Assembly (NCBI RefSeq): GCF_029360705.1 | Contig: NZ_JARKMX010000001.1 | Coordinates: forward strand, 434,001 to 498,000 | Source: Paraflavitalea pollutisoli | GTDB lineage: Bacteria > Bacteroidota > Bacteroidia > Chitinophagales > Chitinophagaceae | Length of the DNA: 64,000 bases | Direction of reading: 5' to 3' | Shown: one piece after another, positions 1 to 64,000 of the stretch | How positions within the stretch are numbered: the first letter of the stretch is position 1 | Layout: each line of letters begins with the position of its first letter | Program-made: the position numbers and the translations under genes | Notes under the pieces: model-generated | The model's database searches: none | What the model was told of the DNA's origin: nothing | The model's input: only the letters and a program-made list of their open reading frames with translations

Positions 1-355
1 CCCAGCCACCACCTTTCTTGAGCGGAAAGCCCAGTTGAATGTAGGAGATGTTGGGGCTGTAATTTGAATATTTACGGGCTGGGTTGTTGGCGCGAAGGGT
101 CCTGTTTGACACCTCTACCCCCAGATCGAGGGTGGTAGCCTGTAACCTGCCGTAGGAGGCCGGATTGACAAAGTTGATGGTGTTGAAATCGTAGTAAGCA
201 GCGGAAACTCCACCCATACCCCTGTTCAACATATTTTGGGTGGGAACCAGGTCCCCCAGTCCGTAACGCGAATAAGGAGAGTTCTCGTTTTGTGCCTGTG
301 CAAAGGAGAGCCAACATAAGCAGACTATTCCTAAGAGATTGATTTTCTTATACAT
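1..355 (-). CDS. Outer-membrane protein, N-terminal part (runs off the window)
   Basis: The first 118 residues are visible. They start MYKKINLLGIVCLCW, a typical signal peptide ending in AQAQ, followed by the mature start NENSPYSRYGLGDLVP. That NSPYSRYGLGD opening is a recurring mark of a Bacteroidota outer-membrane protein family usually left as hypothetical or loosely FadL-like; the next part (MLNRGMGGVSAAYYD, NFVNPASYG) fits it. The ATG at 355-353 overlaps the coaX stop by 8 nt (ATGTATAA), so the two genes are almost certainly one transcript with coupled translation. The role is unknown; a beta-barrel channel or a partner in outer-membrane assembly is inference. The C-terminus is missing. 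Confidence 0.8.
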   Translation of the reverse strand, partial: MYKKINLLGIVCLCWLSFAQAQNENSPYSRYGLGDLVPTQNMLNRGMGGVSAAYYDFNTINFVNPASYGRLQATTLDLGVEVSNRTLRANNPARKYSNYSPNISYIQLGFPLKKGGGW

Positions 356-1079
356 TGTTGTGCTCACTAATGGCATAAAGGCCTTTATAGATTAAATTAG
401 GGTCTGCAAATATCTTGTTTTTCAAATGATAGACAAAAAAGGGTGTATCACCCCCGGTTAAGACGACGTTAAAGTTGTCATATTTTTCGTCATAATAATC
501 TATTATCCCATCGATCTCTTTGGCCATTCCAAGGATAACGCCGCTTAATATATTGGTCCGGGTATCGTACCCAATAAGGCTCAGGTTCCAGTCTTTTTCG
601 ACCAGGGGTAACTTGGCTGTATAGTGGTGAAGCGATTTAAACCGCATCTCCATGCCGGGTGATATACTGCCACCTACAAACTCGTGGTATTTGTTGATAA
701 AATTATAGGTGATGGCTGTACCCAGGCCGATCACCAGGTTATTTTTTCCTGGAAAATAGTGTACTGCTGCCGAAACCAGGGCAAGGCGGTCGGCTCCGAT
801 ATCCTGGGGTTTGCCGACAGGTGTTGTAATAGGCAGTTTGGAATCGTGGGAGAGTCGGTGGTATTGCGTATTCGCTGCCAGGATGGTCTCCATGGCCGGA
901 TTGTGGTTGATTACCGACGACAGGATCGATTTTGTTGGCTGGTACCGGGCAATCAGATCCTGTATGGTATCATCCTGATCGTTGTCCATCACGATGAGGT
1001 CAAGGAGTGTTTCTCCCTCAAATACGGCACATTTGAGCCGGGTATTTCCAAAGTCGAAGCACAGGGTTGTTGTTGACAA
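348..1079 (-). CDS. coaX: Type III pantothenate kinase
   Basis: Phosphorylates pantothenate in the first step of coenzyme A synthesis, in the cytoplasm. The 243-residue length is normal for the type III family. Visible ASKHA-fold motifs are DFGNTRLK near residue 9 (phosphate 1), GADRLALVSAAV near 95 (pantothenate site with catalytic Asp), GLGTAITYNF near 118 (phosphate 2) and GGSISPGMEMR near 137. The only standard start codon in frame is TTG at 1079; an in-frame TGA lies at 1118-1116 and no ATG occurs between, so TTG initiation is likely. It overlaps the following outer-membrane protein gene by 8 nt. Confidence 0.93.
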   Translation of the reverse strand: MSTTTLCFDFGNTRLKCAVFEGETLLDLIVMDNDQDDTIQDLIARYQPTKSILSSVINHNPAMETILAANTQYHRLSHDSKLPITTPVGKPQDIGADRLALVSAAVHYFPGKNNLVIGLGTAITYNFINKYHEFVGGSISPGMEMRFKSLHHYTAKLPLVEKDWNLSLIGYDTRTNILSGVILGMAKEIDGIIDYYDEKYDNFNVVLTGGDTPFFVYHLKNKIFADPNLIYKGLYAISEHNNV

Positions 1080-1196
1080 ACTATGGATTTTGCGTGCACG
1101 AATATAACCTGCTATTCACAGAATTCAGCAGCCAAGTTTTTGGTGCAGTGTTTATTGGGCAGCATGTGGTCATCGATCGCTGCTTCTCCGGTCATA

Positions 1197-1847
1197 TTAA
1201 GGATCAATGTCGAGATCAAAAGCCGATAGGTTACGAAAATGGCCGTTTAGCTTCACTTTTTCTTTCAGCTGCTCCATTTCCATCAGCATGGGGAGCACTT
1301 TCTGGAGGTGCCGTTTTATATATTCCTGCCTTTGTACTTCCCGCAGCAGCCCGAGCAACTCATATTCTTCCTCGAGAGACAGGCCAGCATGGTGTGCCAC
1401 ATCGTAGGATTGAAGGTGGTCTTCCGGCTTTTTGAAATCTTTGGAGATGTTAAGCAGGCGGTGCAGTTCTTTTACGCCCCTGATCACTTTCTGCATGATC
1501 TCGCGGCTGCCAACATCTTCGTCGTTTTCGGGATAATTGACGATTGCGCCGCTGTATAATTTCTCTGGTACTGCTTTTATGACCTCGAGTATGCGGAAAA
1601 CTTTCAGTCCTTGTGTTTTTACATCCATCTCCCCATTTTCGTAGGTCTGTACGATCTCGGTGATCTGTACAAGGGTTCCCATTTCCTGTAATCGGTTGTT
1701 TACTACGGTGGGGATTCCGAATGGCTTTTTGTTTTCGACACTTTCTGTGACGAGCTGTTTATACCGGGGTTCAAATATGTGAAGATGTACTTTTTCACCC
1801 GGATACACTACAATCCCCAGGGGAAATATGGGAATGAAATTGGTCAT
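1197..1847 (-). CDS. LON N-terminal (substrate-binding) domain protein
   Basis: A 216-residue stand-alone LON substrate-binding domain (PF02190 type). It starts MTNFIPIFPLGIVVYPGE, followed by HIFEPRYKQLV, the characteristic LON-N opening, and ends in a helical region rich in Glu and Lys. There is no AAA+ or protease domain, so it is not Lon itself; stand-alone members are common and their function is mostly unknown. The ATG at 1847 was chosen because the family signature begins right there; the frame remains open upstream to 1892 but without resemblance. coaX lies 117 nt downstream in the same direction. Confidence 0.85.
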   Translation of the reverse strand: MTNFIPIFPLGIVVYPGEKVHLHIFEPRYKQLVTESVENKKPFGIPTVVNNRLQEMGTLVQITEIVQTYENGEMDVKTQGLKVFRILEVIKAVPEKLYSGAIVNYPENDEDVGSREIMQKVIRGVKELHRLLNISKDFKKPEDHLQSYDVAHHAGLSLEEEYELLGLLREVQRQEYIKRHLQKVLPMLMEMEQLKEKVKLNGHFRNLSAFDLDIDP

Positions 1848-1937
1848 GGTACAAAGTAACGAAATCGTACGCGCTAAAAAAGCACAATCCACAGACGGCC
1901 GAATTGCCTATTTTTATGGCCTCGTAAAGAGGTATGT

Positions 1938-2705
1938 ATGACGCATTTATCGGTAACCATTATCACGTTCAATGAAGAAAGGAATATAGGCAGATGTCTC
2001 GCCAGTGTGCAGGGGGTAGCCGATGAAGTGGTGGTGGTCGACTCGCTGAGTACGGACAATACCAGGAATATCTGTGCTGGATATGGCGTACGCTTTATCG
2101 AGCAGGCTTTTCTCGGTTATGTGGAGCAGAAGAACTACGCCATTGACCAGGCGTCACACGAAATGATCTTATCGCTGGATGCGGATGAGGCGTTGGATGA
2201 AACATTACGTGCCGAAATTTTACGGATAAAAAATGAAGGTTTTACTGCTGCCGATGGCTACACGATGAACCGTTGTACCAATTATTGTGGCCATTGGATC
2301 AGACACGGAACCTGGTATCCGGATAGAAAGTTGCGGATTTTTCATCGTCGCAAAGGACGGTTTACGGGGGTTAATCCACATGATTATGTTGCCCTGGAGG
2401 GCGGTGGCAGCCTGTTGCGCCTGAAAGGGGAGATTCTCCACTATTCTTATTATAACTACGGCGAACATATAGCTCAGTTGAATAAGTTTACGACTATCCA
2501 GGCAAGCGCCATGCACCAGCAGGGTAAGAAGGCGTCGCTGGCTAAATTGTTACTGAGTCCCCTGGCTGCATTTGTATCGGGGTATATATTCCGGAGGGGG
2601 TTTCTGGATGGTATCGATGGGCTGATGATTGCCCGGTCGGTATCTTACCAGACCTTTGCCAAATATGCCAAACTACGGCAGATCTGGCGTCAGTCGGGGC
2701 GGTAG
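1938..2705 (+). CDS. Glycosyltransferase family 2, WaaE/KdtX-like
   Basis: A 255-residue GT-A glycosyltransferase. MTHLSVTIITFNEERNIGRCL is the classic GT2 nucleotide-sugar binding start, VDSLSTDNT follows, and LSLDADEALDE carries the metal-binding DxD. The stretch GHWIRHGTWYPDRKLRIF is typical of the KdtX/WaaE subgroup, which adds sugar to the lipopolysaccharide inner core. The C-terminal third (FLDGIDGLMIARSVSYQTF) is the amphipathic membrane-associating tail of this group. The next gene, also a glycosyltransferase, starts 55 nt downstream. A lipopolysaccharide or glycolipid role is inferred from the subgroup; the exact acceptor is not determinable. Confidence 0.85.
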   Translation: MTHLSVTIITFNEERNIGRCLASVQGVADEVVVVDSLSTDNTRNICAGYGVRFIEQAFLGYVEQKNYAIDQASHEMILSLDADEALDETLRAEILRIKNEGFTAADGYTMNRCTNYCGHWIRHGTWYPDRKLRIFHRRKGRFTGVNPHDYVALEGGGSLLRLKGEILHYSYYNYGEHIAQLNKFTTIQASAMHQQGKKASLAKLLLSPLAAFVSGYIFRRGFLDGIDGLMIARSVSYQTFAKYAKLRQIWRQSGR

Positions 2706-2760
2706 GGGCGGCTTTCTTTGTCTGGCAGGAAGTGTATATATTATTAAATGATAATTTTTC

Positions 2761-3699
2761 ATGACGATCAGTGGTTTTAGTTTTGTTCGCAATGCCACCA
2801 AGCTTTACTATCCGGTGCGGGAGTCGATCGAGTCGATTTTGCCGATCGTCGACGAGTTTGTGATTGCCGTAGGAAAGGGCGATGCGGATGATCGTACGCT
2901 TGAGGAAATCCGGCAGATCGCATCTGATAAAATAAAGATCATTCATACGGAGTGGGATCGGGAGACCTACTCGCATGCTGCGGTTTATGCTCAGCAAACA
3001 GATGTAGCCAAAGCGGCCTGTACAGGGGATTGGCTATTCTACCTTCAAAGCGATGAAGTGGTTCACGAGAAATACCTACCTGTCATCAAGGCTCGTTGTG
3101 AAGAATTGTTGCATGACCGGTCGATAGAAGGTCTTGTGTTCGACTACCTGCATTTTTGGGGTAGCTATTCACGGTACATCGTGTCACACGCTTTTTATCC
3201 AAAGGAGATCCGCATCATACGCAATGATCGTGACATTCATTCTTGGAAGGATGCACAGTCTTTCAGGCGTATACCCGATTTTGATGGGAAAAACTACTTT
3301 CAGCGGGAAGGTGCCTATAAATTAAAGGTGGCTTCGGTCGACGCGGCCATCTATCATTACGGTTGGGTAAGACCTCCGTATCTTATGCAAAAGCGCCGGC
3401 AATCATTTGCCGCTGATATTCATGGCGAGGAGAAAGCAGGACAGATCTTCGAGACCCAGGAAAGTGTTTTCGATTATGGTACACTGGCCAGGTTGGGCGT
3501 TTTCCGGGACAGTCATCCTGCTGTGATGCGGGAATTTATCGGCCGGTTCAACTGGGCTGACCAGATCGGTGCTGTGCCTCCACCTGGTATGGAACAAAAA
3601 CATGATCGTCTGAAATACCGGTTACTGACCATTGTGGAGGAGTGGCTGGGGGGCCGGCAGATCGGCGGATTCAAAAACTACACTTTACTGAAACGATAA
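2761..3699 (+). CDS. Glycosyltransferase-like protein (GT2 fold)
   Basis: A 312-residue protein opening TISGFSFVRNATKLYYPVRE and continuing with a GT-A-like layout (ILPIVDEFVIAVGKGDADD, then WLFYLQSDEVVHE in place of a canonical DxD). This resembles predicted glycosyltransferases of Bacteroidota that act on surface glycans. The C-terminus contains a basic, aromatic-rich region (YHYGWVRPPYLMQKRRQSF). It lies between a WaaE-like transferase and meaB, 3 nt from the latter, so probably one operon. Donor and acceptor are unknown. Confidence 0.7.
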   Translation: MTISGFSFVRNATKLYYPVRESIESILPIVDEFVIAVGKGDADDRTLEEIRQIASDKIKIIHTEWDRETYSHAAVYAQQTDVAKAACTGDWLFYLQSDEVVHEKYLPVIKARCEELLHDRSIEGLVFDYLHFWGSYSRYIVSHAFYPKEIRIIRNDRDIHSWKDAQSFRRIPDFDGKNYFQREGAYKLKVASVDAAIYHYGWVRPPYLMQKRRQSFAADIHGEEKAGQIFETQESVFDYGTLARLGVFRDSHPAVMREFIGRFNWADQIGAVPPPGMEQKHDRLKYRLLTIVEEWLGGRQIGGFKNYTLLKR

Positions 3700-3702
3700 A
3701 TA

Positions 3703-4626
3703 ATGGAGCAACGGGCAACCGCTTCCTGGCCAGCATTACTTCGGGACATCCGGGCGCATGTCGTGAAGCAGATTGCCCGTGGTATCTCGCTCGTCGAGAA
3801 TGAAGCTGTTGGTTATGAAGACCTGCTCCTGAGTTTGCCTCCCAATACGACCACGAAGATCATTGGCATTACCGGTCCACCCGGGGCCGGGAAAAGCACG
3901 CTGGTAGATGCGTTGATCGGCGTCATTGCCGGATCGGGGCTACGCGTTTGTGTTCTGTGTGTCGATCCTTCTTCTCCTTTCAATATGGGAGCTCTATTGG
4001 GCGACCGAATCCGGATGAGCGACTGGTACAATCACCCTAATGTCTTCATCCGATCTTTGGCCACCCGCGGTTCATTGGGTGGATTGCATCCCCGCATTAT
4101 CGAGATCACCGAACTGATGAAAGCAGCTGCTTTCGACTTCATCATCGTGGAAACAGTGGGAGTAGGTCAAAGCGAGATCGAGATCGCCGGCCTGGCTGAT
4201 GTAACGGTCGTGGTTGTGGTACCGGAAGCAGGTGATGAAGTGCAAACCATGAAAGCAGGATTGATGGAGATCGCCGATATTTTTGTAGTGAACAAGGCCG
4301 ACCGGCCCGATGCCGATCAGTTTGTCAAGAATTTGCGCCTTATGTTGGCTCCCGCTTTCCGTAACCACACACAGGAAGTGCCTGTGATCAAAACTGTTGC
4401 TTCCCGGCAGGAAGGGGTTGAGCCTTTGTACGAGGCTATCCGGCAGCAATTGCTACTGCATCATGATGATACAAGAAAGGCGTGGTTACTGGCTGAGCGT
4501 GCTTATTACCTGGTTCAGCAAAGGCGTATGAAAGATATCCGCAAAGACTTGCTACAGCAAGATATCCTATTGCAACTAAAGGACAATCAATTCAATTTAT
4601 ACCGTTTTGTGCGTAGTCTTTATTGA
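3703..4626 (+). CDS. meaB: Methylmalonyl-CoA mutase-associated GTPase MeaB
   Basis: A G3E-family P-loop GTPase that protects and reloads adenosylcobalamin-dependent methylmalonyl-CoA mutase. The 307 residues include Walker A GPPGAGKST (58-66), the Mg-binding Asp in CVDPSSPF, the switch region IIVETVGVGQSE and the base-recognition motif NKAD. The C-terminal helical arm used for dimerisation is present. The start ATG follows the previous stop by 3 nt. No mutase subunits occur in this window, so the partner must be encoded elsewhere. Confidence 0.92.
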   Translation: MEQRATASWPALLRDIRAHVVKQIARGISLVENEAVGYEDLLLSLPPNTTTKIIGITGPPGAGKSTLVDALIGVIAGSGLRVCVLCVDPSSPFNMGALLGDRIRMSDWYNHPNVFIRSLATRGSLGGLHPRIIEITELMKAAAFDFIIVETVGVGQSEIEIAGLADVTVVVVVPEAGDEVQTMKAGLMEIADIFVVNKADRPDADQFVKNLRLMLAPAFRNHTQEVPVIKTVASRQEGVEPLYEAIRQQLLLHHDDTRKAWLLAERAYYLVQQRRMKDIRKDLLQQDILLQLKDNQFNLYRFVRSLY

Positions 4627-4724
4627 GAGCGCGTTCGCGTGGCTGGTTGCGATTTCCGTAACTGTGTTTACCGTCTGTTTTTAGTGGTTTGCCGAATTGG
4701 TTTCCAGCTGCGGCGGGGGACAGA

Positions 4725-4732
4725 TAGTTTTG
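4725..4732 (+). promoter_or_regulatory. Candidate -7 box TAGTTTTG
   Basis: TAGTTTTG fits the Bacteroidota -7 consensus TAnnTTTG and lies 30 nt before the ATG at 4763. A TTG at 4697-4699 is the nearest -33 candidate, with a rather long 25-nt spacer. It would drive the 4763-7827 operon. Confidence 0.4.
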
Positions 4733-4762
4733 TGGTATTCTATTACGACAAACCCCAAAGTC

Positions 4763-5386
4763 ATGAAAAAATTATTACCAGCGCTCTGTTTAACTGCCAT
4801 TGTTCTATTGAGCGGGTGCTTGTCTGCATTTAACCCGCTGTTTACGGAAAAGGATATTGTTTACGATGCCAGGCTGCTTGGTTCCTGGAAAAAAGGTGCT
4901 GATGGTCCTGTTTATTCCTTCGAACAAGGCAATGCCCAAAGCTTTGCCGAATTGCCGACGGGGATACGTGACCTTGCTTCGCGGGGTTACCTGCTCACCA
5001 TTAAGGAAGGGGCAGACGATTATCCTTCCCGGTTTTTTGTTTTTATGTCCAGGATCGGCAAGCATCTTTATCTGGACTATTTCCCGTCTGAAGCTCAACA
5101 TGGAAAATCCTATGCAGCCTTTTACACCAGGAACTATATTCCGTTGCACAGCTTTTTCCGGGTTCAACTTGCCAACAATGGCGAATCCATGACTATCATG
5201 CGTTTGAAAGAAAGCTTTCTCGAAGACCTCGTCAGGAACAAGCAGATACGGATTCGCCGTGAAACCAGGATGGATGGTACTACCGTGATCACGGCTCCAA
5301 CGGAAGACCTTCGTCAGTATGTTCGTAAGTATGGTGAACTGGATGCGGCCTATGACGATCGTGAAACCTATACCAGCATTAAATAA
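4763..5386 (+). CDS. Lipoprotein of unknown function, first gene of a LytS/LytTR operon
   Basis: Starts MKKLLPALCLTAIVLLSGCLS, a lipoprotein signal with lipobox LSGC, so the mature protein of about 190 residues is probably lipid-anchored in the periplasm or at the surface. I do not recognise a named domain. The C-terminus (ITAPTEDLRQYVRKYGELD) resembles the end of the next protein, and the GSW near the start, repeated YL/YI strands and the final KYG motif suggest the two are distant paralogues. It is followed after 18 nt by that gene, then a sensor kinase and its regulator, so it may belong to the sensed or regulated process. The upstream in-frame extension to 4697 lacks the signal peptide and was discarded. 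Confidence 0.75.
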   Translation: MKKLLPALCLTAIVLLSGCLSAFNPLFTEKDIVYDARLLGSWKKGADGPVYSFEQGNAQSFAELPTGIRDLASRGYLLTIKEGADDYPSRFFVFMSRIGKHLYLDYFPSEAQHGKSYAAFYTRNYIPLHSFFRVQLANNGESMTIMRLKESFLEDLVRNKQIRIRRETRMDGTTVITAPTEDLRQYVRKYGELDAAYDDRETYTSIK

Positions 5387-5404
5387 TTTATTCAACTCTA
5401 TTAT

Positions 5405-6076
5405 ATGTTCAACTTAAGTTTACTGATTGGCGGCTTATTTCAATTGCTGTCTCAATCGCAAGGAATCAATTCGGTTCAACCAATTGCAACCGGGCAGACG
5501 ATCGTTACCGATCAGCGGATCGTGGGTTCGTTTCAGGATGGTGGTGCTACTATTTCGATATTGCCGGTAAAGGATAGTAAGTTGTTTGAAGCAGAAAGAA
5601 AAGATGGTAAAAAGATCTCTGTTTATGGTGATTCAAAAGAAGAGATCGCGTTTTACTCAAAAGCTTATATCATTACTATTGAGCAGGGGGATCTGCAATA
5701 TATCCTGGCAGGTGCCCTGACCAATATCAAGGGGCAGCTATTTATGGACGTACTGTCTGTTACTGCCGGAAAAAAGGATACCCAGGGTAATGAGGGGCTG
5801 GGTTTCGAGTTCAATTCCAACTATTTTTCGACTTTTAATATTGCCAAGGTTGGGTTTGGGCAAAATGGCCAGCTTTTTTTGCAGTTCCTGCGTGGTGATT
5901 TTATGAAAGAGCAGATACTTGCCGGTAGGATGTTGCTGAAGCATGAACATGAACCGCTTTTTGATAATTTTCTCATCACTGCCTCCTCAAAGGACTGGTA
6001 TATGTTTTTGGAGAAGTATGGCCATGACAATCGCTTGTTCGATGCGAAACCTGTCGTATTAAACCGCAAAGGATAA
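5405..6076 (+). CDS. Unknown protein, paralogue of the preceding lipoprotein
   Basis: A 223-residue protein with a short hydrophobic N-terminus (MFNLSLLIGGLFQLL) that may be a weak signal or anchor; no lipobox. It shows the same plan as its neighbour: a GSF/GSW strand early, an alternating beta pattern, then ITASSKDWYMFLEKYGHDNRLFD, aligning with ITAPTEDLRQYVRKYGELD of the lipoprotein. It ends 6 nt before the sensor kinase start. I do not recognise a named family. Because it sits directly before a two-component pair it could be an accessory sensor component or a target; this is inference. Confidence 0.7.
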   Translation: MFNLSLLIGGLFQLLSQSQGINSVQPIATGQTIVTDQRIVGSFQDGGATISILPVKDSKLFEAERKDGKKISVYGDSKEEIAFYSKAYIITIEQGDLQYILAGALTNIKGQLFMDVLSVTAGKKDTQGNEGLGFEFNSNYFSTFNIAKVGFGQNGQLFLQFLRGDFMKEQILAGRMLLKHEHEPLFDNFLITASSKDWYMFLEKYGHDNRLFDAKPVVLNRKG

Positions 6077-6082
6077 TCTCGT

Positions 6083-7129
6083 ATGCTTAGCAGACGTCGC
6101 CTTATCTTTCATCCGGTTATCCGGTTTACGCAGCACCTGGTCTTCTGGGTGCTGTCGTTCGTCGTGTTTGTGCAGCTTTTCAAGTCGAGTGCGGCACCGT
6201 TGCAAGGAGACTTTTTGTATGCGGGCCTCTTTCACCTTACTATTCTTCCGGCTGTTTATATCAATCTCTATTTTTTGCTGCCGCGTTTTATGCGGATCAA
6301 TAAATGGGTGTGGTACCTGGTGGCGCTGGTGTTGTTGGTGACGGTCTTTTCCTGGTTGAATTATTCTTTTTTTCAGGACTGGTCTCAACTGGTGTTGCCT
6401 GATTATTTTTTTATCAGCTATTTCTCCTGGTGGGAGGTCTGCCTCTTCTTTGTGGTGTATATTGGTATCAGTTCTTTGCTTAAGCTCTCGAAATCATGGT
6501 TCACAGTGTTGGATATGCAGCGTCGGTTGTTACAAGTGGAGTCCGAAAAAGCGCAAATGGAACTGGACGTCTTGCGGGAACAGGTCAATCCGCATTTTTT
6601 CCTGAATACCCTGAATGGGATTTATTCGATGACGCTTGATAAAGATGAGCGACTTCCTGAAACGATCCTGCAGTTGTCGCAGCTGATGAAATACTTTCTA
6701 TATGAGTCTGGCGATCATTTTGTGTTGTTGGAAAAAGAGTGGCAGATCGCGGAAGATTATATTTCGTTACAAAGAATTCGCTCCGGTCAGCAGTTGCAGT
6801 TGTATGTCGTGGTGGAAGGGGAGATCAGAGAGCAGCGCATTGCTCCTTTACTGCTGATCACTTTTCTGGAAAATGCTTTCAAGCATGGCGCCAAAGGTAG
6901 CGCCGGCCATGTTCGTATAGACGTGAACCTGGAGGTAATGCCACAGCAGCTTCGTTTCTGCGTAAAAAATACACGCGGGCAGGCTGCGGTTGTAGGTGAT
7001 GTCAAGCACCATGGCGTAGGGTTGGGAAATGTAAGGCGCCGGCTTGACCTGTTGTACAGCAATCGCTACCAATTGGACATTCAAGATCTGCAGGATGATT
7101 TTGTTGTAACCCTTGAACTGAACTTATGA
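6083..7129 (+). CDS. LytS/YehU-type sensor histidine kinase
   Basis: A 348-residue kinase with four predicted membrane helices (about 18-38, 45-68, 75-95, 113-135) and no extracytoplasmic sensor domain. A linker helix leads to the PF06580 phosphoacceptor motif LREQVNPHFFLNTLNGI with His171, and an HATPase region with FLENAFKHGA (N box) and HGVGLGNVRRRL (G box). It overlaps the LytTR regulator by 4 nt (ATGA), so the two form a pair. The signal must be sensed in the membrane or through the two exported proteins encoded just upstream. Confidence 0.9.
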   Translation: MLSRRRLIFHPVIRFTQHLVFWVLSFVVFVQLFKSSAAPLQGDFLYAGLFHLTILPAVYINLYFLLPRFMRINKWVWYLVALVLLVTVFSWLNYSFFQDWSQLVLPDYFFISYFSWWEVCLFFVVYIGISSLLKLSKSWFTVLDMQRRLLQVESEKAQMELDVLREQVNPHFFLNTLNGIYSMTLDKDERLPETILQLSQLMKYFLYESGDHFVLLEKEWQIAEDYISLQRIRSGQQLQLYVVVEGEIREQRIAPLLLITFLENAFKHGAKGSAGHVRIDVNLEVMPQQLRFCVKNTRGQAAVVGDVKHHGVGLGNVRRRLDLLYSNRYQLDIQDLQDDFVVTLELNL

Positions 7130-7827
7130 GTACTTTATACCGTTGTCTGGTGGTGGAAGATGAGCCGTTGGCTCAAAATGTATTGAAGAATTATATCAGC
7201 TCACATCCGTTACTGGAACTGGCTGGTCTTTGTGGCGATTCGCTGGAGGCCCAGCAATGGTTGGTGCAGCACCGTGCTGATCTGCTATTTCTGGATATCA
7301 ACCTGCCTGTTTTGTCGGGGGTCAGTTTTCTGAAAAGCCTATCACGCCCGCCGCTGGTCATCTTTACCACGGCGTATGCCGAATATGCTGCGGAGGGATT
7401 TGAGCTGGATGCGGTTGATTACCTGGTAAAACCTTTTTCTGTAGATCGTTTCCTGAAAGCAGTAAACAAAGCGTTGGAAAAGCTGGTAAGGCAACCAATC
7501 AGCAACGTTGGCTTTCATGAGCCTTTCATTTTTGTAAAAGCGGATAAGAAGGTCTATAAGATCAATCTTTCAGCGATCGAGTATATCGAAGCGTTGGATG
7601 ATTATGTGAAGATTGTGACCGGGGAAGGCTCTTACCTGGTACACGATACGATGAAAGGGATGCAGGAACAGCTACCTGCCGGTGAATTTATACGGGTGCA
7701 TAAGAGCTTTATCATTGTGCGCAGCAAGATTGTTTTTATTGAGGGTAACTATGTAAGAATTTCGGACAGGGATATTCCCATTGGTGCTTCTTACAGGGAG
7801 GAAGTATTTAGCAGGCTGAAGCTGTAA
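7126..7827 (+). CDS. LytTR-family response regulator
   Basis: A 233-residue regulator with an N-terminal receiver (VVEDEP acidic pocket, phosphoacceptor Asp57 in LLFLDINLP, switch residues in FTTAYAEYA and the VKPF Lys) and a C-terminal LytTR DNA-binding domain from about residue 130 (IFVKADKKVYKINLSAIEYIEALDDY, then FIRVHKSFIV). It is translationally coupled to the upstream kinase. LytTR proteins bind direct repeats in target promoters; its targets are not identifiable here. The next gene, gmk, follows after 41 nt without a visible terminator. Confidence 0.92.
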   Translation: MSTLYRCLVVEDEPLAQNVLKNYISSHPLLELAGLCGDSLEAQQWLVQHRADLLFLDINLPVLSGVSFLKSLSRPPLVIFTTAYAEYAAEGFELDAVDYLVKPFSVDRFLKAVNKALEKLVRQPISNVGFHEPFIFVKADKKVYKINLSAIEYIEALDDYVKIVTGEGSYLVHDTMKGMQEQLPAGEFIRVHKSFIIVRSKIVFIEGNYVRISDRDIPIGASYREEVFSRLKL

Positions 7828-7868
7828 AGTCGGAGTTTTTGGTTTTCTTTGCAGCTTTATTGTAAACT

Positions 7869-8447
7869 ATGGCCTTCGATCCCGGCAACAAGATCCTGAT
7901 TATTACTGCACCTTCCGGTGCGGGAAAAACGTCTATTACCCGTTACCTGCTGGAAAAGCTTCCTCAATTGGCTTTTTCGGTTTCAGCGGCTACCCGTCAA
8001 GCCCGGGGCAATGAAAAGAGCGGTGTAGATTATTATTTCATGGACGTAGAAGATTTTCAGCAGAAAATCCAGGATCAGGCTTTTGTGGAGTGGGAAATGG
8101 TGTATGAGGGAAAGTATTATGGCACGCTTAAATCCGAGCTTGACCGTATTTGGGCTAATGGCCAGGTGCCGGTTTTAGACATCGATGTTAAAGGCGCCAT
8201 ACATGTGCAATCGCAGTATCCGAATACTACTTTGTCGATGTTCATTGAACCTCCGTCCGTTGATGAGCTAAAGCGACGCCTGGAGTCGCGTGGTACAGAA
8301 ACTGCCGAAAGCCTGCAGGCCAGGGTTAATAAGGCTTCTTACGAGATCTCTTTCAAACATCACTTTCACCGAATTGTCATCAATGCCCAGTTGGACAAGG
8401 CCCGTGCTGAGGCTATGGAGATCGTACGCGACTTTCTAGCTATCTAA
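7869..8447 (+). CDS. gmk: Guanylate kinase
   Basis: Converts GMP to GDP with ATP in purine nucleotide metabolism. The 192-residue length is standard. It has the P-loop APSGAGKTS near residue 14, the GMP-binding region SAATRQARGNEKSGVDYYF, EWEMVYEGKYYGT, and the lid sequence RRLESRGTE. In many Bacteroidota gmk sits beside yicC; here yicC is about 40 kb away. Confidence 0.95.
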   Translation: MAFDPGNKILIITAPSGAGKTSITRYLLEKLPQLAFSVSAATRQARGNEKSGVDYYFMDVEDFQQKIQDQAFVEWEMVYEGKYYGTLKSELDRIWANGQVPVLDIDVKGAIHVQSQYPNTTLSMFIEPPSVDELKRRLESRGTETAESLQARVNKASYEISFKHHFHRIVINAQLDKARAEAMEIVRDFLAI

Positions 8448-8752
8448 AATTTACCCGAAATCAAGTATCATAGTGCTACGATAATGATCGGGAGGGAGGG
8501 TTTGGTCCGTGCCTTATTTAATTGCCACGATCCATTATCGATTTGCGCTTGGCTTGGCCAGTACAAGTTCGCCCGGCTGACTGGGGGGCGATTTTATTGG
8601 TGGCTGAGCCTGGTATTGGGGCTGGCACTTCATTTTTGTGTATAAAACAGGAAGCCTTTGCACGGTAATTGTAATACAGGGACTGAGAAATGCCAATCTT
8701 TCCCAATAAGTTATGTAATCCATCGTTCTTTTTATAAATTCGTATTCTAACT
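8448..8752. other. 305-bp intergenic region between gmk and the CNNM gene
   Basis: No convincing gene. A short plus-strand open frame of about 45 codons ends at the TAA near 8667 but has no start codon and no recognisable match. TATAAATTCG just before the downstream ATG is a poor fit to the -7 consensus. I see no strong hairpin or repeat. Confidence 0.5.
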
Positions 8753-10027
8753 ATGAGTTTATTTGTCATAATAGCCATTGTCGTCGCGGTTTTCTTTATA
8801 GCCTGGTTTTCCGGTATTGAAGTGGCCTTTACCTCGGCAAACCGGCTTAATATTGAACTGAAGAAGAAGCAGGGCTCTACAAGCAGTTTGCTACTGAGTA
8901 ACCTGTTTGAAAATCCATCACGTTTCATTGGTGTTACGATCGTTGGATATAACACCTTTCTCGTTGTTGCCGTATTGCTGGGCAGTGCTGGTTGGAATTA
9001 CCTGATCCCTTACGAAAAGATCAGTCCATCGGAGGCCTACCTGGTGCCACTACGTCTCATTTGCGAAGCCTTTTGTTCCTGGGTGGTGATTGTAGTCCTG
9101 GGAGAATTTATTCCCAAAGCGATTTTCCGTGCCAAATCGGACAGCCTTTTGTCTTTTTCCGCGCGGACAGGCTTGCTGGGGCTTTGTGACTATGTCTTCA
9201 ACTGGATCAGCATTGCTTTCGTCAAGTTTTCCATTTTTATCCTGAATATTATATTCGATATGCGTATCGACAAAAAGAAGGCGCCTTTTTCCCGGGCGGA
9301 TCTCGACCTGTTCTATACGCAAAACAACGAACATCATAACCAAAGCCAGGACCTGAAAGCCGAGCTGTTTGAGAATGCGCTCTCTTTGCCAAAGATCCGG
9401 GTGCGGGAGTGTCTGGTACCCCGTAAGGAAATCGAGGCCATTGATATTAAGATGAGTGTAGAGGATGTGCGCAAGGCCTTTGTCAATACCAAGCTGAGTA
9501 AGCTAGTGGTATATGATGGCGATATCGATCATATCCTGGGATATGTACACCAACTCGACCTGTTCAAGCAGCCTGCTACGATCAAAGATATGATGCTGCA
9601 GATACCGGCTATTCCGGAAAGTATGAGTGCCACGGACCTGATCAGTAAGCTCAGCAAGGAGCGCAAGAGCATTGCCTGGGTAGTGGACGAGTTTGGCGGT
9701 ACGGCGGGTATTGTGACCATGGAAGACGTGCTCGAGGAGATCTTCGGCGAGATCAAAGATGAGTTTGATGTGGAAGAATTTGAAGACAAGCGCGTAGCCG
9801 AAGACGAATTTATCCTCAGCGGACGGTTGGAGCTCGACTACCTGAAAGAAAAATATGGGCTGGAGTTTCCCGACCATGAGTCGGAGACTTTATCGGGGTT
9901 CATTATCCAGCAGCACGAAACCATTCCCAAACTCCGGGAACGTATTATTATCGGCGATTATGAGTTTGACGTTATGGGGGTCAGTGACACCCGTATTGAA
10001 ACAGTGCGTCTGAAGCTCCTCAAATAG
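8753..10027 (+). CDS. CNNM/CBS-domain protein (HlyC/CorC family)
   Basis: A 424-residue protein with an N-terminal CNNM (DUF21) domain of about four hydrophobic segments in residues 1-170, including the signature GIEVAFTSANRLNIELKKKQ. A cytoplasmic CBS pair follows at about 210-335 (VRECLVPRKEIEAID and AWVVDEFGGTAGIVTMEDVLEEI), then a C-terminal CorC_HlyC domain. Family members are linked to Mg2+/Co2+ homeostasis or export; in gliding Bacteroidota the related GldE has the same architecture, so GldE is an alternative name that cannot be settled here. Confidence 0.87.
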   Translation: MSLFVIIAIVVAVFFIAWFSGIEVAFTSANRLNIELKKKQGSTSSLLLSNLFENPSRFIGVTIVGYNTFLVVAVLLGSAGWNYLIPYEKISPSEAYLVPLRLICEAFCSWVVIVVLGEFIPKAIFRAKSDSLLSFSARTGLLGLCDYVFNWISIAFVKFSIFILNIIFDMRIDKKKAPFSRADLDLFYTQNNEHHNQSQDLKAELFENALSLPKIRVRECLVPRKEIEAIDIKMSVEDVRKAFVNTKLSKLVVYDGDIDHILGYVHQLDLFKQPATIKDMMLQIPAIPESMSATDLISKLSKERKSIAWVVDEFGGTAGIVTMEDVLEEIFGEIKDEFDVEEFEDKRVAEDEFILSGRLELDYLKEKYGLEFPDHESETLSGFIIQQHETIPKLRERIIIGDYEFDVMGVSDTRIETVRLKLLK

Positions 10028-10127
10028 CCTGTAATGGCATGTAAATAAGCCTTATACACCAAAGATGGGAATAAAAGCTACCTGCAATATCCCGTAATTG
10101 CCAATCACCACATATTAACAAGCTTTC

Positions 10128-10160
10128 TTGTCCAATCCAACGTGATAACCCGTACATTTG
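10128..10160 (+). promoter_or_regulatory. Promoter of tatC
   Basis: TTG at 10128-10130, a 22-nt spacer, then TACATTTG at 10153-10160, a full match to the Bacteroidota -33/-7 pattern. The predicted start of transcription is about 10167, giving a leader of roughly 27 nt to the ATG at 10194. Confidence 0.6.
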
Positions 10161-10193
10161 CCCCGTTTTATAAGTTAATTCCTCTAGTAATCA

Positions 10194-11051
10194 ATGGCGA
10201 TATCGTTATTTAACAGGAGAAAGACCGACAATCCGGAGATGACCTTTGTGGATCATTTGGAGGAGTTGCGTTGGCATATCATGCGGTCGCTGATCGCGGT
10301 GATCGTTGGGGCAATTGTGGTATTTATAAATATCGATTGGATCTTTGACCAGATCATTGCAGGCCCTTTGCAGAAGGATTTCTATACTTACAAAGCTTTG
10401 TGTGACTTAAGTACCTGGCTCGGTGTAGGGGATTCGTTGTGTTTGCCGCCCCCTTCAACCGAAGGTGGATTGCAGACAACAACCTTTGGCTCGCAGTTCA
10501 TGACAAGTATCACTATTGCTTTTGTTGGTGGATTTATTTTTGCCTTCCCCTATATATTCTGGGAGTTCTGGCGTTTTGTGAAGCCGGCGTTGAGTCCCAA
10601 GGAGTTGAAGAGTACCCGTGGTGCGATCTTTTTCGTTTCCATCTTCTTTTTCCTGGGTATCTCCTTCGGCTATTTCCTATTAGCGCCTTTCACATTCAGC
10701 TTTTTGGCCAATTATACGATCGGCACCAGCCATATCCTCATAGCCCGGCCGACATTGGCTGACTACATGGAAAATCTGATTGATATTATGATCGGATCTG
10801 CGCTGGCGTTCCAGTTGCCAGTCATCTCTTATGTATTAACGCGTATCGGTCTGATCACCCCCAGTTTTCTAAAGACCTATCGCAAATACTCTTATGTGGC
10901 TATTCTGGTTATTGCAGCGATCATTACGCCATCGCCCGACTGGATGAGCCAGATGATCGTGTTCCTGCCACTAGCCTTCCTGTATGAGTTTAGTGTCATT
11001 ATCTCTGTGCGGGTATTTAAACGGCAGCAGGAGAAAGACAAGAACTGGTAA
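10194..11051 (+). CDS. tatC: Sec-independent translocase subunit TatC
   Basis: The polytopic core of the twin-arginine translocase, which recognises folded proteins with RR signal peptides. The 285 residues show six hydrophobic helices. The family start TFVDHLEELRWHIMRSL is present, with the Glu used in signal-peptide binding, as are FWRFVKPALSPKELKSTRG and the end of helix 6 ITPSPDWMSQMIVFLPL. No tatA/B gene is adjacent. It precedes rpiB with a 62-nt gap that carries a perfect palindrome. Confidence 0.95.
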   Translation: MAISLFNRRKTDNPEMTFVDHLEELRWHIMRSLIAVIVGAIVVFINIDWIFDQIIAGPLQKDFYTYKALCDLSTWLGVGDSLCLPPPSTEGGLQTTTFGSQFMTSITIAFVGGFIFAFPYIFWEFWRFVKPALSPKELKSTRGAIFFVSIFFFLGISFGYFLLAPFTFSFLANYTIGTSHILIARPTLADYMENLIDIMIGSALAFQLPVISYVLTRIGLITPSFLKTYRKYSYVAILVIAAIITPSPDWMSQMIVFLPLAFLYEFSVIISVRVFKRQQEKDKNW

Positions 11052-11060
11052 TTGTTTCGC

Positions 11061-11076
11061 TAGCCATTAATGGCTA
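11061..11076. repeat. Perfect 16-bp palindrome between tatC and rpiB
   Basis: TAGCCATTAATGGCTA reads identically on both strands. It lies 10 nt after the tatC stop and 38 nt before the rpiB start. It has no T-run, so it looks more like a protein-binding site or a small stem than a terminator. Confidence 0.5.
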
Positions 11077-11113
11077 CATCGGTTTATCCCTAATTGACCC
11101 AATAATTTCAAGT

Positions 11114-11569
11114 ATGGCCTCTTCATTCGATCTTTCCAAGCCTATCGCCATCGGTGGCGACCATGCCGGCTTCGACTATAAAGTTGCCCTTGTTCAGTAT
11201 TTGAAGGACAAAGGCCTGGCTGTAAGTGATCTCGGAGTACATGAAAACAAGTCGGTGGACTATCCCGATTATGCGCATCCGGTGGCTGATGCCGTGGAGA
11301 AAGGTGAGGCGGCGTTTGGTATCCTGATCTGTGGTAGCGCGAATGGGGTTGCCATCACGGCCAATAAGCACCAGGGTATCCGTGCCGGACTGTCTTTTGA
11401 GCCAGCAGTAGCGAAACTGATCCGTCAACACAATGACGCCAACGTGATCTGTATTCCTGCCCGCTTTGTGTCTGTGGATGTGGCCCGGGAAATGGTCGAC
11501 CTGTTTATAGAAACCCCGTTTGAGGGAGGGCGTCACCAAACACGCGTGAATAAGATTTCCTGCAGCTAA
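11114..11569 (+). CDS. rpiB: Ribose-5-phosphate isomerase B
   Basis: Interconverts ribulose-5-phosphate and ribose-5-phosphate in the pentose phosphate pathway. The 151-residue length is standard for the RpiB/LacA fold. It has IGGDHAGFDYK at the start (phosphate/substrate site), DYPDYAHPVADAVEKGEA, the catalytic-Cys loop LICGSANGVAITANK, and the C-terminal helix after RHQTRVNKI. It is convergent with the deoxyhypusine-synthase-like gene, with a strong hairpin between them. Confidence 0.95.
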   Translation: MASSFDLSKPIAIGGDHAGFDYKVALVQYLKDKGLAVSDLGVHENKSVDYPDYAHPVADAVEKGEAAFGILICGSANGVAITANKHQGIRAGLSFEPAVAKLIRQHNDANVICIPARFVSVDVAREMVDLFIETPFEGGRHQTRVNKISCS

Positions 11570-11615
11570 GATGATGGAATAGCAGGCCATGATACCAGAG
11601 CCTGCCTTACAATAC

Positions 11616-11655
11616 CAATGCCGCAATTCGTATTTTACTACGCATTGCGGCATTG
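11616..11655 (+). terminator. Long hairpin between convergent rpiB and DHS-like genes
   Basis: Arms CAATGCCGCAAT (11616-11627) and ATTGCGGCATTG (11644-11655) pair perfectly over 12 bp. Inside, CGTA/TACG extends the stem after one mismatch, leaving a 6-nt loop. The following bases are TTGTTTG, so it is a weak-tail plus-strand terminator or a bidirectional one serving both genes. Confidence 0.65.
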
Positions 11656-11677
11656 TTGTTTGATGTCTTGTCTATAA

Positions 11678-12652
11678 TTACCAGCCGAGGAGGTAAGCGA
11701 AGATCAGTGGCGCTACGATCGTGGCATCGCTTTCTACGATAAATTTCGGTGTGTTGATATCAAGTTTGCCCCAGGTGATTTTTTCGTTGGGGACTGCACC
11801 TGAATACGAACCATAAGAGGTCGTTGAATCGGATATCTGGCAGAAATAGCTCCAGAATGGAACATCGTGCCATTCAAGATCCTGGTACATCATTGGCACT
11901 ACGCAGATCGGGAAGTCTCCGGCGATACCACCACCTATCTGGAAGAAGCCCACGCCTTTGCCGCCGCTGTTTTGGCGATACCAGTCGGCGAGGTATACCA
12001 TGTATTCGATACCATTCTTTACGGTGCTGGCCTTCAATTGGCCTTTGATGACGTAACTGGCGAAAATGTTACCGGTGGTGCTATCTTCCCAACCTGGTAC
12101 TACAATAGGAATATTTTTTTCTGCAGCGGCTACAATCCAACTGTCTTTGGGGTCGATCTCATAATGCTCTTTCAATACGCCACTGAGTACCACTTTATAG
12201 AGGAATTCGTGCGGGAAGTAACGCTCGCCTTTGGCTTCTGCGTCTTTCCAGGCATTTTCCAGGTGTTTCTGCAAACGACGGAAAGCCTCTTCTTCGGGAA
12301 TACAGGTATCGGTAACCCGGTTATAGTGGTTTTCGAGCAGGTCCCACTCATCCTGGGGGGTAAGGTCGCGGTAGTTGGGAACACGCTTGTAGCTGTTGTG
12401 GGCTACGAGGTTCATAACGTCTTCCTCCAGGTTGGCACCGGTACAGGAAATGATCTGGATCTTGTCCTGGCGGATCATTTCGGCCAATGAAATGCCGAGC
12501 TCTGCCGTACTCATGGCTCCTGCCAGGGTAACCATCATTTTGCCACCTTCGAGTAGGTGAGTTTCATAACCTTTAGCGGCATCGATCAGCGCAGCTGCAT
12601 TGAAGTGCCGGTAGTGATGTTGGATAAACTGTGAAACAGGTCCTTTAGCCAT
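11678..12652 (-). CDS. Deoxyhypusine synthase-like protein
   Basis: A 324-residue member of the deoxyhypusine/homospermidine synthase family (NAD-dependent aminobutyl transfer from spermidine in eukaryotes). It has GGKMMVTLAGAMSTAELG and SCTGANLEEDVMNLVAHN, the NAD/spermidine-site motifs, then VVPGWEDSTTGN, FFQIGGGIAGDFPI and ITWGKLD with the catalytic Lys at about 296. Bacteria have no eIF5A, so the substrate must differ; homospermidine or another polyamine product is possible but unproven. The ATG at 12652 is chosen because the family motif begins there. TAACTTTG (complement of 12676-12683) upstream fits a -7 box. Confidence 0.85.
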   Translation of the reverse strand: MAKGPVSQFIQHHYRHFNAAALIDAAKGYETHLLEGGKMMVTLAGAMSTAELGISLAEMIRQDKIQIISCTGANLEEDVMNLVAHNSYKRVPNYRDLTPQDEWDLLENHYNRVTDTCIPEEEAFRRLQKHLENAWKDAEAKGERYFPHEFLYKVVLSGVLKEHYEIDPKDSWIVAAAEKNIPIVVPGWEDSTTGNIFASYVIKGQLKASTVKNGIEYMVYLADWYRQNSGGKGVGFFQIGGGIAGDFPICVVPMMYQDLEWHDVPFWSYFCQISDSTTSYGSYSGAVPNEKITWGKLDINTPKFIVESDATIVAPLIFAYLLGW

Positions 12653-12675
12653 GATCTTTCGGAATTTTGTGGCGG

Positions 12676-12683
12676 CAAAGTTA
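12676..12683 (-). promoter_or_regulatory. Candidate -7 box of the DHS-like gene
   Basis: On the minus strand TAACTTTG followed by C matches TAnnTTTG, 23 nt before the ATG at 12652. No good -33 TTG was found at the expected distance. Confidence 0.4.
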
Positions 12684-12710
12684 ACACAATTGGGAGATTT
12701 ACTATTATTA

Positions 12711-12748
12711 TTAAAAAACAAAGGGTGAGTCACTTTCGCGACCCACCC
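12711..12748 (-). terminator. Rho-independent terminator after the PepSY-like gene
   Basis: Minus-strand RNA reads GGGUGGGUCGC, loop GAAA, GUGACUCACCC: an 11-bp stem with two G-U pairs and a GNRA loop, followed by UUUGUUUUUU. It separates the PepSY-like gene ending at 12782 from the DHS-like gene. The two G-U pairs would be mismatches in plus-strand RNA, so it acts only on the minus strand. Confidence 0.85.
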
Positions 12749-12781
12749 GTTCTCTTTTCCAACTAAAACCAACTTGTATTC

Positions 12782-13234
12782 TTATTGAATATTCTTCTTT
12801 TCTTTCTTGAACACTTCCCAGCTCGCAGAACCACTTGATTTTAAGATCAGTTGTTGCTCACCGTCCTGCAGTGTAACGTAGTAGCTGGTGTTACCGCCGG
12901 CAGCGAGTTCGAACAGGTCTGTGATCCAATACCCGGTGTAGCCTTTTTTGAGCGAGGTCAGCATGTTGATAGGTAGTTGCTCTGACAGGATGTTGCGGGT
13001 TACCGCTGTCAATTCTCCCTCTTTGCTGTAATACGCGTACAATACCTGGTCGTTCATTTTAAAGGTAGCCTTGGCGAAGGTTTTACCAACTTCCCAGCTA
13101 ACATTTTGTGCATCGGAGAAGTCTTTTTTAAAGGCGTTGACTACTTGCTGGCTAACTGTTTCGATTACATTGGCAAATGTTGAGCTAAGTCCAACAGTTA
13201 ACATTAAAGCCCATACTAACATCATCTTTTTCAT
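12782..13234 (-). CDS. Secreted PepSY-like small protein (paralogue 1)
   Basis: A 150-residue exported protein. MKKMMLVWALMLTVGLSSTFA is a signal peptide. The mature part follows the plan F..DF..AqNVSWE....YAKATFkMNdQVLYAYYSKEGELTAVTRNI, then a helix and a strand repeat (GYWITDLFEL...TSYYVTLQDGEQQLIL). The paired tandem-repeat fold resembles PepSY/BLIP-like periplasmic domains; I assign it by pattern only. Paralogues lie at 13328-13795 and 18166-18594. The ATG at 13234 gives the signal peptide; the longer frame to 13276 was discarded. Function unknown. Confidence 0.75.
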   Translation of the reverse strand: MKKMMLVWALMLTVGLSSTFANVIETVSQQVVNAFKKDFSDAQNVSWEVGKTFAKATFKMNDQVLYAYYSKEGELTAVTRNILSEQLPINMLTSLKKGYTGYWITDLFELAAGGNTSYYVTLQDGEQQLILKSSGSASWEVFKKEKKNIQ

Positions 13235-13327
13235 GGCGTAAATATTATTGTGTGAATTGAGTTGTTGTCTCCGCATCTTCAGTATCGCATCCTCTACACT
13301 ATATACGACGCAGGCTTTTTGCGAATG

Positions 13328-13795
13328 TTACAGCTTTGCCGAAGAATTCTTTTTTTCTTTTTTGAATACATACATATTGCCGCTGCTATAGGCTTCGAGT
13401 ACGACACGGTGCTTGTCATTGTGAATGGAGATTACGTAACTCGTCTCTCCGTTGCGGCTGTACTCGATGACGTCCTGTATTTCATAGCTACCGTATTTGT
13501 TGGCTACCTGACGGGCAATGTTCATGGGCATGTTGGCCGGATCGATATAACGGCCCGTTGCCACGAGCTCTCCTTCTTTTGCAAAGAAAGCATTGACCCG
13601 TTCATTGTTGTAGATGAACCTGGCATGGTACAACTGGTGCTCGTCCATCGACTCCCAGACAATGCCTCGAGCTCCTGTAAACTCTTTTTCCAATGCTGCT
13701 TTCAGGCGTGGAGATACTTTGTCTCCTGGTTCAGGATGATTGGCATAAGTAACAACGCTGATCAACATCAGCAGAGAAAGAAATAAATTTTTCAT
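13328..13795 (-). CDS. Secreted PepSY-like small protein (paralogue 2)
   Basis: 155 residues starting MKNLFLSLLMLISVVTYANH, a signal peptide. It shares the plan of its neighbour: ALEKEFTGARGIVWESMDEHQLY, FIYNNERVNAFFAKEGELVATGRYI, then MNIARQVANKYGSYEIQDVIE and TSYVISIHNDKH, ending in a Lys-rich tail (KKEKKNS). It lies 93 nt upstream of paralogue 1. Two copies of GGCCAATGTTA occur 104 and 134 bp before its start. Function unknown. Confidence 0.75.
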   Translation of the reverse strand: MKNLFLSLLMLISVVTYANHPEPGDKVSPRLKAALEKEFTGARGIVWESMDEHQLYHARFIYNNERVNAFFAKEGELVATGRYIDPANMPMNIARQVANKYGSYEIQDVIEYSRNGETSYVISIHNDKHRVVLEAYSSGNMYVFKKEKKNSSAKL

Positions 13796-13898
13796 GACTT
13801 TACTTTTGTAACTGGTTTAATGATATTCGGCTTTTTATTAAGCCAGCACAAAAATAGAATGGGGGTCAGTGGATGAAAAGTGAATAGTGACAGGTGGA

Positions 13899-13939
13899 GG
13901 CCAATGTTAAGTAAGGTTAAGCATGGTTGGCCAATGTTA
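13899..13939. repeat. Direct repeat GGCCAATGTTA, two copies 30 bp apart
   Basis: Copies at 13899-13909 and 13929-13939 are identical over 11 bp, start to start exactly 30 bp. Between them GTTAAG occurs at 13906-13911 and again at 13916-13921. Position and spacing suggest a two-site binding region upstream of the PepSY-like gene. Confidence 0.5.
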
Positions 13940-14092
13940 TTGCTGACGGTCAATTGACCTATTTGGAAAGGGCTGATCCTAAACTTTTTCTGCTTGCAGG
14001 AACAAAAGCTGTTAGATGTTGTTTGGTTTAGTTTAACAATTGAATGATGTACCGTTGTTGATCACATGATCACCAGAATCGGGTAGGACATC

Positions 14093-14118
14093 TCACATGA
14101 TGATGTGATGTATTTTTG
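14093..14118 (+). promoter_or_regulatory. Dyad plus -7 box upstream of acpH
   Basis: TCACAT-N4-ATGTGA (14093-14108) is followed after 2 nt by TATTTTTG (14111-14118), a match to TAnnTTTG. The dyad would overlap the core promoter, as an operator often does. A -33 TTG at the proper distance is missing, so the promoter could need an activator. The leader to the GTG at 14248 would be about 125 nt. Confidence 0.35.
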
Positions 14119-14247
14119 CCTTTGTCAATCGATTAACCTGGATTACCATTCATCACAAAATTTTAACGGTCTTCACTGTAAATTTTGGCTATACAGGCAG
14201 TCAAAATCCTGTAAATTGTAATATAAAGGCCTCAAAACATATAAGTT

Positions 14248-14847
14248 GTGAACTATCTCGCCCATGCATATCTCTCTTTTAACCTTCCTGGCATTTTAGT
14301 TGGTAACCTGATCAGCGATTTTGTGAAAGGGAAAAAGCAATTCGATTATCCGCCGGACATACAGAAAGGTATTGTGCTGCACCGGGCCATCGATACTTTT
14401 ACGGATGAGCATACTGCTACTGCCCGTGCCAAGGAAGTTTTCAGGCCTTTTTACCGTTTATACAGCGGTGCTTTTGTGGATGTAGTCTATGACCATTTCC
14501 TGGCGAATGATCCTACGCAGTTTGCCGGCAACGATCTGTTCGACTTCTCGCAGCAGGTATACCATACGCTGGACCAGCAGGAGCGTTTTTTTCCAACTCC
14601 GTTTAAGATGATGTTTCCCTACATGAAGCAGCATAACTGGTTGTATAATTACCGGCAGCGCCATGGGATCGAAAAAAGTTTCGAAGGGGTAGTGCGACGC
14701 GCGGCTTACCTTACGGAAAGCCGGACTGCCTACCAGCTTTTCGAAGATCAGTATGATGAGTTACGGGCATGTTATGATGATTTTTTCCCTTCCTTGAGGG
14801 CCCACGCGTTGGCAACCCTGCAAAGCTTTGACCATAAAGCAGTTTAA
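14248..14847 (+). CDS. acpH: Acyl carrier protein phosphodiesterase
   Basis: Removes the 4'-phosphopantetheine arm from acyl carrier protein (ACP hydrolase family). 199 residues, opening NYLAHAYLSFNLPGILVGNLISDFVKG, with the HD-like motif LHRAIDTFTDEH and VYDHFLAND. The start must be GTG at 14248: an in-frame TAA sits at 14242-14244 and no ATG follows before the conserved NYLAHA. The family motif placed directly after this GTG supports it. Confidence 0.88.
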   Translation: MNYLAHAYLSFNLPGILVGNLISDFVKGKKQFDYPPDIQKGIVLHRAIDTFTDEHTATARAKEVFRPFYRLYSGAFVDVVYDHFLANDPTQFAGNDLFDFSQQVYHTLDQQERFFPTPFKMMFPYMKQHNWLYNYRQRHGIEKSFEGVVRRAAYLTESRTAYQLFEDQYDELRACYDDFFPSLRAHALATLQSFDHKAV

Positions 14848-15009
14848 TCCAGTTTTAATGGCTGAACAGTAGGGGTAAATTGCTGCCCGGAGTCCTATTA
14901 TGGGGGCGTTCCGGTTTGGTTGTCGAGAGCGGGACAGGGATATTTTCGGGGAAGATGGACCCTAATTCCTCTTGTCCTATAAAACCCATCAGGTTCCGTT
15001 GTAATCTTT

Positions 15010-15017
15010 TATTTTTG
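15010..15017 (+). promoter_or_regulatory. Candidate -7 box before the DUF2911 pair
   Basis: TATTTTTG followed by CC, 20 nt before the ATG at 15038, fits the Bacteroidota -7 consensus. The -33 partner is not clear. Confidence 0.4.
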
Positions 15018-15037
15018 CCGATTAAACACCGCAGGAA

Positions 15038-15610
15038 ATGAAGCATGTGACGATTCTCCTCCCAATGTTACTGGTATTTGGCATTTGCCAGGCCCAATAC
15101 AAGGCTTCTTCTTTTGATAAGTCGCCGATGGATATGGTTTACTACCCGGTCAACTACCCGGTTTTAAAGATCCAGAACAAGGTGTCGGAACCGTTGATGG
15201 CCAGGGTAATCTACAGCCGACCTTTGAAGAATGGCCGTTCGGTTTTCGGAGAACTGGTGGAATATGGCAATATCTGGCGACTTGGTGCCAACGAAGCGAC
15301 GGAGATCGAGTTGTACAAAGATGCGAAGTGTGGTTCGGAAACGAAGTTGAAAAAAGGGAGGTATACTATGTATGCTATTCCTTTTGCAGACAAATGGACG
15401 GTTATTTTCAACAAGGATACAGATAGCTGGGGTGCATTTCAGTACGACGTGAAGAAAGACGTATTGCGGGTGGATGTACCTACACAAAAGATGCCGGAGG
15501 CGGCAGAGGCGTTTACCATGCAGTTTGAGAAGGATAGTTCAGGTATCAACCTGGCCATTATGTGGGATAATGTAAAAGCCCTGGTTCCTTTCAACTTCCA
15601 GAATAATTGA
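15038..15610 (+). CDS. DUF2911 secreted protein (copy 1)
   Basis: 190 residues starting MKHVTILLPMLLVFGICQAQ, a signal peptide. The DUF2911 signature is clear: FDKSPMDMVYYPVNYPVLK, ARVIYSRPLKNGRSVFGELVEYGNIWRLGANEATEIELYKD, KKGRYTMYAIPFADKWTVIFNKD, and a C-terminal IMWDNVKALVPFNFQ. The family is common in Bacteroidota and its biochemical role is not established. It is followed in the same direction by a second copy 14 nt downstream. Confidence 0.85.
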   Translation: MKHVTILLPMLLVFGICQAQYKASSFDKSPMDMVYYPVNYPVLKIQNKVSEPLMARVIYSRPLKNGRSVFGELVEYGNIWRLGANEATEIELYKDAKCGSETKLKKGRYTMYAIPFADKWTVIFNKDTDSWGAFQYDVKKDVLRVDVPTQKMPEAAEAFTMQFEKDSSGINLAIMWDNVKALVPFNFQNN

Positions 15611-15624
15611 TTATTTGCCCCAAT

Positions 15625-16263
15625 ATGCGTACAACAAATCATTTGCTCGGATTGCTTTTCATGGGTATGTTTTCAGGTCTGGTGACTGGTTGTGGCCATG
15701 AGCCGAAAGCACCGGGTAGTAACCAGGTGACGATCAATCCCGCAATCGGTACCACCAGCGATAAGCAGGTGCCGCTGGGTGTCGACAAATCTCCAATGGA
15801 TATGGCTTATTATCCGGTCGATTACCCCAAGCTGAATATGTCGCACAACAACCAGGAGCCGCTAATCGCCCGGGTGATCTATAGCCGGCCTCAAAAGAGC
15901 GGCCGGGCCATTTTTGGGGACGTATTGAAGTATGGTAACCCCTGGCGGCTGGGGGCCAACGAAGCCACAGAGCTGGAGTTCTTCAAGGATGTAGTGATCG
16001 AAAACCAGAAAGTTGCCAAGGGCCGGTATGTTATGTACTGTATTCCTTACGAAGACAAATGGACGGTGGTGTTAAATAACGACCTGTATACCTGGGGCCT
16101 TAAGATTGATTCGACTAAAGATGCCTACCGGTTTACCATACCGATCAACAAGACCAATTATCCCTTTGAGTTTTTCACGATGGAATTTGACAAGCAAGGC
16201 AAAGGGGCTGAGCTTATCGTAGAATGGGATAGTGTCCGGGCGAAACTTCCGTTTACCTTTTAG
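15625..16263 (+). CDS. DUF2911 lipoprotein (copy 2)
   Basis: 212 residues with a lipoprotein signal (MRTTNHLLGLLFMGMFSG then LVTGC, lipobox VTGC). A 40-residue linker precedes the same DUF2911 core as the previous gene: DKSPMDMAYYPVDYPKLN, IYSRPQKSGRAIFGDVLKYGNPWRLGANEATELEF, GRYVMYCIPYEDKWTVVLNND, ending EWDSVRAKLPF. The ATG at 15625 is preferred over the in-frame TTG at 15607, which overlaps the previous stop. One copy appears freely exported and the other lipid-anchored. Function unknown. Confidence 0.85.
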   Translation: MRTTNHLLGLLFMGMFSGLVTGCGHEPKAPGSNQVTINPAIGTTSDKQVPLGVDKSPMDMAYYPVDYPKLNMSHNNQEPLIARVIYSRPQKSGRAIFGDVLKYGNPWRLGANEATELEFFKDVVIENQKVAKGRYVMYCIPYEDKWTVVLNNDLYTWGLKIDSTKDAYRFTIPINKTNYPFEFFTMEFDKQGKGAELIVEWDSVRAKLPFTF

Positions 16264-16282
16264 TGTTGTATATTGAGCCACT

Positions 16283-18130
16283 ATGTGTGGTATTGCAGGC
16301 ATTATAGCTGCCCAGCCGGGGCTGGTGTCGGAACAGGCTGTTAAGGGTATGACCGATGTACTTGCACATCGCGGACCAGATGGCGAGGGTTGCTGGATTG
16401 ATGCCAGCGGACGGGTGGGTCTTGGTCATCGCAGGTTATCGATTATCGATTTGCGGGTTGTGGCAGGGCAGCCAATGCATTATCTCGACCGGTTCTCCAT
16501 TGTATATAACGGCGAGCTCTATAATTACCGAGAGCTTCAACAATCCCTGATCAAAAAAGGCTATTCTTTTCACAGCTCTTCGGATACGGAGGTGATCCTG
16601 GCTGCCTATGCTGCCTGGGGGGTACAATGCCTTGACTACTTCGATGGAATGTTTGCTTTTGCCATCTGGGACGACCGAGAACAGCGTCTTTTTGCTGCGC
16701 GTGACCGGTTTGGCGAAAAACCGTTCTATTATTATCAGGATGAACAGCGTTTTCTGTTTGCCAGTGAAATGAAAGCGCTGTGGGCGGCAGGTGTCAATAA
16801 GCATATGGAAGGTTCCATGCTTTACAATTACCTGACCCTGGGTTATATTCAGCACCCGGGCGACCAGGGGGCTACCTTTTACACGGGAATCCGAAAATTG
16901 CCCGCCCGCCACTACCTCCTTTACGACCTGCCAACCAGGAAACTGAGTGAGCATGTTTACTGGAAAATTACGCTGGCCGAAAAGGGCCAATCGCTTTCTG
17001 CTTCGCAAGCCACTGAGCAACTCGATAGCCTGCTTTCCCTTTCAGTGGAGCGGCGTTTGCGTAGCGATGTACCGGTAGGTACATCCCTCAGTGGTGGGCT
17101 GGATAGTGCGACCATACTTAGTTATGTGGCGCGTTCGACTGGCAGGCCATCCCGCCTGCAATCATTCTCTGCTGTGTTCCCGGGTTTTGAGCGTAATGAG
17201 TCGGCAGCGATAGCACAGACGGCCAATTTCCTGGGGGCGGAGAACTATCAGGTTGAACCGTCATCGAGCGACCTTATCGATGATTTTGACCGTATTTGTT
17301 ATCATCTCGAAGAGCCTTTCCAATCCGCCAGTGTGGTAGCGCAATACCGCGTTTTTCAACTAGCCAGGCAATACGGCGTTACTGTTTTACTGGATGGGCA
17401 GGGAGCTGATGAATTGCTGGCTGGTTATAGCAAATATTACCCCTGGTTTTGGCGTGAGCTGTATCGTAGTGATAAGCGTTTGTTGAGCAGTGAGCTGAGT
17501 CAATCTATGGATAATGCCTGGCGTCGGGAATGGGGCTGGAAACAGCAGGTGGCTGCACGCTTTCCGCGCCTGGCCGCCGCGTGGCAAATCAGGCAACGAG
17601 TACGCTCGCAAAAGGAGCAGTTGGACCTGCACCCGGAATTTGTATACGCTTCCGGCCGCTCACACTATGCGCTACCGCACGATCCCCACCTAAATGGTGT
17701 GCTGCATTATAACACCTTTCATAATGGTCTCGAGGAGTTGTTGCAATATGCCGACCGGAATTCCATGGCCCATGGCCGGGAAGTGCGCCTGCCTTTTCTG
17801 TTTCATGAGCTGGTCAGTTTTGTTTTTTCTCTGCCTGCGAAATGGAAGATACAGGATGGGTATTCTAAGTGGATATTGCGGAAAACTATGGACCAGCGAC
17901 TGCCGGCGGAAACAGTATGGCGGAAAGATAAAATTGGTTTTGAGCCGCCACAAAAATCCTGGATGGCGAACAAACGGGTTTCGGAATATAGACATCACGC
18001 TCGTTCCGTACTGGTAGATAAAGGTATCCTGAGGTCTTCGGTATTGAACAAAAAAAATCAGCCGCAGGATTCACATGCGGCTGACAATTATGATTGGAGG
18101 TATTTCGTGGCCGGAATTTTACTACAGTAG
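16283..18130 (+). CDS. asnB: Asparagine synthase (glutamine-hydrolysing)
   Basis: Makes asparagine from aspartate, ATP and glutamine. 615 residues in two domains: an N-terminal class II glutamine amidotransferase with Cys2 nucleophile (MCGIAGIIA), LAHRGPDGEG, GLGHRRLSIID and YNGELYNY, then a C-terminal synthase with the pyrophosphate loop SLSGGLDSATIL and GQGADELLAGYSKY. The start gives Cys2 exactly as required for self-processing. It could serve an exopolysaccharide or amidotransferase pathway in other contexts, but no glycan genes surround it here. Confidence 0.93.
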   Translation: MCGIAGIIAAQPGLVSEQAVKGMTDVLAHRGPDGEGCWIDASGRVGLGHRRLSIIDLRVVAGQPMHYLDRFSIVYNGELYNYRELQQSLIKKGYSFHSSSDTEVILAAYAAWGVQCLDYFDGMFAFAIWDDREQRLFAARDRFGEKPFYYYQDEQRFLFASEMKALWAAGVNKHMEGSMLYNYLTLGYIQHPGDQGATFYTGIRKLPARHYLLYDLPTRKLSEHVYWKITLAEKGQSLSASQATEQLDSLLSLSVERRLRSDVPVGTSLSGGLDSATILSYVARSTGRPSRLQSFSAVFPGFERNESAAIAQTANFLGAENYQVEPSSSDLIDDFDRICYHLEEPFQSASVVAQYRVFQLARQYGVTVLLDGQGADELLAGYSKYYPWFWRELYRSDKRLLSSELSQSMDNAWRREWGWKQQVAARFPRLAAAWQIRQRVRSQKEQLDLHPEFVYASGRSHYALPHDPHLNGVLHYNTFHNGLEELLQYADRNSMAHGREVRLPFLFHELVSFVFSLPAKWKIQDGYSKWILRKTMDQRLPAETVWRKDKIGFEPPQKSWMANKRVSEYRHHARSVLVDKGILRSSVLNKKNQPQDSHAADNYDWRYFVAGILLQ

Positions 18131-18165
18131 ACTAATAAGTGGCTGAATACGCTCCCCATTTCCGG

Positions 18166-18594
18166 TTATCCTTTCTTATATTTTTCAGTGATCTGATAGT
18201 TACCAGATTCATCGACCTTGAATGTATACCAGTTTTTGCCGTCTTCCACTTTTACAAAGTAGGAAACGTCATTGCCTACGGTCAGTTCTGTTACGCCAAA
18301 CAGGTTCTTTTTTGGATTCTCCTTTTTCAGTTTATTGAAAATATTGAGTGGTAACATTTGGGGTGAATAATACCTGATGGAGCTCATCATATCCCCTTCT
18401 TTGTTGTAGTTGACCTTGGAGCGGATACCTGCACTTACGAAGCTAACGGTAAAATAGTTGTCTGTTTCATCCCATCGTACATCTTCTGCCTGTGTGAATG
18501 TTTCGCGGAAGGATTTGAGCACTTTTTCGTTGGGATCTGCATAAGCGGCAGCGGCTATAAATGCTGCGCAAACGATCATTAATACTTTTTTCAT
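18166..18594 (-). CDS. Secreted PepSY-like small protein (paralogue 3)
   Basis: 142 residues starting MKKVLMIVCAAFIAAAAYADP, a signal peptide. It repeats the plan of the two paralogues at 12.8-13.8 kb: FRETFTQAEDVRWDETDNYFTVSFVSAG, VNYNKEGDMMSSIRYYSPQMLPLNIFNKLKK and DVSYFVKVEDGKNWYTFKVDESG. It is convergent with asnB, 35 nt away, without a hairpin between. Function unknown. Confidence 0.75.
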   Translation of the reverse strand: MKKVLMIVCAAFIAAAAYADPNEKVLKSFRETFTQAEDVRWDETDNYFTVSFVSAGIRSKVNYNKEGDMMSSIRYYSPQMLPLNIFNKLKKENPKKNLFGVTELTVGNDVSYFVKVEDGKNWYTFKVDESGNYQITEKYKKG

Positions 18595-18959
18595 GGCTAT
18601 AATTTTTATTGGTGAACTGGGTGTAACGTTAATTACCCCCCAAATGTAATCGCTGTATTATCGCGCAACAAGCCAATTGGTAGGGGCGGAACGCACATGA
18701 TAAGTACTACGAAGTATTTCGCAGATGGAAGGGGTTTGAAGGGAGTGCCTGAAGGCGTGAAACATAGTGGGGTACTGTGTTTCAGAAATGTTACACCTTA
18801 TTTTTGAATGTAGGTTAAGCTTGTGTTAAACTGGAAATCCGGGATTGTGGACGGCATTAGGCGATAAGTTGTAGCCATTAAAAGTTGCCAACCGTGACGG
18901 GGCAGAGTTAGGGATTATTCTGCATCTTTGTGTCAGTTATTCACCAATATTAAGAATAT
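18595..18959. other. 365-bp divergent intergenic region with one hairpin
   Basis: No coding frame. The dyad TGAAACATAGT (18758-18768) and ACTGTGTTTCA (18774-18784) forms an 11-bp stem with a GGGGT loop and one G-U pair. TATTTTTG follows at about 18797, a possible -7 box for a transcript towards the PLP enzyme at 18960. Confidence 0.45.
18758..18784. repeat. 11-bp inverted repeat upstream of the PLP enzyme
   Basis: TGAAACATAGT and ACTGTGTTTCA flank GGGGT. It is not followed by a T-run, which favours an operator or a leader element over a terminator. Confidence 0.4.
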
Positions 18960-20102
18960 ATGAAGCCAGCGACCAAGTTTATACATGCCGGTGCTGAACC
19001 GGATCCTTCTACAGGAGCCATCATGACGCCTATATACCAAACATCCACGTATGTACAGGAAGCTCCGGGTAAGAATAAAGGGTTTGAATATGCCCGGTCC
19101 CAGAACCCGACGCGTAAGGCGCTGGAGGAGGCATTGGCAGCTATCGAGAATGGAAAATATGGCCTGGCTTTTAGTAGTGGCGTAGCGGCGACAGACGCCG
19201 TATTGAAGTTGCTGTCGCCAGGTGATGAGGTCTTGACCGGCAACGATTTGTACGGCGGTACTTACCGGTTGTTTACCAAGATTTATGAGAAGTTTGGTAT
19301 TCGATTCCGTTATGTGGACATGACTGATAATGCGGCAATCGAAGCTGCCATTACCGATCAAACAAAATTGATCTGGACGGAGACTCCTACCAACCCGTTA
19401 ATGAACATCACCGATATTGGTGCAGTAACGGCTATGGCCCAAAAGCGCCAGGTGTTGGTGTGCGTCGATAACACTTTCGCTTCTCCCTATTTGCAGAATC
19501 CGTTGGATTTTGGCGCGGATATAGTTATGCACTCTTCCACGAAGTACCTGGGTGGCCACAGCGATGTGATCCAGGGGGCATTGGTGATGAATGATCCTGC
19601 CTTGCGTGAGCAGCTGTATTTCATTCAAAAGAGTTGTGGGGCAGTGCCGGGGCCGATGGATTGCTTCCTTGTATTACGTGGTATCAAGACCTTGCATGTG
19701 CGTATGCAGCGACATTGTGAGAATGGCGAAAAGATCGCCCAGTTCTTACGCCAGCACCCGGGCGTCGGTAAGGTGTATTGGTGTGGTTTTGAGGACCAGC
19801 CGGGATATGCAGTGGCTAAAAAGCAAATGCGTGGCTTCGGTGGTATGATGAGCTTTACCTTGAAGGACGACAGCGTAGAGACAGCCATGAAGGTACTGTC
19901 GTCTACCAAGATCTTTTCGTTGGCCGAAAGCCTTGGTGGTGTAGAATCTTTGATCAATCATCCTGCTTCCATGACGCATGCCTCTATACCCCGGGAAGAG
20001 CGTATTAAAAATGGACTTAGCGATTCCCTGATCCGTTTGAGTGTCGGTATCGAGGACCTGGAAGACCTGGTACTGGACCTGGAGCAGGCTATTGGGAAGT
20101 AG
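18960..20102 (+). CDS. Trans-sulfuration PLP enzyme (cystathionine gamma-synthase/beta-lyase type)
   Basis: 380 residues of the Cys/Met metabolism PLP family. It has the PLP phosphate loop FSSGVAATDAVLKL, TPTNPLMNI, CVDNTFASPYLQNP and the Schiff-base Lys195 in HSSTKYLGGHSD. C-terminal substrate residues are in SLGGVESLINHPASMTHAS. Family members are cystathionine gamma-synthase (metB) and beta- or gamma-lyase; sequence reading alone does not separate them, so no symbol is given. It ends before a strong terminator at 20125. Confidence 0.9.
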   Translation: MKPATKFIHAGAEPDPSTGAIMTPIYQTSTYVQEAPGKNKGFEYARSQNPTRKALEEALAAIENGKYGLAFSSGVAATDAVLKLLSPGDEVLTGNDLYGGTYRLFTKIYEKFGIRFRYVDMTDNAAIEAAITDQTKLIWTETPTNPLMNITDIGAVTAMAQKRQVLVCVDNTFASPYLQNPLDFGADIVMHSSTKYLGGHSDVIQGALVMNDPALREQLYFIQKSCGAVPGPMDCFLVLRGIKTLHVRMQRHCENGEKIAQFLRQHPGVGKVYWCGFEDQPGYAVAKKQMRGFGGMMSFTLKDDSVETAMKVLSSTKIFSLAESLGGVESLINHPASMTHASIPREERIKNGLSDSLIRLSVGIEDLEDLVLDLEQAIGK

Positions 20103-20124
20103 GTTAATATTGAATTTGTCTTTT

Positions 20125-20156
20125 AAGGGCTGGTATGGTGACCGGCCCTTATTTTT
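20125..20156 (+). terminator. Rho-independent terminator after the PLP enzyme
   Basis: AAGGGCTGG (20125-20133) pairs with CCGGCCCTT (20142-20150), one G-U pair, with an 8-nt loop, followed by ATTTTT. Confidence 0.9.
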
Positions 20157-20242
20157 AGGGGAGGCTTGAACTGCGGTTCTGTCTGCCACTAAAGCCTGTG
20201 TAAAGGTAAAATGTAATCGCGCCGAATTCGGATATTTGCGCC

Positions 20243-21022
20243 ATGAGCGCAAAGCCCAAGGACCTGTCGGAATTTTTCAATAAGAAAGTCAGCGAATACA
20301 ACCAGCCTGATTTCATTAAGGACGACCCTGTTTGTATACCGCATCTGTTTAGCAAAAAACAAGATATTGAAATTGCGGGCCTTTTTGCCGCGATCTTTGC
20401 CTGGGGTAACCGCACTACGATCATCAAAAAGGCTAAAGAGCTCATGCAGCTCATGAATAATGCCCCGCATGATTTTGTATTGCACCATACCTATCAGGAT
20501 TTGCGAAAACTGGAAGGGTTCAAGCACCGTACCTTCAATGCCACTGATCTACTCTATTTTGTCAGTTTCCTGCAATACCACTATTCCCGTAACGAAAGTC
20601 TCGAATCAGCCTTCACCAAATGGATGTCGCCACAGGATGAAAACATCGAGCAGGCTTTGATTGGCTTTTACCACTATTTTTTTTCTCTGGAAGAGGTGCC
20701 TTCCCGTACCCGTAAACATATTGCGTCTCCTGAAAAGAATTCGTCCTGTAAGCGCCTCAATATGTATCTCCGTTGGATGGTTCGGAATGACGACCGGGGA
20801 GTCGATTTCGGCATTTGGAACAGCATTAGCCCCGGTCAATTGATCTGCCCAATAGATTTGCATGTAGCTCGTGTAGCCAAGCGGTTCAATTTGTTGCGGC
20901 GTGACCCGGTAGACTGGCTTGCTGCTTTGGAGCTAACGAGCTACCTCAAAAAGCTGGATAAAGTGGACCCTGCGAAGTACGATTTTGCGCTCTTTGGTCT
21001 GGGTGTTGTGGAGAAGTTTTAA
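20243..21022 (+). CDS. TIGR02757 (DUF2400) family protein
   Basis: 259 residues. LSEFFNKKVSEYNQPDFIKDDPVCIPHLF, AGLFAAIFAWGNRTTIIKKA and MNNAPHDFVLHH are the signature of this conserved family, found widely in Bacteroidota and some Proteobacteria and predicted to share a helix-hairpin-helix/DNA-glycosylase-like helical fold. The later part carries CPIDLHVARVAKRFNLLRR, a region that resembles the HhH-containing part of glycosylases. Substrate and role are unknown. GATATTTG just upstream is near the -7 consensus. Confidence 0.85.
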   Translation: MSAKPKDLSEFFNKKVSEYNQPDFIKDDPVCIPHLFSKKQDIEIAGLFAAIFAWGNRTTIIKKAKELMQLMNNAPHDFVLHHTYQDLRKLEGFKHRTFNATDLLYFVSFLQYHYSRNESLESAFTKWMSPQDENIEQALIGFYHYFFSLEEVPSRTRKHIASPEKNSSCKRLNMYLRWMVRNDDRGVDFGIWNSISPGQLICPIDLHVARVAKRFNLLRRDPVDWLAALELTSYLKKLDKVDPAKYDFALFGLGVVEKF

Positions 21023-21041
21023 ATCCGACCGGTTACCGCAC

Positions 21042-21070
21042 AAAAAAGGGCCAGCACAATGACCGGCCCC
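21042..21070 (-). terminator. Rho-independent terminator after outer-membrane receptor 1
   Basis: Minus strand: GGGCCGG, 8-nt loop, CTGGCCC (one G-U pair), then TTTTTT. It lies 25 nt beyond the stop of the receptor gene ending at 21095, and serves that gene. Confidence 0.85.
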
Positions 21071-21094
21071 GATAGGCACATGAGAAAACATCTG

Positions 21095-23881
21095 TTAGAA
21101 CATAAATAACGAATTTCTGCCTCCTACCTTCTGTGCTGGTGGTGCCCCAAAATTGCGAATGTTATAGGTAAATGTGAGCAGGAAGTACCGGCGTAATACT
21201 GTTGTCTGATTGTCCTGGATATAGTTTTCACGGGTCGTACGGGAGACGCTGATGTTCTGGTTAAGCAGGTCATATACCGATAATTTCAATTGTCCTTTGT
21301 CATCTTTCAGGAACAGGTAATTAATGCCGCCATTCCAGCGAAGATTACTTTTTCTCACACCAGGTGCTGTTTGCGGATTGTAGGTGTAGTCAATAGAACT
21401 TTCCCACACGAAATGCCTGGGCATTCTTATCACGATCTCTGAGCTGGAGTAATGTGTAACCACTTCCAGGTTGGGATAGATGTTGTTTTCGTAGCTGCTT
21501 TTGTTAAAGTTAACCGAATAGCGCTGGTTGAATTCAACTTTATCATTGTAGTTGAATGCCCAGTTCAGGCCTGGTTGCAATCCCCATGTCTTTACTTCAC
21601 TGCTATTGTTGTTGACCAGCACCAGGTTTCTATTGTAATTTCCGAAGAAGGAGCCACGGAGGGTGAACTGCCATTTGTTCTGGAATTTCCATTGTTTGCT
21701 GGCATTCATACTACCGCTAAAACGCCAGACACCGTTCAGGTTGATGGGGCGGGTAATTTGTACGCCTTTATCGTCAACCCAACGCTCGCGGATCACGGCG
21801 TCATCACTAATGGTTCCATTTAAGTAACCATTAAAATTGGTTAGGCTTTTCGGGTTGAATTTATTGTAACGGAGATAAAGCTGGTGCGATTTGGTCGGTA
21901 CCAGGTAGGGGTTGCCCAATTGCTGATAAAGGGTATTGGTGTTGTCAATTACAGGTTGCAGGTCTGTCGCCTGTGGCTCGTTGATGTTGACATTGTAGCT
22001 GAAAGCCCATTCCTTGTAATTGATGTTCAATGCAGGTAGGATATAATTGAATTGCTGGTCGATGGCAGGGTTTTTGGCAAACTCATTATCGATGTTCAGC
22101 GATTTGTAGGAAACTCCTGGCAGGATGGACCATTGCTTAATTTTCCAGTTCAACTGGGTGGTCAGCGTAGTGCGGGTTCCGCTACGATTCACCGTATTGG
22201 ACAGGTCTGGGTTAAGGACGGTGTATTGCTTGTTACCAAGGTCCATGTTATAGGTGTTCAAAGCATCTTTGTCTTTAAAGTATTCACCATACCCAGACAG
22301 TTTGATGCCCAGGTTTTTGGCGATGGGTTCATTGTAGTTGAAAGTAATGCTGGCTTTAATATTCCTGTTGTTTCTGTCGCGCAGCTGATCGAGGGTGCGT
22401 TTGCTGGCTGACTTGTAAAACGTGTCGACGATGTTGTTGTATTGATCTTCCGTCCCATCGCTGATGTTTAAATCCTGTCCTATGTAGAGTGAGCGGTCTT
22501 TTTTTCGGAAGGAGCGGTTAAAGGCAATAGTGTGGCTATAGCCCAGCTGGCTTCCATCGATGCGTTGGGTATTGTGGCTTTCATTCAACAGCGGCTCGAA
22601 ATTGCTGCCAGCAAAGGATTCAAGCAGCCTATCGGAACTGTTGTTTCGCTTTGTCAATAATGGCGAAAAGCGAAAGGTTGAAAAGGAATCTACTTTCCAA
22701 CGTATACTTCCGCCTATACGATGTGTAAATTCATTGGCGACTGATCGTGAATCGTTGCGCGTGGTGAGCGAGGTGTCGTTAAAGAACTGCTGTGTATTGT
22801 TCAGCTGATCCATCCTGGTGTTGTTTTGGCCATAGAAGTACTGCAAATTCATCGTCACCTTTTTGCCAAATTCATTGTTGAGGTTGATGCCTCCGCCAGT
22901 ACTTTTGTTGATACCGCCACCCAGACCGCCAAAACTTACACCATTGAGGGCGAAACCGCCGTCTGATGACACCATCATACTGTTTACCCCTGCGCGATTA
23001 AATCCTCCCATGGACATCACGTCTCCAATTCCAAAACCTGGGCGATTCAGGTTGTTGGTGAAGCCCAACAAACTAACCTGGAGGGTATCGCGGAACATAT
23101 TGACAATACCACCGGCCTCATAGCGGTCGTCGGTGCCTGCACCAGCGTATAGTTTTCCGAATAATCCCTGTTTGATGCTTCTCTTCAGTTTCAGATTCAG
23201 CACTTGCCCTAACTGGCTTTTATTAATATCCGGGTTTTGATCCAACTGGTCTTTATCGTCTGCGACCTGGATCTTATCGATAATGTTAGCCGGCAGATTA
23301 CGGGTGGCTAATTTGGGATCACCCCCGAAAAAGTCCTTACCCTCGATGGTAATTCGGTTTATGGGGCGGCCGTTGAAAATGATGTTGCCATCCTTATCTA
23401 CTTCAACACCTGGCAGCTTTTTAAGCAGGTCTTCTACCAGGGCGGTAGGAAGGGTTTTGAATGCTGCAGCATTGAATTCGATGGTGTCTTTTCTTATTAT
23501 CACTGGTGGGCGTTCAGCTATTACCAGTACTTCGTCCAATGATTGGCCATCGGGTATCATTTTCAATGTTCCCAAGTCGAGGTTGGGGGAGGTTCCGGTC
23601 AATTCAAACTCCCGGCGAACGACCGCATAACCGGAGAAGGAGATAACCACGCGGCATGGTATGTTGGTCGGGAGACCAGGAACTTTAAATACACCTTGTG
23701 GATCGCTAAGGCGATAAGTGATGATTGAGGTGTCTTTAGCTTTAAACACAGTGACGGTGGCTAGCGCGAGCGCTTGTTTGCCTGCCGAGTCGACCAATTT
23801 ACCGGTCACGGATCCTTTCTCCTGTGCAAAGGTTTGACTGACAACCAGTAATAGGGTGAGGAGTAAAACTGAATATCTCAT
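21095..23881 (-). CDS. Outer-membrane beta-barrel receptor with carboxypeptidase-like N-domain (1)
   Basis: 928 residues. Signal peptide MRYSVLLLTLLLVVSQTFAQ; a carboxypeptidase-regulatory-like beta-sandwich (GSVTGKLVDSAGKQALALATV..., about 25-110); a TonB-plug-like domain (VIRKDTIEFNAAAFKTLP, LPGVEVDKDGNIIFNGRPINRITIEGKDFFGGD, 125-235); then a long outer-membrane barrel rich in aromatic alternation ending with ...GRNSLFMF. This is the OMP_b-brl_3 group of TonB-dependent-like receptors. No SusD partner or sigma/anti-sigma pair is adjacent. It is one of two tandem paralogues; substrate unknown. Confidence 0.85.
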   Translation of the reverse strand: MRYSVLLLTLLLVVSQTFAQEKGSVTGKLVDSAGKQALALATVTVFKAKDTSIITYRLSDPQGVFKVPGLPTNIPCRVVISFSGYAVVRREFELTGTSPNLDLGTLKMIPDGQSLDEVLVIAERPPVIIRKDTIEFNAAAFKTLPTALVEDLLKKLPGVEVDKDGNIIFNGRPINRITIEGKDFFGGDPKLATRNLPANIIDKIQVADDKDQLDQNPDINKSQLGQVLNLKLKRSIKQGLFGKLYAGAGTDDRYEAGGIVNMFRDTLQVSLLGFTNNLNRPGFGIGDVMSMGGFNRAGVNSMMVSSDGGFALNGVSFGGLGGGINKSTGGGINLNNEFGKKVTMNLQYFYGQNNTRMDQLNNTQQFFNDTSLTTRNDSRSVANEFTHRIGGSIRWKVDSFSTFRFSPLLTKRNNSSDRLLESFAGSNFEPLLNESHNTQRIDGSQLGYSHTIAFNRSFRKKDRSLYIGQDLNISDGTEDQYNNIVDTFYKSASKRTLDQLRDRNNRNIKASITFNYNEPIAKNLGIKLSGYGEYFKDKDALNTYNMDLGNKQYTVLNPDLSNTVNRSGTRTTLTTQLNWKIKQWSILPGVSYKSLNIDNEFAKNPAIDQQFNYILPALNINYKEWAFSYNVNINEPQATDLQPVIDNTNTLYQQLGNPYLVPTKSHQLYLRYNKFNPKSLTNFNGYLNGTISDDAVIRERWVDDKGVQITRPINLNGVWRFSGSMNASKQWKFQNKWQFTLRGSFFGNYNRNLVLVNNNSSEVKTWGLQPGLNWAFNYNDKVEFNQRYSVNFNKSSYENNIYPNLEVVTHYSSSEIVIRMPRHFVWESSIDYTYNPQTAPGVRKSNLRWNGGINYLFLKDDKGQLKLSVYDLLNQNISVSRTTRENYIQDNQTTVLRRYFLLTFTYNIRNFGAPPAQKVGGRNSLFMF

Positions 23882-23929
23882 AAGCGGCTACGAAGTTTCC
23901 GTAATGTTACGAACAATTCGTAAATGTCT

Positions 23930-23937
23930 CAAAATTA
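23930..23937 (-). promoter_or_regulatory. Candidate -7 box of receptor 1
   Basis: Minus strand TAATTTTG (complement of CAAAATTA at 23930-23937) fits TAnnTTTG, 48 nt before the ATG at 23881. This suggests that receptor 1 has its own promoter and does not depend only on read-through from receptor 2. Confidence 0.4.
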
Positions 23938-24019
23938 ATTTGTAAAGGAAATCATAAAGGATGGATGAAAGGCCATTTATGAGGATGGACACCCAAGCCG
24001 GTCTTTGCCCAAAATGTCC

Positions 24020-26716
24020 CTAAAATTGTTTTAATGTATATATAAAAGAACACATGAAATATTGCCGAAGTACCTGTACTTGTGTGTCTTCAATATAGGT
24101 TGGTGTGATAGACCGGAAAATACTGGTGTTTTGTTTTAAGAGGTCGACAACAGTCAGGCGAAGCAATCCTTGTTGTTTTTTAAACAATTGGTAATTGAAA
24201 GCAATATTCCATAGCGTTACTGATTTGGGAAATCCCGGGGCCGTTCTGCTGTTATATGAGTATTGTAGCAGGTTTTCCAGGATGAATCGTTTGGGCCAGT
24301 TGACAAAGGTGCTGACGTATATCGTATGGTTGATGTTTTCTGTGGACTGTTCAAGCCCGATGGAATACTTAGTATCCATGTATTGGATCGCATACGATGG
24401 AAGTATCGTAAGTAGATCCTTATAATTGTACGTCAGGGAAAATCGCTGCGAAATAGTGTATGCTTTTGTGATATTGGCGATCTTATTGCTGAAAGATGTA
24501 TTTCTGTTAAAGGCGCTGTAATTGGAAAGGGATATGCGTAAAGACCAGTCCTTCTTTTTCCAGTTGATGCTATAGGTGAAGTTGGTGGAGAGACCCCAGT
24601 TTCCGTTGCTATTTATTGGCCTGGTATATTGTACGCTATCGAACCATGTTTCATTAACGATCTGGTTGGTAGCACTATTAAACGCTACCCCGACGTTCCA
24701 GTAATCACTGCTTTGGTATCGTTGTATGTTATAATTAACTGAATGCTGAAATGAAGGCTTGAGTTCGGGATTGCCGATCCTTATGTACAAGGGGTTGCTG
24801 TTGTCGGCTGCCGGTTGTAACTGACCAACGGTCGGTTGCTGGCTTCTCCCGTGGTAACTGATGTTCATATTGCCGGTTTTGCTATACCTGTAATTCATAT
24901 TAAAGGTTGGAAAAAGGTTTTCGAAACGCTGATCAAGTACTTTGCTTGAGCGCATCGAACCGGTCGATTGATTGAGCCACTGAACAGAAGTGCCAATATT
25001 GGCGGAAAGAATATCTGATTTATACCCTAATAAAAGTTGTGGCGTGTGAGAAGTTACTCTGCTATTGGTGGCATTGGAAAACATGGTGTCCTCCAGGCTG
25101 TATTGCCCTGTAGCAGGGTTGTGGTTGTTGGTTTTTTTTTCGGCAAACGTTTGGTTGTCGCTGTACGTGTATCCCATCTGTAAAAATAACTTTGGGCTGA
25201 ACGGCTCGGTCCAGATCGTATTGGTTGTAATTTGTTTGCTGCGGTCATTGGCGTTTGAAACCTGGTCAATAGTATCCAGGCTTGTATTTCCATCCTGACT
25301 ATAGAAGGTTGAATTACCTTTATTTGAATCGTTTGCCTGCCGGGTGTTATTGGCGTAATAGACATTAACCGTCAACGCGCTTCCCCGCTTATTAAAGCGC
25401 CTGCCGAAAAATGATTCTACTGAAACGCTTTTGTCGTCAGATACCGTTTTGTAGCGGTTGTTTGCGTCGTTGAGCTTTATGCCCGACATGCTGGTTGACA
25501 GTGCGTCATTACTGGTAATGGAATGGTTGGTGGCCCCGGCAATGTTGGCATTGATGTATAGGCTGGTGAGGGTGTCGGGTTTATATTCGATGCCAAGGTT
25601 TGCCCTGTGGTTTTGTCTTTTGCGGGAGGTGTTGGTAACTCCGCGGTATATGAAGCTCGTATCCGGTAATATATTCTGACGACGGGCACTTGTCTGGTTG
25701 ACTGTTTGGCTATTTCCATACCAATAGCTGCCTCCTATCCGAAGCCCTCGTTTGAAATCATTCCCAAAGTTGATGCCGGCGGACCTGGTATTGGTAATAC
25801 CGTTGTTACTGCCGCTGAAACTGCTGATCGGATTTGACATGGAGAATTCGCCTCCCGAACCTCCAGAGCGGTTGATGTTGTTGGCAAAACCGATGAAATT
25901 CAACTGCATGGATCCCTTGTAGTAGTTAATGCTGCTGTTTGCTTCGTATCTTCTTTCGGATCCGTAACCACCGCTTGCCCTCCCAAAGAGGCCGTTTCTG
26001 CTGTTTTTCTTGAGCGTTATGTTGATGGCTTTGTCCTCATTGCCTGTAGTTGTTTTTCTAAAGTCGGCTTCCCTGGTCTTATTGTCTACGATCTGGATCT
26101 TATCGATAATATCCTTGGGAAGGTTTTTAGAGGTGATCTTGAAGTCGCTGCCAAAAAAGTCTTTTCCCCCGACGGTTATTTTCGTCACGCGTTTTCCATT
26201 TACCGTAATATTACCTTCATTATCTACTTCTACACCAGGTAGCTGTTTTAGCAAGTCTTCGACTACTCCATTAACCGGTGTTTTGAAGGATCCTACGTTG
26301 AATTCAAGGGTGTCTTTTTTTACGAGTACCGGCGGGCGTTGGGCGGATACCACCACTTCATTCATTTCAGTGTAATCCTTAGTTAGCTGAATCGTATTGA
26401 TGATCAACTCCCTGGTTGGGGGTGAAATGACGAAGTCCTGAGCATAACTATTTAATCCACTATATGAAATCAATACCCGACAAGGTTTAGCCTGGGGAAT
26501 ATCTTTCAAAACAAATTCTCCCTTTTTGTTAGTGATCGCGTAGGTGATCAATGAGGTGTCGGACAGGAGAAAGACTGAAACGGTGGCGGCTTCTATAGGT
26601 TGGCGACTGGTTGAGTCAATAACTGTACCTTTAAGGCTGGCATATTGGGCGCGTTGCGCCTGTGTATGAAAAAGCAGGATTAAGGTAAACACAATAAGGC
26701 CGGCAATAGAACGCAT
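24020..26716 (-). CDS. Outer-membrane beta-barrel receptor with carboxypeptidase-like N-domain (2)
   Basis: 898 residues with the same layout as the gene downstream: signal peptide MRSIAGLIVFTLILLFHTQA, carboxypeptidase-like domain (ASLKGTVIDSTSRQPIEAATV), plug (VLVKKDTLEFNVGSFKTPV, LPGVEVDNEGNITVNGKRVTKITVGGKDFFGSDF) and a Tyr/Asn-rich barrel. Conservation is strongest in the N-terminal 240 residues and near the C-terminus; the barrel loops differ, as expected for paralogues with different ligands. It is divergent from the gene at 26776. No SusD-like gene nearby. Substrate unknown. Confidence 0.85.
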   Translation of the reverse strand: MRSIAGLIVFTLILLFHTQAQRAQYASLKGTVIDSTSRQPIEAATVSVFLLSDTSLITYAITNKKGEFVLKDIPQAKPCRVLISYSGLNSYAQDFVISPPTRELIINTIQLTKDYTEMNEVVVSAQRPPVLVKKDTLEFNVGSFKTPVNGVVEDLLKQLPGVEVDNEGNITVNGKRVTKITVGGKDFFGSDFKITSKNLPKDIIDKIQIVDNKTREADFRKTTTGNEDKAINITLKKNSRNGLFGRASGGYGSERRYEANSSINYYKGSMQLNFIGFANNINRSGGSGGEFSMSNPISSFSGSNNGITNTRSAGINFGNDFKRGLRIGGSYWYGNSQTVNQTSARRQNILPDTSFIYRGVTNTSRKRQNHRANLGIEYKPDTLTSLYINANIAGATNHSITSNDALSTSMSGIKLNDANNRYKTVSDDKSVSVESFFGRRFNKRGSALTVNVYYANNTRQANDSNKGNSTFYSQDGNTSLDTIDQVSNANDRSKQITTNTIWTEPFSPKLFLQMGYTYSDNQTFAEKKTNNHNPATGQYSLEDTMFSNATNSRVTSHTPQLLLGYKSDILSANIGTSVQWLNQSTGSMRSSKVLDQRFENLFPTFNMNYRYSKTGNMNISYHGRSQQPTVGQLQPAADNSNPLYIRIGNPELKPSFQHSVNYNIQRYQSSDYWNVGVAFNSATNQIVNETWFDSVQYTRPINSNGNWGLSTNFTYSINWKKKDWSLRISLSNYSAFNRNTSFSNKIANITKAYTISQRFSLTYNYKDLLTILPSYAIQYMDTKYSIGLEQSTENINHTIYVSTFVNWPKRFILENLLQYSYNSRTAPGFPKSVTLWNIAFNYQLFKKQQGLLRLTVVDLLKQNTSIFRSITPTYIEDTQVQVLRQYFMCSFIYTLKQF

Positions 26717-26775
26717 AATTCTATCGGATAAGATTGGTCTATTGCAATTGAGGCCCAGTCTAAAATTACTCCATT

Positions 26776-27102
26776 TTGATTGAAAAAGAGTTCCAAATTC
26801 AAGTGCAGCACCTGCTTTCCCCGGCTTTGGCTATCCGGCCCGATGCCGATTGGAATGAATGGATGCAGACTGTCGCGACAAGGGTCAGCCGGTTGATCGA
26901 GACTGATTTTCCAGCCCTCGTGAACCTGCTTTACCAAATGGATGTGAGTGAATCGAAGCTCAAGGCTTTATTGGCGGGAAAGCCTGGCACTGATACCGGG
27001 ATATTGATTGCCCGGTTGATGGTTGAGCGGCAACTGGAGAAAATCCGAACTCGAAACGCGTACCGGTCTTCAAAGGATATCCCCGATGACGAAAAATGGT
27101 GA
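26776..27102 (+). CDS. Small conserved protein of unknown function, TTG start
   Basis: 108 residues (IEKEFQIQVQHLLSPALAIRPDADWNEWMQTVATRVSRLIETDFPALVNLLYQMDVSESKLKALLAG...), predicted all-helical and soluble. The only usable start is TTG at 26776: the frame is closed by TAA at 26761-26763 and the first in-frame ATG (Met30) lies well inside the helical core. It ends 20 nt before a GNAT-like gene, so the two are likely co-transcribed. I recognise the pattern of a Bacteroidota-conserved protein but no function. Confidence 0.7.
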   Translation: MIEKEFQIQVQHLLSPALAIRPDADWNEWMQTVATRVSRLIETDFPALVNLLYQMDVSESKLKALLAGKPGTDTGILIARLMVERQLEKIRTRNAYRSSKDIPDDEKW

Positions 27103-27122
27103 ATAATTGCTAAGTTCGCCGA

Positions 27123-28244
27123 ATGAACTTGATTGAGGTTAACAGTCCCCGTACGGCCCGCGAATTCATCGAATTTCCCAAGCAGCTATTCAAGGCAGAT
27201 CCGAACTGGATCAGTCCGTTGGATAACGATGTGGAATCGGTATTTGATCCCTTACGGAATGTTTTCTTTGAGCATGGCGTTTGTACGCGTTGGCTGCTGC
27301 AGAATGCACAGGGAGAGATCATTGGACGTGTGGCTGCCTTCGTCAATTTTGAAAAAGCTTATAAACATGCCCGTCCAACGGGCGGAGTAGGCTTTTTCGA
27401 TTGCATCGATGACATGACAGCTGCCCGTTTATTGCTGGATACGGCTAAAAACTGGCTGCAATCACAGGGTATGGAAGCCATGGAAGGTCCCATCAATTTC
27501 GGCGAGAATGACAAATTCTGGGGATTGCTTATCGAGGGATTCAAACCGCCAAGTCTCGGTATGAACTATAATCCGCCGTATTACCAACAATTCTTTGAGT
27601 CGTATGGGTTTGAAAAAGAATATGATCAGCTGACGAACTTTCTGGATATCACAATTCCTTTCACCGAGCGTTTCACCAAGATTGCAGATTGGGTGATGAA
27701 GAAGCCTGGCTATTCCTTCAGGCATTTCGACAAGAACAACTTCACTAAATATGCAGAGGATTTCCGGGAGATCTACAACGATGCCTGGAGTACATTTGAC
27801 AATTTTACCCCTATCCAGATGGGGGTTATCAAGGAATCCTTCAGACAAATGAAGGCAATCATGGATGAGCGTATCATCTGGTTTGCCTATTATAATGAAG
27901 AGCCAATTGCCTGTGTGCTCTGCCTGCCCGATATCAACCAGGTTTTAAAACACGTAAATGGAAAGCTTAACCTTTGGGGGAAGCTTAAGTTCCTTTGGTA
28001 TAAAAAGACCACCACGATCGATCGTCTCCGCATCATTATCATGGGCTGCAAAAAGAAGTACCAAAATCATGGTATAGAATCAGCCCTCGTCCGCAGCCTA
28101 CAACTCGAAGTCGTTCCAAGGGGGACAGTAAAAGGGGTTGAATTGGCGTGGGTGGGAGATTTTAATGACAAAATGCTGGCTATTCATGCCGCAACGGGTG
28201 CCAAACTGGATAAAGTGCACCGAACTTATTTAAAGATTTTCTAG
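27123..28244 (+). CDS. GNAT-like N-acetyltransferase family protein
   Basis: 373 residues starting MNLIEVNSPRTAREFIEFPKQLFKADPNWISPL. It has a GNAT-type N-terminal half (GEIIGRVAAFVNFEKA, GGVGFFDCIDDMTAARLLLDTAKNWLQSQGMEAMEGPINF) and a second acyl-transferase-like half (IGM-like core IIIMGCKKKYQNHGIESALV). Members are widespread in Bacteroidota as uncharacterised GNAT proteins. Acyl donor and acceptor are unknown. It lies 20 nt downstream of a small helical protein. Confidence 0.75.
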   Translation: MNLIEVNSPRTAREFIEFPKQLFKADPNWISPLDNDVESVFDPLRNVFFEHGVCTRWLLQNAQGEIIGRVAAFVNFEKAYKHARPTGGVGFFDCIDDMTAARLLLDTAKNWLQSQGMEAMEGPINFGENDKFWGLLIEGFKPPSLGMNYNPPYYQQFFESYGFEKEYDQLTNFLDITIPFTERFTKIADWVMKKPGYSFRHFDKNNFTKYAEDFREIYNDAWSTFDNFTPIQMGVIKESFRQMKAIMDERIIWFAYYNEEPIACVLCLPDINQVLKHVNGKLNLWGKLKFLWYKKTTTIDRLRIIIMGCKKKYQNHGIESALVRSLQLEVVPRGTVKGVELAWVGDFNDKMLAIHAATGAKLDKVHRTYLKIF

Positions 28245-28299
28245 TTGTTAAGTATCCTCCTAGTCTGAACTGGTCAAATAAGTATAGATTTCATAATAT

Positions 28300-29397
28300 C
28301 TACATCGTTTCTTCAAAGATATCTTCAGCGGCACCATTCCGCTTCAGGAGTTGGTAGTGCTTCCTCAGGGAGCCTGTCAACGAATAAGCCTTGTAGGGAA
28401 GGTCGTAACGTGCCGCATATTCCTTCAATAACCCCGTTACCTCAGGATAATAAATGTGGTTGACATTGGGAAATAGGTGGTGCACCACGTGAAAGTTGAA
28501 GCAACCCATGCAGGACCTCGTGAACCAATTGTCAGATTGCACATCATTGGTTGTCCTTAACATGTGTATCATCCAATCATGGGGAAGTTGATTGTGCTCG
28601 TCCGGCTGCGGAAAGTCTGCACTGGTGTTTGCATGCGGACTCAATAACACGATCAGGGAAAAGATGCTGGCCGTAAACATCATAAGTAGAAAGCCAAGTA
28701 AGACATGGGTCCAGCCAACTTTCAACAACAGGCCGGGTACGATGACCAGGTATAGCAGGAAGATGGATTTGAATACGAATAATTTGATATACTCGATAGG
28801 CGGAATGGTGGTGAGTTTCCACAAGGTGCGTTTCTTATTGAAAAAGTCCCTGAAGTCTCTGATCAAAAGCCAGTTTAACAGGTACAATGGATACAGCATC
28901 GGAAGATAAATATGCTGAAAACGGTGTAAGGGCAACGCTTTGTCTGTCGGGAAGATCCGTGCCAGTAAGCTCTGTTCGATATCGGTATCCCACCCCGAAA
29001 CGTTGGGATAATTGTGGTGAAAACGGACATGACGCATTTTCCAGGTATAGCTGTTGGCACCCATCAGGTCAAACAGGTATACGTACCAGTCATTGAGCTT
29101 TTTGCTGGTGAAGATGGTGCCATGTACTGCGTCGTGAATGATATTCAGGAAGATAACCACCAGCAAGAGTCCAAGACCGCTGTATGAGATATACATCACC
29201 GCTGGGTTATTACCCCAAACGATCAGGCATAGATATGTTACAAGATACAAAATGGGAAATACCAGCGCTTTGAGTATAATGCCTGGTTTGCGTTTCTTTT
29301 CCAGTTGTGCTACCAGAAAATGCACGTCCTGCCGCAACTGGTGAAAGATCTTTTCATGGCCACTTTTCATGTATTGGGGCCTGGATACCTTTTCCAT
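28300..29397 (-). CDS. Fatty acid desaturase, membrane-bound
   Basis: 365 residues of the membrane di-iron acyl-desaturase family. Three His boxes are visible: H88DAVH92, H123VRFH127H128 and H303VVH306H307. Hydrophobic segments near 43-61, 66-86, 160-180, 207-225 and 230-252 fit the family topology. It introduces double bonds into membrane acyl chains, or acts on sphingolipid/acyl-lipid substrates; the exact position is not determinable. Electron donors are not encoded nearby. It lies 210 nt downstream of the GH9-fusion gene, on the same strand direction but likely with its own promoter. Confidence 0.88.
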   Translation of the reverse strand: MEKVSRPQYMKSGHEKIFHQLRQDVHFLVAQLEKKRKPGIILKALVFPILYLVTYLCLIVWGNNPAVMYISYSGLGLLLVVIFLNIIHDAVHGTIFTSKKLNDWYVYLFDLMGANSYTWKMRHVRFHHNYPNVSGWDTDIEQSLLARIFPTDKALPLHRFQHIYLPMLYPLYLLNWLLIRDFRDFFNKKRTLWKLTTIPPIEYIKLFVFKSIFLLYLVIVPGLLLKVGWTHVLLGFLLMMFTASIFSLIVLLSPHANTSADFPQPDEHNQLPHDWMIHMLRTTNDVQSDNWFTRSCMGCFNFHVVHHLFPNVNHIYYPEVTGLLKEYAARYDLPYKAYSLTGSLRKHYQLLKRNGAAEDIFEETM

Positions 29398-29607
29398 GAT
29401 GATACACTTTTAATGCTTTTCCGATCTGGGTTTTTTCGATGGGAGGGGTTAAAAGTGCAAGCTGCCGGTAGGCAGCTTCTTCAGTGCATAACTTATGTGG
29501 GTGGGTATTGTTCGATAATTACAGGCGAAAATCAGTCCTCCACTTGCCAAAAATCATATAGCAATGGTACTAGCGGCGGGAATCCGCAAAAGGTGACAAT
29601 GAAACGA

Positions 29608-32223
29608 TCAATGATTTTGGAGTAACTGGTCGATCCTTACCATTTCGTACCCTTCACGTGTTAGGTAATTGATCAATTCGTCGAGGCGGTTATACAATTT
29701 ATCTGTGCGTTGTGGTGCCGTTCCTATGTGTAGCAGCAGTATAAAACCATTCAGTCCGGCAGGTGATTTACGGTTGTAGCCATAGATCGATTGAAGGACC
29801 TGGTCAGATGATCGGTAGTTCTTCATGTCGGGTGTTGTATAATCTGCGTGGCTGATGGTGCCGGGTGTGTAGTTAATTAATTGAAAACCCGCCTGTTTGG
29901 TCCAGCTGGAGATGGAGTCGTTGTACCACTCGTAAGGCGGCAGAAAATAAGGGGCGGCGGCGGGCTCAATAAGAAATGGGCTCATAGCCGTATAGTTGGA
30001 AAGTAGGTCTGATTCGAATTCCTGTTGGGTGACCAGCAAGCTGTCTCTTTTATTCCAGTCACAATAGAGCAAGTGTTGGTCGCTATGCGCACCAAGATAA
30101 TGACCACCCTCTTTGAGTTGCCTGATTATCGGGCCAAAGGACGGTGTTCTATAGAAACGTCCCGTCAGAAAGAAGGAAGCCTTCACCTGTTTATTCTTTA
30201 AAGTATTGATGATTGCAGGTCCGCCGTCACCAAATTCGTCGCCTGTAAAGACAATCGCCAACTGTTTTCGGCTTGTATCGCCCCTCGTGATAGCGCGCGC
30301 AACTCCGCCCTTTTCGCGGTTGTATGATATGCGGGTTGACGTATTCTTACTTACCGGCATTTTATACCCCCTCGGAACTTGCCTTTTTATGCGCCCGGTG
30401 GCCGCTGGCTTGCTATGTGTTCGGTTTTGTTCTTTGGCTGCCAATAAATAGATGAGCGATGCTGTGCCATCCATGGTTGGTTCATTGGTGCTGTAGTCAC
30501 CATAATCATCGTGATAAACCACCAGGTCGCTTTGAAAGGCGGCGTATTCATCTGGCTCATTCAGTGTAATGCCGATCAGGTTCTTGAAAATACTGCCGTA
30601 AACCGGCCCGTCAACCAATCCGCCATCTATGGGGTATTGCTTCAGGTGGGTAAATGCGGAGTGGGGATCAGTTGGAGTATCGCCATTGGCCGGTAATCCG
30701 TAGACCATACTCGTTCCCCATGGATTGCAGCCGAACAACCAATCAAAATTGGCTTGCTCGAGTTCGAGAAAGTCTGCATCTCCAGATAACTGACGATACC
30801 AGTAGCATTGGATGGCAAAAGCAGTGGTTAGGTTATTGCTACACCAGATAAAGGGGATGCCACGGTAAAATGCATTGTTGGCAGATCGTTGCCATACCTT
30901 TTCAATCCCTTGTTTAAAGTATTCAATCGTTTCCTTTTGTGGTTTACCAACTAGTTGCTTCGCGAGTTCGAAATGCCCCAGGTTAATGAATGGATACCAT
31001 TGGTAGTGGCGGGCTGTATCACCACCGAGCCAGGGAGTGATCTTTTCCATTTTAGCAAATTGAAGAGCGGCCTTCAGCAGGCCATCGTCCGGCGATTGTC
31101 CATTGGCCATTTCCATTTGCCGAAGGCTCGCGGCTGCCAGCTGCATGTCATCTGTCCAGTTGTCTTCTTCGTAAAAATAGGGCGCCCGCCCGGGCGCTGT
31201 CTGACAAACACCTGGATTGGCAATACCCAATCGGTAGGCCGATCGTGCACGTTGGAATAGCAAGTTTTTGTAGTCGGCTTGCTCTCCGCTCATTAATTGA
31301 AAGCCGAGTGCAAACGCGCTGGAGAATTTTCCGGCTGTGGATGCAACGCCGGTCGCGCGATTTTTATACTTAAACAATCCCTGTGGCTGGCCGGTGGCAA
31401 AATAAACTGGTCTTTCGTACCCTTTCCCGTAAAAGCTGTCTTCTTTTGGAATGCGCATACCAGCATGGTCACGGTCGTCGCCCAGTTGGTTAAACATCCA
31501 GTCTTCACGGGGATGCATCTTCAGCAGCCAGTCGAGTCCCCATTTGGCCTCATCCAGTACATCGGGCCGGTTATTGCTGCCGGCCAGGCCATTGGCGAGG
31601 TGTCGATCGCTAAACACTTCCGGAAAGTCGCGGTAGGCAGCCAGCAAATGCCAGGTGGCATTGGCGGAGGTGGTTACGTATTGCAGGTAATCAGAAGCGT
31701 CATGCCAGCCGCCGGAAACATCGATATGCGTGCTGTCGGGCATGGGCCCGTACATGGTGTAGCCATCGTACGTGTGGCAGGAGTCTTTTAGAAATGGATT
31801 GTAGCCGCTACGTTGCTGACGCATATAGCGCAGACAAAAATCTGCAACTCCTTCATAAGCCTTTTCTTCAATAATAAACTCCGGAGAAACAGCATCGCCG
31901 GCCCGGATAACATAGTTGCCGGGCTTCTTCAGTCTTGAAAAATTAAGCCGGTACGTTTGTGCAAAAGGACCATATGCACCAAAAGCGGGACCTGTGTTGC
32001 CTTTGAGTACGGTGTTGCCTGTATTGATCTCGATTACATAAAATGAGGTAATGATCTGATCCTTTTTGCTGCACCATACAGCCGTTTTCGGACCGTCGGG
32101 CAGGTACCCCAGTTGATTAATCCTGATCCAGGCTTTGGTGTCAACGGGTTTGGTCAACTGTGCTGTAAGTTTTATACAGGCCAGCATAAGCGTGATAAGC
32201 AGCAATAATAGGCGGCAAGTCAT
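29608..32223 (-). CDS. GH9 glycoside hydrolase fused to a polysaccharide-deacetylase-like domain
   Basis: 871 residues. Signal peptide MTCRLLLLLITLMLACIKLTA; an Ig-like cellulase N-domain (about 28-120: AWIRINQLGYLPDGPKTAV); a GH9 catalytic domain (about 125-598) with the paired acids D175 and D178 in GGWHDASDY, the substrate His521 in DPHSAF and the proton-donor Glu581 in STNEP; then, after a basic linker (600-650), a CE4/NodB-like domain (655-871) with FTGDEFGDGG (motif 1, D662), HSDQH (713-717), LPPYEWYN and LLLHIG. Probably exported and acting on beta-glucan or another beta-linked, acetylated polysaccharide. It starts 11 nt after a serine-hydrolase stop. Substrate unproven. Confidence 0.85.
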   Translation of the reverse strand: MTCRLLLLLITLMLACIKLTAQLTKPVDTKAWIRINQLGYLPDGPKTAVWCSKKDQIITSFYVIEINTGNTVLKGNTGPAFGAYGPFAQTYRLNFSRLKKPGNYVIRAGDAVSPEFIIEEKAYEGVADFCLRYMRQQRSGYNPFLKDSCHTYDGYTMYGPMPDSTHIDVSGGWHDASDYLQYVTTSANATWHLLAAYRDFPEVFSDRHLANGLAGSNNRPDVLDEAKWGLDWLLKMHPREDWMFNQLGDDRDHAGMRIPKEDSFYGKGYERPVYFATGQPQGLFKYKNRATGVASTAGKFSSAFALGFQLMSGEQADYKNLLFQRARSAYRLGIANPGVCQTAPGRAPYFYEEDNWTDDMQLAAASLRQMEMANGQSPDDGLLKAALQFAKMEKITPWLGGDTARHYQWYPFINLGHFELAKQLVGKPQKETIEYFKQGIEKVWQRSANNAFYRGIPFIWCSNNLTTAFAIQCYWYRQLSGDADFLELEQANFDWLFGCNPWGTSMVYGLPANGDTPTDPHSAFTHLKQYPIDGGLVDGPVYGSIFKNLIGITLNEPDEYAAFQSDLVVYHDDYGDYSTNEPTMDGTASLIYLLAAKEQNRTHSKPAATGRIKRQVPRGYKMPVSKNTSTRISYNREKGGVARAITRGDTSRKQLAIVFTGDEFGDGGPAIINTLKNKQVKASFFLTGRFYRTPSFGPIIRQLKEGGHYLGAHSDQHLLYCDWNKRDSLLVTQQEFESDLLSNYTAMSPFLIEPAAAPYFLPPYEWYNDSISSWTKQAGFQLINYTPGTISHADYTTPDMKNYRSSDQVLQSIYGYNRKSPAGLNGFILLLHIGTAPQRTDKLYNRLDELINYLTREGYEMVRIDQLLQNH

Positions 32224-32233
32224 GATACGTCGT

Positions 32234-33484
32234 TTATTGATCCTGGTAATTTAACTTGAATCTTGTCAGATCGGGTTTATACTTTCGCGGTCGTGTCAGT
32301 TCATATTGATAGATGATCTCTCCTGTTTCTTTGAAAAAAGGATACCCGACCTGCTCATATTCATATCTGTTATCGTTCAGTATTCCGTCGCTGTTTACAT
32401 AGATGACTCCGCTCAGCATAAATTCCACCTGGTGTTTAAAATCTACTATATAGGTAACATCTGTAAGAAACCCGTACGACCATCCGGTCTTATTAAAAGC
32501 TCTGATATAACTTGGTATAGGGCTGCGTCCTGCTTTGAAGAAGAAAAACTTGGTATAGCTGTCGAAGTATTCGCTTGTGTCGTATTTGGGATATTGACTT
32601 TCGGACGGGAGCTCCGACATATACCGATACAGGAATTGATAGTCATCCTCAGTAAGATTAAATCGTTGGGCTGGCTTAACAGACGCTGGAAACAAAACAG
32701 ATTGCGCGATCTGTTGCAGATCCTGCAGCGGCATATTGTTGTGGGTAGTAAAGTCCATTGGGGCTTTTATCAGACTGTCGTTGCGGTCCCAATGGCCGCT
32801 ACCGATAAGTATTTTTTTGGTAAAGTCGAAGGGGAGGGGGTTATAGGTCGCGGGTTGCTCGTATAGCAACTTACCATCCTGCATAAACCTGATAACATTT
32901 GTATGCCGGTTCTGTTCTTCATTCATGCTCACAAATCGACGGGTGATACGGCTATTGGGGTACCCTTTTCGCCACAACCGCTCGTTTAGCGATTGCTGTC
33001 CTACGAATTCGTAGAGTCTGTTGTAGGCGTCGTTATCGCTTACCAGGAATATCTTCCGGATGTACTGTGCGATAGATGGAAATCCACTGATTGCCGAGGT
33101 GTCGGTCCATACCCTGGTCTGCCTTTCAAAACTGCTGTCGGTAAGCATGGCGGTGTACTTGTCGACGCCGGGTTTGTTCAGTTCATGTAGCTTTTCCAGT
33201 GCGCAGAAGGCTGTAGGCATCTTTACCATCGATGCCGGGTTGAAATAGCGGCTACCGTCAACATGCAGTAAATAATGCTTAAAGGTCGGCAGATTGTTTT
33301 TATTGCGGTCTATCTTGGTATAGATAAGCTGGTATTGAAAACTATCAGGATTATTCAACACATGGAGTAAACCTGGGCTGGCTTTTTCCCGCAGCAGCTG
33401 GTCGAGCCAGGTGTCGGTTTTTTGCTGGCTGAAGGCCATAAATGCCATGGTTAGCACCAGTAAGGTTGCAGAAAAACATTTCAT
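32234..33484 (-). CDS. Serine hydrolase, class A beta-lactamase-like fold
   Basis: 416 residues. MKCFSATLLVLTMAFMAFS is a signal peptide. The three active-site motifs of serine beta-lactamase/PBP-like enzymes are complete: S85-M-V-K88, S149-D150-N151 and K332-T333-G334. The protein is longer than a resistance lactamase and lacks an obvious omega-loop ExxxN. Peptidase or esterase activity on cell-wall or other substrate is more likely than drug resistance. ATG at 33484 is used; the frame opens with TTG at 33490. The stop is 11 nt from the GH9-fusion start, indicating one transcript. Confidence 0.83.
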   Translation of the reverse strand: MKCFSATLLVLTMAFMAFSQQKTDTWLDQLLREKASPGLLHVLNNPDSFQYQLIYTKIDRNKNNLPTFKHYLLHVDGSRYFNPASMVKMPTAFCALEKLHELNKPGVDKYTAMLTDSSFERQTRVWTDTSAISGFPSIAQYIRKIFLVSDNDAYNRLYEFVGQQSLNERLWRKGYPNSRITRRFVSMNEEQNRHTNVIRFMQDGKLLYEQPATYNPLPFDFTKKILIGSGHWDRNDSLIKAPMDFTTHNNMPLQDLQQIAQSVLFPASVKPAQRFNLTEDDYQFLYRYMSELPSESQYPKYDTSEYFDSYTKFFFFKAGRSPIPSYIRAFNKTGWSYGFLTDVTYIVDFKHQVEFMLSGVIYVNSDGILNDNRYEYEQVGYPFFKETGEIIYQYELTRPRKYKPDLTRFKLNYQDQ

Positions 33485-33541
33485 GTACAAAAGATACGAA
33501 ACGCCTGTATTTTATGCCATTTTTAGGTGGAAAGATGGATG

Positions 33542-33575
33542 TTGCGGTGGTGTCTGTCCAGGTAGAATATTTTTG
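33542..33575 (+). promoter_or_regulatory. Promoter candidate TTG-N23-TATTTTTG
   Basis: TTG at 33542-33544, a 23-nt spacer, then TATTTTTG at 33568-33575. Expected transcription start near 33582, 7 nt before the ATG at 33589. Confidence 0.5.
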
Positions 33576-33588
33576 CTATCTTTATAAC

Positions 33589-33729
33589 ATGTCGGGCATT
33601 ATTAATCATACACGCGCTTTGTTCTGCAAGCAGGTTATGCTTGAGGCACAAACCTCTTGTGCCTGCCTGCTATTCAATTTCGGTAAAAAGTCGAACTATT
33701 TTCCCACCTGTAAGGATTTTCATAAGTAG
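33589..33729 (+). CDS. Candidate 46-residue peptide, unknown
   Basis: Starts ATG directly behind a well-formed promoter and ends TAG at 33727-33729. The product opens MSGIINHTRALFCKQVMLEA and contains four Cys, including a CAC pair, and a Lys-rich tail. It is not recognised. It may be a leader peptide, a small protein or merely an open frame in an RNA leader; the hairpin overlapping its stop supports a regulatory reading. Confidence 0.3.
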   Translation: MSGIINHTRALFCKQVMLEAQTSCACLLFNFGKKSNYFPTCKDFHK

Positions 33730-33912
33730 CCCCCGGCCTATCCATCATTTCCCGGGCTGGGGTTAATCATGTCACCATAGCGATAACGCCTGGTGTCTTC
33801 GTTAGGAGACGCCGGAAATCTATTATTTCAATGGATCGAGCGGTTCCTGGTATGTACTGTAGGTTGTTATTACGGACCGGCGCTGTACATGGCTTATGCC
33901 AGCTGACGATCC

Positions 33913-34239
33913 ATGGCTCAACTCTTTTTCATGATTAAGAATTACCGTGTAGTGGCGTCCAATAGCCCATTCCTTTTGCCATTGGTATTACTCAATGTCA
34001 TTGTCATTAAATATGGCTTTACGGTCAATAGCGATTGGAACTGGCTATTGTGCTTTACTATTCCTCTATTATTCCTATCGATAAGAAAAACACGGCGGGT
34101 ACGGCATCGCGCTAAAGCTGTTTTGCAACTGAAACGTGAAATCCGTTATACTACCGAGCCGGTTTTTCGGGGGCGGCTGCGTAAGAAACGCGACACCAGG
34201 GAATACGTTCGATTCAGGGTTTTCAACAAACATAAATAG
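33913..34239 (+). CDS. Small membrane protein, unknown
   Basis: Up to 108 residues; the ATG at 33913 or the in-frame ATG seven codons later (MIKNYRVV) could be the start. Two hydrophobic segments (PFLLPLVLLNVIVIKYGF and WNWLLCFTIPLLFLSI) are followed by a strongly basic tail (RKTRRVRHRAKAVLQLKREIR), a positive-inside arrangement. Not recognised. It precedes a GreA/B-type gene by 84 nt. Confidence 0.5.
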   Translation: MAQLFFMIKNYRVVASNSPFLLPLVLLNVIVIKYGFTVNSDWNWLLCFTIPLLFLSIRKTRRVRHRAKAVLQLKREIRYTTEPVFRGRLRKKRDTREYVRFRVFNKHK

Positions 34240-34323
34240 CTTTTATTGCCCTATTCGATTTACCGGCGTCTTTACAAGACGTCCGGATCTGTTTGTTTAT
34301 TCAATAACTTAAATATATGCGAT

Positions 34324-34719
34324 ATGCAACCATTAAATGCACAGCTTATTCTCCGTTTGGATGACTATAAGCTATTGACAGCTTTCCTCAATAATTGGTA
34401 TGGTAATACCCCTGTAGAAAGAAAAAGTGCGCTGGATCTCCAGGAGGAACTAAAGCGTGCGCGCCTGGTAGAGCGGGACGAGTTTCCGGCAGATGCCGTA
34501 AGACTAAACTCGCGGGTAAAGATCATGGCCGATGGCCGTAAAGATGTTATGGAGCTGGTACTGGTAATGCCTGATAAGGCTGATATGAAAGAGCGGAAAA
34601 TATCAGTAGTGGCTCCCGTGGGTGCTGCGCTCATTGGTTTCCGGCAGGGTCAACAGGTAAGTTGGCTGGTGCCTTCTGGTAAACGCACCTTTACGATATT
34701 GGAAGTGATCAATGAATAG
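34324..34719 (+). CDS. GreA/GreB C-terminal domain protein, Rnk-like
   Basis: 131 residues. A short N-terminal helical part (LNAQLILRLDDYKLLTAFLNNWYGNTPV) precedes the FKBP-like C-terminal domain of transcript-cleavage factors (VRLNSRVKIMADGRKDVMELVLVMPDKADMKERKISVVAPVGAALIGFRQGQQVSWLVPSGKRTFTILEV). It lacks the coiled coil that reaches the RNA polymerase active site, so it resembles Rnk regulators, not GreA. The ATG at 34324 begins the conserved part; the longer frame from 34246 is discarded. It likely interacts with RNA polymerase. Confidence 0.85.
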   Translation: MQPLNAQLILRLDDYKLLTAFLNNWYGNTPVERKSALDLQEELKRARLVERDEFPADAVRLNSRVKIMADGRKDVMELVLVMPDKADMKERKISVVAPVGAALIGFRQGQQVSWLVPSGKRTFTILEVINE

Positions 34720-34725
34720 ATGAAA

Positions 34726-34762
34726 TAGCCATGCGGGGCGAAGTAGCCGCCCCGCGTAGCTA
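34726..34762. terminator. GC-rich hairpin between convergent genes
   Basis: GCGGGGCG (34733-34740) pairs with CGCCCCGC (34748-34755) with a 7-nt loop; the stem is prolonged by AT/GTA pairs and TAGC/GCTA to 34726-34762. It lies between convergent genes ending at 34719 and 34777, with no T-run on either side, so a bidirectional terminator is likely but not of the textbook form. Confidence 0.6.
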
Positions 34763-34776
34763 TATTATGAAATGAA

Positions 34777-35103
34777 TTAAAGAATGAGAATGAGTATAAG
34801 GACTATTAACAGGATGCCGCCGAGTGAAATATAAACTCCGCCGCGACCAATAGCTTTCGCTTCTTTGTTCAGGTCCTTAAGTTCGTGCCTGAGCTCTTTG
34901 CGTTCTGCCCTGGTAAGGGAAGATCGATCCATGCTCCTGATCTCCTCCACCCGGCTTTTAATTTCTTCCACCCGTGCTTTCTTCTCGTCTTCCGTCATTC
35001 GGGCAATCTTTTCTTTGTTGAAACCTTCGGAGTTGGTAGTTGCCTGCACAGAGAGTGCTGTGATAGACAGGGTTATTGCAAACAGTAAGTGTCGATATTT
35101 CAT
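34777..35103 (-). CDS. Small exported coiled-coil protein with C-terminal anchor
   Basis: 108 residues in three parts: a signal peptide (MKYRHLLFAITLSITALSVQA), a highly charged helical stretch of Glu/Lys/Arg (MTEDEKKARVEEIKSRVEEI..., ERKELRHELKDLNKEAK) predicted as coiled coil, and a C-terminal membrane helix (GGVYISLGGILLIVLILILIL) at the very end. Such proteins are common in Chitinophagaceae and unassigned. Function unknown. Confidence 0.8.
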   Translation of the reverse strand: MKYRHLLFAITLSITALSVQATTNSEGFNKEKIARMTEDEKKARVEEIKSRVEEIRSMDRSSLTRAERKELRHELKDLNKEAKAIGRGGVYISLGGILLIVLILILIL

Positions 35104-35646
35104 GAGCTGTATTTTAATGTTCGGTAAGCAAAAGATTAGCCTACCAGTATTTGTTAGAAGTCAAGAGAAGAATTAGGTGCTGAATATCATGCTTTTGTTG
35201 TATCGCGTGCTAATATGGCGATGCCATTCCTGTAGCAATATTTCTACAAAGTTCGATCGCAGCATTGCCTGGTGAAGGCGCATGTTCAATTTTTGGCATC
35301 ATTTTTAATTCTTAATAGGTCTACTTATGCTATTGGTGAAAGTAAGGGCACTGAAGGCAGTCCTGCACTTTCACCAATTTTTGACTTCACGCATCGTAAC
35401 GATCCCTACTTTATATACTTTACTTTTTGCATCCCTCATCTCCGATTTCGGCTGAGTTGGCCAGGTTAAGGCGTGCTGATTCCGATGGAGTGCAGTGGTC
35501 ATGCTACTTGTTGGTAAGCCAGGCTGATAAGGTGCATGGGCAGAACTATAGGTCGGTGAATGCGCTGTTTGAAAGCCCGGTTGCCCCAGGCGTTTCTGCC
35601 TTTTTTATTAATCGTCAAATAATAAGTAATTTCAGGTCAACGATCT
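35104..35646. other. 543-bp intergenic region with a strong hairpin
   Basis: No convincing coding frame; a 76-codon frame at 35427-35657 starts with TTG and has no recognisable features. A strong plus-strand stem-loop with T-run lies at 35332-35383. The remainder is AT-rich and shows nothing else clear. Confidence 0.5.
35332..35383 (+). terminator. Strong composite stem-loop followed by T-run
   Basis: ATTGGTGAAAGT (35332-35343) pairs with ACTTTCACCAAT (35367-35378). Inside, AGG/CCT and ACTG/CAGT continue the stem around an AAGG loop, 19 bp in all with small bulges. It is followed by TTTTGA. No annotated plus-strand gene ends just before it, so it may terminate a small RNA or an unannotated transcript. 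Confidence 0.6.
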
Positions 35647-37029
35647 ATGCAAAATGAGCTCCTGAAAGATGCTATGCTGAGAATGCGCCACTACTTCGAG
35701 AGTGGGGTCACTAGGTCGTATAAGTTCCGGAAAGAGCAACTGTTGCACCTGAAACGAGCTTTGCTCAAATTTGAAGTGCCCTTGCATGAGGCTCTTCATA
35801 CGGATCTAAAGAAGAGTGCGGAAGAAAGCTGGGTGACAGAAACGGGCTTTTTGCTAACCGAGATCAATACAGCTTTGAAGAAGCTCAAAGCCTGGATGCA
35901 ACCGGCGTCTGTCAGCACCAATTTAGTCAATCTTCCATCATCCAGTTATGTTTATCGGGAGCCTCTGGGCACGGTATTGATCATCAGTCCGTGGAATTAT
36001 CCATTGCAACTGCTGCTGGCACCGCTGGTTGGTGCAATGGCTGCTGGCAATTGTATAGTGCTGAAGCCGAGCGAGTATGCTCCCGCTACAGCCGCAGTAG
36101 TGAAGCAGCTTATCGAAGCGACCTTTCCACGTGAGTATATCCTGTATATTGAAGGAGAGGGGGCAACTGTTGTGCCGCAGCTGATGGAGCTGTTCCGGTT
36201 CGATCATGTTCTTTATACTGGTAGTACGGCGATCGGTAAACGCATCTATCAGCAGGCGGCGAAAAATCTTGTTCCGGTTACCCTTGAGCTGGGAGGGAAA
36301 AGTCCCTGTGTGGTGGAAGGGGATGCCAATATCAAGGTAGCTGCACGGCGAATAGCCCTGGCCAAGTTTTCCAATGCAGGTCAAATGTGTGTGGCGCCGG
36401 ATTATGTGCTGGTACATCGTTCTGTATACGACGATTTGTTATTGAAATTGAAGCAAACCGTGCAGCAATTCTTTTCACCAGATCCTGCCAATAGCTACAA
36501 CTATGGAAAGATCATCAATGCGCGGCAGTTTCAACGATTGATCAGTTTGATAGAAAACGGAGAAGTCGCATTTGGAGGGCAGCACGATGAGGCCATTTTG
36601 TATATAGCCCCTACTATTTTGACTGGTGTAGCCCTGGATGATGTAGTTATGCAGGAGGAGATATTTGGGCCCATTTTACCAGTTATTCCATTCGATACAA
36701 GGGAAGAGGCGAAAGCGATCATCGATCTGCGTCCCGATCCCCTGGCCTTCTACATTTTCGCATCCAACAACACCGTTCAGCAAACCTGGATCAAATGGGT
36801 CCCTTCAGGAGGGGCCTGCATCAATAACTGCAGTTGGCACCTGACCAACCCCCGCTTGCCCTTTGGGGGGCGAGGACCTAGTGGACTGGGAGCCTACCAT
36901 GGCCATTATAGTTTTGAAACCTTTAGTCACCGGAAGTCCGTACTGAAAACACCCACCTGGTTTGATCCGGACATCAAGTATCCACCGTTCAAAGGCCGTC
37001 TAAAATGGTTTAAATGGATCATTCGATAA
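35647..37029 (+). CDS. Aldehyde dehydrogenase family protein
   Basis: 460 residues, class 3-like length (no long N-terminal extension). Key residues: the NAD site WNYPLQLLLAPLVGAMAAGN and GSTAIGKRI, Glu214 in LELGGKSP and catalytic Cys248 in NAGQMCVAPDY. The C-terminal PFGGRGPSGLGAYHG is also typical of fatty-aldehyde dehydrogenases of the ALDH3 group, which oxidise long-chain aldehydes from lipid breakdown. It is the first gene of a three-gene run with a glutathione peroxidase 3 nt downstream, suggesting a role against lipid-peroxidation products (inference). Confidence 0.88.
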   Translation: MQNELLKDAMLRMRHYFESGVTRSYKFRKEQLLHLKRALLKFEVPLHEALHTDLKKSAEESWVTETGFLLTEINTALKKLKAWMQPASVSTNLVNLPSSSYVYREPLGTVLIISPWNYPLQLLLAPLVGAMAAGNCIVLKPSEYAPATAAVVKQLIEATFPREYILYIEGEGATVVPQLMELFRFDHVLYTGSTAIGKRIYQQAAKNLVPVTLELGGKSPCVVEGDANIKVAARRIALAKFSNAGQMCVAPDYVLVHRSVYDDLLLKLKQTVQQFFSPDPANSYNYGKIINARQFQRLISLIENGEVAFGGQHDEAILYIAPTILTGVALDDVVMQEEIFGPILPVIPFDTREEAKAIIDLRPDPLAFYIFASNNTVQQTWIKWVPSGGACINNCSWHLTNPRLPFGGRGPSGLGAYHGHYSFETFSHRKSVLKTPTWFDPDIKYPPFKGRLKWFKWIIR

Positions 37030-37032
37030 ATT

Positions 37033-37734
37033 ATGAAACGATTACCAGGATATCGCCGATGGAAACGGGCACTGATCGTGCTATCATTGCTGATCTTGGC
37101 ATTTATGACGTATGTTGCGTATGTTAATCGAACCACTCCTGATATGACCAGTAAACAGAAAATATTGAAAGCTGTATATCCCCTGTTTATGGGGGTTACT
37201 AAACTATTCGGTAAAAACAATAAAGTTATGAGCAACAGCGCTATGACACCCGCACCGCAGTCTGTGTACGATCTTTCCGTTACGCTCAACAATGGTAACC
37301 AATTGGCGCTTTCCTCACTAAAGGGCAAAAAGATACTGGTGGTCAATACGGCAAGCGATTGCGGTTATACCAACCAATACGCCGACCTGCAAAAGCTCTA
37401 CGAACAATTCCACGACAAGCTGGTCATTGTGGGATTTCCAGCTAATGACTTTCAGGAACAGGAGAAAGGAACAGATGATGAGATCGGTCAGTTCTGTAAG
37501 GTTAATTTCGGTGTAAGTTTTCCCCTGGCGAAGAAAAGTGTTGTCATCAGTTCTTCGGAGCAAAATCCTGTCTTTGCCTGGCTAACCAGCAAGTCCCGAA
37601 ACGGATGGAACGAACAGCAGCCCTCCTGGAACTTTTCAAAATACCTGATCAATGAGCGGGGAGTGCTCACTCATTATTTTGATCCTTCGGTATCACCGAT
37701 GAGCTCCGTTGTTGTTGCTGCCGTAGAAAAATAG
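37033..37734 (+). CDS. Glutathione peroxidase family protein, membrane-anchored
   Basis: 233 residues: an N-terminal basic stretch and membrane helix (about 12-31), a 45-residue linker, then a GPx thioredoxin-fold domain from about residue 77. The peroxidatic Cys110 sits in NTASDCGYTNQY, where many GPx have selenocysteine or Cys in NVAS.CG; the Gln of the tetrad is in NDFQEQEKG, resolving Cys155 in FCKVNFGVSFPL, Trp199-Asn200 in SWNFSKYL. It reduces hydroperoxides, in Cys forms usually with thioredoxin. The N-terminal anchor would place the active domain outside the membrane. Confidence 0.88.
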   Translation: MKRLPGYRRWKRALIVLSLLILAFMTYVAYVNRTTPDMTSKQKILKAVYPLFMGVTKLFGKNNKVMSNSAMTPAPQSVYDLSVTLNNGNQLALSSLKGKKILVVNTASDCGYTNQYADLQKLYEQFHDKLVIVGFPANDFQEQEKGTDDEIGQFCKVNFGVSFPLAKKSVVISSSEQNPVFAWLTSKSRNGWNEQQPSWNFSKYLINERGVLTHYFDPSVSPMSSVVVAAVEK

Positions 37735-37754
37735 CATCCCTTAAAATAATCACC

Positions 37755-38264
37755 ATGCTGACGAAGGTAGATATAGAAAAGTACTTCCTGGCCGAGAAAC
37801 AGGTCGGGTTGGTCATTTTTATAGTCGGGATTATCGCTCTGATACTGGCGGTTGTATGTTATTTCGTATTACGGGCCCCTTTTTACAAAGGAGCAGCCAT
37901 TCCCCTGGTTTTGATTGGCGCAATACAGTGTTTTATTGGGTTTTCGCACTACACGAGCAGTGATAAGAGCCGGGTTCGAAATGTCTATGCATTCGATATG
38001 AATCCTCAGGAGTTGAAAGATAAGGAGTTGCCGAGGGTGGCAAAAGCGCTTACCGGTATTGCCACTTTTAAATGGGGGGCAGTCTTTCTACTGTTGGCGG
38101 GCATTACACTTTTTTTGTTGTATCGATCCCGCGCTGACCAATCAATATGGCCAGGTCTGGGTGTTGCATTGGCCTTGCAGGCAGTTTTCATGTTTGGGGC
38201 TGAATTTGTCGCCGAAAAGCAGACAAAGGGCTATCATGAGCAATTAAAGGAGTTTACCTATTAA
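37755..38264 (+). CDS. Membrane protein of unknown function
   Basis: 169 residues with about four hydrophobic segments: VGLVIFIVGIIALILAVVCYFV, GAAIPLVLIGAIQCFIGF, WGAVFLLLAGITLFLLY and LGVALALQAVFMFGAEF. A charged loop (MNPQELKDKELPRVAKAL) lies between the second and third. It follows the GPx gene by 20 nt, so probably in the same transcript. Not recognised. Confidence 0.7.
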   Translation: MLTKVDIEKYFLAEKQVGLVIFIVGIIALILAVVCYFVLRAPFYKGAAIPLVLIGAIQCFIGFSHYTSSDKSRVRNVYAFDMNPQELKDKELPRVAKALTGIATFKWGAVFLLLAGITLFLLYRSRADQSIWPGLGVALALQAVFMFGAEFVAEKQTKGYHEQLKEFTY

Positions 38265-38340
38265 ATAGATACTGCGTGATATAACAGCAATGCACTTTGG
38301 CGGCTGGTTGACTGTACGTTTTCTGTCTCTTATAGGAGTG

Positions 38341-39303
38341 TTATTGAAGCTTCCCCTGACTGTCGAGCAATACGATTGTGCTTTTGATCATCTCACATAC
38401 GCGGTAATAAAACTCCTTGTTTACTTTTTCAAAACTATCGGTCGGTTTGTGGTAATCAGGATGGTCTTCCACGCCGAAATATAGGTAGGGGATCTTTGCC
38501 TGATGAAAGGGTAAATGATCCGATTGGCTGGTCCAGTCGTCGTGCCCGCTGTTTGGCGTATCATGTCCAAATGATACAGTTAACGGTGTAGTGAGGCGGA
38601 TACTATCGATATACTTTTTCAGGAATGGATTGTGATAGGTGCCGCTGGCATAGATCTCATTTTTGTCGTTGCGGCTAATCATGTCCATATTCACATTCAG
38701 CAAAACCTGGGCGCTTTCCACAGGCATATTCTTTACAAAATACCTTGATCCCACGAGGCCTTTTTCTTCGGCATCGAAGGAGGCTAAGATCAACGAATGT
38801 TTGGGCTGATGTTGTCTAAAATAACGGGCGAGTGCTAACAGGCAAGCGGAACCTGATGCATTGTCATCGGCTCCAAAGAATAGGTTGTCTCCCTTTTTTC
38901 CCAGGTGGTCATAGTGGGCTGAAATGACATAATATTGGTCTGGATAGGTAGATCCGGTAATAATACCGATGACGTTTTGTCCGGTGGCGGTGTCTTTAGC
39001 TTTGCCTACAGAAAAAGGCTGCAACCGGCCATTTGGGGGCAGCTTTAATTCCAACGAATCGAATAGATGGGATATATACTTGCGGGCAAGCGCATTTCCA
39101 GGCTTGCCGGTTTCCCGGCCTTCCAATGCCCCCGACGACAGGTATGCCAGGTCATTGATCAATGCAGCGCTATCCAGCGATGCGGTTGTCGTTGCGGTCT
39201 TCTTGCCACCATCGGGGTTTTTGCTGGCTTTGTTTTTACAGGCCAACAGGCTAATTGAAACTACAAGTGCCCAACAGGATACCCGGAACATACTTGTGAT
39301 CAT
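38341..39303 (-). CDS. M28-family zinc peptidase, predicted lipoprotein
   Basis: 320 residues; a lipoprotein signal ends in SLLAC (lipobox). The peptidase M28 (aminopeptidase Y/S type) ligands are visible: HYDHLG (His/Asp), GADDNASGSACLL (bridging Asp), FDAEEKGLVG (catalytic Glu pair), MDMISRND (Asp) and HLPFHQAKIPYLYF (His). It would cleave peptides or amides at the cell surface. Two in-frame ATGs (39303, 39291) both yield a signal; the second gives a more typical length. It lies 39 nt downstream of dusB, in the same direction. Confidence 0.88.
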   Translation of the reverse strand: MITSMFRVSCWALVVSISLLACKNKASKNPDGGKKTATTTASLDSAALINDLAYLSSGALEGRETGKPGNALARKYISHLFDSLELKLPPNGRLQPFSVGKAKDTATGQNVIGIITGSTYPDQYYVISAHYDHLGKKGDNLFFGADDNASGSACLLALARYFRQHQPKHSLILASFDAEEKGLVGSRYFVKNMPVESAQVLLNVNMDMISRNDKNEIYASGTYHNPFLKKYIDSIRLTTPLTVSFGHDTPNSGHDDWTSQSDHLPFHQAKIPYLYFGVEDHPDYHKPTDSFEKVNKEFYYRVCEMIKSTIVLLDSQGKLQ

Positions 39304-39342
39304 AGAAAAAGATTTTCAATAAAGTTAGGGTAACAACGCGAT

Positions 39343-40383
39343 TTAATAAGCGCAGGAGGAAAGCTGGTCCTGCGAGAAGCCTGCCACCTGGCGCTCAGGT
39401 ACCATTCCGGCATAAGCCACCTTCACCTCTTCCAGGATCTGCTCGATTTCTTCTTTGGATTTGACAGTCACCAGTCGGGTGCGGTATTCCTTGATATTGG
39501 GAAGACCTTTTAAATAGTTGGTATAGTGCCGACGCATTTCAAAGATGCCCACGATCTCTCCTTTCCATTCAATGGATTTACGAAGGTGGGTACGGCAAAC
39601 CTCTACGCGTTCCTCGATGGTGGGGAGGGGGAGGATCTCCCCTGTCTGCATAAAATGTTTGATCTCCCGAAAGATCCAGGGATAACCAATCGCGGCACGG
39701 CCGATCATAATACCATCAATGCCATACCGGTTCTTATATTCCAGGGCTTTCTGGGGGGAGTCTATATCTCCGTTTCCGAAGATCGGGATCTGCATGCGGG
39801 GATTGTTCTTGATCTTACCGATCAATGACCAGTCGGCTTCACCCTTGTAAAGCTGAGCCCTGGTGCGGCCATGGATAGTCAGTGCTTTAATACCAACGTC
39901 CTGCAGCCGTTCTGCCACCTCCTCTATGTTTTTGGAATTGTCGTCCCACCCCAGTCGGGTTTTAACGGTTACCGGTAAGCTGGTCGATTTAACCACCGCA
40001 CTGGTGAGGCGTACCATCAGGTCTATGTCTTTGAGTACCCCTGCACCGGCACCCTTGCTGACTACTTTTTTTACCGGACATCCATAGTTGATATCTACCA
40101 GGTCTGGCTGCACGGTATCTACAATGCGGGCGCTCATAGCCATGGCTTCTTCATCGCCTCCAAATATCTGAATACCAAAGGGGCGCTCAAATTCGGAGAA
40201 ATCCAGCTTTTGACGGCTTTTGATGGCGTCACGGATCAGGCCCTCGCTTGAGATGAACTCACTGTACATCAGGTCAGCACCGTTCTGCTTACATACGTAG
40301 CGAAAAGGGGGATCGCTCACATCCTCCATGGGGGCGAGGAGTAAAGGGAATTCCGGAAGCGATATTTGACCGATGGCTGGCAT
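39343..40383 (-). CDS. dusB: tRNA-dihydrouridine synthase
   Basis: Reduces uridine to dihydrouridine in tRNA with FMN and NADPH. 346 residues, TIM-barrel with LLAPMEDVSDPPFRYVC near the start, catalytic Cys102 in DINYGCPVKKV, GDEEAMA, SVTVKTRLGWDD and TIHGRTRAQLYKGEADW; C-terminal helical domain present. The DusB subgroup is chosen from the GCPVKKV motif and the size. Confidence 0.93.
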   Translation of the reverse strand: MPAIGQISLPEFPLLLAPMEDVSDPPFRYVCKQNGADLMYSEFISSEGLIRDAIKSRQKLDFSEFERPFGIQIFGGDEEAMAMSARIVDTVQPDLVDINYGCPVKKVVSKGAGAGVLKDIDLMVRLTSAVVKSTSLPVTVKTRLGWDDNSKNIEEVAERLQDVGIKALTIHGRTRAQLYKGEADWSLIGKIKNNPRMQIPIFGNGDIDSPQKALEYKNRYGIDGIMIGRAAIGYPWIFREIKHFMQTGEILPLPTIEERVEVCRTHLRKSIEWKGEIVGIFEMRRHYTNYLKGLPNIKEYRTRLVTVKSKEEIEQILEEVKVAYAGMVPERQVAGFSQDQLSSCAY

Positions 40384-40496
40384 AATAAAACTACCCGGGT
40401 TATCGTATATGATTCGGGATCAATTATCTTCGTATCCCGTAACTTGCGGCCCGAGCGGCGGCAAATTTACATCTTAATATTCGTTTATACCAGATT

Positions 40497-41387
40497 ATGA
40501 TCGGCCATTTACGTATAAAGTCACCCTGGACACAGCTAGTTCTGTTACTGGCATTTCCCGTCGCACTGGTCGTTCTGAACGCGTTTTGGCCGACATCGGG
40601 TCAACCTCAGGTCGATCTGTCTGATCCTAAGGTCATTACAAGCCTGAAATGGGCGCAGGCTTTCTCTTCTGTTATCCTTTTTGTGATCCCCACTTTCATT
40701 TATGTCGCCTACACCTTTACAGGCAAACAAATGCTTTTTTTGGGGTTCAAATCGGCCGAACATTCGAATATGTACGTACTGGCCATCCTTTGCGTGTTAC
40801 TGGCATTCCCTTTTGTTTCCTGGCTGGGTGAGCTAAATCAAAAGATCAACCTGCCAACTTCCATGATGGAAATGGAAAAAAAAGCATCCGGTCAAATGGA
40901 GGCCTTTTTCAAATCCAACAAGCCCAAGGATGTATTGGTGAACGTGTTGCTGGTCGGGCTGCTACCGGCAATTTGTGAAGAGCTATTCTTTCGGGGAGCT
41001 TTGCAACGAATCGTAATACAGATCACCCGTAACCCCTGGGCAGGTATCATTATCACCGGATTCCTGTTTTCAGCCCTGCACCTTCAATTCCAGGGTTTCT
41101 TTCCCCGTATGTTCCTCGGTATTGTATTGGGCGCTCTGTACTGGTACAGCGGTAGCCTGTGGACTTGTGTATTGGCCCACTTTGTATACAACGCTGTTCA
41201 GGTCATTGCTGTATCTTTTGCTCCCAAATTCATCAATACCAATCCGGATATACCATTGATGGCAGCTGTAGCCAGTGGCGTGGCTGTCTGGGCTATCCTT
41301 TGGTACTATATCCGTCAATCATCTACTACCTATGCCAAAGTGTACCAGGTCGACGATCTTACACCTACAAACCAATTCATTGCTTAA
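40497..41387 (+). CDS. CPBP-family intramembrane metalloprotease
   Basis: 296 residues with eight or so hydrophobic segments. Abi/CPBP motifs are visible: EELFFRGALQR (motif 1), FSALHLQF (motif 2) and HFVYNAVQ (motif 3). Family members are membrane-embedded proteases or protease-like proteins, and include the type II CAAX prenyl endopeptidases. It is followed 9 nt later by cdsA, so it belongs to a phospholipid-gene operon. Its substrate is unknown. Confidence 0.87.
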   Translation: MIGHLRIKSPWTQLVLLLAFPVALVVLNAFWPTSGQPQVDLSDPKVITSLKWAQAFSSVILFVIPTFIYVAYTFTGKQMLFLGFKSAEHSNMYVLAILCVLLAFPFVSWLGELNQKINLPTSMMEMEKKASGQMEAFFKSNKPKDVLVNVLLVGLLPAICEELFFRGALQRIVIQITRNPWAGIIITGFLFSALHLQFQGFFPRMFLGIVLGALYWYSGSLWTCVLAHFVYNAVQVIAVSFAPKFINTNPDIPLMAAVASGVAVWAILWYYIRQSSTTYAKVYQVDDLTPTNQFIA

Positions 41388-41396
41388 GCACATTAC

Positions 41397-42275
41397 ATGG
41401 CACTAAACCTGGCCACATTAAAAACAAGATCGCTGACAGCCGTCATCTTCGTCGTTGTCATGCTGGGTGGCTTGCTGTGGAGCCACTGGACTTTTTTCTT
41501 CCTCTTCACCATTATTCATTTTGGATGCTGGAGTGAATACCAGAAGCTAATTGCTAAAATCGATCCTGAATATAAAAACATTACCCCAGCGCATAAATAC
41601 GGTGTACGCGTTGCGGGCTGGTGTATCGTTTTGTTCTTTACCAACAATGCCTATAATATCGGCGACTTTTCCCTGCATGCCGTCGGATGGTGGGTTGGGC
41701 TCATCTGTGTTTTTATGTTGCCCATTATCGAATTGTTGTTTGCCGGCAATATCCGGCTAAAGAACATCTGGCTTTCGGCTTTGGGTTTGATCTATATCTC
41801 TTTGAGTTGGGGGCTTATGATCGATCTGCGCGGCGTAAGTATGCTCTTTCAAGGCGACAATGCAGTAATGGACCTGGGCCCCATTATTCCATGTGGACTC
41901 ATTTTCTCCATCTGGATCAATGATACGATGGCCTACATCGTCGGGTCGTTGATCGGTAAAACTCCTTTCTCGGCGATCTCTCCCAAGAAGACCTGGGAGG
42001 GAACGGTTGGGGGCGCTATACTCTGTGTGGTGGTGATCTCTACGATCGGTTGGCTGATAAATACTTATACCGTTTATGATTGGATCGCCATTGCCGCCAT
42101 CGCTGCTGTGGCGGGTACCGCCGGCGACCTGCTGGAAAGCAAACTGAAACGGATGGCCAATGTCAAGGACAGCGGTACCCTGATGCCGGGACATGGCGGT
42201 TTTCTCGACCGTTTCGATTCATTGTTGATCGCGACTCCTTTTGTATGGCTGTATGTCATGATCTTCATGAAATAA
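41397..42275 (+). CDS. cdsA: Phosphatidate cytidylyltransferase
   Basis: Makes CDP-diacylglycerol from phosphatidate and CTP. 292 residues, multi-pass, with the cytidylyltransferase signature ESKLKRMANVKDSGTLMPGHGGFLDRFDSL near the C-terminus and ISPKKTWEGTVGG before it. It lies 59 nt from psd, and phosphatidylserine synthase is not in the window. The short Ser/Pro-rich insert typical of longer homologues is absent. Confidence 0.93.
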   Translation: MALNLATLKTRSLTAVIFVVVMLGGLLWSHWTFFFLFTIIHFGCWSEYQKLIAKIDPEYKNITPAHKYGVRVAGWCIVLFFTNNAYNIGDFSLHAVGWWVGLICVFMLPIIELLFAGNIRLKNIWLSALGLIYISLSWGLMIDLRGVSMLFQGDNAVMDLGPIIPCGLIFSIWINDTMAYIVGSLIGKTPFSAISPKKTWEGTVGGAILCVVVISTIGWLINTYTVYDWIAIAAIAAVAGTAGDLLESKLKRMANVKDSGTLMPGHGGFLDRFDSLLIATPFVWLYVMIFMK

Positions 42276-42306
42276 CAGCTCCGGAACTCAATAATTACTA
42301 ATTAAT

Positions 42307-42314
42307 TACATTTG
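42307..42314 (+). promoter_or_regulatory. Candidate -7 box of psd
   Basis: TACATTTG followed by C, 21 nt before the ATG, fits TAnnTTTG. A -33 TTG is not at the expected distance, so read-through from cdsA may also contribute. Confidence 0.35.
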
Positions 42315-42334
42315 CACTCTTAACTCAATTTTAA

Positions 42335-42991
42335 ATGACCATTCACAAGGAAGGATACAAGAGCATTCTCATTACGGCGATCATCTTTGCCGTTATCAAC
42401 CTGTTGTCGTTTTATTTCATTAGTTACAGCCTTCCCTGGCTCAGTTGGGTCATATTCGTACTTACCCTGGGTCTGCTGCTCTTTATAATGTCTTTCTTCA
42501 GAGTGCCGAATCGCCAGCTCACCAAAGGCGACGGATTGGTCATTAGTCCGGCTGATGGAAAGGTGGTGGTGATCGAAGAAGTGTACGATGAAGAGTATTT
42601 TAAAGACAAACGACTGCAGATATCTGTGTTTATGAGTCCCGCCAATGTACACCAGAATCGCAATCCTATTGCCGGGGAGATCGTATACAATCAATACCAC
42701 AAAGGGAAGTTCCTGGTGGCCTGGCACCCAAAATCCTCTACCGAAAACGAGCGTCACTCCGTGGTGATACGTAGTTCAAAAGGAGAGGTCCTGGTAAAGC
42801 AGATCGCGGGCGCACTGGCAAAGCGAATTATCAATTACCTCACCGTAGGTCAGAAAGTAGAGCAGAATGCCGAATATGGCTTCATCAAGTTTGGTAGCCG
42901 CGTTGACCTGTTGTTGCCCATCGGTACTAAAGTGAATGTCCAACTCAATGAAGTCGTTAAAGGTGGTGTAACCGTACTGGCTACCCTTTAA
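42335..42991 (+). CDS. psd: Phosphatidylserine decarboxylase family protein
   Basis: Makes phosphatidylethanolamine from phosphatidylserine. 218 residues of the short, archaeal-like Psd group: a hydrophobic hairpin near residues 11-52, then VISPADGKVVVIEEV, QISVFMSPANVHQNR and the autocleavage site FGSRVDLLLP with Gly187-Ser188, where cleavage creates the pyruvoyl cofactor. The usual LGST is replaced by FGS, as in this subgroup. Confidence 0.9.
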   Translation: MTIHKEGYKSILITAIIFAVINLLSFYFISYSLPWLSWVIFVLTLGLLLFIMSFFRVPNRQLTKGDGLVISPADGKVVVIEEVYDEEYFKDKRLQISVFMSPANVHQNRNPIAGEIVYNQYHKGKFLVAWHPKSSTENERHSVVIRSSKGEVLVKQIAGALAKRIINYLTVGQKVEQNAEYGFIKFGSRVDLLLPIGTKVNVQLNEVVKGGVTVLATL

Positions 42992-43016
42992 AAAAGCGAG
43001 TCACGTATAAATAATT

Positions 43017-43049
43017 GATCCCGGTCTGTTAAGGCCGGGATCTTTTTTT
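43017..43049 (+). terminator. Rho-independent terminator after psd
   Basis: GATCCCGG (43017-43024) pairs perfectly with CCGGGATC (43035-43042), followed by TTTTTTT. It closes the CPBP-cdsA-psd run. Confidence 0.95.
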
Positions 43050-43075
43050 GCGGGTGCCGGTCAATAGGTCAGCGA

Positions 43076-43771
43076 CTAAAATATGTGTTCCAATTCCTTC
43101 AAATGATAAACCGTATAGGTGGCTTTTACAGGGGTGCTATCATTGATATGGTTTACAAATACCTGGTCGATGCCCGCATTGATGGCGCCCTGGATATCTA
43201 CTTCGATATTGTCGCCCAGCATAATACTGTTGGCCGGTAAGGCACGCGCCCGCTGCATGGCGTAATCAAAAATTTCTTTGTGCGGTTTCAGGCTATTGCT
43301 GCCTTCAGAAGTAATGACCTGGCTAAAATACTTATCGATGCCACTGTTTTTCAGCTTGCTGTGCTGGGTGTGTTCAAATCCGTTCGTGATCAGGTGGAGA
43401 TGATACCCCTTTGCCTGCAAATACCCAAGTATTTCTATTGTGTAGGGAAACAGCAAATTGCGGGAAGGGAGCAATTCAAGAAAGCGTTCTCCCATTTTAC
43501 GGGCGAGCTTGTCATCGCCAATCTTGAAATCGAGCAACGTCAACCACATTCTTTTCCACCTCAGCTCATCTACTTTGATATATCCGTTGCGATAGCGGGC
43601 CCACAGTTTGTCATTGTGCACCAGGTAGCTTTTGTGAAATTGATCAAAATCGTGCACGCCACGGGACTGCAGGGCCATTTCTTCATAGATATCAGTCAGG
43701 GTTTTTCGGCTATTCGCTTCAAAGTCCCAAAGGGTATGGTCAAGATCAAAGAAAAGGTGCTCATATTTCAT
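43076..43771 (-). CDS. yjjG: YjjG-type noncanonical pyrimidine nucleotide phosphatase
   Basis: 231-residue HAD hydrolase. Motif I DLDHTLWDFEANS with the nucleophile Asp10 and general acid Asp12, motif II in LITNGFEH, motif III Lys in SLKPHKEIF and motif IV MLGDNIEVDIQGA. The family dephosphorylates dUMP, dTMP and damaged pyrimidine nucleotides, sparing the nucleotide pool from noncanonical bases. TATTTTTG (complement of 43776-43783) lies only 4 nt upstream of the ATG. Confidence 0.87.
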   Translation of the reverse strand: MKYEHLFFDLDHTLWDFEANSRKTLTDIYEEMALQSRGVHDFDQFHKSYLVHNDKLWARYRNGYIKVDELRWKRMWLTLLDFKIGDDKLARKMGERFLELLPSRNLLFPYTIEILGYLQAKGYHLHLITNGFEHTQHSKLKNSGIDKYFSQVITSEGSNSLKPHKEIFDYAMQRARALPANSIMLGDNIEVDIQGAINAGIDQVFVNHINDSTPVKATYTVYHLKELEHIF

Positions 43772-43775
43772 CCCG

Positions 43776-43783
43776 CAAAAATA
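43776..43783 (-). promoter_or_regulatory. -7 box abutting the yjjG start codon
   Basis: Minus-strand TATTTTTG ends 4 nt before the ATG at 43771. If used, transcription would start at or just inside the ATG, giving a leaderless mRNA. Confidence 0.4.
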
Positions 43784-43829
43784 ACAACTCCATTACCAGG
43801 TTCTGCCTTCCTATCCCTAATTTCATGTT

Positions 43830-44531
43830 ATGAATGTAGTCATTACCGGTGCTTCCAAAGGGTTTGGTAAATCGCTCGCAGAAGAATTCGCTGCTCATGG
43901 TCATAACCTGTTTCTCTGTTCGCGCAATGAAACCAACCTTTACCGGACGGTGGAGGAGTTGATGCGCTATTATCCTGATAGTCAAATTAAAGCAAACGCA
44001 TTCGATCTTTCCGTCAAAGAACAGGCGATCGCATTCGGACAATGGGTGCTTAGCTTCGGAAAACCGGTCGATGTGCTCATCAACAACGCGGGGCTTTTTG
44101 AACCGGGAAGTGTACACAATGAACCAGATGGCACACTAGAGCAGATGCTGAATGTAAACCTGATGAGCGCCTATCACCTCACCCGCACCTTGATTGCCAC
44201 AATGATGGAACGTAAAAGCGGCCATGTTTTCAATATGTGCTCCATCGCATCGTTGAAGGCCTATGCCAATGGAGGCGCTTATAGCGTGAGCAAATACGCA
44301 CTAGCCGGGTTTTCCCGAAACCTGCGCGAGGAAATGAAGCCCTATGGGGTTAAAGTAACGGCTGTTTACCCCGGCGCAGCTTACACCGATTCCTGGGCAG
44401 GCAGTGGTGTCGATCCACAACGTATCATGCAATCCAAAGATATCGCCACCATGATCTATGCGGCAGCGCAGTTATCGCCCCAGGCTTGCGTGGAAGATAT
44501 CATCCTGCGTCCGCAATTGGGTGATTTATAA
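43830..44531 (+). CDS. Short-chain dehydrogenase/reductase
   Basis: 233 residues, classical SDR. NVVITGASKGFGKSLAEEF is the Rossmann nucleotide-binding start, with SRNET after beta2, LINNAGLF, NMCSIASLKAYANGGAYSVSKYAL with the catalytic Ser, Tyr (YSVSK) and Lys, and AVYPGAAYTD. Substrate unknown; 3-oxoacyl reductase-like is a family generality only. The start ATG is preceded by a weak CTATCCCTAATTTC -7-like stretch. Confidence 0.88.
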   Translation: MNVVITGASKGFGKSLAEEFAAHGHNLFLCSRNETNLYRTVEELMRYYPDSQIKANAFDLSVKEQAIAFGQWVLSFGKPVDVLINNAGLFEPGSVHNEPDGTLEQMLNVNLMSAYHLTRTLIATMMERKSGHVFNMCSIASLKAYANGGAYSVSKYALAGFSRNLREEMKPYGVKVTAVYPGAAYTDSWAGSGVDPQRIMQSKDIATMIYAAAQLSPQACVEDIILRPQLGDL

Positions 44532-44646
44532 CAGGATGCCACCGTTCATCCTTTAACTGACATTTAACGTGTACAAATTCCGAAAGCCTTCGTAACAAAA
44601 ATTATATTTGTCTACCGGCCAGCCACCGGCGTAAAACCAACCATTT

Positions 44647-46428
44647 ATCAGCAGAAAACTTTACATACTTCTATTTGCGACATGCCTTTTGGGTTGGCAA
44701 TTTGCCAGCGGACAGGTCAAGTTCTATACCCAGCTCAACGAGTCGACCGTACAGTTTCCACAAACATTCCAGGTGCAATATGTGATCGAAGGGGCCAAAA
44801 GTGTGCAGGACTTCCGGGTACCTGAGTTCAGCGACTTTCGCGTGGATGGAACATTCGATTACCAGAATACAACCAGTATACAGGCACAAACCCGTCAATT
44901 GCTAGAGTCTTATGTGAAGATCGTGATCCTCTCCCCCCGTCGTACTGGAAAGTTTACGATTCCCGGAGCTGTTGCTATCGTCGATGGGAAGAAAATGACC
45001 TCAACTGCCGTGAAGGTGGTGGTGCAACGCACAGGGCTTTCTACTGCCGGGGCTCCCCGTGCGGAAGAAGAGGTAGATATGGAATCGGCCACAGAGTTAC
45101 AGCCCGGAGAGGACGTTACGGAAGAGATACACCGTAACTTTTTTCTGCGCACAGAAGTCAATAAGAAAGATTGTTATGTGGGCGAGCCGGTCATGGCAGT
45201 ATACAAAGCCTATTCCAGGCTTAGCACAACTGCGCAGGTGACCAAACGGCCATCACTCAATGGCTTCAGTGTGATCGAGATGGTAGATGGATACGATAAC
45301 AAGCAGGAAATTGAAGTTTACAAAGGCAAAGCTTATTACGTCAACGTCATCCGAAAAGTGCAGCTCATTCCTCTGCAGGAGGGCAGTTTTTCACTCGATC
45401 CGGCAGAAGTAGAGGGCATGGTCCATTTTAGGAAAAAGGACCTGCAATCGGGTTCATGGACTGCGGCAGATTATCCGGTATCGGTAAAGTCCGACCCGGT
45501 AGAAATGACCATCCGACCACTGCCAGTCGAGAACCAGCCCGAACACTATACCGGAGCGGTGGGCAAATTTGATATTGCGGTAAAAGCGCCTGCCGGCCCT
45601 ATCAGGCAAGGCGATCTCGTGAAGATACAGGTGGTGATCTCTGGAACCGGTAACCTTAACCTGATCACTGCACCGGTGGTACAATGGCCACGTGGTGTAG
45701 ATACCGCGGATCCGGCCGTGCGGGAAAATGTCAACAAGTACATATATCCGCTTACCGGCAGTAAGGAATTCGAATATTCGTTTGCTGCCCCCGATACCGG
45801 TACTTGTACGGTTCCCGCCATTGAGCTGGCCTATTATGATCCCTATTTGAAAGAATATAAATTTTCCAGCAGCCAGCCAGTCACTATGCAGATCATGCCT
45901 GGGGTCAGCAAGGCGGAGCAACAGGAACGAAATGATGTGCTGGAGCGCGCCAACGAGCGAGGAATTCCCCGACACCTGTATTTCTTTGGGGCAGTGGTGT
46001 TGGCAATAGCCAGTTGGATATTTTACCAGTCCTGGCAGCTGCGCAGATCGCGCAAAACGGCAAAGCCTTTGGTGCCAGCACCCAAGCCCGTGGAAGTGGC
46101 TTTAACAGTAGTCAGTCCGGAGCAACGCCTGGCCACCGCCAGGGAGGCTTTGCATAACAACGATAAACGTTTGTTCTGCCAGGAAATTCAACAGGTATTG
46201 TGGAAAGCTATTGGAGAAAAATGCCAGGTGGCGCCATCTGCTATGAACAAGCAGCATATTGCCGGTGCGTTGGCTGAGCGGGGAGTGCCTGCTGAAACTG
46301 TTCAGCAATTGATCAGGGTGTTGAATGAATGCGAATGGGCATTGTATACGCCTGGTGAGCAGGTCGACGATATGAAGCGTATTTTTTACGAAACCAAAGA
46401 CCTCCTGCAGCAACTGCAACAGGTATAA
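44647..46428 (+). CDS. batD: BatD-type protein (start uncertain)
   Basis: From the TTG at 44689 the frame gives 579 residues; reading upstream to about 44647 adds ISRKLYILLFATCLLGWQ, a good signal peptide, but there is no ATG, GTG or TTG there (an ATC at 44647 is the likeliest start; the frame closes with TAA at 44632). BatD is a membrane-associated protein of the aerotolerance operon in Bacteroides, with a large periplasmic part (SNHR-like beta-sandwich domains, about 25-420), a membrane helix (HLYFFGAVVLAIASWIFY) and a cytoplasmic C-terminus. BatA/B/C genes are absent. A non-standard start or a sequence error is possible. Confidence 0.8.
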   Translation: MSRKLYILLFATCLLGWQFASGQVKFYTQLNESTVQFPQTFQVQYVIEGAKSVQDFRVPEFSDFRVDGTFDYQNTTSIQAQTRQLLESYVKIVILSPRRTGKFTIPGAVAIVDGKKMTSTAVKVVVQRTGLSTAGAPRAEEEVDMESATELQPGEDVTEEIHRNFFLRTEVNKKDCYVGEPVMAVYKAYSRLSTTAQVTKRPSLNGFSVIEMVDGYDNKQEIEVYKGKAYYVNVIRKVQLIPLQEGSFSLDPAEVEGMVHFRKKDLQSGSWTAADYPVSVKSDPVEMTIRPLPVENQPEHYTGAVGKFDIAVKAPAGPIRQGDLVKIQVVISGTGNLNLITAPVVQWPRGVDTADPAVRENVNKYIYPLTGSKEFEYSFAAPDTGTCTVPAIELAYYDPYLKEYKFSSSQPVTMQIMPGVSKAEQQERNDVLERANERGIPRHLYFFGAVVLAIASWIFYQSWQLRRSRKTAKPLVPAPKPVEVALTVVSPEQRLATAREALHNNDKRLFCQEIQQVLWKAIGEKCQVAPSAMNKQHIAGALAERGVPAETVQQLIRVLNECEWALYTPGEQVDDMKRIFYETKDLLQQLQQV

Positions 46429-46430
46429 AG

Positions 46431-47132
46431 CTATTCCGTGTATTTGTAGCCTACCCCTCTTACCGAGTGAAAGTATTCGGGATTGCGGCTATCCGTTTCA
46501 AAGTATTTCCGGAAGTTAAGGATGAAATTGTCGATGGTACGGGTGGTGGGATATACGTTATAGCCCCAAACGGTCTGCAGGATCTTTTCGCGGGGTACTA
46601 CTTCGTTCTTGTTCTCTATCAGCAACTTTAGCAGCATTGCTTCTTTTTTACTGAGCTGGATGCGCTCTCCGCCCTTGGTCGTGGCCTCCTGGGCCTTAAA
46701 GTCAACGGTATTGCTACCAAAGCTGTAAGTATCACCAACGGTATCTTTGTCAAGCATCTTCTTATTCTTATCGATCAGCTTGTGTACCCGCAGCAACAGT
46801 TCTTCGAGGTTAAAAGGCTTGGTCAGGTAGTCATCTGCTCCTTTTTTCAATCCCAGCACCCGGTCAGAACTGGCGTTCTTCGCACTTAGGATCAGGATTG
46901 GGACTTCGTTGTTCTGGACCCGTATGGTTTCTGTAACAGCAATGCCGTCCAGTTCGGGCAGCATAACATCCAGGATCAGCAGGTCGAAATATTCATCCTG
47001 CACTTTCTGCAAGGCTTCACTGCCGGTGTAAGCAGAAGTAACTTCATATCCTTCCAGCTCCAGGTTCAGCTTTAAAGCTTCGTGTAGGTTTTCTTCATCT
47101 TCAACCAGCAAAATGGACGGCCTCGTACTCAT
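46431..47132 (-). CDS. OmpR-family response regulator
   Basis: 233 residues: an N-terminal receiver (LLVEDEENLHEAL, Asp55 in LLILDVMLPE, LSAKNAS switch, TKPFNLEEL) and a C-terminal winged-helix DNA-binding domain (LSKKEAMLLKLLIENKNEVV, RTIDNFILNFRKYFE, VRGVGYKY). Partner of the kinase that ends 10 nt upstream. The two stops with BatD are only 2 nt apart, convergent. Confidence 0.93.
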   Translation of the reverse strand: MSTRPSILLVEDEENLHEALKLNLELEGYEVTSAYTGSEALQKVQDEYFDLLILDVMLPELDGIAVTETIRVQNNEVPILILSAKNASSDRVLGLKKGADDYLTKPFNLEELLLRVHKLIDKNKKMLDKDTVGDTYSFGSNTVDFKAQEATTKGGERIQLSKKEAMLLKLLIENKNEVVPREKILQTVWGYNVYPTTRTIDNFILNFRKYFETDSRNPEYFHSVRGVGYKYTE

Positions 47133-47141
47133 AGTAAGAAT

Positions 47142-48116
47142 TTACTTCGTAAAGCTAACGCTAAAGTTACAGCCGCTGGGAGTATTATCAGTCAATCGGA
47201 TATGCGCTTTGTGATCTTTTGCAATTTTATGACACAGGTACAGTCCAAGACCGGTGCCTTTGGCTGTCCGGGTATTTTCATTGCCGATGCGGTAGAATTT
47301 TTCAAACACCCTGTTTTTTTCGGCATCGGGAATGCCGGGACCCTGATCTATTATTTCCAAAACTACCTGCCTGCCTTTTTCGTGCAGCTTACACAGGATA
47401 GGCTTGTCTTTGGGCGAATACTTCATGGCATTTTCAAGCAGGTTGTTCACCAGGATCTGCAGCAGTAAGGGATCGCCTTTGATGTCTATTTCAGGGTCGA
47501 TAGCTGATTGCCAGATACGGTCAGGAAAGCGATGGCTGAAATCAGAAAAACTTCCTTTTACAAGATCCGAGAAGTCGAGTTCTTCATCCGATTTGCGGTA
47601 CCGCCCACCTTCCAGTTGGGTCGATACGAGAATATTGTTCACCAGTGTATTGAGCCGGTTTACCTCTGTCAGCGTCATGTTTAACAGCTTTTGGCGCTTG
47701 GGTTCCTCCAGAGAATGCTTCAGCAGGGTTTCGAGGTTGAGGTTGGCTACGGCGATCGGGGTCTTCAACTCGTGGGTGACCGTCATCATAAAGTTCTGCT
47801 GTTGTTGCTGGAAGTTCCATTGACGGCGGAACAGCCGGTACACCAGGAAAGCGCCCACCAGCGTTAGAACGAGGGATGTCGCCCCCTCCCACATATATTG
47901 GGCTGATTTGCGCCTGCGTTCGTCATTGATCAGGTCATAATGGGCCTGATAACGGGGGTCATCGAGCTTTAGCTCCTGTAGTTTATAATTGTTCATCTGG
48001 CGATTCTGGGTTTCCAGGGCAATAAACCAGAATACCATGGCTGCAATGATGTACAACAACAGGAACCAGTAAATGGTGCTGATGAAATAAAGTCTTTTTT
48101 TGGCTGCAGCTTCCAT
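47142..48116 (-). CDS. Sensor histidine kinase (two-TM, HisKA/HATPase)
   Basis: 324 residues with two membrane helices (about 12-33 and 76-96), a short 40-residue extracytoplasmic loop, HisKA with His115 (MMTVTHELKTPIAVANLNLETLL) and HATPase (NNLLENAMKYSP, DQGPGIPDAEKNRVFEKFYR, GTGLGLYL). The sensed signal is unknown; the loop is small and charged. It lies 6 nt downstream of gldH and 10 nt upstream of its regulator, so gldH, kinase and regulator are one operon. Confidence 0.92.
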   Translation of the reverse strand: MEAAAKKRLYFISTIYWFLLLYIIAAMVFWFIALETQNRQMNNYKLQELKLDDPRYQAHYDLINDERRRKSAQYMWEGATSLVLTLVGAFLVYRLFRRQWNFQQQQQNFMMTVTHELKTPIAVANLNLETLLKHSLEEPKRQKLLNMTLTEVNRLNTLVNNILVSTQLEGGRYRKSDEELDFSDLVKGSFSDFSHRFPDRIWQSAIDPEIDIKGDPLLLQILVNNLLENAMKYSPKDKPILCKLHEKGRQVVLEIIDQGPGIPDAEKNRVFEKFYRIGNENTRTAKGTGLGLYLCHKIAKDHKAHIRLTDNTPSGCNFSVSFTK

Positions 48117-48122
48117 GATGAC

Positions 48123-48614
48123 CTATTTCGCTTTCTCTACGCGGATGCCTACATTCATGACATGCTCCAGGGGATCTTCCCGCATGATATTGGAAAGCTT
48201 GAAGCGGTAGGTGCCTTTTTTCAATGTAAGGGGCTTTTGCAGCGTTGTTACAGGGATACGGTGCTCGAAGATATCGTCCATTCCTGTGCCAAGCCATCCC
48301 TTGCTGTCGGTAGCCAGTTGCAACTCCAGCTTCTGGGTCTTTACCGTGCTATCGGGTTGCATGAGGGAGAGCGACATCCAGATGTTTTTATAGCGGTAAG
48401 CATCGCTGTGCCGGAGCACAACGTAGATGTTGTAAAGGCTGGTAGTGTCGTTGATGTCGAAGCTGATCTCAGGGGTAAACTGGCTGCTCCAGGCATGGTT
48501 GGGGATCGCCACATTCTTTTCAAATACATCTACTGTATCACAGGACGCTATGAGAAAGAAACAGGATACAAGGAGGGAAAGGGGCAGAATGCAAAACAGG
48601 TGGTTCCTTTTCAA
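48123..48614 (-). CDS. gldH: Gliding motility lipoprotein GldH
   Basis: 163 residues from TTG at 48614. The signal KRNHLFCILPLSLLVSCFF then LIASC carries the lipobox. The mature part matches GldH: VFEKNVAIPNHAWSSQFTPEISFDI, NIYVVLRHSDAYRYKNIWMSLSL, TQKLELQLA, GWLGTGMDDIFEHRIPV, TYRFKLSNIMREDPLEHVMNVGIRVEK. GldH is required for gliding and chitin use in Flavobacterium. The TTG start is preferred over ATG at 48650 because a promoter (48631-48660) with TATATTTG lies inside the longer reading, and the shorter form has a textbook signal peptide. Confidence 0.85.
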   Translation of the reverse strand: MKRNHLFCILPLSLLVSCFFLIASCDTVDVFEKNVAIPNHAWSSQFTPEISFDINDTTSLYNIYVVLRHSDAYRYKNIWMSLSLMQPDSTVKTQKLELQLATDSKGWLGTGMDDIFEHRIPVTTLQKPLTLKKGTYRFKLSNIMREDPLEHVMNVGIRVEKAK

Positions 48615-48630
48615 TGGACAATAATTTTTA

Positions 48631-48660
48631 CAAATATACACATCGGGCATTTTGCCGCAA
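48631..48660 (-). promoter_or_regulatory. Promoter of gldH
   Basis: Minus strand: TTG (complement of 48658-48660), a 19-nt spacer, then TATATTTG (48638-48631), a full match to the Bacteroidota consensus. Predicted transcription start about 48624, 10 nt before the TTG start at 48614. Confidence 0.65.
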
Positions 48661-48680
48661 GTGACGGTCTTAGGGCTAAG

Positions 48681-48706
48681 CAGCCGGGAAAGGCGGAGCC
48701 CGGCTG
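48681..48706. terminator. Hairpin between yicC and gldH
   Basis: CAGCCGGG (48681-48688) pairs perfectly with CCCGGCTG (48699-48706), a 10-nt loop. On the plus side TTTT follows, on the minus side CTTAG; as both neighbours run on the minus strand it should end yicC transcription, but with a poor T-run. Confidence 0.5.
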
Positions 48707-48719
48707 TTTTACCATCTCA

Positions 48720-49595
48720 TTATAGAACGTTTAATACTTGTTCTTTTGCCTTCTCCATCTCATCTTTCATCATTACTACACATTTCTGGATGCTGGAGTC
48801 GTAGGCCTTGGCTCCGGTGGTATTGATCTCACGGCCAATTTCCTGCAATATGAAGGATAGCTTCTTGCCTTTGTTCTCATCCTCCTCTTGTAGTATCGAT
48901 ACAAAATAGTCGCAATGGTTCTTCAGGCGTACCTGTTCTTCCGTCAGGTCGATCTTCTCAATGTAATAGATCAACTCCTGCTCCAGGCGGTTCGGGTCAT
49001 AGCTTTCTTTTCCTACATTCTCTTCCAGTACCTTAACGAGCCCTTCCCGGATCTTTTGTTTACGAAGTGGTTCCAGGGAGATCACCTGCTCCTGCTGCTT
49101 GCGGATATTGCTGATGCGTAACAGGAGGTCCTGCTGCAATACTTTACCCTCTTCCTGGCGGTGATGGTTCAGGTTATCGATAGCGTTCCCGATTACTGCC
49201 TCCAGCCCATTCCATTCCTGGGGGGTCAGGGTTTCGCCGGTAGGTGTGATCACCTCGGGAAGTTTGATAAGTGTGCTGAGAATATGCGCCGGGTCAAGGT
49301 CGAGTGCCTTCGAAAGCTCTGCAATAGGTTTGTAATATGCCTTGGCGAGGTCTGTATTAATACTGACCGGCTTTGCTGCTCCACTTTCTTTCAGGCTGAT
49401 CGAACAGTCTACAGTACCACGTCCCAGCTTTTTCGATAACAGTGCGCGGATATCAAATTCAAAAGGCTTCAGAAATGCAGGCATCTTAAGCGATAGTTCA
49501 AACTGCTTTCCGTTGAGTGATTTGATATCCACCAGAAAGGTCTTATCGCCTACTACTTGCTCTGCTCTCCCAAAACCGGTCATAGATTTCAGCAT
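48720..49595 (-). CDS. yicC: YicC-family endoribonuclease
   Basis: 291 residues, starting MLKSMTGFGRAEQVVGDKT, the unmistakable YicC N-terminus. The DUF1732 C-terminus (GKKLSFILQEIGREINTTGAKAYDS) is intact. YicC proteins are RNases; the E. coli one affects stability of an sRNA. It is followed by gldH after a hairpin and preceded by the pseudouridine synthase gene 53 nt upstream. Confidence 0.9.
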   Translation of the reverse strand: MLKSMTGFGRAEQVVGDKTFLVDIKSLNGKQFELSLKMPAFLKPFEFDIRALLSKKLGRGTVDCSISLKESGAAKPVSINTDLAKAYYKPIAELSKALDLDPAHILSTLIKLPEVITPTGETLTPQEWNGLEAVIGNAIDNLNHHRQEEGKVLQQDLLLRISNIRKQQEQVISLEPLRKQKIREGLVKVLEENVGKESYDPNRLEQELIYYIEKIDLTEEQVRLKNHCDYFVSILQEEDENKGKKLSFILQEIGREINTTGAKAYDSSIQKCVVMMKDEMEKAKEQVLNVL

Positions 49596-49648
49596 ATTAT
49601 GGATTTTACAGCAAGGTAAGGAATTAGTTTATAGTTGTTAGTGAGCAA

Positions 49649-50233
49649 TTAAGAGAATAGGGAACTATATATGCCGGATCGGTCCAGGTTTCGCATCTCG
49701 CCAGGCTGCAATCCATCGATTGTAAGACGCTCAATCCGGTAGCGAATCAGCCGGAGGGTTGGGAAACCTACCTGTGCGGTCATCTTTCTTACCTGCCGGT
49801 TTTTTCCTTCCGTAAGCGTAAGGCTCATCCAGCTATCCGGAACCGATTTGCGATATCGGATAGGAGGGGTGCGTTCAGGAACAACCGGAGGCTCCTGAAA
49901 GGCGCTCGCTTTACAGGGTTTCGTACGATGCACCTTGCCATCAACCGTTATGTCGACTCCGGTAGAGAGGGCATGTAAGGCCTGATCGGAAATGGCGCCC
50001 TCTACCTGTACCCAGTATTCCCGTTCGTGGGAGAAGCGTGGATCGAGCAAACGGTGATTGAGGGTTTTGTCATTCGTAAGGATCAACAATCCTTCACTAT
50101 CATAATCCAGCCTGCCTACGGGATATACATCTGCAGGTACGGCAAAGCAATCTTTTAAAGTACGTTTGTCACCTTCTGGTGAGAATTGGGATAATACCTG
50201 AAACGGCTTATAGATGATGAAATACTGAAGCAT
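49649..50233 (-). CDS. Pseudouridine synthase of the RsuA/RluB/E/F group
   Basis: 194 residues, short for the group because the S4 domain is missing at the N-terminus (starts MLQYFIIYKPFQVLSQFSP). The catalytic Asp lies in VGRLDYDSEGLLILTND; later motifs are GKNRQVRKMTAQVGFPTLRLIRYRIERL. RluE-like enzymes without S4 modify 23S rRNA. Its start codon is preceded directly by a terminator-like hairpin (50244-50269) and a U-rich run with no visible ribosome-binding site. Confidence 0.88.
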   Translation of the reverse strand: MLQYFIIYKPFQVLSQFSPEGDKRTLKDCFAVPADVYPVGRLDYDSEGLLILTNDKTLNHRLLDPRFSHEREYWVQVEGAISDQALHALSTGVDITVDGKVHRTKPCKASAFQEPPVVPERTPPIRYRKSVPDSWMSLTLTEGKNRQVRKMTAQVGFPTLRLIRYRIERLTIDGLQPGEMRNLDRSGIYSSLFS

Positions 50234-50243
50234 ACTAAAAGAA

Positions 50244-50269
50244 AAATCTCCCGGTGAACCGGGAGATTT
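50244..50269 (-). terminator. Terminator-like hairpin directly before the pseudouridine synthase start
   Basis: AAATCTCCCGG (50244-50254) pairs perfectly with CCGGGAGATTT (50259-50269), loop TGAA. On the minus strand it is followed by TTTCTTTTAGT and then the ATG at 50233. A full terminator in a leader implies attenuation, or the end of a separate transcript. Confidence 0.75.
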
Positions 50270-50292
50270 ATTATGTGGATGGGTTAGTAAGT

Positions 50293-50311
50293 ACCGGGAA
50301 ATAAATTTCCC
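50293..50311 (-). promoter_or_regulatory. Possible antiterminator partner upstream of the leader hairpin
   Basis: GGGAAA (50296-50301) and TTTCCC (50306-50311) form a 6-bp hairpin. On the minus strand the adjoining TCCCGGT (complement of 50293-50299) is complementary to ACCGGGA in the last arm of the terminator hairpin, so the two pairings are mutually exclusive. Confidence 0.35.
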
Positions 50312-50548
50312 TACACAATATTAAAAATAATTTTTTCTATCTGGAAAAATTTTGCAACAATTTTTATTCACATTTTTTTTAATGCTGTGGAAATCCTCGG
50401 CCCTGAATGGGGTCAGTTAAAGACATTCCAGCGTTATCAATCGAGATGGCTTCCGTGATATCGAACAGAACGAATGTTGTGAGATACCTTTGAAAGGCTG
50501 ATCAGCCCTGCATTTCAACAAGACTGTTATACTTCATTGATTCCACGT

Positions 50549-50556
50549 TACCTTTG
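50549..50556 (+). promoter_or_regulatory. -7 box of lpxD
   Basis: TACCTTTG followed by CG, 15 nt before the ATG at 50572, fits TAnnTTTG. No clear -33 TTG at N17-23. Confidence 0.45.
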
Positions 50557-50571
50557 CGAAAATCACAAATC

Positions 50572-51519
50572 ATGAAGTTTCCCGCTCCGATAGCTGTACA
50601 GGAAATAGCACAAATGATCAATGCCCGATTGGTTGGTAATGTAAACGGGTTGGTAACCGGGATCAATGAGATTCATAAGGTAGAAGCTGGCGACCTCGTC
50701 TTCGTCGATCACCCTAAATACTATGATAAGTGTATCCATTCTGCAGCCACCTTTGTGATCATCAATAAAGAAACAGCCTACCCGGAAGGCAAGGCGCTCC
50801 TCATCGTCGATCAGCCTTTCGAAGCTTATCAAACCATAGTCCGGCACTTCCGGCCCTTTCAGCCAGCCACCCAGTCAATCAGTGAACAGGCGGTTATCGG
50901 CGAAGGAACCTATATAGCGCCCAATGTCTTCATCGGTCGCGACGTTTCCATCGGCAAGAACTGCCGGATCTTCCCCAATGTTACCATTATGGACCATTGT
51001 GTGATCGGGGATAACGTTGTTATTCAGGCCGGAACTGTTATCGGGTCCGATGCGTTCTACTACAATACCAAAAAGGACCGTGAAGTATGGTATAAACGAA
51101 TGGAAAGTGGTGGCCGTGTGGTCATCGAAGACGATGTAGAGATCGGTGCAGGCTGTACCATCGATCGCGGTGTTAGTCATGATACCCGAATCGGTCGTGG
51201 TACTAAAATGGACAACCTCATACAGATCGGCCATGATACCGTCGTTGGAAAAAACTGCCTGTTTGCCAGCCAGGTAGGTATTGCAGGCGCTACGACCATC
51301 GAAGACGGAGTCGTACTGTGGGGACAGGTTGGTGTGTCCAAAACGTTGACCATCGGCGCCAATGCCGTTGTATTGGCCCAGAGTGGTGTTCCAGCCTCAC
51401 TCGAAGGCGGTAAGGTATACTTCGGTTACCCGGCAGAGGATGCATCCCTGAAAAAGCGGGAGTTCGTCTGGATTAAACGCATCCCTGAGATCTGGGAAAA
51501 GCTGAAAAACCTGAAATAG
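50572..51519 (+). CDS. lpxD: UDP-3-O-acylglucosamine N-acyltransferase-like protein (LpxD)
   Basis: Adds the second acyl chain in lipid A synthesis. 315 residues: an N-terminal uridine-binding domain (VQEIAQMINARLVGN, GDLVFVDHPKYYDKCIHSAATFVII), then a left-handed beta-helix of hexapeptides from about 105 (AVIGEGTYIAPNVFIGRDVSIGKNC...), with catalytic His221 in LIQIGHDTVVGKN and the C-terminal GYPAEDASLKKREFVWIKRIPEIWEKLK. It is somewhat shorter than many LpxD (about 340) and stands away from other lpx genes, so it may be a second, accessory LpxD; this is uncertain. Confidence 0.85.
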   Translation: MKFPAPIAVQEIAQMINARLVGNVNGLVTGINEIHKVEAGDLVFVDHPKYYDKCIHSAATFVIINKETAYPEGKALLIVDQPFEAYQTIVRHFRPFQPATQSISEQAVIGEGTYIAPNVFIGRDVSIGKNCRIFPNVTIMDHCVIGDNVVIQAGTVIGSDAFYYNTKKDREVWYKRMESGGRVVIEDDVEIGAGCTIDRGVSHDTRIGRGTKMDNLIQIGHDTVVGKNCLFASQVGIAGATTIEDGVVLWGQVGVSKTLTIGANAVVLAQSGVPASLEGGKVYFGYPAEDASLKKREFVWIKRIPEIWEKLKNLK

Positions 51520-51528
51520 GGGTAGTGC

Positions 51529-52272
51529 TTAGCTGAATTTGGCAAGGAACTCATCCCGTTTACGGATCGACACCTCAATCATGGTACCGTCTTCCATTTC
51601 GATATAGCCCCCCCTTCCGCGGTGGTATTTCCGTACAAACAAATGGTTGATGATGTGCGAGTGGTGGATGCGCGAAAACTCGTCGGCGCTTAAAATGTCC
51701 TCAAACTCCTTCAGGGTTTTGGATACGATAAGCGGCGCTGAGCTTTTTAGGAAGATCGTGGTGTAATTACTTTTGGCCTCCATGCGGATACAATCGTCCG
51801 TGTTGATAAAAACCAGCCCGTCAAGGGTGGGCAATGCCAGCCGTTGATAGCTGTTTTTCTGCGATTGGAGGTTGAATAGCAGGGTTTCGATCTGCTTATG
51901 AATATGCTTATTTTCCAGTCGCTCCACCGCTTTTATCACAGCTCGCTGCAATTCTTTGATATTGATAGGCTTTAGCAAATAGTCGAGAGCAGCATATTTG
52001 ATGGCATTGATAGCATAACTGTCAAAAGCAGTAACGAATACGATTTCAAAACCGACCGGAGACAGGGTATTTAAGAGATCGAAGGCATTGCCGTAGGGCA
52101 TCTCGATATCCAGGAAAACGAGATCGGGCATGGTGGACCTGATGACTTCTTCACCTGTTATGGCACTTTCGGCAGTGCCTACGATCTGTACCTGCGGACA
52201 AAACCGCAACAGCAGCTGTTGTAAGGTATTAATGTTGTTGGGCTCATCGTCAATTAATACAACCTTGATCAT
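51529..52272 (-). CDS. LytTR-family response regulator of the propeller kinases
   Basis: 247 residues. Receiver with MIKVVLIDDEPNNINTLQQL, Asp55 in LVFLDIEMP, VTAFDSYAI and LLKPINIKEL; LytTR domain from about 150 (LALPTLDGLVFINTDDCIRMEAKSNYTTIFL, FSRIHHSHIINHLFVRKYHRGRGGYIEMEDG). It starts 1 nt after the stop of the upstream kinase, so it is coupled with it. It is the only complete LytTR regulator beside the two kinases and most likely receives phosphate from both. It is convergent with lpxD, 9 nt apart. Confidence 0.93.
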   Translation of the reverse strand: MIKVVLIDDEPNNINTLQQLLLRFCPQVQIVGTAESAITGEEVIRSTMPDLVFLDIEMPYGNAFDLLNTLSPVGFEIVFVTAFDSYAINAIKYAALDYLLKPINIKELQRAVIKAVERLENKHIHKQIETLLFNLQSQKNSYQRLALPTLDGLVFINTDDCIRMEAKSNYTTIFLKSSAPLIVSKTLKEFEDILSADEFSRIHHSHIINHLFVRKYHRGRGGYIEMEDGTMIEVSIRKRDEFLAKFS

Positions 52273-52273
52273 T

Positions 52274-55252
52274 TCAGCTAAGTTTTGAAAGCAATGACAG
52301 CGGAAACGCGATCTCTACACGCGTACCGATTGCCTTACCCGTTTCGTCGATCTTATCGACAATGTTTATCGTGACCGTTCCATTAAATTGCCGGTTCAAT
52401 GCCTGGATCCTTTCGGCTGCCAGGGTCATTCCTTTGGATTGATACTCCACATGTACTTTTGATCGCAGGCGCAGCGCTTCTACGCGACCAATGCCGTTGT
52501 CTTCTACCGTACAGGCCAGGGATGCCCCATACTGCCTGAACTTTACTTCCACCAACCCCTTTTCTCCTTTTTTGTAGCGAATACCATGGCGGATGCTGTT
52601 CTCCACATAGGGTTGTAACATCATACTGGGAATTGAGAGATGACTGGCATCGATTTGCTCATCCACGGTGATCTTATAGTCGAATGAATCACCAAAACGC
52701 ATCCGCTCCAGTTCCATATAACGCGACAGATAGCTTACTTCTTCCTCAAGCGTGATCGTGCCTTTGGCTGCACTATCCATGGTTTGGCGGATAAGGCGGG
52801 CAAACGCCGTAAGGTATTGGTTGGTCGCCAACAGGTCGTTTTGAATGATAAATGCCTGGATAGAATTGAGGCAGTTGAAGATGAAATGTGGGTTCATCTG
52901 GGCCAGTAAGGCCAGTTGTTCCAGCTTACTGACTTTTTGCTCAAGGCTCGCCTTCTCCCGCTCCCGCTTTCTCAATACACTGAACCGGGCGCCTACCAGC
53001 AGCGCGGTCAGCATAATCGTCAATATGGCGACAATTGCCAGGAACCACCAGGTTTGCCAAAATGGAGCCTTGACCGTAAAGGGAATAATAATTGGAGCGC
53101 TCACAACCCCAAATTTGTTGATTGCCGTGAGCTCCAGTTGATATTGCCCGGAAGGCAGTGAGGGATAGCTCAATGTGTTTTGCCGGGTAGAGTCCCAGGA
53201 ATCTTTCAACCCCTTTAATCGGTATCTGTAAATTATATCACCAGCCGATTTGAACGAGATCGCGACAAAATCGATAGTAATATTATTGTCATTGTAAGCC
53301 AAATGGCCTATCGAATCGGGGTCGACAGGTCGACCCGATACAGATAGCCCCAGCAACTTCAGATCGCAACGCGAAAAATCCGATACCTGCCTTTCATTGA
53401 AAGTAGTAAGTCCGGCCGGCGATCCGATATATACCAGGCCGCTGTCCACATAGATGGCATTGATAATATTGGATGGCAACCCATCAGAAAAAGTATACTG
53501 GCGCGGACGTAACGACAAATTTCTCTGGTCGATCTTATTGACGCCTTTGTCGGTCCCAACCCACAAATGATCTTTGTCTATAAATAAGGTTCTGCAGATA
53601 TTACTTGTAAGCCCTTCGCGGGTGGTGATTCGGGCAAATACCTGGTCGCCTTTCAACCCAATAACACCTCCGCCAAACGTCGCTACCCAAATGGTTCCAT
53701 CTGTTGTTTGGCTGATTGCCGCTATGCGATAGCGCAGGTTGGGCTCTTTTGCCCCCAGGTATTTTTCTTTCTGGCCTTGTTGCAAATAATACAACCCTTC
53801 AACCGTTCCCACATAGGTCTGCTGTTGGTAGTATCCGACACTGGTAGCCCGGGTTGTCCAGATGGTATCTAAAACAGCGAGCTTCGTTGCGTCCACATGC
53901 ACCACATTCCGGCCGGTAGCTATCAACAACTTGTCCCTGCTGATCTCCTGAACTGCTTTAACCGGCTCGATAAAGCAAAACCGTCCAGCGGATTTGCTTT
54001 TTTGATATACAAAGAGGTCATATCCCAGCATAAGACTGCCGTTGGTGAGGGGAGCAATGGATACCAGTCGGTTGCTGGTATAAGATACCTGGCTGGCCTT
54101 TTCAATAGGTGCAAGAAATGAGGCGAGCTTGATCGTAGTACCGTTGATCTCATACAGCTTATTAAAGCCAGCACCTGCCAGGATGGTATTGTTGCTGGCT
54201 GCCAGCGAGAATATTTCAGGGTGTTTGTTATCCGGAAAGGTGAAAGTTTTAAAGTTGCGCGATGTTAGCTTATAAACCCCCTCGCCGGTTGTTCCAAACC
54301 ACATATTCTTTTCAAAGTCGATCAGCACAGTATTCACCATTTTTCCCGGTAGAAATTTCTCGGCGAACCGGTCTTGCCTTATGGTGTCTACCAGGTACGC
54401 TCCATCGTTGCTGCCAATCAGGTATAATTGTAGTTCCTTCCTGTCAGCACTGAATCTTCCATAGAAATTTGAAGTAATACCTTTCTTGTACCTGATTGTT
54501 TTGACCACTCCATCCGCGGTAACATTTGACATAACGATTTTACCCGCCAAGGCGTTTTCGCCAGCCTTCCAGAAGCTAAGTCGTCCGTCTTGCCAAAGAA
54601 ATGAAGAGTCGTAGGTCGATAATATCAAGCCTCCTGGATTATTAAAGTTGGGCATACCACCTTTAAAAATTCTATTGAAATGTCGAAGACTGACTAATTG
54701 CTGATTCCCTGGTTTCGTATGGAGGATATATCCAAACCCGCCATCGAGCAGCAATAAATTGCCATCACGATCGCCTGTCATAAAGGATATGACTCCCTCT
54801 ATTTTTACCCGCCTCAACAGGCTGTCATTGTCTGCAGTGTGCATTTTCCCCTGGTAATAATAACAAAGGGTATTTTTAAACGGTGAGATCCAAAGTCGTC
54901 CCTGGTAATCTTCAAATAATTTAATTACCTCCGCATCTGGCAACCCATCAGCCGTGGTGAAGTTCTTAAACCGCGTGCCATCGAAACGGCTAAGGCCCGC
55001 CTCAGTAGCAAACCAGATATAGCCATCCTGATCCTGCACCATATCGTAAATGGTAGAACCTGCAAGTCCATCTTTGGTATCATAGCGGATGTAATTGTAC
55101 TCCTGACCCGAAGTAGCGGTAGGAGCGAAAAGAGCGCAGAAAATTAGGAACAACAAACATCCCAGCCATTGAATAATCCCTCTAACAGGCCCCAGGCAAG
55201 GCGCTGACATAGGCAATGAGCTGGTTTCAAAGGCATGAATGTAGGTCGACAT
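52274..55252 (-). CDS. Two-component regulator propeller-type sensor kinase (1)
   Basis: About 992 residues. A signal/anchor near residues 27-48, then a periplasmic sensor of Reg_prop repeats forming two beta-propellers (for example DGLAGSTIYDMVQDQDGYIWFATEAGLSRFDG and DHLWVGTDKGVNKID), a Y_Y_Y domain (SAGDIIYRYRLKGLKDSWDS), one membrane helix (733-757), a coiled coil, and a LytS-type kinase with His790 in MNPHFIFNCLNSIQAF and HATPase (QPYVENSIRHGI, VEDNGIGR). This is the kinase class that senses breakdown products or polysaccharides in Bacteroidota. Start uncertain: ATG 55252, or TTG at 55255 or 55216. It is 1 nt upstream of its regulator. Confidence 0.9.
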   Translation of the reverse strand: MSTYIHAFETSSLPMSAPCLGPVRGIIQWLGCLLFLIFCALFAPTATSGQEYNYIRYDTKDGLAGSTIYDMVQDQDGYIWFATEAGLSRFDGTRFKNFTTADGLPDAEVIKLFEDYQGRLWISPFKNTLCYYYQGKMHTADNDSLLRRVKIEGVISFMTGDRDGNLLLLDGGFGYILHTKPGNQQLVSLRHFNRIFKGGMPNFNNPGGLILSTYDSSFLWQDGRLSFWKAGENALAGKIVMSNVTADGVVKTIRYKKGITSNFYGRFSADRKELQLYLIGSNDGAYLVDTIRQDRFAEKFLPGKMVNTVLIDFEKNMWFGTTGEGVYKLTSRNFKTFTFPDNKHPEIFSLAASNNTILAGAGFNKLYEINGTTIKLASFLAPIEKASQVSYTSNRLVSIAPLTNGSLMLGYDLFVYQKSKSAGRFCFIEPVKAVQEISRDKLLIATGRNVVHVDATKLAVLDTIWTTRATSVGYYQQQTYVGTVEGLYYLQQGQKEKYLGAKEPNLRYRIAAISQTTDGTIWVATFGGGVIGLKGDQVFARITTREGLTSNICRTLFIDKDHLWVGTDKGVNKIDQRNLSLRPRQYTFSDGLPSNIINAIYVDSGLVYIGSPAGLTTFNERQVSDFSRCDLKLLGLSVSGRPVDPDSIGHLAYNDNNITIDFVAISFKSAGDIIYRYRLKGLKDSWDSTRQNTLSYPSLPSGQYQLELTAINKFGVVSAPIIIPFTVKAPFWQTWWFLAIVAILTIMLTALLVGARFSVLRKREREKASLEQKVSKLEQLALLAQMNPHFIFNCLNSIQAFIIQNDLLATNQYLTAFARLIRQTMDSAAKGTITLEEEVSYLSRYMELERMRFGDSFDYKITVDEQIDASHLSIPSMMLQPYVENSIRHGIRYKKGEKGLVEVKFRQYGASLACTVEDNGIGRVEALRLRSKVHVEYQSKGMTLAAERIQALNRQFNGTVTINIVDKIDETGKAIGTRVEIAFPLSLLSKLS

Positions 55253-55365
55253 CAAATCACAAAATGTTAGAACGGTCAGGGTGCGCTGAAGGTAGCTAAA
55301 AAAGCTACACCATACGACTGGTATCTATCTTATTTTTGGCTGAAAGCAACTACCCGTATTCGTAA

Positions 55366-55431
55366 CTATCGGTAATGTTGGTATACGTTCATATTTATGA
55401 GGTCAACATCGAAAGGTACGGTCTTGATCAT
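55366..55431 (-). pseudogene. Remnant of a LytTR regulator start, from a duplication
   Basis: ATG-ATC-AAG then GTA in codon 5, 1 nt after the stop of kinase 2, reproduces the beginning of the real regulator gene at 52272, with the same spacing. After about 14 nt the match ends and the frame runs into a stop after 21 codons (MIKTVPFDVDLINMNVYQHYR). At 55350-55375 it passes into the last codons of a copy of the carboxypeptidase-like gene (minus strand TACGAATACGGGTAG, matching TACGAATACGAGTAG at the end of 58507-59589). Confidence 0.7.
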
Positions 55432-55432
55432 A

Positions 55433-58411
55433 TCAACTTAGTTTTGGAAGTAATGACAGCGGAAACGTGATCTCTACACGGGTACCGCTGGCCTTACCTG
55501 TTTCGTCGACTTTATCGACAATGTTTATGCTGATAGTTTCATTAAATTGCCGGTTCAATGCCTGGATCCTGTTGGCTGCCAGGGTCATACCTTTCGATTG
55601 GTACTCTACATGCACCTTTGATCGGAGCCGCAACGCCTCCTGTCGGCCAATCCCATTGTCTTCAACGATACAGCTGAGTTGTGATCCATACTGCCTGAAC
55701 TTTACTTCCACCAATCCCCCTTGTCCTTTTTTGTAGCGTATCCCATGACGAATGCTGTTCTCCACATAGGGCTGTAACATCATGCTCGGAATGGACAGGT
55801 AGCTCACATCGATCTGCTCGTCAATCGAGATCTCAAAATCGAATGATTTACCAAAACGCATGCGTTCCAGCTCTATGTAACGGGATAAATAGCTGATCTC
55901 GTCTTCGAGGGTGATGGTTCCTTTAGCTGCACTATCCATGGTTTGGCGGATAAGACGGGCAAATTCTGTCAGGTATTGATTGGTGGCCAACAGGTCGTTT
56001 TGAATGATGAACGCCTGGATCGAATTAAGGCAGTTGAAGATGAAATGCGGGTTCATTTGAGCCAGCAGAGCCAATTGTTCCAGCTTACTGACTTTCTGCT
56101 CCAGGCTGGCCTTTTCCCGCTCCCTTTTTCTCAGAACACTGAACCGCGCCCCTACCAATAGGGCAGTAAGCGTAATTGTCAGTAGGGCGACAATAGTCAG
56201 GAACCACCAGGTTTGCCAAAAGGGAGCATCGACGGTAAATGGGATAATGATGGGGGCACTGACAACCCCAAATTTGTTGGCCGCCGTGAGTTCCAGTTGA
56301 TATTGCCCGGAAGGCAGTGAGGGGTAGCTCAGGGAGTTTTGCCTGGTAGAGTCCCAGGTCTCTTTCAATCCCTGCAACCGGTACCGGTATAAAATATCAC
56401 CTGCCGATTTGAAAGAGATGGCTACAAAATCGATGGCAATATTATTGTCTTTGTAGGCCAGATGACCAATAGAGTCTGGGTTAACCGGCTGCCCCGATAT
56501 CGAAACGCCGAGCAACTTCAGGTCGCAACGGGAAAAGTTCGACACCTGCCTTTCATCGAATGTGGTCAGCCCAGCTGGCGATCCTATATGAACCTGGCCC
56601 CTGTCAACATAGATCGCATTGATAATATTAGACGGCAATCCATCGGAGACGGTATACTGACGGGGAGGAGACGACAGGTTATTCAGGTCAACCTTATTGA
56701 CGCCTTTATCTGTCCCTACCCACAAATGATCCTTGCCTATGAATAAGGACCTGCAAACGTCACTGGTAAGGCCATCGCCGGAGCTGATTCGGGCAAAAAC
56801 TCGGTCGCCTTTTAATCCAATGATACCCCCGCCAAACGTTGCCACCCAAACAACACCATCATTTGCCTTGCTTATAGCTGCTATGCGATAGCGGAGGGCA
56901 GGTTCGTCGGTTCCTAAATAGCGTGCCTGGTGCCCACTTTCAAGAAAGTTCAGCCCGTCCACTGTTCCAATATATACCTGGCCATTGTGGTAACCCACAC
57001 TGGTAGCCCGAGACGGCCAAATGGTATCTAACACGGCAAGATTTGTTGCGTCTACATGTACAACATTCCGGCCGGTAGCGACCAATAGCGTATCCCGGTT
57101 CACCTCCAGCAAAGCTTTAATTGGAGACAAAATGCTGAATTTCTCATGAACACCTTTCTTAAGAAAAAGATATAAGTCAAAACCAAAAGCCAGGCTTCCA
57201 TTACTGGTTGGCAATATCGTCAATAGCCGATTGCTGGAATAGCTTCCTTGTGTCGCCTCTTCAAAGGTCTTGACCAAGGGAGATGATTTTACTGTTCCTG
57301 CGCTAAATTCATAGAGTTTATTATAGTCGCCGCCGATTAGCATAGCATTGCCAACTTTCACAATGGAAAAGATCTCCGGACTTTGGTTGCCGGTAAAGCC
57401 GTATGTTTTGAAATTGCGGGAGGTCAATTTATAAATGCCTTGGCCGTTAGTGCCAAACCATAAGTTATTCTCATAGTCGATCCATACAGCATTCACTTTC
57501 TTGCCTGCTAAGAACTTTTCCTCCAACTGCCCAAAATTCACGGAATCAATAGAATAAGCTCCGTCAAAATTGCCAATAAGAAAGGTATTAATGCTTTTTT
57601 TGTCTATACTCCATTTTCGATAAAAGGAGGTAATGGCATTTGTGTAGGAGATGTATTTCGCGGATTTGTCCGATGATAATTGAGCAGGGAACATTTTTTT
57701 ACGACTTGAGTTTACAAGCGAAGCCCAATAGGACAGTTGACCTTCCCGCCATAAAAAGGAGGAGTCCTCAGTAAACAACAAAATCCCTTTTGTACTATTG
57801 AAGTTAGGAATTGCGTTAACAAAATGTCGTTGAAACGGCAGCAGTCTTAATAGTTTTTCTTGACCAGGCTTTGTCTGCAGGATATACGCAAAACGACCTC
57901 CACTCATGAAAATATTTCCAGCATAATCTCCCGTGATCACCTCAACGGCAGCATCAAGCTTCACCAGTTTCAGCAAACTGTCATTGGCTGCTGTATGAAT
58001 TTTCCCCTTGTAATAGTAGCAAAGGGTATTTTTAAACGGAGCGATCCACACGCGCCCCGTATAATCTACATATAGCTTGATGACCTCTACATCCGGCAGC
58101 CCATCTGCCGTGGTGAAATTTTTAAACCGTGTACCATCAAAGCGGCTCAGGCCTGCCTCTGTAGCAAACCACATAAAACCCTCCTGATCCTGCACCATAT
58201 CATACACGGTGGAGCCTGCAAGACCGTCTTTGGTATCATAACGGATATAATTGTACTCCTGAGCGGAAGTAATAGTAGGGGAGACAAGAGCATAGAAAAA
58301 TAGTAACAACAGACAACGCAGCCTTCGTATAATCCCTGTAGCAGGCCTTGGGCTGGGCACTGGTACAGGCAATGAGCTGGTTTCAAAGGCATGAATGTAG
58401 GTCGACTTCAA
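55433..58411 (-). CDS. Two-component regulator propeller-type sensor kinase (2)
   Basis: 992 residues, tandem paralogue of the previous gene with the same order: N-terminal hydrophobic segment, two propellers, Y_Y_Y, membrane helix, coiled coil, LytS-type kinase (MNPHFIFNCLNSIQAF, QPYVENSIRHGI). The region after about residue 440 is nearly identical to kinase 1; the first propeller (about 150-420) has diverged clearly. The frame opens with TTG at 58411 where kinase 1 has TTG then ATG, which suggests that the shared start is TTG or a downstream codon. No regulator gene of its own follows, only a stub. It probably signals through the regulator at 51529. Confidence 0.9.
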   Translation of the reverse strand: MKSTYIHAFETSSLPVPVPSPRPATGIIRRLRCLLLLFFYALVSPTITSAQEYNYIRYDTKDGLAGSTVYDMVQDQEGFMWFATEAGLSRFDGTRFKNFTTADGLPDVEVIKLYVDYTGRVWIAPFKNTLCYYYKGKIHTAANDSLLKLVKLDAAVEVITGDYAGNIFMSGGRFAYILQTKPGQEKLLRLLPFQRHFVNAIPNFNSTKGILLFTEDSSFLWREGQLSYWASLVNSSRKKMFPAQLSSDKSAKYISYTNAITSFYRKWSIDKKSINTFLIGNFDGAYSIDSVNFGQLEEKFLAGKKVNAVWIDYENNLWFGTNGQGIYKLTSRNFKTYGFTGNQSPEIFSIVKVGNAMLIGGDYNKLYEFSAGTVKSSPLVKTFEEATQGSYSSNRLLTILPTSNGSLAFGFDLYLFLKKGVHEKFSILSPIKALLEVNRDTLLVATGRNVVHVDATNLAVLDTIWPSRATSVGYHNGQVYIGTVDGLNFLESGHQARYLGTDEPALRYRIAAISKANDGVVWVATFGGGIIGLKGDRVFARISSGDGLTSDVCRSLFIGKDHLWVGTDKGVNKVDLNNLSSPPRQYTVSDGLPSNIINAIYVDRGQVHIGSPAGLTTFDERQVSNFSRCDLKLLGVSISGQPVNPDSIGHLAYKDNNIAIDFVAISFKSAGDILYRYRLQGLKETWDSTRQNSLSYPSLPSGQYQLELTAANKFGVVSAPIIIPFTVDAPFWQTWWFLTIVALLTITLTALLVGARFSVLRKREREKASLEQKVSKLEQLALLAQMNPHFIFNCLNSIQAFIIQNDLLATNQYLTEFARLIRQTMDSAAKGTITLEDEISYLSRYIELERMRFGKSFDFEISIDEQIDVSYLSIPSMMLQPYVENSIRHGIRYKKGQGGLVEVKFRQYGSQLSCIVEDNGIGRQEALRLRSKVHVEYQSKGMTLAANRIQALNRQFNETISINIVDKVDETGKASGTRVEITFPLSLLPKLS

Positions 58412-58506
58412 AGCACAAATTATTAGAACGGTCAGGGTGCGCTGAAGGTAGCTAAAAAACCTACATCTACCGGCCAGTAGCTATCTTATTTTTGGATGAA
58501 AAGCAA

Positions 58507-59589
58507 CTACTCGTATTCGTAATTGTAGGGTAACAGCTCTGCCAGCTTTTTCCAGGCCCAGTATCCCGTATTGATCACGTCATACTGTTCGTAGAAATAG
58601 CCATTCTCTTCGATCACAAAACCGTTGGTTAAACTGAGCAGGGTTACCTGCATCTTCATGCCGGCCGGCAACTTGAATTCCTGGAGAAAACGCTTGTCGG
58701 GCAACACCGTTCTATAGCTGATACGGTAGCGACCTGCCCAATTGACCGTCACATCACTACTGTCGGCAATATACTGCTCTCCATCGTATAGCTTGTGGAT
58801 AATGCTGCCTTTGACACTCTGGGGATCGTCTTCCAGCTTCTCAACGATAAAACCGTCTTCGATCACCGTACTGTCATACAGGGAACGCATAAAATGAAGA
58901 CGGGATCCAAGGTAGGTCTTCGCCCTGTTTTTGGTCCAGGTTTCCTGCATTGTCTCCGTACTGTCGATTTCCTGAAACAAGGGTGCACCCGTATACTGAC
59001 TTACATTGGTATTGTAATCGTAGCTGAAAGAGTCCAGTTGGTACCGGATCGTATAACCCAGCGCATAATTCGTGATCAATAGATCTTCTTTGGCGGTTAC
59101 CTTCAACCGGTTGCGCTTTTTTGTATAAAAAAAGCGCAGGGCTTCCGGGTTCTGCAGTACGCATTGAGCCGCATTGGGCGTAGTGCCGATAAACTGCTCC
59201 GTAAAGAAGGAACCATATTTGGACAGGCCGTCGGCCACCTCGTTGCTGGCCACCACAGCGACCTCCGCCATTGCCTTTTCTTCCTTCACCAACTCGATCA
59301 ACAGGGTGTCTGCCAGCGACTGATTGCTGCTGATACGCAACACCTGTTTGTTGTATCCCATATAGGATACAACGAGGTCGTATCCGCCGTTAGGTAGTCG
59401 CAGAAAGAACAGGCCTTCCTGATTGGTCGTGGTACCGTGTGTTGTATTCTGGCAAAAAGCAGAAGCGCCTAACAATGGCTGTCGGGAGGCTGAATCCACC
59501 ACCTTGCCCAGTATGGCAAAATCCTTTTGTTGGGCCCAGCCAGCAAGCGTAAAACAGGTTAAAAGAAGCGCAGTAAAGGCATTTTTCAT
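58507..59589 (-). CDS. Carboxypeptidase-like regulatory domain protein, exported
   Basis: 360 residues. Signal peptide MKNAFTALLLTCFTLAGWA, then a carboxypeptidase-regulatory-like beta-sandwich (AILGKVVDSASRQPLLGASAFCQNTTHGTTTNQEGLFFLRLP, about 22-105) and a C-terminal unassigned domain (EQFIGTTPNAAQCVLQNPEALRFFYTKKRNRLKVTAKE...). Such proteins are surface-exposed or outer-membrane associated in Bacteroidota; the function is not known. It lies 95 nt upstream of kinase 2 in the same direction; its last codons were included in the kinase duplication. Confidence 0.8.
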   Translation of the reverse strand: MKNAFTALLLTCFTLAGWAQQKDFAILGKVVDSASRQPLLGASAFCQNTTHGTTTNQEGLFFLRLPNGGYDLVVSYMGYNKQVLRISSNQSLADTLLIELVKEEKAMAEVAVVASNEVADGLSKYGSFFTEQFIGTTPNAAQCVLQNPEALRFFYTKKRNRLKVTAKEDLLITNYALGYTIRYQLDSFSYDYNTNVSQYTGAPLFQEIDSTETMQETWTKNRAKTYLGSRLHFMRSLYDSTVIEDGFIVEKLEDDPQSVKGSIIHKLYDGEQYIADSSDVTVNWAGRYRISYRTVLPDKRFLQEFKLPAGMKMQVTLLSLTNGFVIEENGYFYEQYDVINTGYWAWKKLAELLPYNYEYE

Positions 59590-59738
59590 ACGGATACTAT
59601 TGATCGCTTGAATAGAGAATAAATTGAGTATATACAAGGTCTTGAAAAGCAGCCTGCATGAACAGCAGCGTTCCAGATAACCAAAATACTATAAAAATCG
59701 CTGAGCCGAAAGTTAAAAAGAGGCAACAACTTTGCCAG

Positions 59739-60737
59739 TTATAGCGATTGGGGATGAGCCAGGTATTGCTCACAAGCCTGTTGGATACTTTGTGATAACG
59801 GCGTGAATGAAAAACCGGGCAAAGCTTTCAGCAATTTACTGTTGTCAAAGTAGGTCCTGCTCTGGGCAACCCGGGCACTTTGCTGTGTCAGCAAGGGCTT
59901 TTGGCCAGAGAAGAAAGATTTGAATTTCTCCATACGCCAGGCCAACTCGCCGAGAAAGGGCGTTGCTTCCTTGCCAGGCAATTTTTTCTGGAATCCGCCG
60001 GCAATGGTCTCCAGCAGTTGGCGGAATGACCAGTTTTCCCCGTTTACGATAAACCGCTCTGCACGGATTTCGCTTTCCATCAGCAACACCGCTGCACGGG
60101 CTACATCGTTTACATCCACAAAGCCGTTGATGCCATTGGTATACCAGGGAAACTCTTTGAAGCTGTTCTTGAAGATGGCGCAACTCGATGTGTTCCAATC
60201 GCCATATCCCAGTATGGTACTGGGGTTCAGTACCAATACATTCAGTCCTTCACCCATGCCGCGCCACACTTCCCGCTCTGCATGATACTTACTGATGGCA
60301 TATTGCGTGTTGAGCTTACTGTGTTGCCATTTCTTTTCTTCAGTCACATGGTCGCCGCTGGCTGTTCTGCCCAGCGCAGCAACAGAACTGATATGTACAA
60401 AGCGGGATACCTCTTTTTCGAGGGCCACATTGATCATATTGGCGGTTCCGTCGATATTGATGTGAAAGAGATCGCGCTTCTCTTTGGGGTCAAAGGATAC
60501 CTTGGCAGCAGCATGTATAACGGCATCTACTTCTTCCATGGCTTCATCCAGCGACACGATGTCGAGCACATCGCCATCCACCCACTCCACGCGGTCCAAA
60601 ATAGTTGCGGGAATATAAAAAGGCAGTTTACGGCTACGGCGCAATGCGCGCACCGAATATCCTTTTCCGATCAAGTCCTGGATGATATAAGCTCCCAGAA
60701 AACCCGTCCCGCCTGTTACAAGTACTTTTTTAGCCAA
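59739..60737 (-). CDS. NAD-dependent epimerase/dehydratase (extended SDR)
   Basis: 332 residues. TTG at 60737 is the only start: TTG-GCT-AAA-AAA, with TAA 9 nt upstream. LVTGGTGFLGAYIIQDLIGKG is the nucleotide-binding start, VDAVIHAAAKVSFDP, SSVAALG and YAISKYHAER with the catalytic YxxxK. Related proteins act in cell-wall or sugar metabolism (dihydroflavonol-4-reductase-like) and lack of a sugar-gene context prevents assignment. Downstream is the carboxypeptidase-like protein, 149 nt away. Confidence 0.83.
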   Translation of the reverse strand: MAKKVLVTGGTGFLGAYIIQDLIGKGYSVRALRRSRKLPFYIPATILDRVEWVDGDVLDIVSLDEAMEEVDAVIHAAAKVSFDPKEKRDLFHINIDGTANMINVALEKEVSRFVHISSVAALGRTASGDHVTEEKKWQHSKLNTQYAISKYHAEREVWRGMGEGLNVLVLNPSTILGYGDWNTSSCAIFKNSFKEFPWYTNGINGFVDVNDVARAAVLLMESEIRAERFIVNGENWSFRQLLETIAGGFQKKLPGKEATPFLGELAWRMEKFKSFFSGQKPLLTQQSARVAQSRTYFDNSKLLKALPGFSFTPLSQSIQQACEQYLAHPQSL

Positions 60738-60802
60738 AACGAAAAATTAATTGCTGTATAGTTCACCGGTTAAATAGCCTCTCACTTATTTCCGCCGGCC
60801 AC

Positions 60803-61660
60803 TCAATATTGGTAATATCCTTTACCCGACTTCCTGCCCAACTCGTTCTTTGCTACCTTTTCACGTTGTAGCGCAGAAGGCTGTAACCGCTCCGGCTGTT
60901 GCAGCTGATCGTACACGGAGCAGCTCACTGCGTAGTTCACATCGTTTCCGATCAGGTCCATCAAACGGAAAGGCCCCATTTTGAAACCAGACGCCTCCAA
61001 CAGGCTATCGATCACGGCTACATCTGTAATACCGCTTTCCACCAGCCGCAGCGCCTCCAGGTAATACGGGCGCGCCACATGGTTGACGATAAAACCGGGA
61101 GCATCCTGGCAAAGCACAGGTGTCTTTCCCAACTGGCGGGCAAAATCTGTGATACATTGCAACGTAAAATCATTGCTGAAGGGGGTCGCTACTACCTCCA
61201 CCAGTTTCATCACCGGCGCAGGATTGAAGAAGTGCATACCGGCCACCCGCTCATGGCGTATCACCTGCCGGGCAATCTCGGTCACGGAAAGGGAAGAGGT
61301 ATTGGTCGCAAAGATCACCTCGCTATGGTTGATCTCGGCCAGTTGGTTGAAAAGAGAAGTTTTGACCGCAGCTTTCTCTACAATCGCCTCGATAACGATA
61401 TCTGCGAGGCAGTCATTGATATCATTCGTAAACCGCAGACGGGCCAGCGTGTCCAACCGATGTTGGTCCGTGATCTTGCCCTTCTCTACCAGATGCTGCA
61501 ACGATTGCTCCATACCCATTCTGGCGCCAGACAGCATTGTCGCCTGTACATCGTACAGGATGGTATGTACGCCCTGCTGGGCAGTGAGCAGCGCAATACC
61601 GCTACCCATGGTGCCGGCACCACATATACATACCGATTGGATGGTCTGAGCCAGGATCAT
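60803..61660 (-). CDS. 3-hydroxyacyl-CoA (3-hydroxybutyryl-CoA) dehydrogenase
   Basis: Oxidises 3-hydroxyacyl-CoA to 3-ketoacyl-CoA with NAD. 285 residues, typical for the short stand-alone form. CICGAGTMGSGIALLTAQQG is the NAD-binding start, the catalytic His-Glu pair is in HFFNPAPVMKLVEVV, and TPVLCQDAPGFIVNHVARPYYLEAL leads the C-terminal helical domain (GPFRLMDLIGND). It starts 23 nt after pheS and is on the same strand. Confidence 0.92.
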   Translation of the reverse strand: MILAQTIQSVCICGAGTMGSGIALLTAQQGVHTILYDVQATMLSGARMGMEQSLQHLVEKGKITDQHRLDTLARLRFTNDINDCLADIVIEAIVEKAAVKTSLFNQLAEINHSEVIFATNTSSLSVTEIARQVIRHERVAGMHFFNPAPVMKLVEVVATPFSNDFTLQCITDFARQLGKTPVLCQDAPGFIVNHVARPYYLEALRLVESGITDVAVIDSLLEASGFKMGPFRLMDLIGNDVNYAVSCSVYDQLQQPERLQPSALQREKVAKNELGRKSGKGYYQY

Positions 61661-61682
61661 GAAGATTTATTGGATAGCGTCG

Positions 61683-62714
61683 TCAGATCGCACTGGTAAA
61701 CTGTCGAAGGAACCGCACATCGTTTTCGCTGAACAAGCGGATATCGTTGATGCCGTATTTCAGCAGCGCCGGCCTTTCAATGCCCATACCAAAGGCAAAG
61801 CCTGTGTATTTATTGGAATCGATCTTACAGTTTTCCAACACCTTCGGATGTACCATGCCACAACCCAGGATCTCCAGCCAGCCGGTACGCTTACATACCG
61901 CACAACCTTCGCCGCCACAGATCTGGCATTGAATGTCCATTTCGGCACTGGGCTCGGTGAAGGGGAAATAGCTGGGGCGGAAACGCACTTTGATATCCTT
62001 GCCGTACATCTCCTGTACGAAGAAGTAAAGCGTCTGCTTCAGGTCGGCAAAGGATACGTTTTCGTCGATATATAAGCCTTCGATCTGATGGAAGAAGCAA
62101 TGGCTGCGCGCACTCACGGTCTCGTTGCGGTATACACGTCCCGGACAGATGATCCGGATCGGCAGCGGGTTCGTTTCCATAGCCCTGATCTGCGTATTGC
62201 TCGTGTGCGTACGCAACAGGTAATCGGGTTTCTGCTGAATATAGAAAGTGTCCTGCATGTCCCGGGCCGGGTGGTGCTCGGGCAGGTTCAGGGCAGTAAA
62301 GTTATGCCAGTCGTCTTCGATCTCCGGCCCCTCGGCTACAGAAAAGCCCAGGCGTTGGAAAATGCTGATCACATGGTTGAGGAACAGGTTGATGGGGTGG
62401 CGGGTGCCCAAAGGCAGTGGTTCGCCGGGTAAGGTCACGTCGAGGGTAGAACCGGCAGCTGTGCTACCGCTTTCAAGTCCCTGCTTCCAGGTATCATATT
62501 TGTTTTCAGCCAGCTGCTTGAACTCGTTCAGGATCTGACCAAATTCCTTCTTCTTATCGGCGTCTACGTTTTTCATTTCCGTAAACAGGCCTTTTACAAT
62601 ACCCTTCGTACCCAGAAACTTAATACGGTACGCTTCCAGCGCCTCAGCACCATCCTGAGCGGTCTGCTCGATCTCCTGCTTGTAGGCCGCTATCTGTTGT
62701 AACAATTGTTCCAT
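61683..62714 (-). CDS. pheS: Phenylalanine-tRNA ligase alpha subunit
   Basis: Charges tRNA-Phe, with PheT. 343 residues: N-terminal coiled coil (LLQQIAAYKQEIEQTAQD), a class II core with motif 2 YRNETVSARSHCFFHQIEGLYID and motif 3 GFAFGMGIERPALLKYGI, plus a zinc-like CQICGGEGCAVC cluster in the middle. pheT is not adjacent in this window. Minus-strand TATCTTTG (62727-62720) lies 5 nt before the ATG. Confidence 0.95.
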   Translation of the reverse strand: MEQLLQQIAAYKQEIEQTAQDGAEALEAYRIKFLGTKGIVKGLFTEMKNVDADKKKEFGQILNEFKQLAENKYDTWKQGLESGSTAAGSTLDVTLPGEPLPLGTRHPINLFLNHVISIFQRLGFSVAEGPEIEDDWHNFTALNLPEHHPARDMQDTFYIQQKPDYLLRTHTSNTQIRAMETNPLPIRIICPGRVYRNETVSARSHCFFHQIEGLYIDENVSFADLKQTLYFFVQEMYGKDIKVRFRPSYFPFTEPSAEMDIQCQICGGEGCAVCKRTGWLEILGCGMVHPKVLENCKIDSNKYTGFAFGMGIERPALLKYGINDIRLFSENDVRFLRQFTSAI

Positions 62715-62719
62715 GTCTG

Positions 62720-62727
62720 CAAAGATA
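62720..62727 (-). promoter_or_regulatory. -7 box of pheS
   Basis: Minus-strand TATCTTTG then CAGAC, only 5 nt before the ATG at 62714, with TTA at N19 in place of TTG. Predicted transcription would start at or in the start codon, giving a leaderless transcript. Confidence 0.45.
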
Positions 62728-62778
62728 ATGAAGGAAACCGGCTTTCTAACTTTCCAACTTTCGCTCTATCTTGCGGCC

Positions 62779-63912
62779 ATGTCGGATATGTTTAATATTG
62801 AGGACTTTCTGGACCCCGTCAACCGGGTGGTGCTGTCACAGGACGAGTCGTACAAGGATGGACAATTGGGTAAAACCCTGCTGGTATACGAAGAAGAAAT
62901 GCCCGACCTGGCCGGAGTGGATATCGTGCTCGTAGGCTGTGGCGAAATGAGGGGAGCAGCTGTGCCCCCCACGCACCCCGCCCCCGACCGCATCCGGGCC
63001 GAATTCTACCAGCTTTTCTATTGGCATACCGACGTAACCATTGCCGACATCGGCAACATCAAAAAAGGCGCGTCCCTCAAAGACACCTACGCCGCCCTCA
63101 AAACCGTACTGGCAGAATTGACAGATGCCGGCAAGATGGTCGTCATTCTGGGCGGGTCACACGACCTCACCCTGGCCCAATACGGCATGTACGCCGATCA
63201 GCAACGGGTGATCGACGCCGTCTGTGTCGACGCCCTGATCGACCTGTCCATGGATACCCCCCAGCGGGATAAGAATTTCCTCATGGAAATGCTGACGGGT
63301 GAGCCCAATTTCATCAAGCATTACAACCACATCGGTTTCCAGAGCTACTACGTGCACCCGCACATGCTCGAAACCATGGATAAACTGCGGTTCGATTGTT
63401 TCCGCGTCGGCATGGTCAAAGACCAGATCGAAGAAATGGAGCCCGTGATCCGCGAAAGCCAACTGTTCAGCTTCGATATCGCTGCCATCGCACATGCTTA
63501 CGCACCCTCCAATACCATTACCCCCAATGGACTAACCGGCGAAGAAGCCTGTATCCTGATGCGTTATGCGGGGATGAGCACCACTAACAACACCGTGGGT
63601 ATTTACGGTTATCTCCCCCACAAGGATAAAGACAACCTGACCGCCAAACAGATCAGCCATATGCTCTGGTACCTCATCGATGGGCGCGCCCGGGGTAAAA
63701 GAGAAGCCGAGCTGACCGAAAAAGAATACTTCAACGAATTTCACATGGCCTTCGCCGAGATCGAGTCGGTATTTCTGCAAAGCAAAAAGACCGGCCGCTG
63801 GTGGATGCAGTTACCCGATAAAAAATACATCCCCTGCTCTTACAAAGATTACCTGCTGGCAGGCCGCAATGAAATACCCGAACGCTGGTTGCGGGCACAG
63901 GAAAGAGATTAA
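62779..63912 (+). CDS. Arginase/formimidoylglutamase-fold protein with altered metal site
   Basis: 377 residues. It opens MSDMFNIEDFLDPVNRVVL, with VGCGEMRGAAVPPT and IADIGNIKKGASLKDTYAAL, as in Bacteroidota proteins annotated arginase or formimidoylglutamase. Canonical ureohydrolase motifs are altered: GGDHS is GGSHD (125-129), DAHxD is DALIDL (the His lost) and the DxDxxDP site is SFDIAAIAHA. Thus binuclear Mn binding is doubtful and the catalytic reaction is open. The ATG at 62779 was chosen because the family start MSDMF begins there, 64 nt from pheS, divergent. Confidence 0.78.
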   Translation: MSDMFNIEDFLDPVNRVVLSQDESYKDGQLGKTLLVYEEEMPDLAGVDIVLVGCGEMRGAAVPPTHPAPDRIRAEFYQLFYWHTDVTIADIGNIKKGASLKDTYAALKTVLAELTDAGKMVVILGGSHDLTLAQYGMYADQQRVIDAVCVDALIDLSMDTPQRDKNFLMEMLTGEPNFIKHYNHIGFQSYYVHPHMLETMDKLRFDCFRVGMVKDQIEEMEPVIRESQLFSFDIAAIAHAYAPSNTITPNGLTGEEACILMRYAGMSTTNNTVGIYGYLPHKDKDNLTAKQISHMLWYLIDGRARGKREAELTEKEYFNEFHMAFAEIESVFLQSKKTGRWWMQLPDKKYIPCSYKDYLLAGRNEIPERWLRAQERD

Positions 63913-64000
63913 AGGGTATTAATCAGGTTCGATAGGCAACTGCAGGGGCAAATCCATACTGCAGGATAGTCACATTGGTGTATATTGGGGGATGAAAACG

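Follow-up and report, generated by a model that had tools for sequence, protein, structure and literature searches.

A readable tandem duplication of propeller-type histidine kinases in Paraflavitalea pollutisoli, with likely later gene conversion at the 5' end of the copies

Introduction

How did two similar propeller-type sensor kinases come to lie in tandem before a single LytTR response regulator, and have the two copies simply drifted apart since then? The locus that raises these questions is situated in a stretch of 64,000 nucleotides of the Paraflavitalea pollutisoli genome (referred to as "the window"), for which a preliminary description had proposed a tandem duplication with a legible junction. 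The gene order on the minus strand is the gene for a carboxypeptidase-regulatory-like domain protein (CPD), kinase 2 (k2), kinase 1 (k1) and the LytTR regulator gene. The features, in window coordinates, are as follows.

51529..52272, minus strand: LytTR response regulator (Response_reg plus LytTR, Pfam), the sole regulator at the locus
52274..55255, minus strand: k1, the downstream copy, a propeller LytS-type histidine kinase
55256..55349, minus strand: putative k1 promoter interval, a copy of the CPD-kinase interval by its identity to the k2 interval
55350..55371, minus strand: CPD-tail remnant, the last ~6 codons, Y-E-Y-G-stop
55372..55431, minus strand: degraded copy of the regulator start (codons 1 to ~20), MIKTVPFDVDLINMNVYQHY
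55433..58411, minus strand: k2, the upstream copy, with domains as in k1 and without a regulator gene after it
58412..58506, minus strand: putative k2 promoter interval
58507..59637, minus strand: CPD, the 3' end of which forms the upstream boundary of the duplicated unit

Results

Two kinases and one regulator

Both kinase reading frames of the preliminary description were borne out. k1 consists of an N-terminal helix, propellers (Reg_prop), Y_Y_Y, a membrane helix, His_kinase and HATPase_c. Reg_prop, Y_Y_Y, His_kinase and HATPase_c exceed their Pfam cut-offs in each copy (4/4 for either kinase), HATPase_c by a very small margin (26.6 and 26.5 versus 26.4). Residues N788, H790, N886, D919 and G921 are invariant across the 16 aligned proteins, k1 and k2 included; these presumably mark the region of the phospho-accepting histidine (N-P-H-F-I-F-N) and the N and G boxes. 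In the structure model of k1 (mean pLDDT 78, pTM 0.63), an N-terminal helix of low confidence (25-46) precedes a mostly strand-built sensor extending to ~730, followed by a long helix (736-786) and then the kinase.

The Pfam search found no receiver domain in k1 or k2, and both proteins end after HATPase_c. Membership in the hybrid (HTCS) class was rejected, as no receiver or DNA-binding domain is fused to the kinase C-terminus (Pfam). A protein with Response_reg and LytTR domains adjoins k1 only (Pfam), a single nucleotide separating the k1 stop from the regulator start, and no second regulator adjoins k2.

When the 8.76-Mb genome of the organism was searched with k1, 121 matching stretches were obtained at E<=0.001, with several hits per gene, which suggests that the organism has many histidine kinases. 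At another locus of this genome, L126 (C15:114000-131000, 6113-12850, minus strand), the order is kinase, regulator, kinase (HK-RR-HK), the regulator being named LytTR-like from its sequence by eye. The two L126 kinases are 51% identical (493/965), with the greatest likeness at the kinase end.

The seam between the copies

The k2 stop codon, TGA, occupies 55435-55433 and is followed by one base and then by ATGATCAAG, so that a copy of the regulator start does lie 1 nt past the k2 stop, as had been proposed. This copy is not merely the first codons, however, but a remnant of ~60 nt (55431-55372), reading MIKTVPFDVDLINMNVYQHY where the nearest congener has MIRTVLIDDEPNNIDTLQHL. In a free local alignment the 13-nt match TGAnATGATCAAG scored 21 with a shuffle maximum of 28, and is not above shuffles. 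The seam was also compared in register with nine regulator starts, those of the own genome and of eight relatives, and this comparison alone decided the matter. For nt 10-60 of the remnant, the summed in-register matches amounted to 237, a value reached by 2 of 27,868 windows (49-63 kb, both strands), as many as would be expected were one of them the remnant and the other the regulator gene (window positions were not printed). Taken alone, the score of nt 10-36 was reached by 7 windows and that of nt 37-60 by 30 in the same 49-63 kb, and the far end of the remnant is less certain for this reason. Thirty-four of the 60 remnant bases equal the regulator gene of the own genome.

The proposed Y-E-Y-G-stop tail of CPD is also present in the junction, at 55371-55350, where it ends in its own stop and is followed by a complete CPD-kinase interval. 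The seam itself falls at ~55365-55378, inside the remnant stretch 55350-55431. Because the seam holds the regulator remnant, the CPD tail and the complete CPD-kinase interval, the duplicated unit can be sized at ~3.16 kb, its two copies covering roughly 58525-55372 and 55371-52213, with the outer edges inferred from the remnants. A unit running from the CPD tail through the kinase into the regulator start, as the preliminary description had it, is thus supported, and it reaches to about codon 20 of the regulator. Identity across the parts of the junction is significant, by the window score for the remnant and by comparison with shuffles for the promoter interval (below). The unit is repeated head to tail, its two ends meeting at a seam, which is what identifies a tandem duplication; k1 and k2 are a tandem duplication of propeller LytS-type histidine kinases. 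Since a remnant of the regulator start is fused to a remnant of the CPD tail, each kinase has its own promoter interval while only k1 has an adjoining regulator. A 6-mer common to the regulator and the CPD tail was noticed by eye at the seam; with a chance of ~5% (hand estimate), it is not claimed as microhomology.

The duplication is confined to one lineage

Five genomes represent the genus, the own genome included, and each of the other four has one match at E<=1e-200. These four congeners and four genomes from two other genera make up the eight relatives. All eight show the single-copy order epimerase, CPD, one kinase and regulator, against lpxD, rlu and YicC, so the ancestral order that the preliminary description had suggested looking for exists. 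Two kinases with two regulators at this locus, the arrangement it had named as speaking against its proposal, were found in none of the eight. In a survey of the family (394 genomes including the own), 38 genomes had a match at E<=1e-180 and ten, including the own, had two; an adjacent pair was found only in the own genome among the two best candidates scored per genome, a scoring to which a third-ranking or weaker second copy is invisible.

Trees of 22 rows each were made for the sensor (aa 121-440) and the output half (aa 441-993). In both, k1 and k2 are sisters (support 99/96 and 100/100, respectively), with L118, the locus of congener G004, next. The duplication therefore postdates the split from G004, that is, it arose in the own lineage after separation from the nearest sampled congener.

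Promoter intervals and start codons

The upstream words shared by the two kinases were found at the places given for them, except that the first word recurs from 58426 and not from 58427, a shift of one base. Between the stop of CPD and the start of the kinase, the two copies are identical at 83 of 93 aligned bases (best of 100 shuffles, 0.86). The identity of this interval is 0.89 for k1-k2 and 0.69-0.77 for other pairs, which is shuffle level in 14/14.

Within the interval, an element T6..TACCTTCA is located at 55287-55303 before k1 and at 58443-58459 before k2. TA(C/T)CTTCA precedes the kinase in six of the eight relatives; L118 has TATCTTGG at this place, and L124 has none in the stretch examined. 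The fuller pattern has three matches in the window with 0.2 expected, and three were reached by 3 of 100 shuffles. The T-run with TA(C/T)CTTCA, which we take to resemble the Bacteroidota -7 promoter element, is likely a promoter. Because the element is kept before both copies, each kinase probably has a promoter of its own. As for the leader, no Rfam match was obtained in 51-60 kb up to E=1 except a sub-threshold one at 59468-59560, and neither the k1 nor the k2 leader folds better than its shuffles.

The k1 ATG (55252-55250) corresponds to the start of the congeners, with an in-frame TTG at 55255-55253. In k2 (58406-58411), the ATG of k1 and of all four congeners is replaced by AAG, directly preceded by a TTG. 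The k2 start is likely this TTG (58411-58409), and k2 would then be translated from a weaker start codon.

Uneven divergence along the kinases

The kinase halves had been described as near-identical. This did not hold, as aa 441-993 are only 84% identical in amino acids and 80% in nucleotides, and 118 of 212 fourfold sites (56%) differ there. Over the entire proteins, identity is 71% (aa) and 73% (nt), and over aa 61-440 it is 54% in amino acids. The copies are old and unevenly diverged, which the preliminary description had missed.

In the sensor (aa 121-440), k1 and k2 are about as distant from each other as from the congeners, but the output halves of the two are far more similar to each other than to those of the congeners. 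Taking the split from L118 as 1, the k1-k2 tips lie at a depth of 0.83 (0.69-0.99) when aa 121-440 are used and of 0.28 (0.22-0.34) when aa 441-993 are used. Control trios gave sensor/output fractions of 0.88/0.92 and 0.78/0.97 within the genus, where the contrast is absent, and 0.52/0.40, a mild contrast, outside it. Derived residues were counted at columns invariant in the four congeners: the sensor has 6 common to both copies and 17 confined to one, and the output half 33 and 12, respectively (Fisher p=2.7e-4).

Silent sites vary along the gene as well. Fourfold differences between k1 and k2 amount to 4/19 in codons 1-60 versus 172/275 in codons 61-950 (p=5e-4), and to 5/16 in the last 43 codons (p=0.06 versus 441-950). 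At twofold sites, the sensor and the output half differ at 32/70 and 31/152, respectively (p=1.9e-4), the largest ratio among 16 pairs; four of the 15 control pairs lean likewise at p<0.02, among them k2-L118 (ratio 1.91, p=0.003) and L120-L121 (1.74, p=0.002). Third-position trees gave fractions of 0.75 (10-90%: 0.47-0.97) and 0.42 (0.32-0.50), and were discarded for dating, the intervals being too wide to decide. NG86 dS was discarded because it is saturated in the sensor. In a silent-run test of the GENECONV kind, the longest run was 14 codons (P=0.07, not significant), and this test was not used as support for conversion.

A separate observation concerns the regulator (51529-52272), the branch of which is about twice as long in the own genome as in L118/G004 (0.30 v 0.14). 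In quick trees with several weak forks, the corresponding branches of other genes showed no excess for CPD (0.18 v 0.16), epimerase (0.15 v 0.18), lpxD (0.05 v 0.05) and HK47 (0.15 v 0.12), and a mild excess for HBD (0.29 v 0.21). It is possible that the regulator and the kinase output halves changed in concert.

Discussion

Events of this sort are ordinary; what is unusual here is how legible and well preserved the locus has remained. It offers a clear case of a bacterium gaining a second sensor, as the limits of the unit, the loss of the regulator and the gene order before the event are all legible. The stretch from the last ~6 codons of CPD through about codon 20 of the regulator was duplicated head to tail, most simply once. 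In the account that we propose, short conversion tracts between the copies would later have reset the 5' end, comprising the promoter, the leader and the opening ~17-50 codons, and perhaps the final ~40 codons as well, and either older conversion or constraint would have kept the output halves alike. k1 and k2 would both be active and both phosphorylate the single regulator, and one output would thereby receive two periplasmic inputs. We are fairly confident of this account as a whole, in which the duplication itself is shown, the later conversion is likely and the action of both kinases on one regulator is presumed.

The promoter and the first codons look younger than the rest, and gene conversion at the 5' end after the duplication is likely, a later tract of conversion being the best reading of this end. 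Silent sites favour conversion but fall short of proving it. In the kinase half, conversion is less certain than at the 5' end, being supported by the derived residues and weakly by the silent sites. The likeness of the output halves may reflect older conversion, constraint or a burst of change before the duplication. Such a burst could mimic conversion there, and is considered because the stem of the output half is long (0.46 versus 0.24 for the L118 tip).

Tentatively, the kinases might be regarded as a mosaic in which promoters and output halves are kept similar by repeated conversion, and the propeller sensors, exempt from it, drift towards different ligands; both kinases would in this way stay wired to one regulator. 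If this reading is true, tandem kinases would add an input without rewiring, and newly arisen sensors could in this way remain connected to a regulator that is already in place.

Duplication followed by divergence without any conversion, with fast sensors, constrained output halves and a promoter and leader conserved for their function, seems to us rather unlikely, though several observations agree with it. The L126 kinase pair of the own genome has the same shape (76-77% at the kinase end, 18-39% in three sensor windows), a conserved T-run and TA(C/T)CTTCA element sits in the interval, and the run test was not significant. However, the sensors show no clear speed-up over the single-copy congener (stem plus tip 0.73 and 0.90 v 0.67 for L118). 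Conservation for function would also have to account for an interval that is at shuffle level in every other pair yet not between k1 and k2, for a leader without an RNA-family match or unusual fold, and for codons 1-60 being low at silent sites too.

It is improbable that homologous recombination with a sister species outside the sample gave one copy a foreign sensor, with the remainder showing the true and younger age of the duplication. An old-looking sensor would likewise result, and, on a rough estimate by hand, the number of bases that the regulator remnant still shares with its gene suits an age similar to that of the kinase half, but the k1 and k2 sensors are still sisters, no donor is found among the four congeners, and a 5' end younger than the kinase half is left unexplained. 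Very improbable indeed is an old pair from which one copy was lost in each congener: the k1-k2 sensor divergence does nearly equal that between species, but k1 and k2 are sisters in both gene parts to the exclusion of the four congeners, all four of which (4/4) have CPD-kinase intervals of 103-115 nt with no remnant visible by eye.

Returning to the duplication with later conversion, two sensors probably feed one LytTR regulator. This is the simplest wiring because the output half is conserved and one regulator is left. Among the literature matches listed, none dealt by its title or the start of its abstract with this locus or with conversion between tandem histidine kinases.

The domains (Reg_prop, Y_Y_Y and His_kinase, LytS-type) and the pairing of a kinase gene with a regulator gene are those of the Bacteroidota LytS-type and LytTR systems, from which the present locus differs in having two kinases per regulator and a readable duplication seam. 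L126 likewise has two kinases around one LytTR-like regulator, but there the regulator lies between the kinases. Propellers and Y_Y_Y are shared with the Bacteroides BT4663-type sensors (PDB 4a2l/4a2m; 3v9f, 3ott/3va6), and 4a2l/4a2m, from Bacteroides propeller kinases, are the closest solved sensors by sequence (PDB). In PMC5121618, BT4663 is described as having two seven-fold propellers plus Y_Y_Y, with disaccharides binding the entry faces of both propellers. By the title of a work in its reference list, BT4663 belongs to a hybrid system, whereas the regulator at our locus is a separate LytTR protein. Many-to-one wiring in two-component systems is exemplified by KinA-KinE (PMC12471899), in which several kinases serve one receiver, as we infer here; at the present locus the second kinase arose by local tandem copying.
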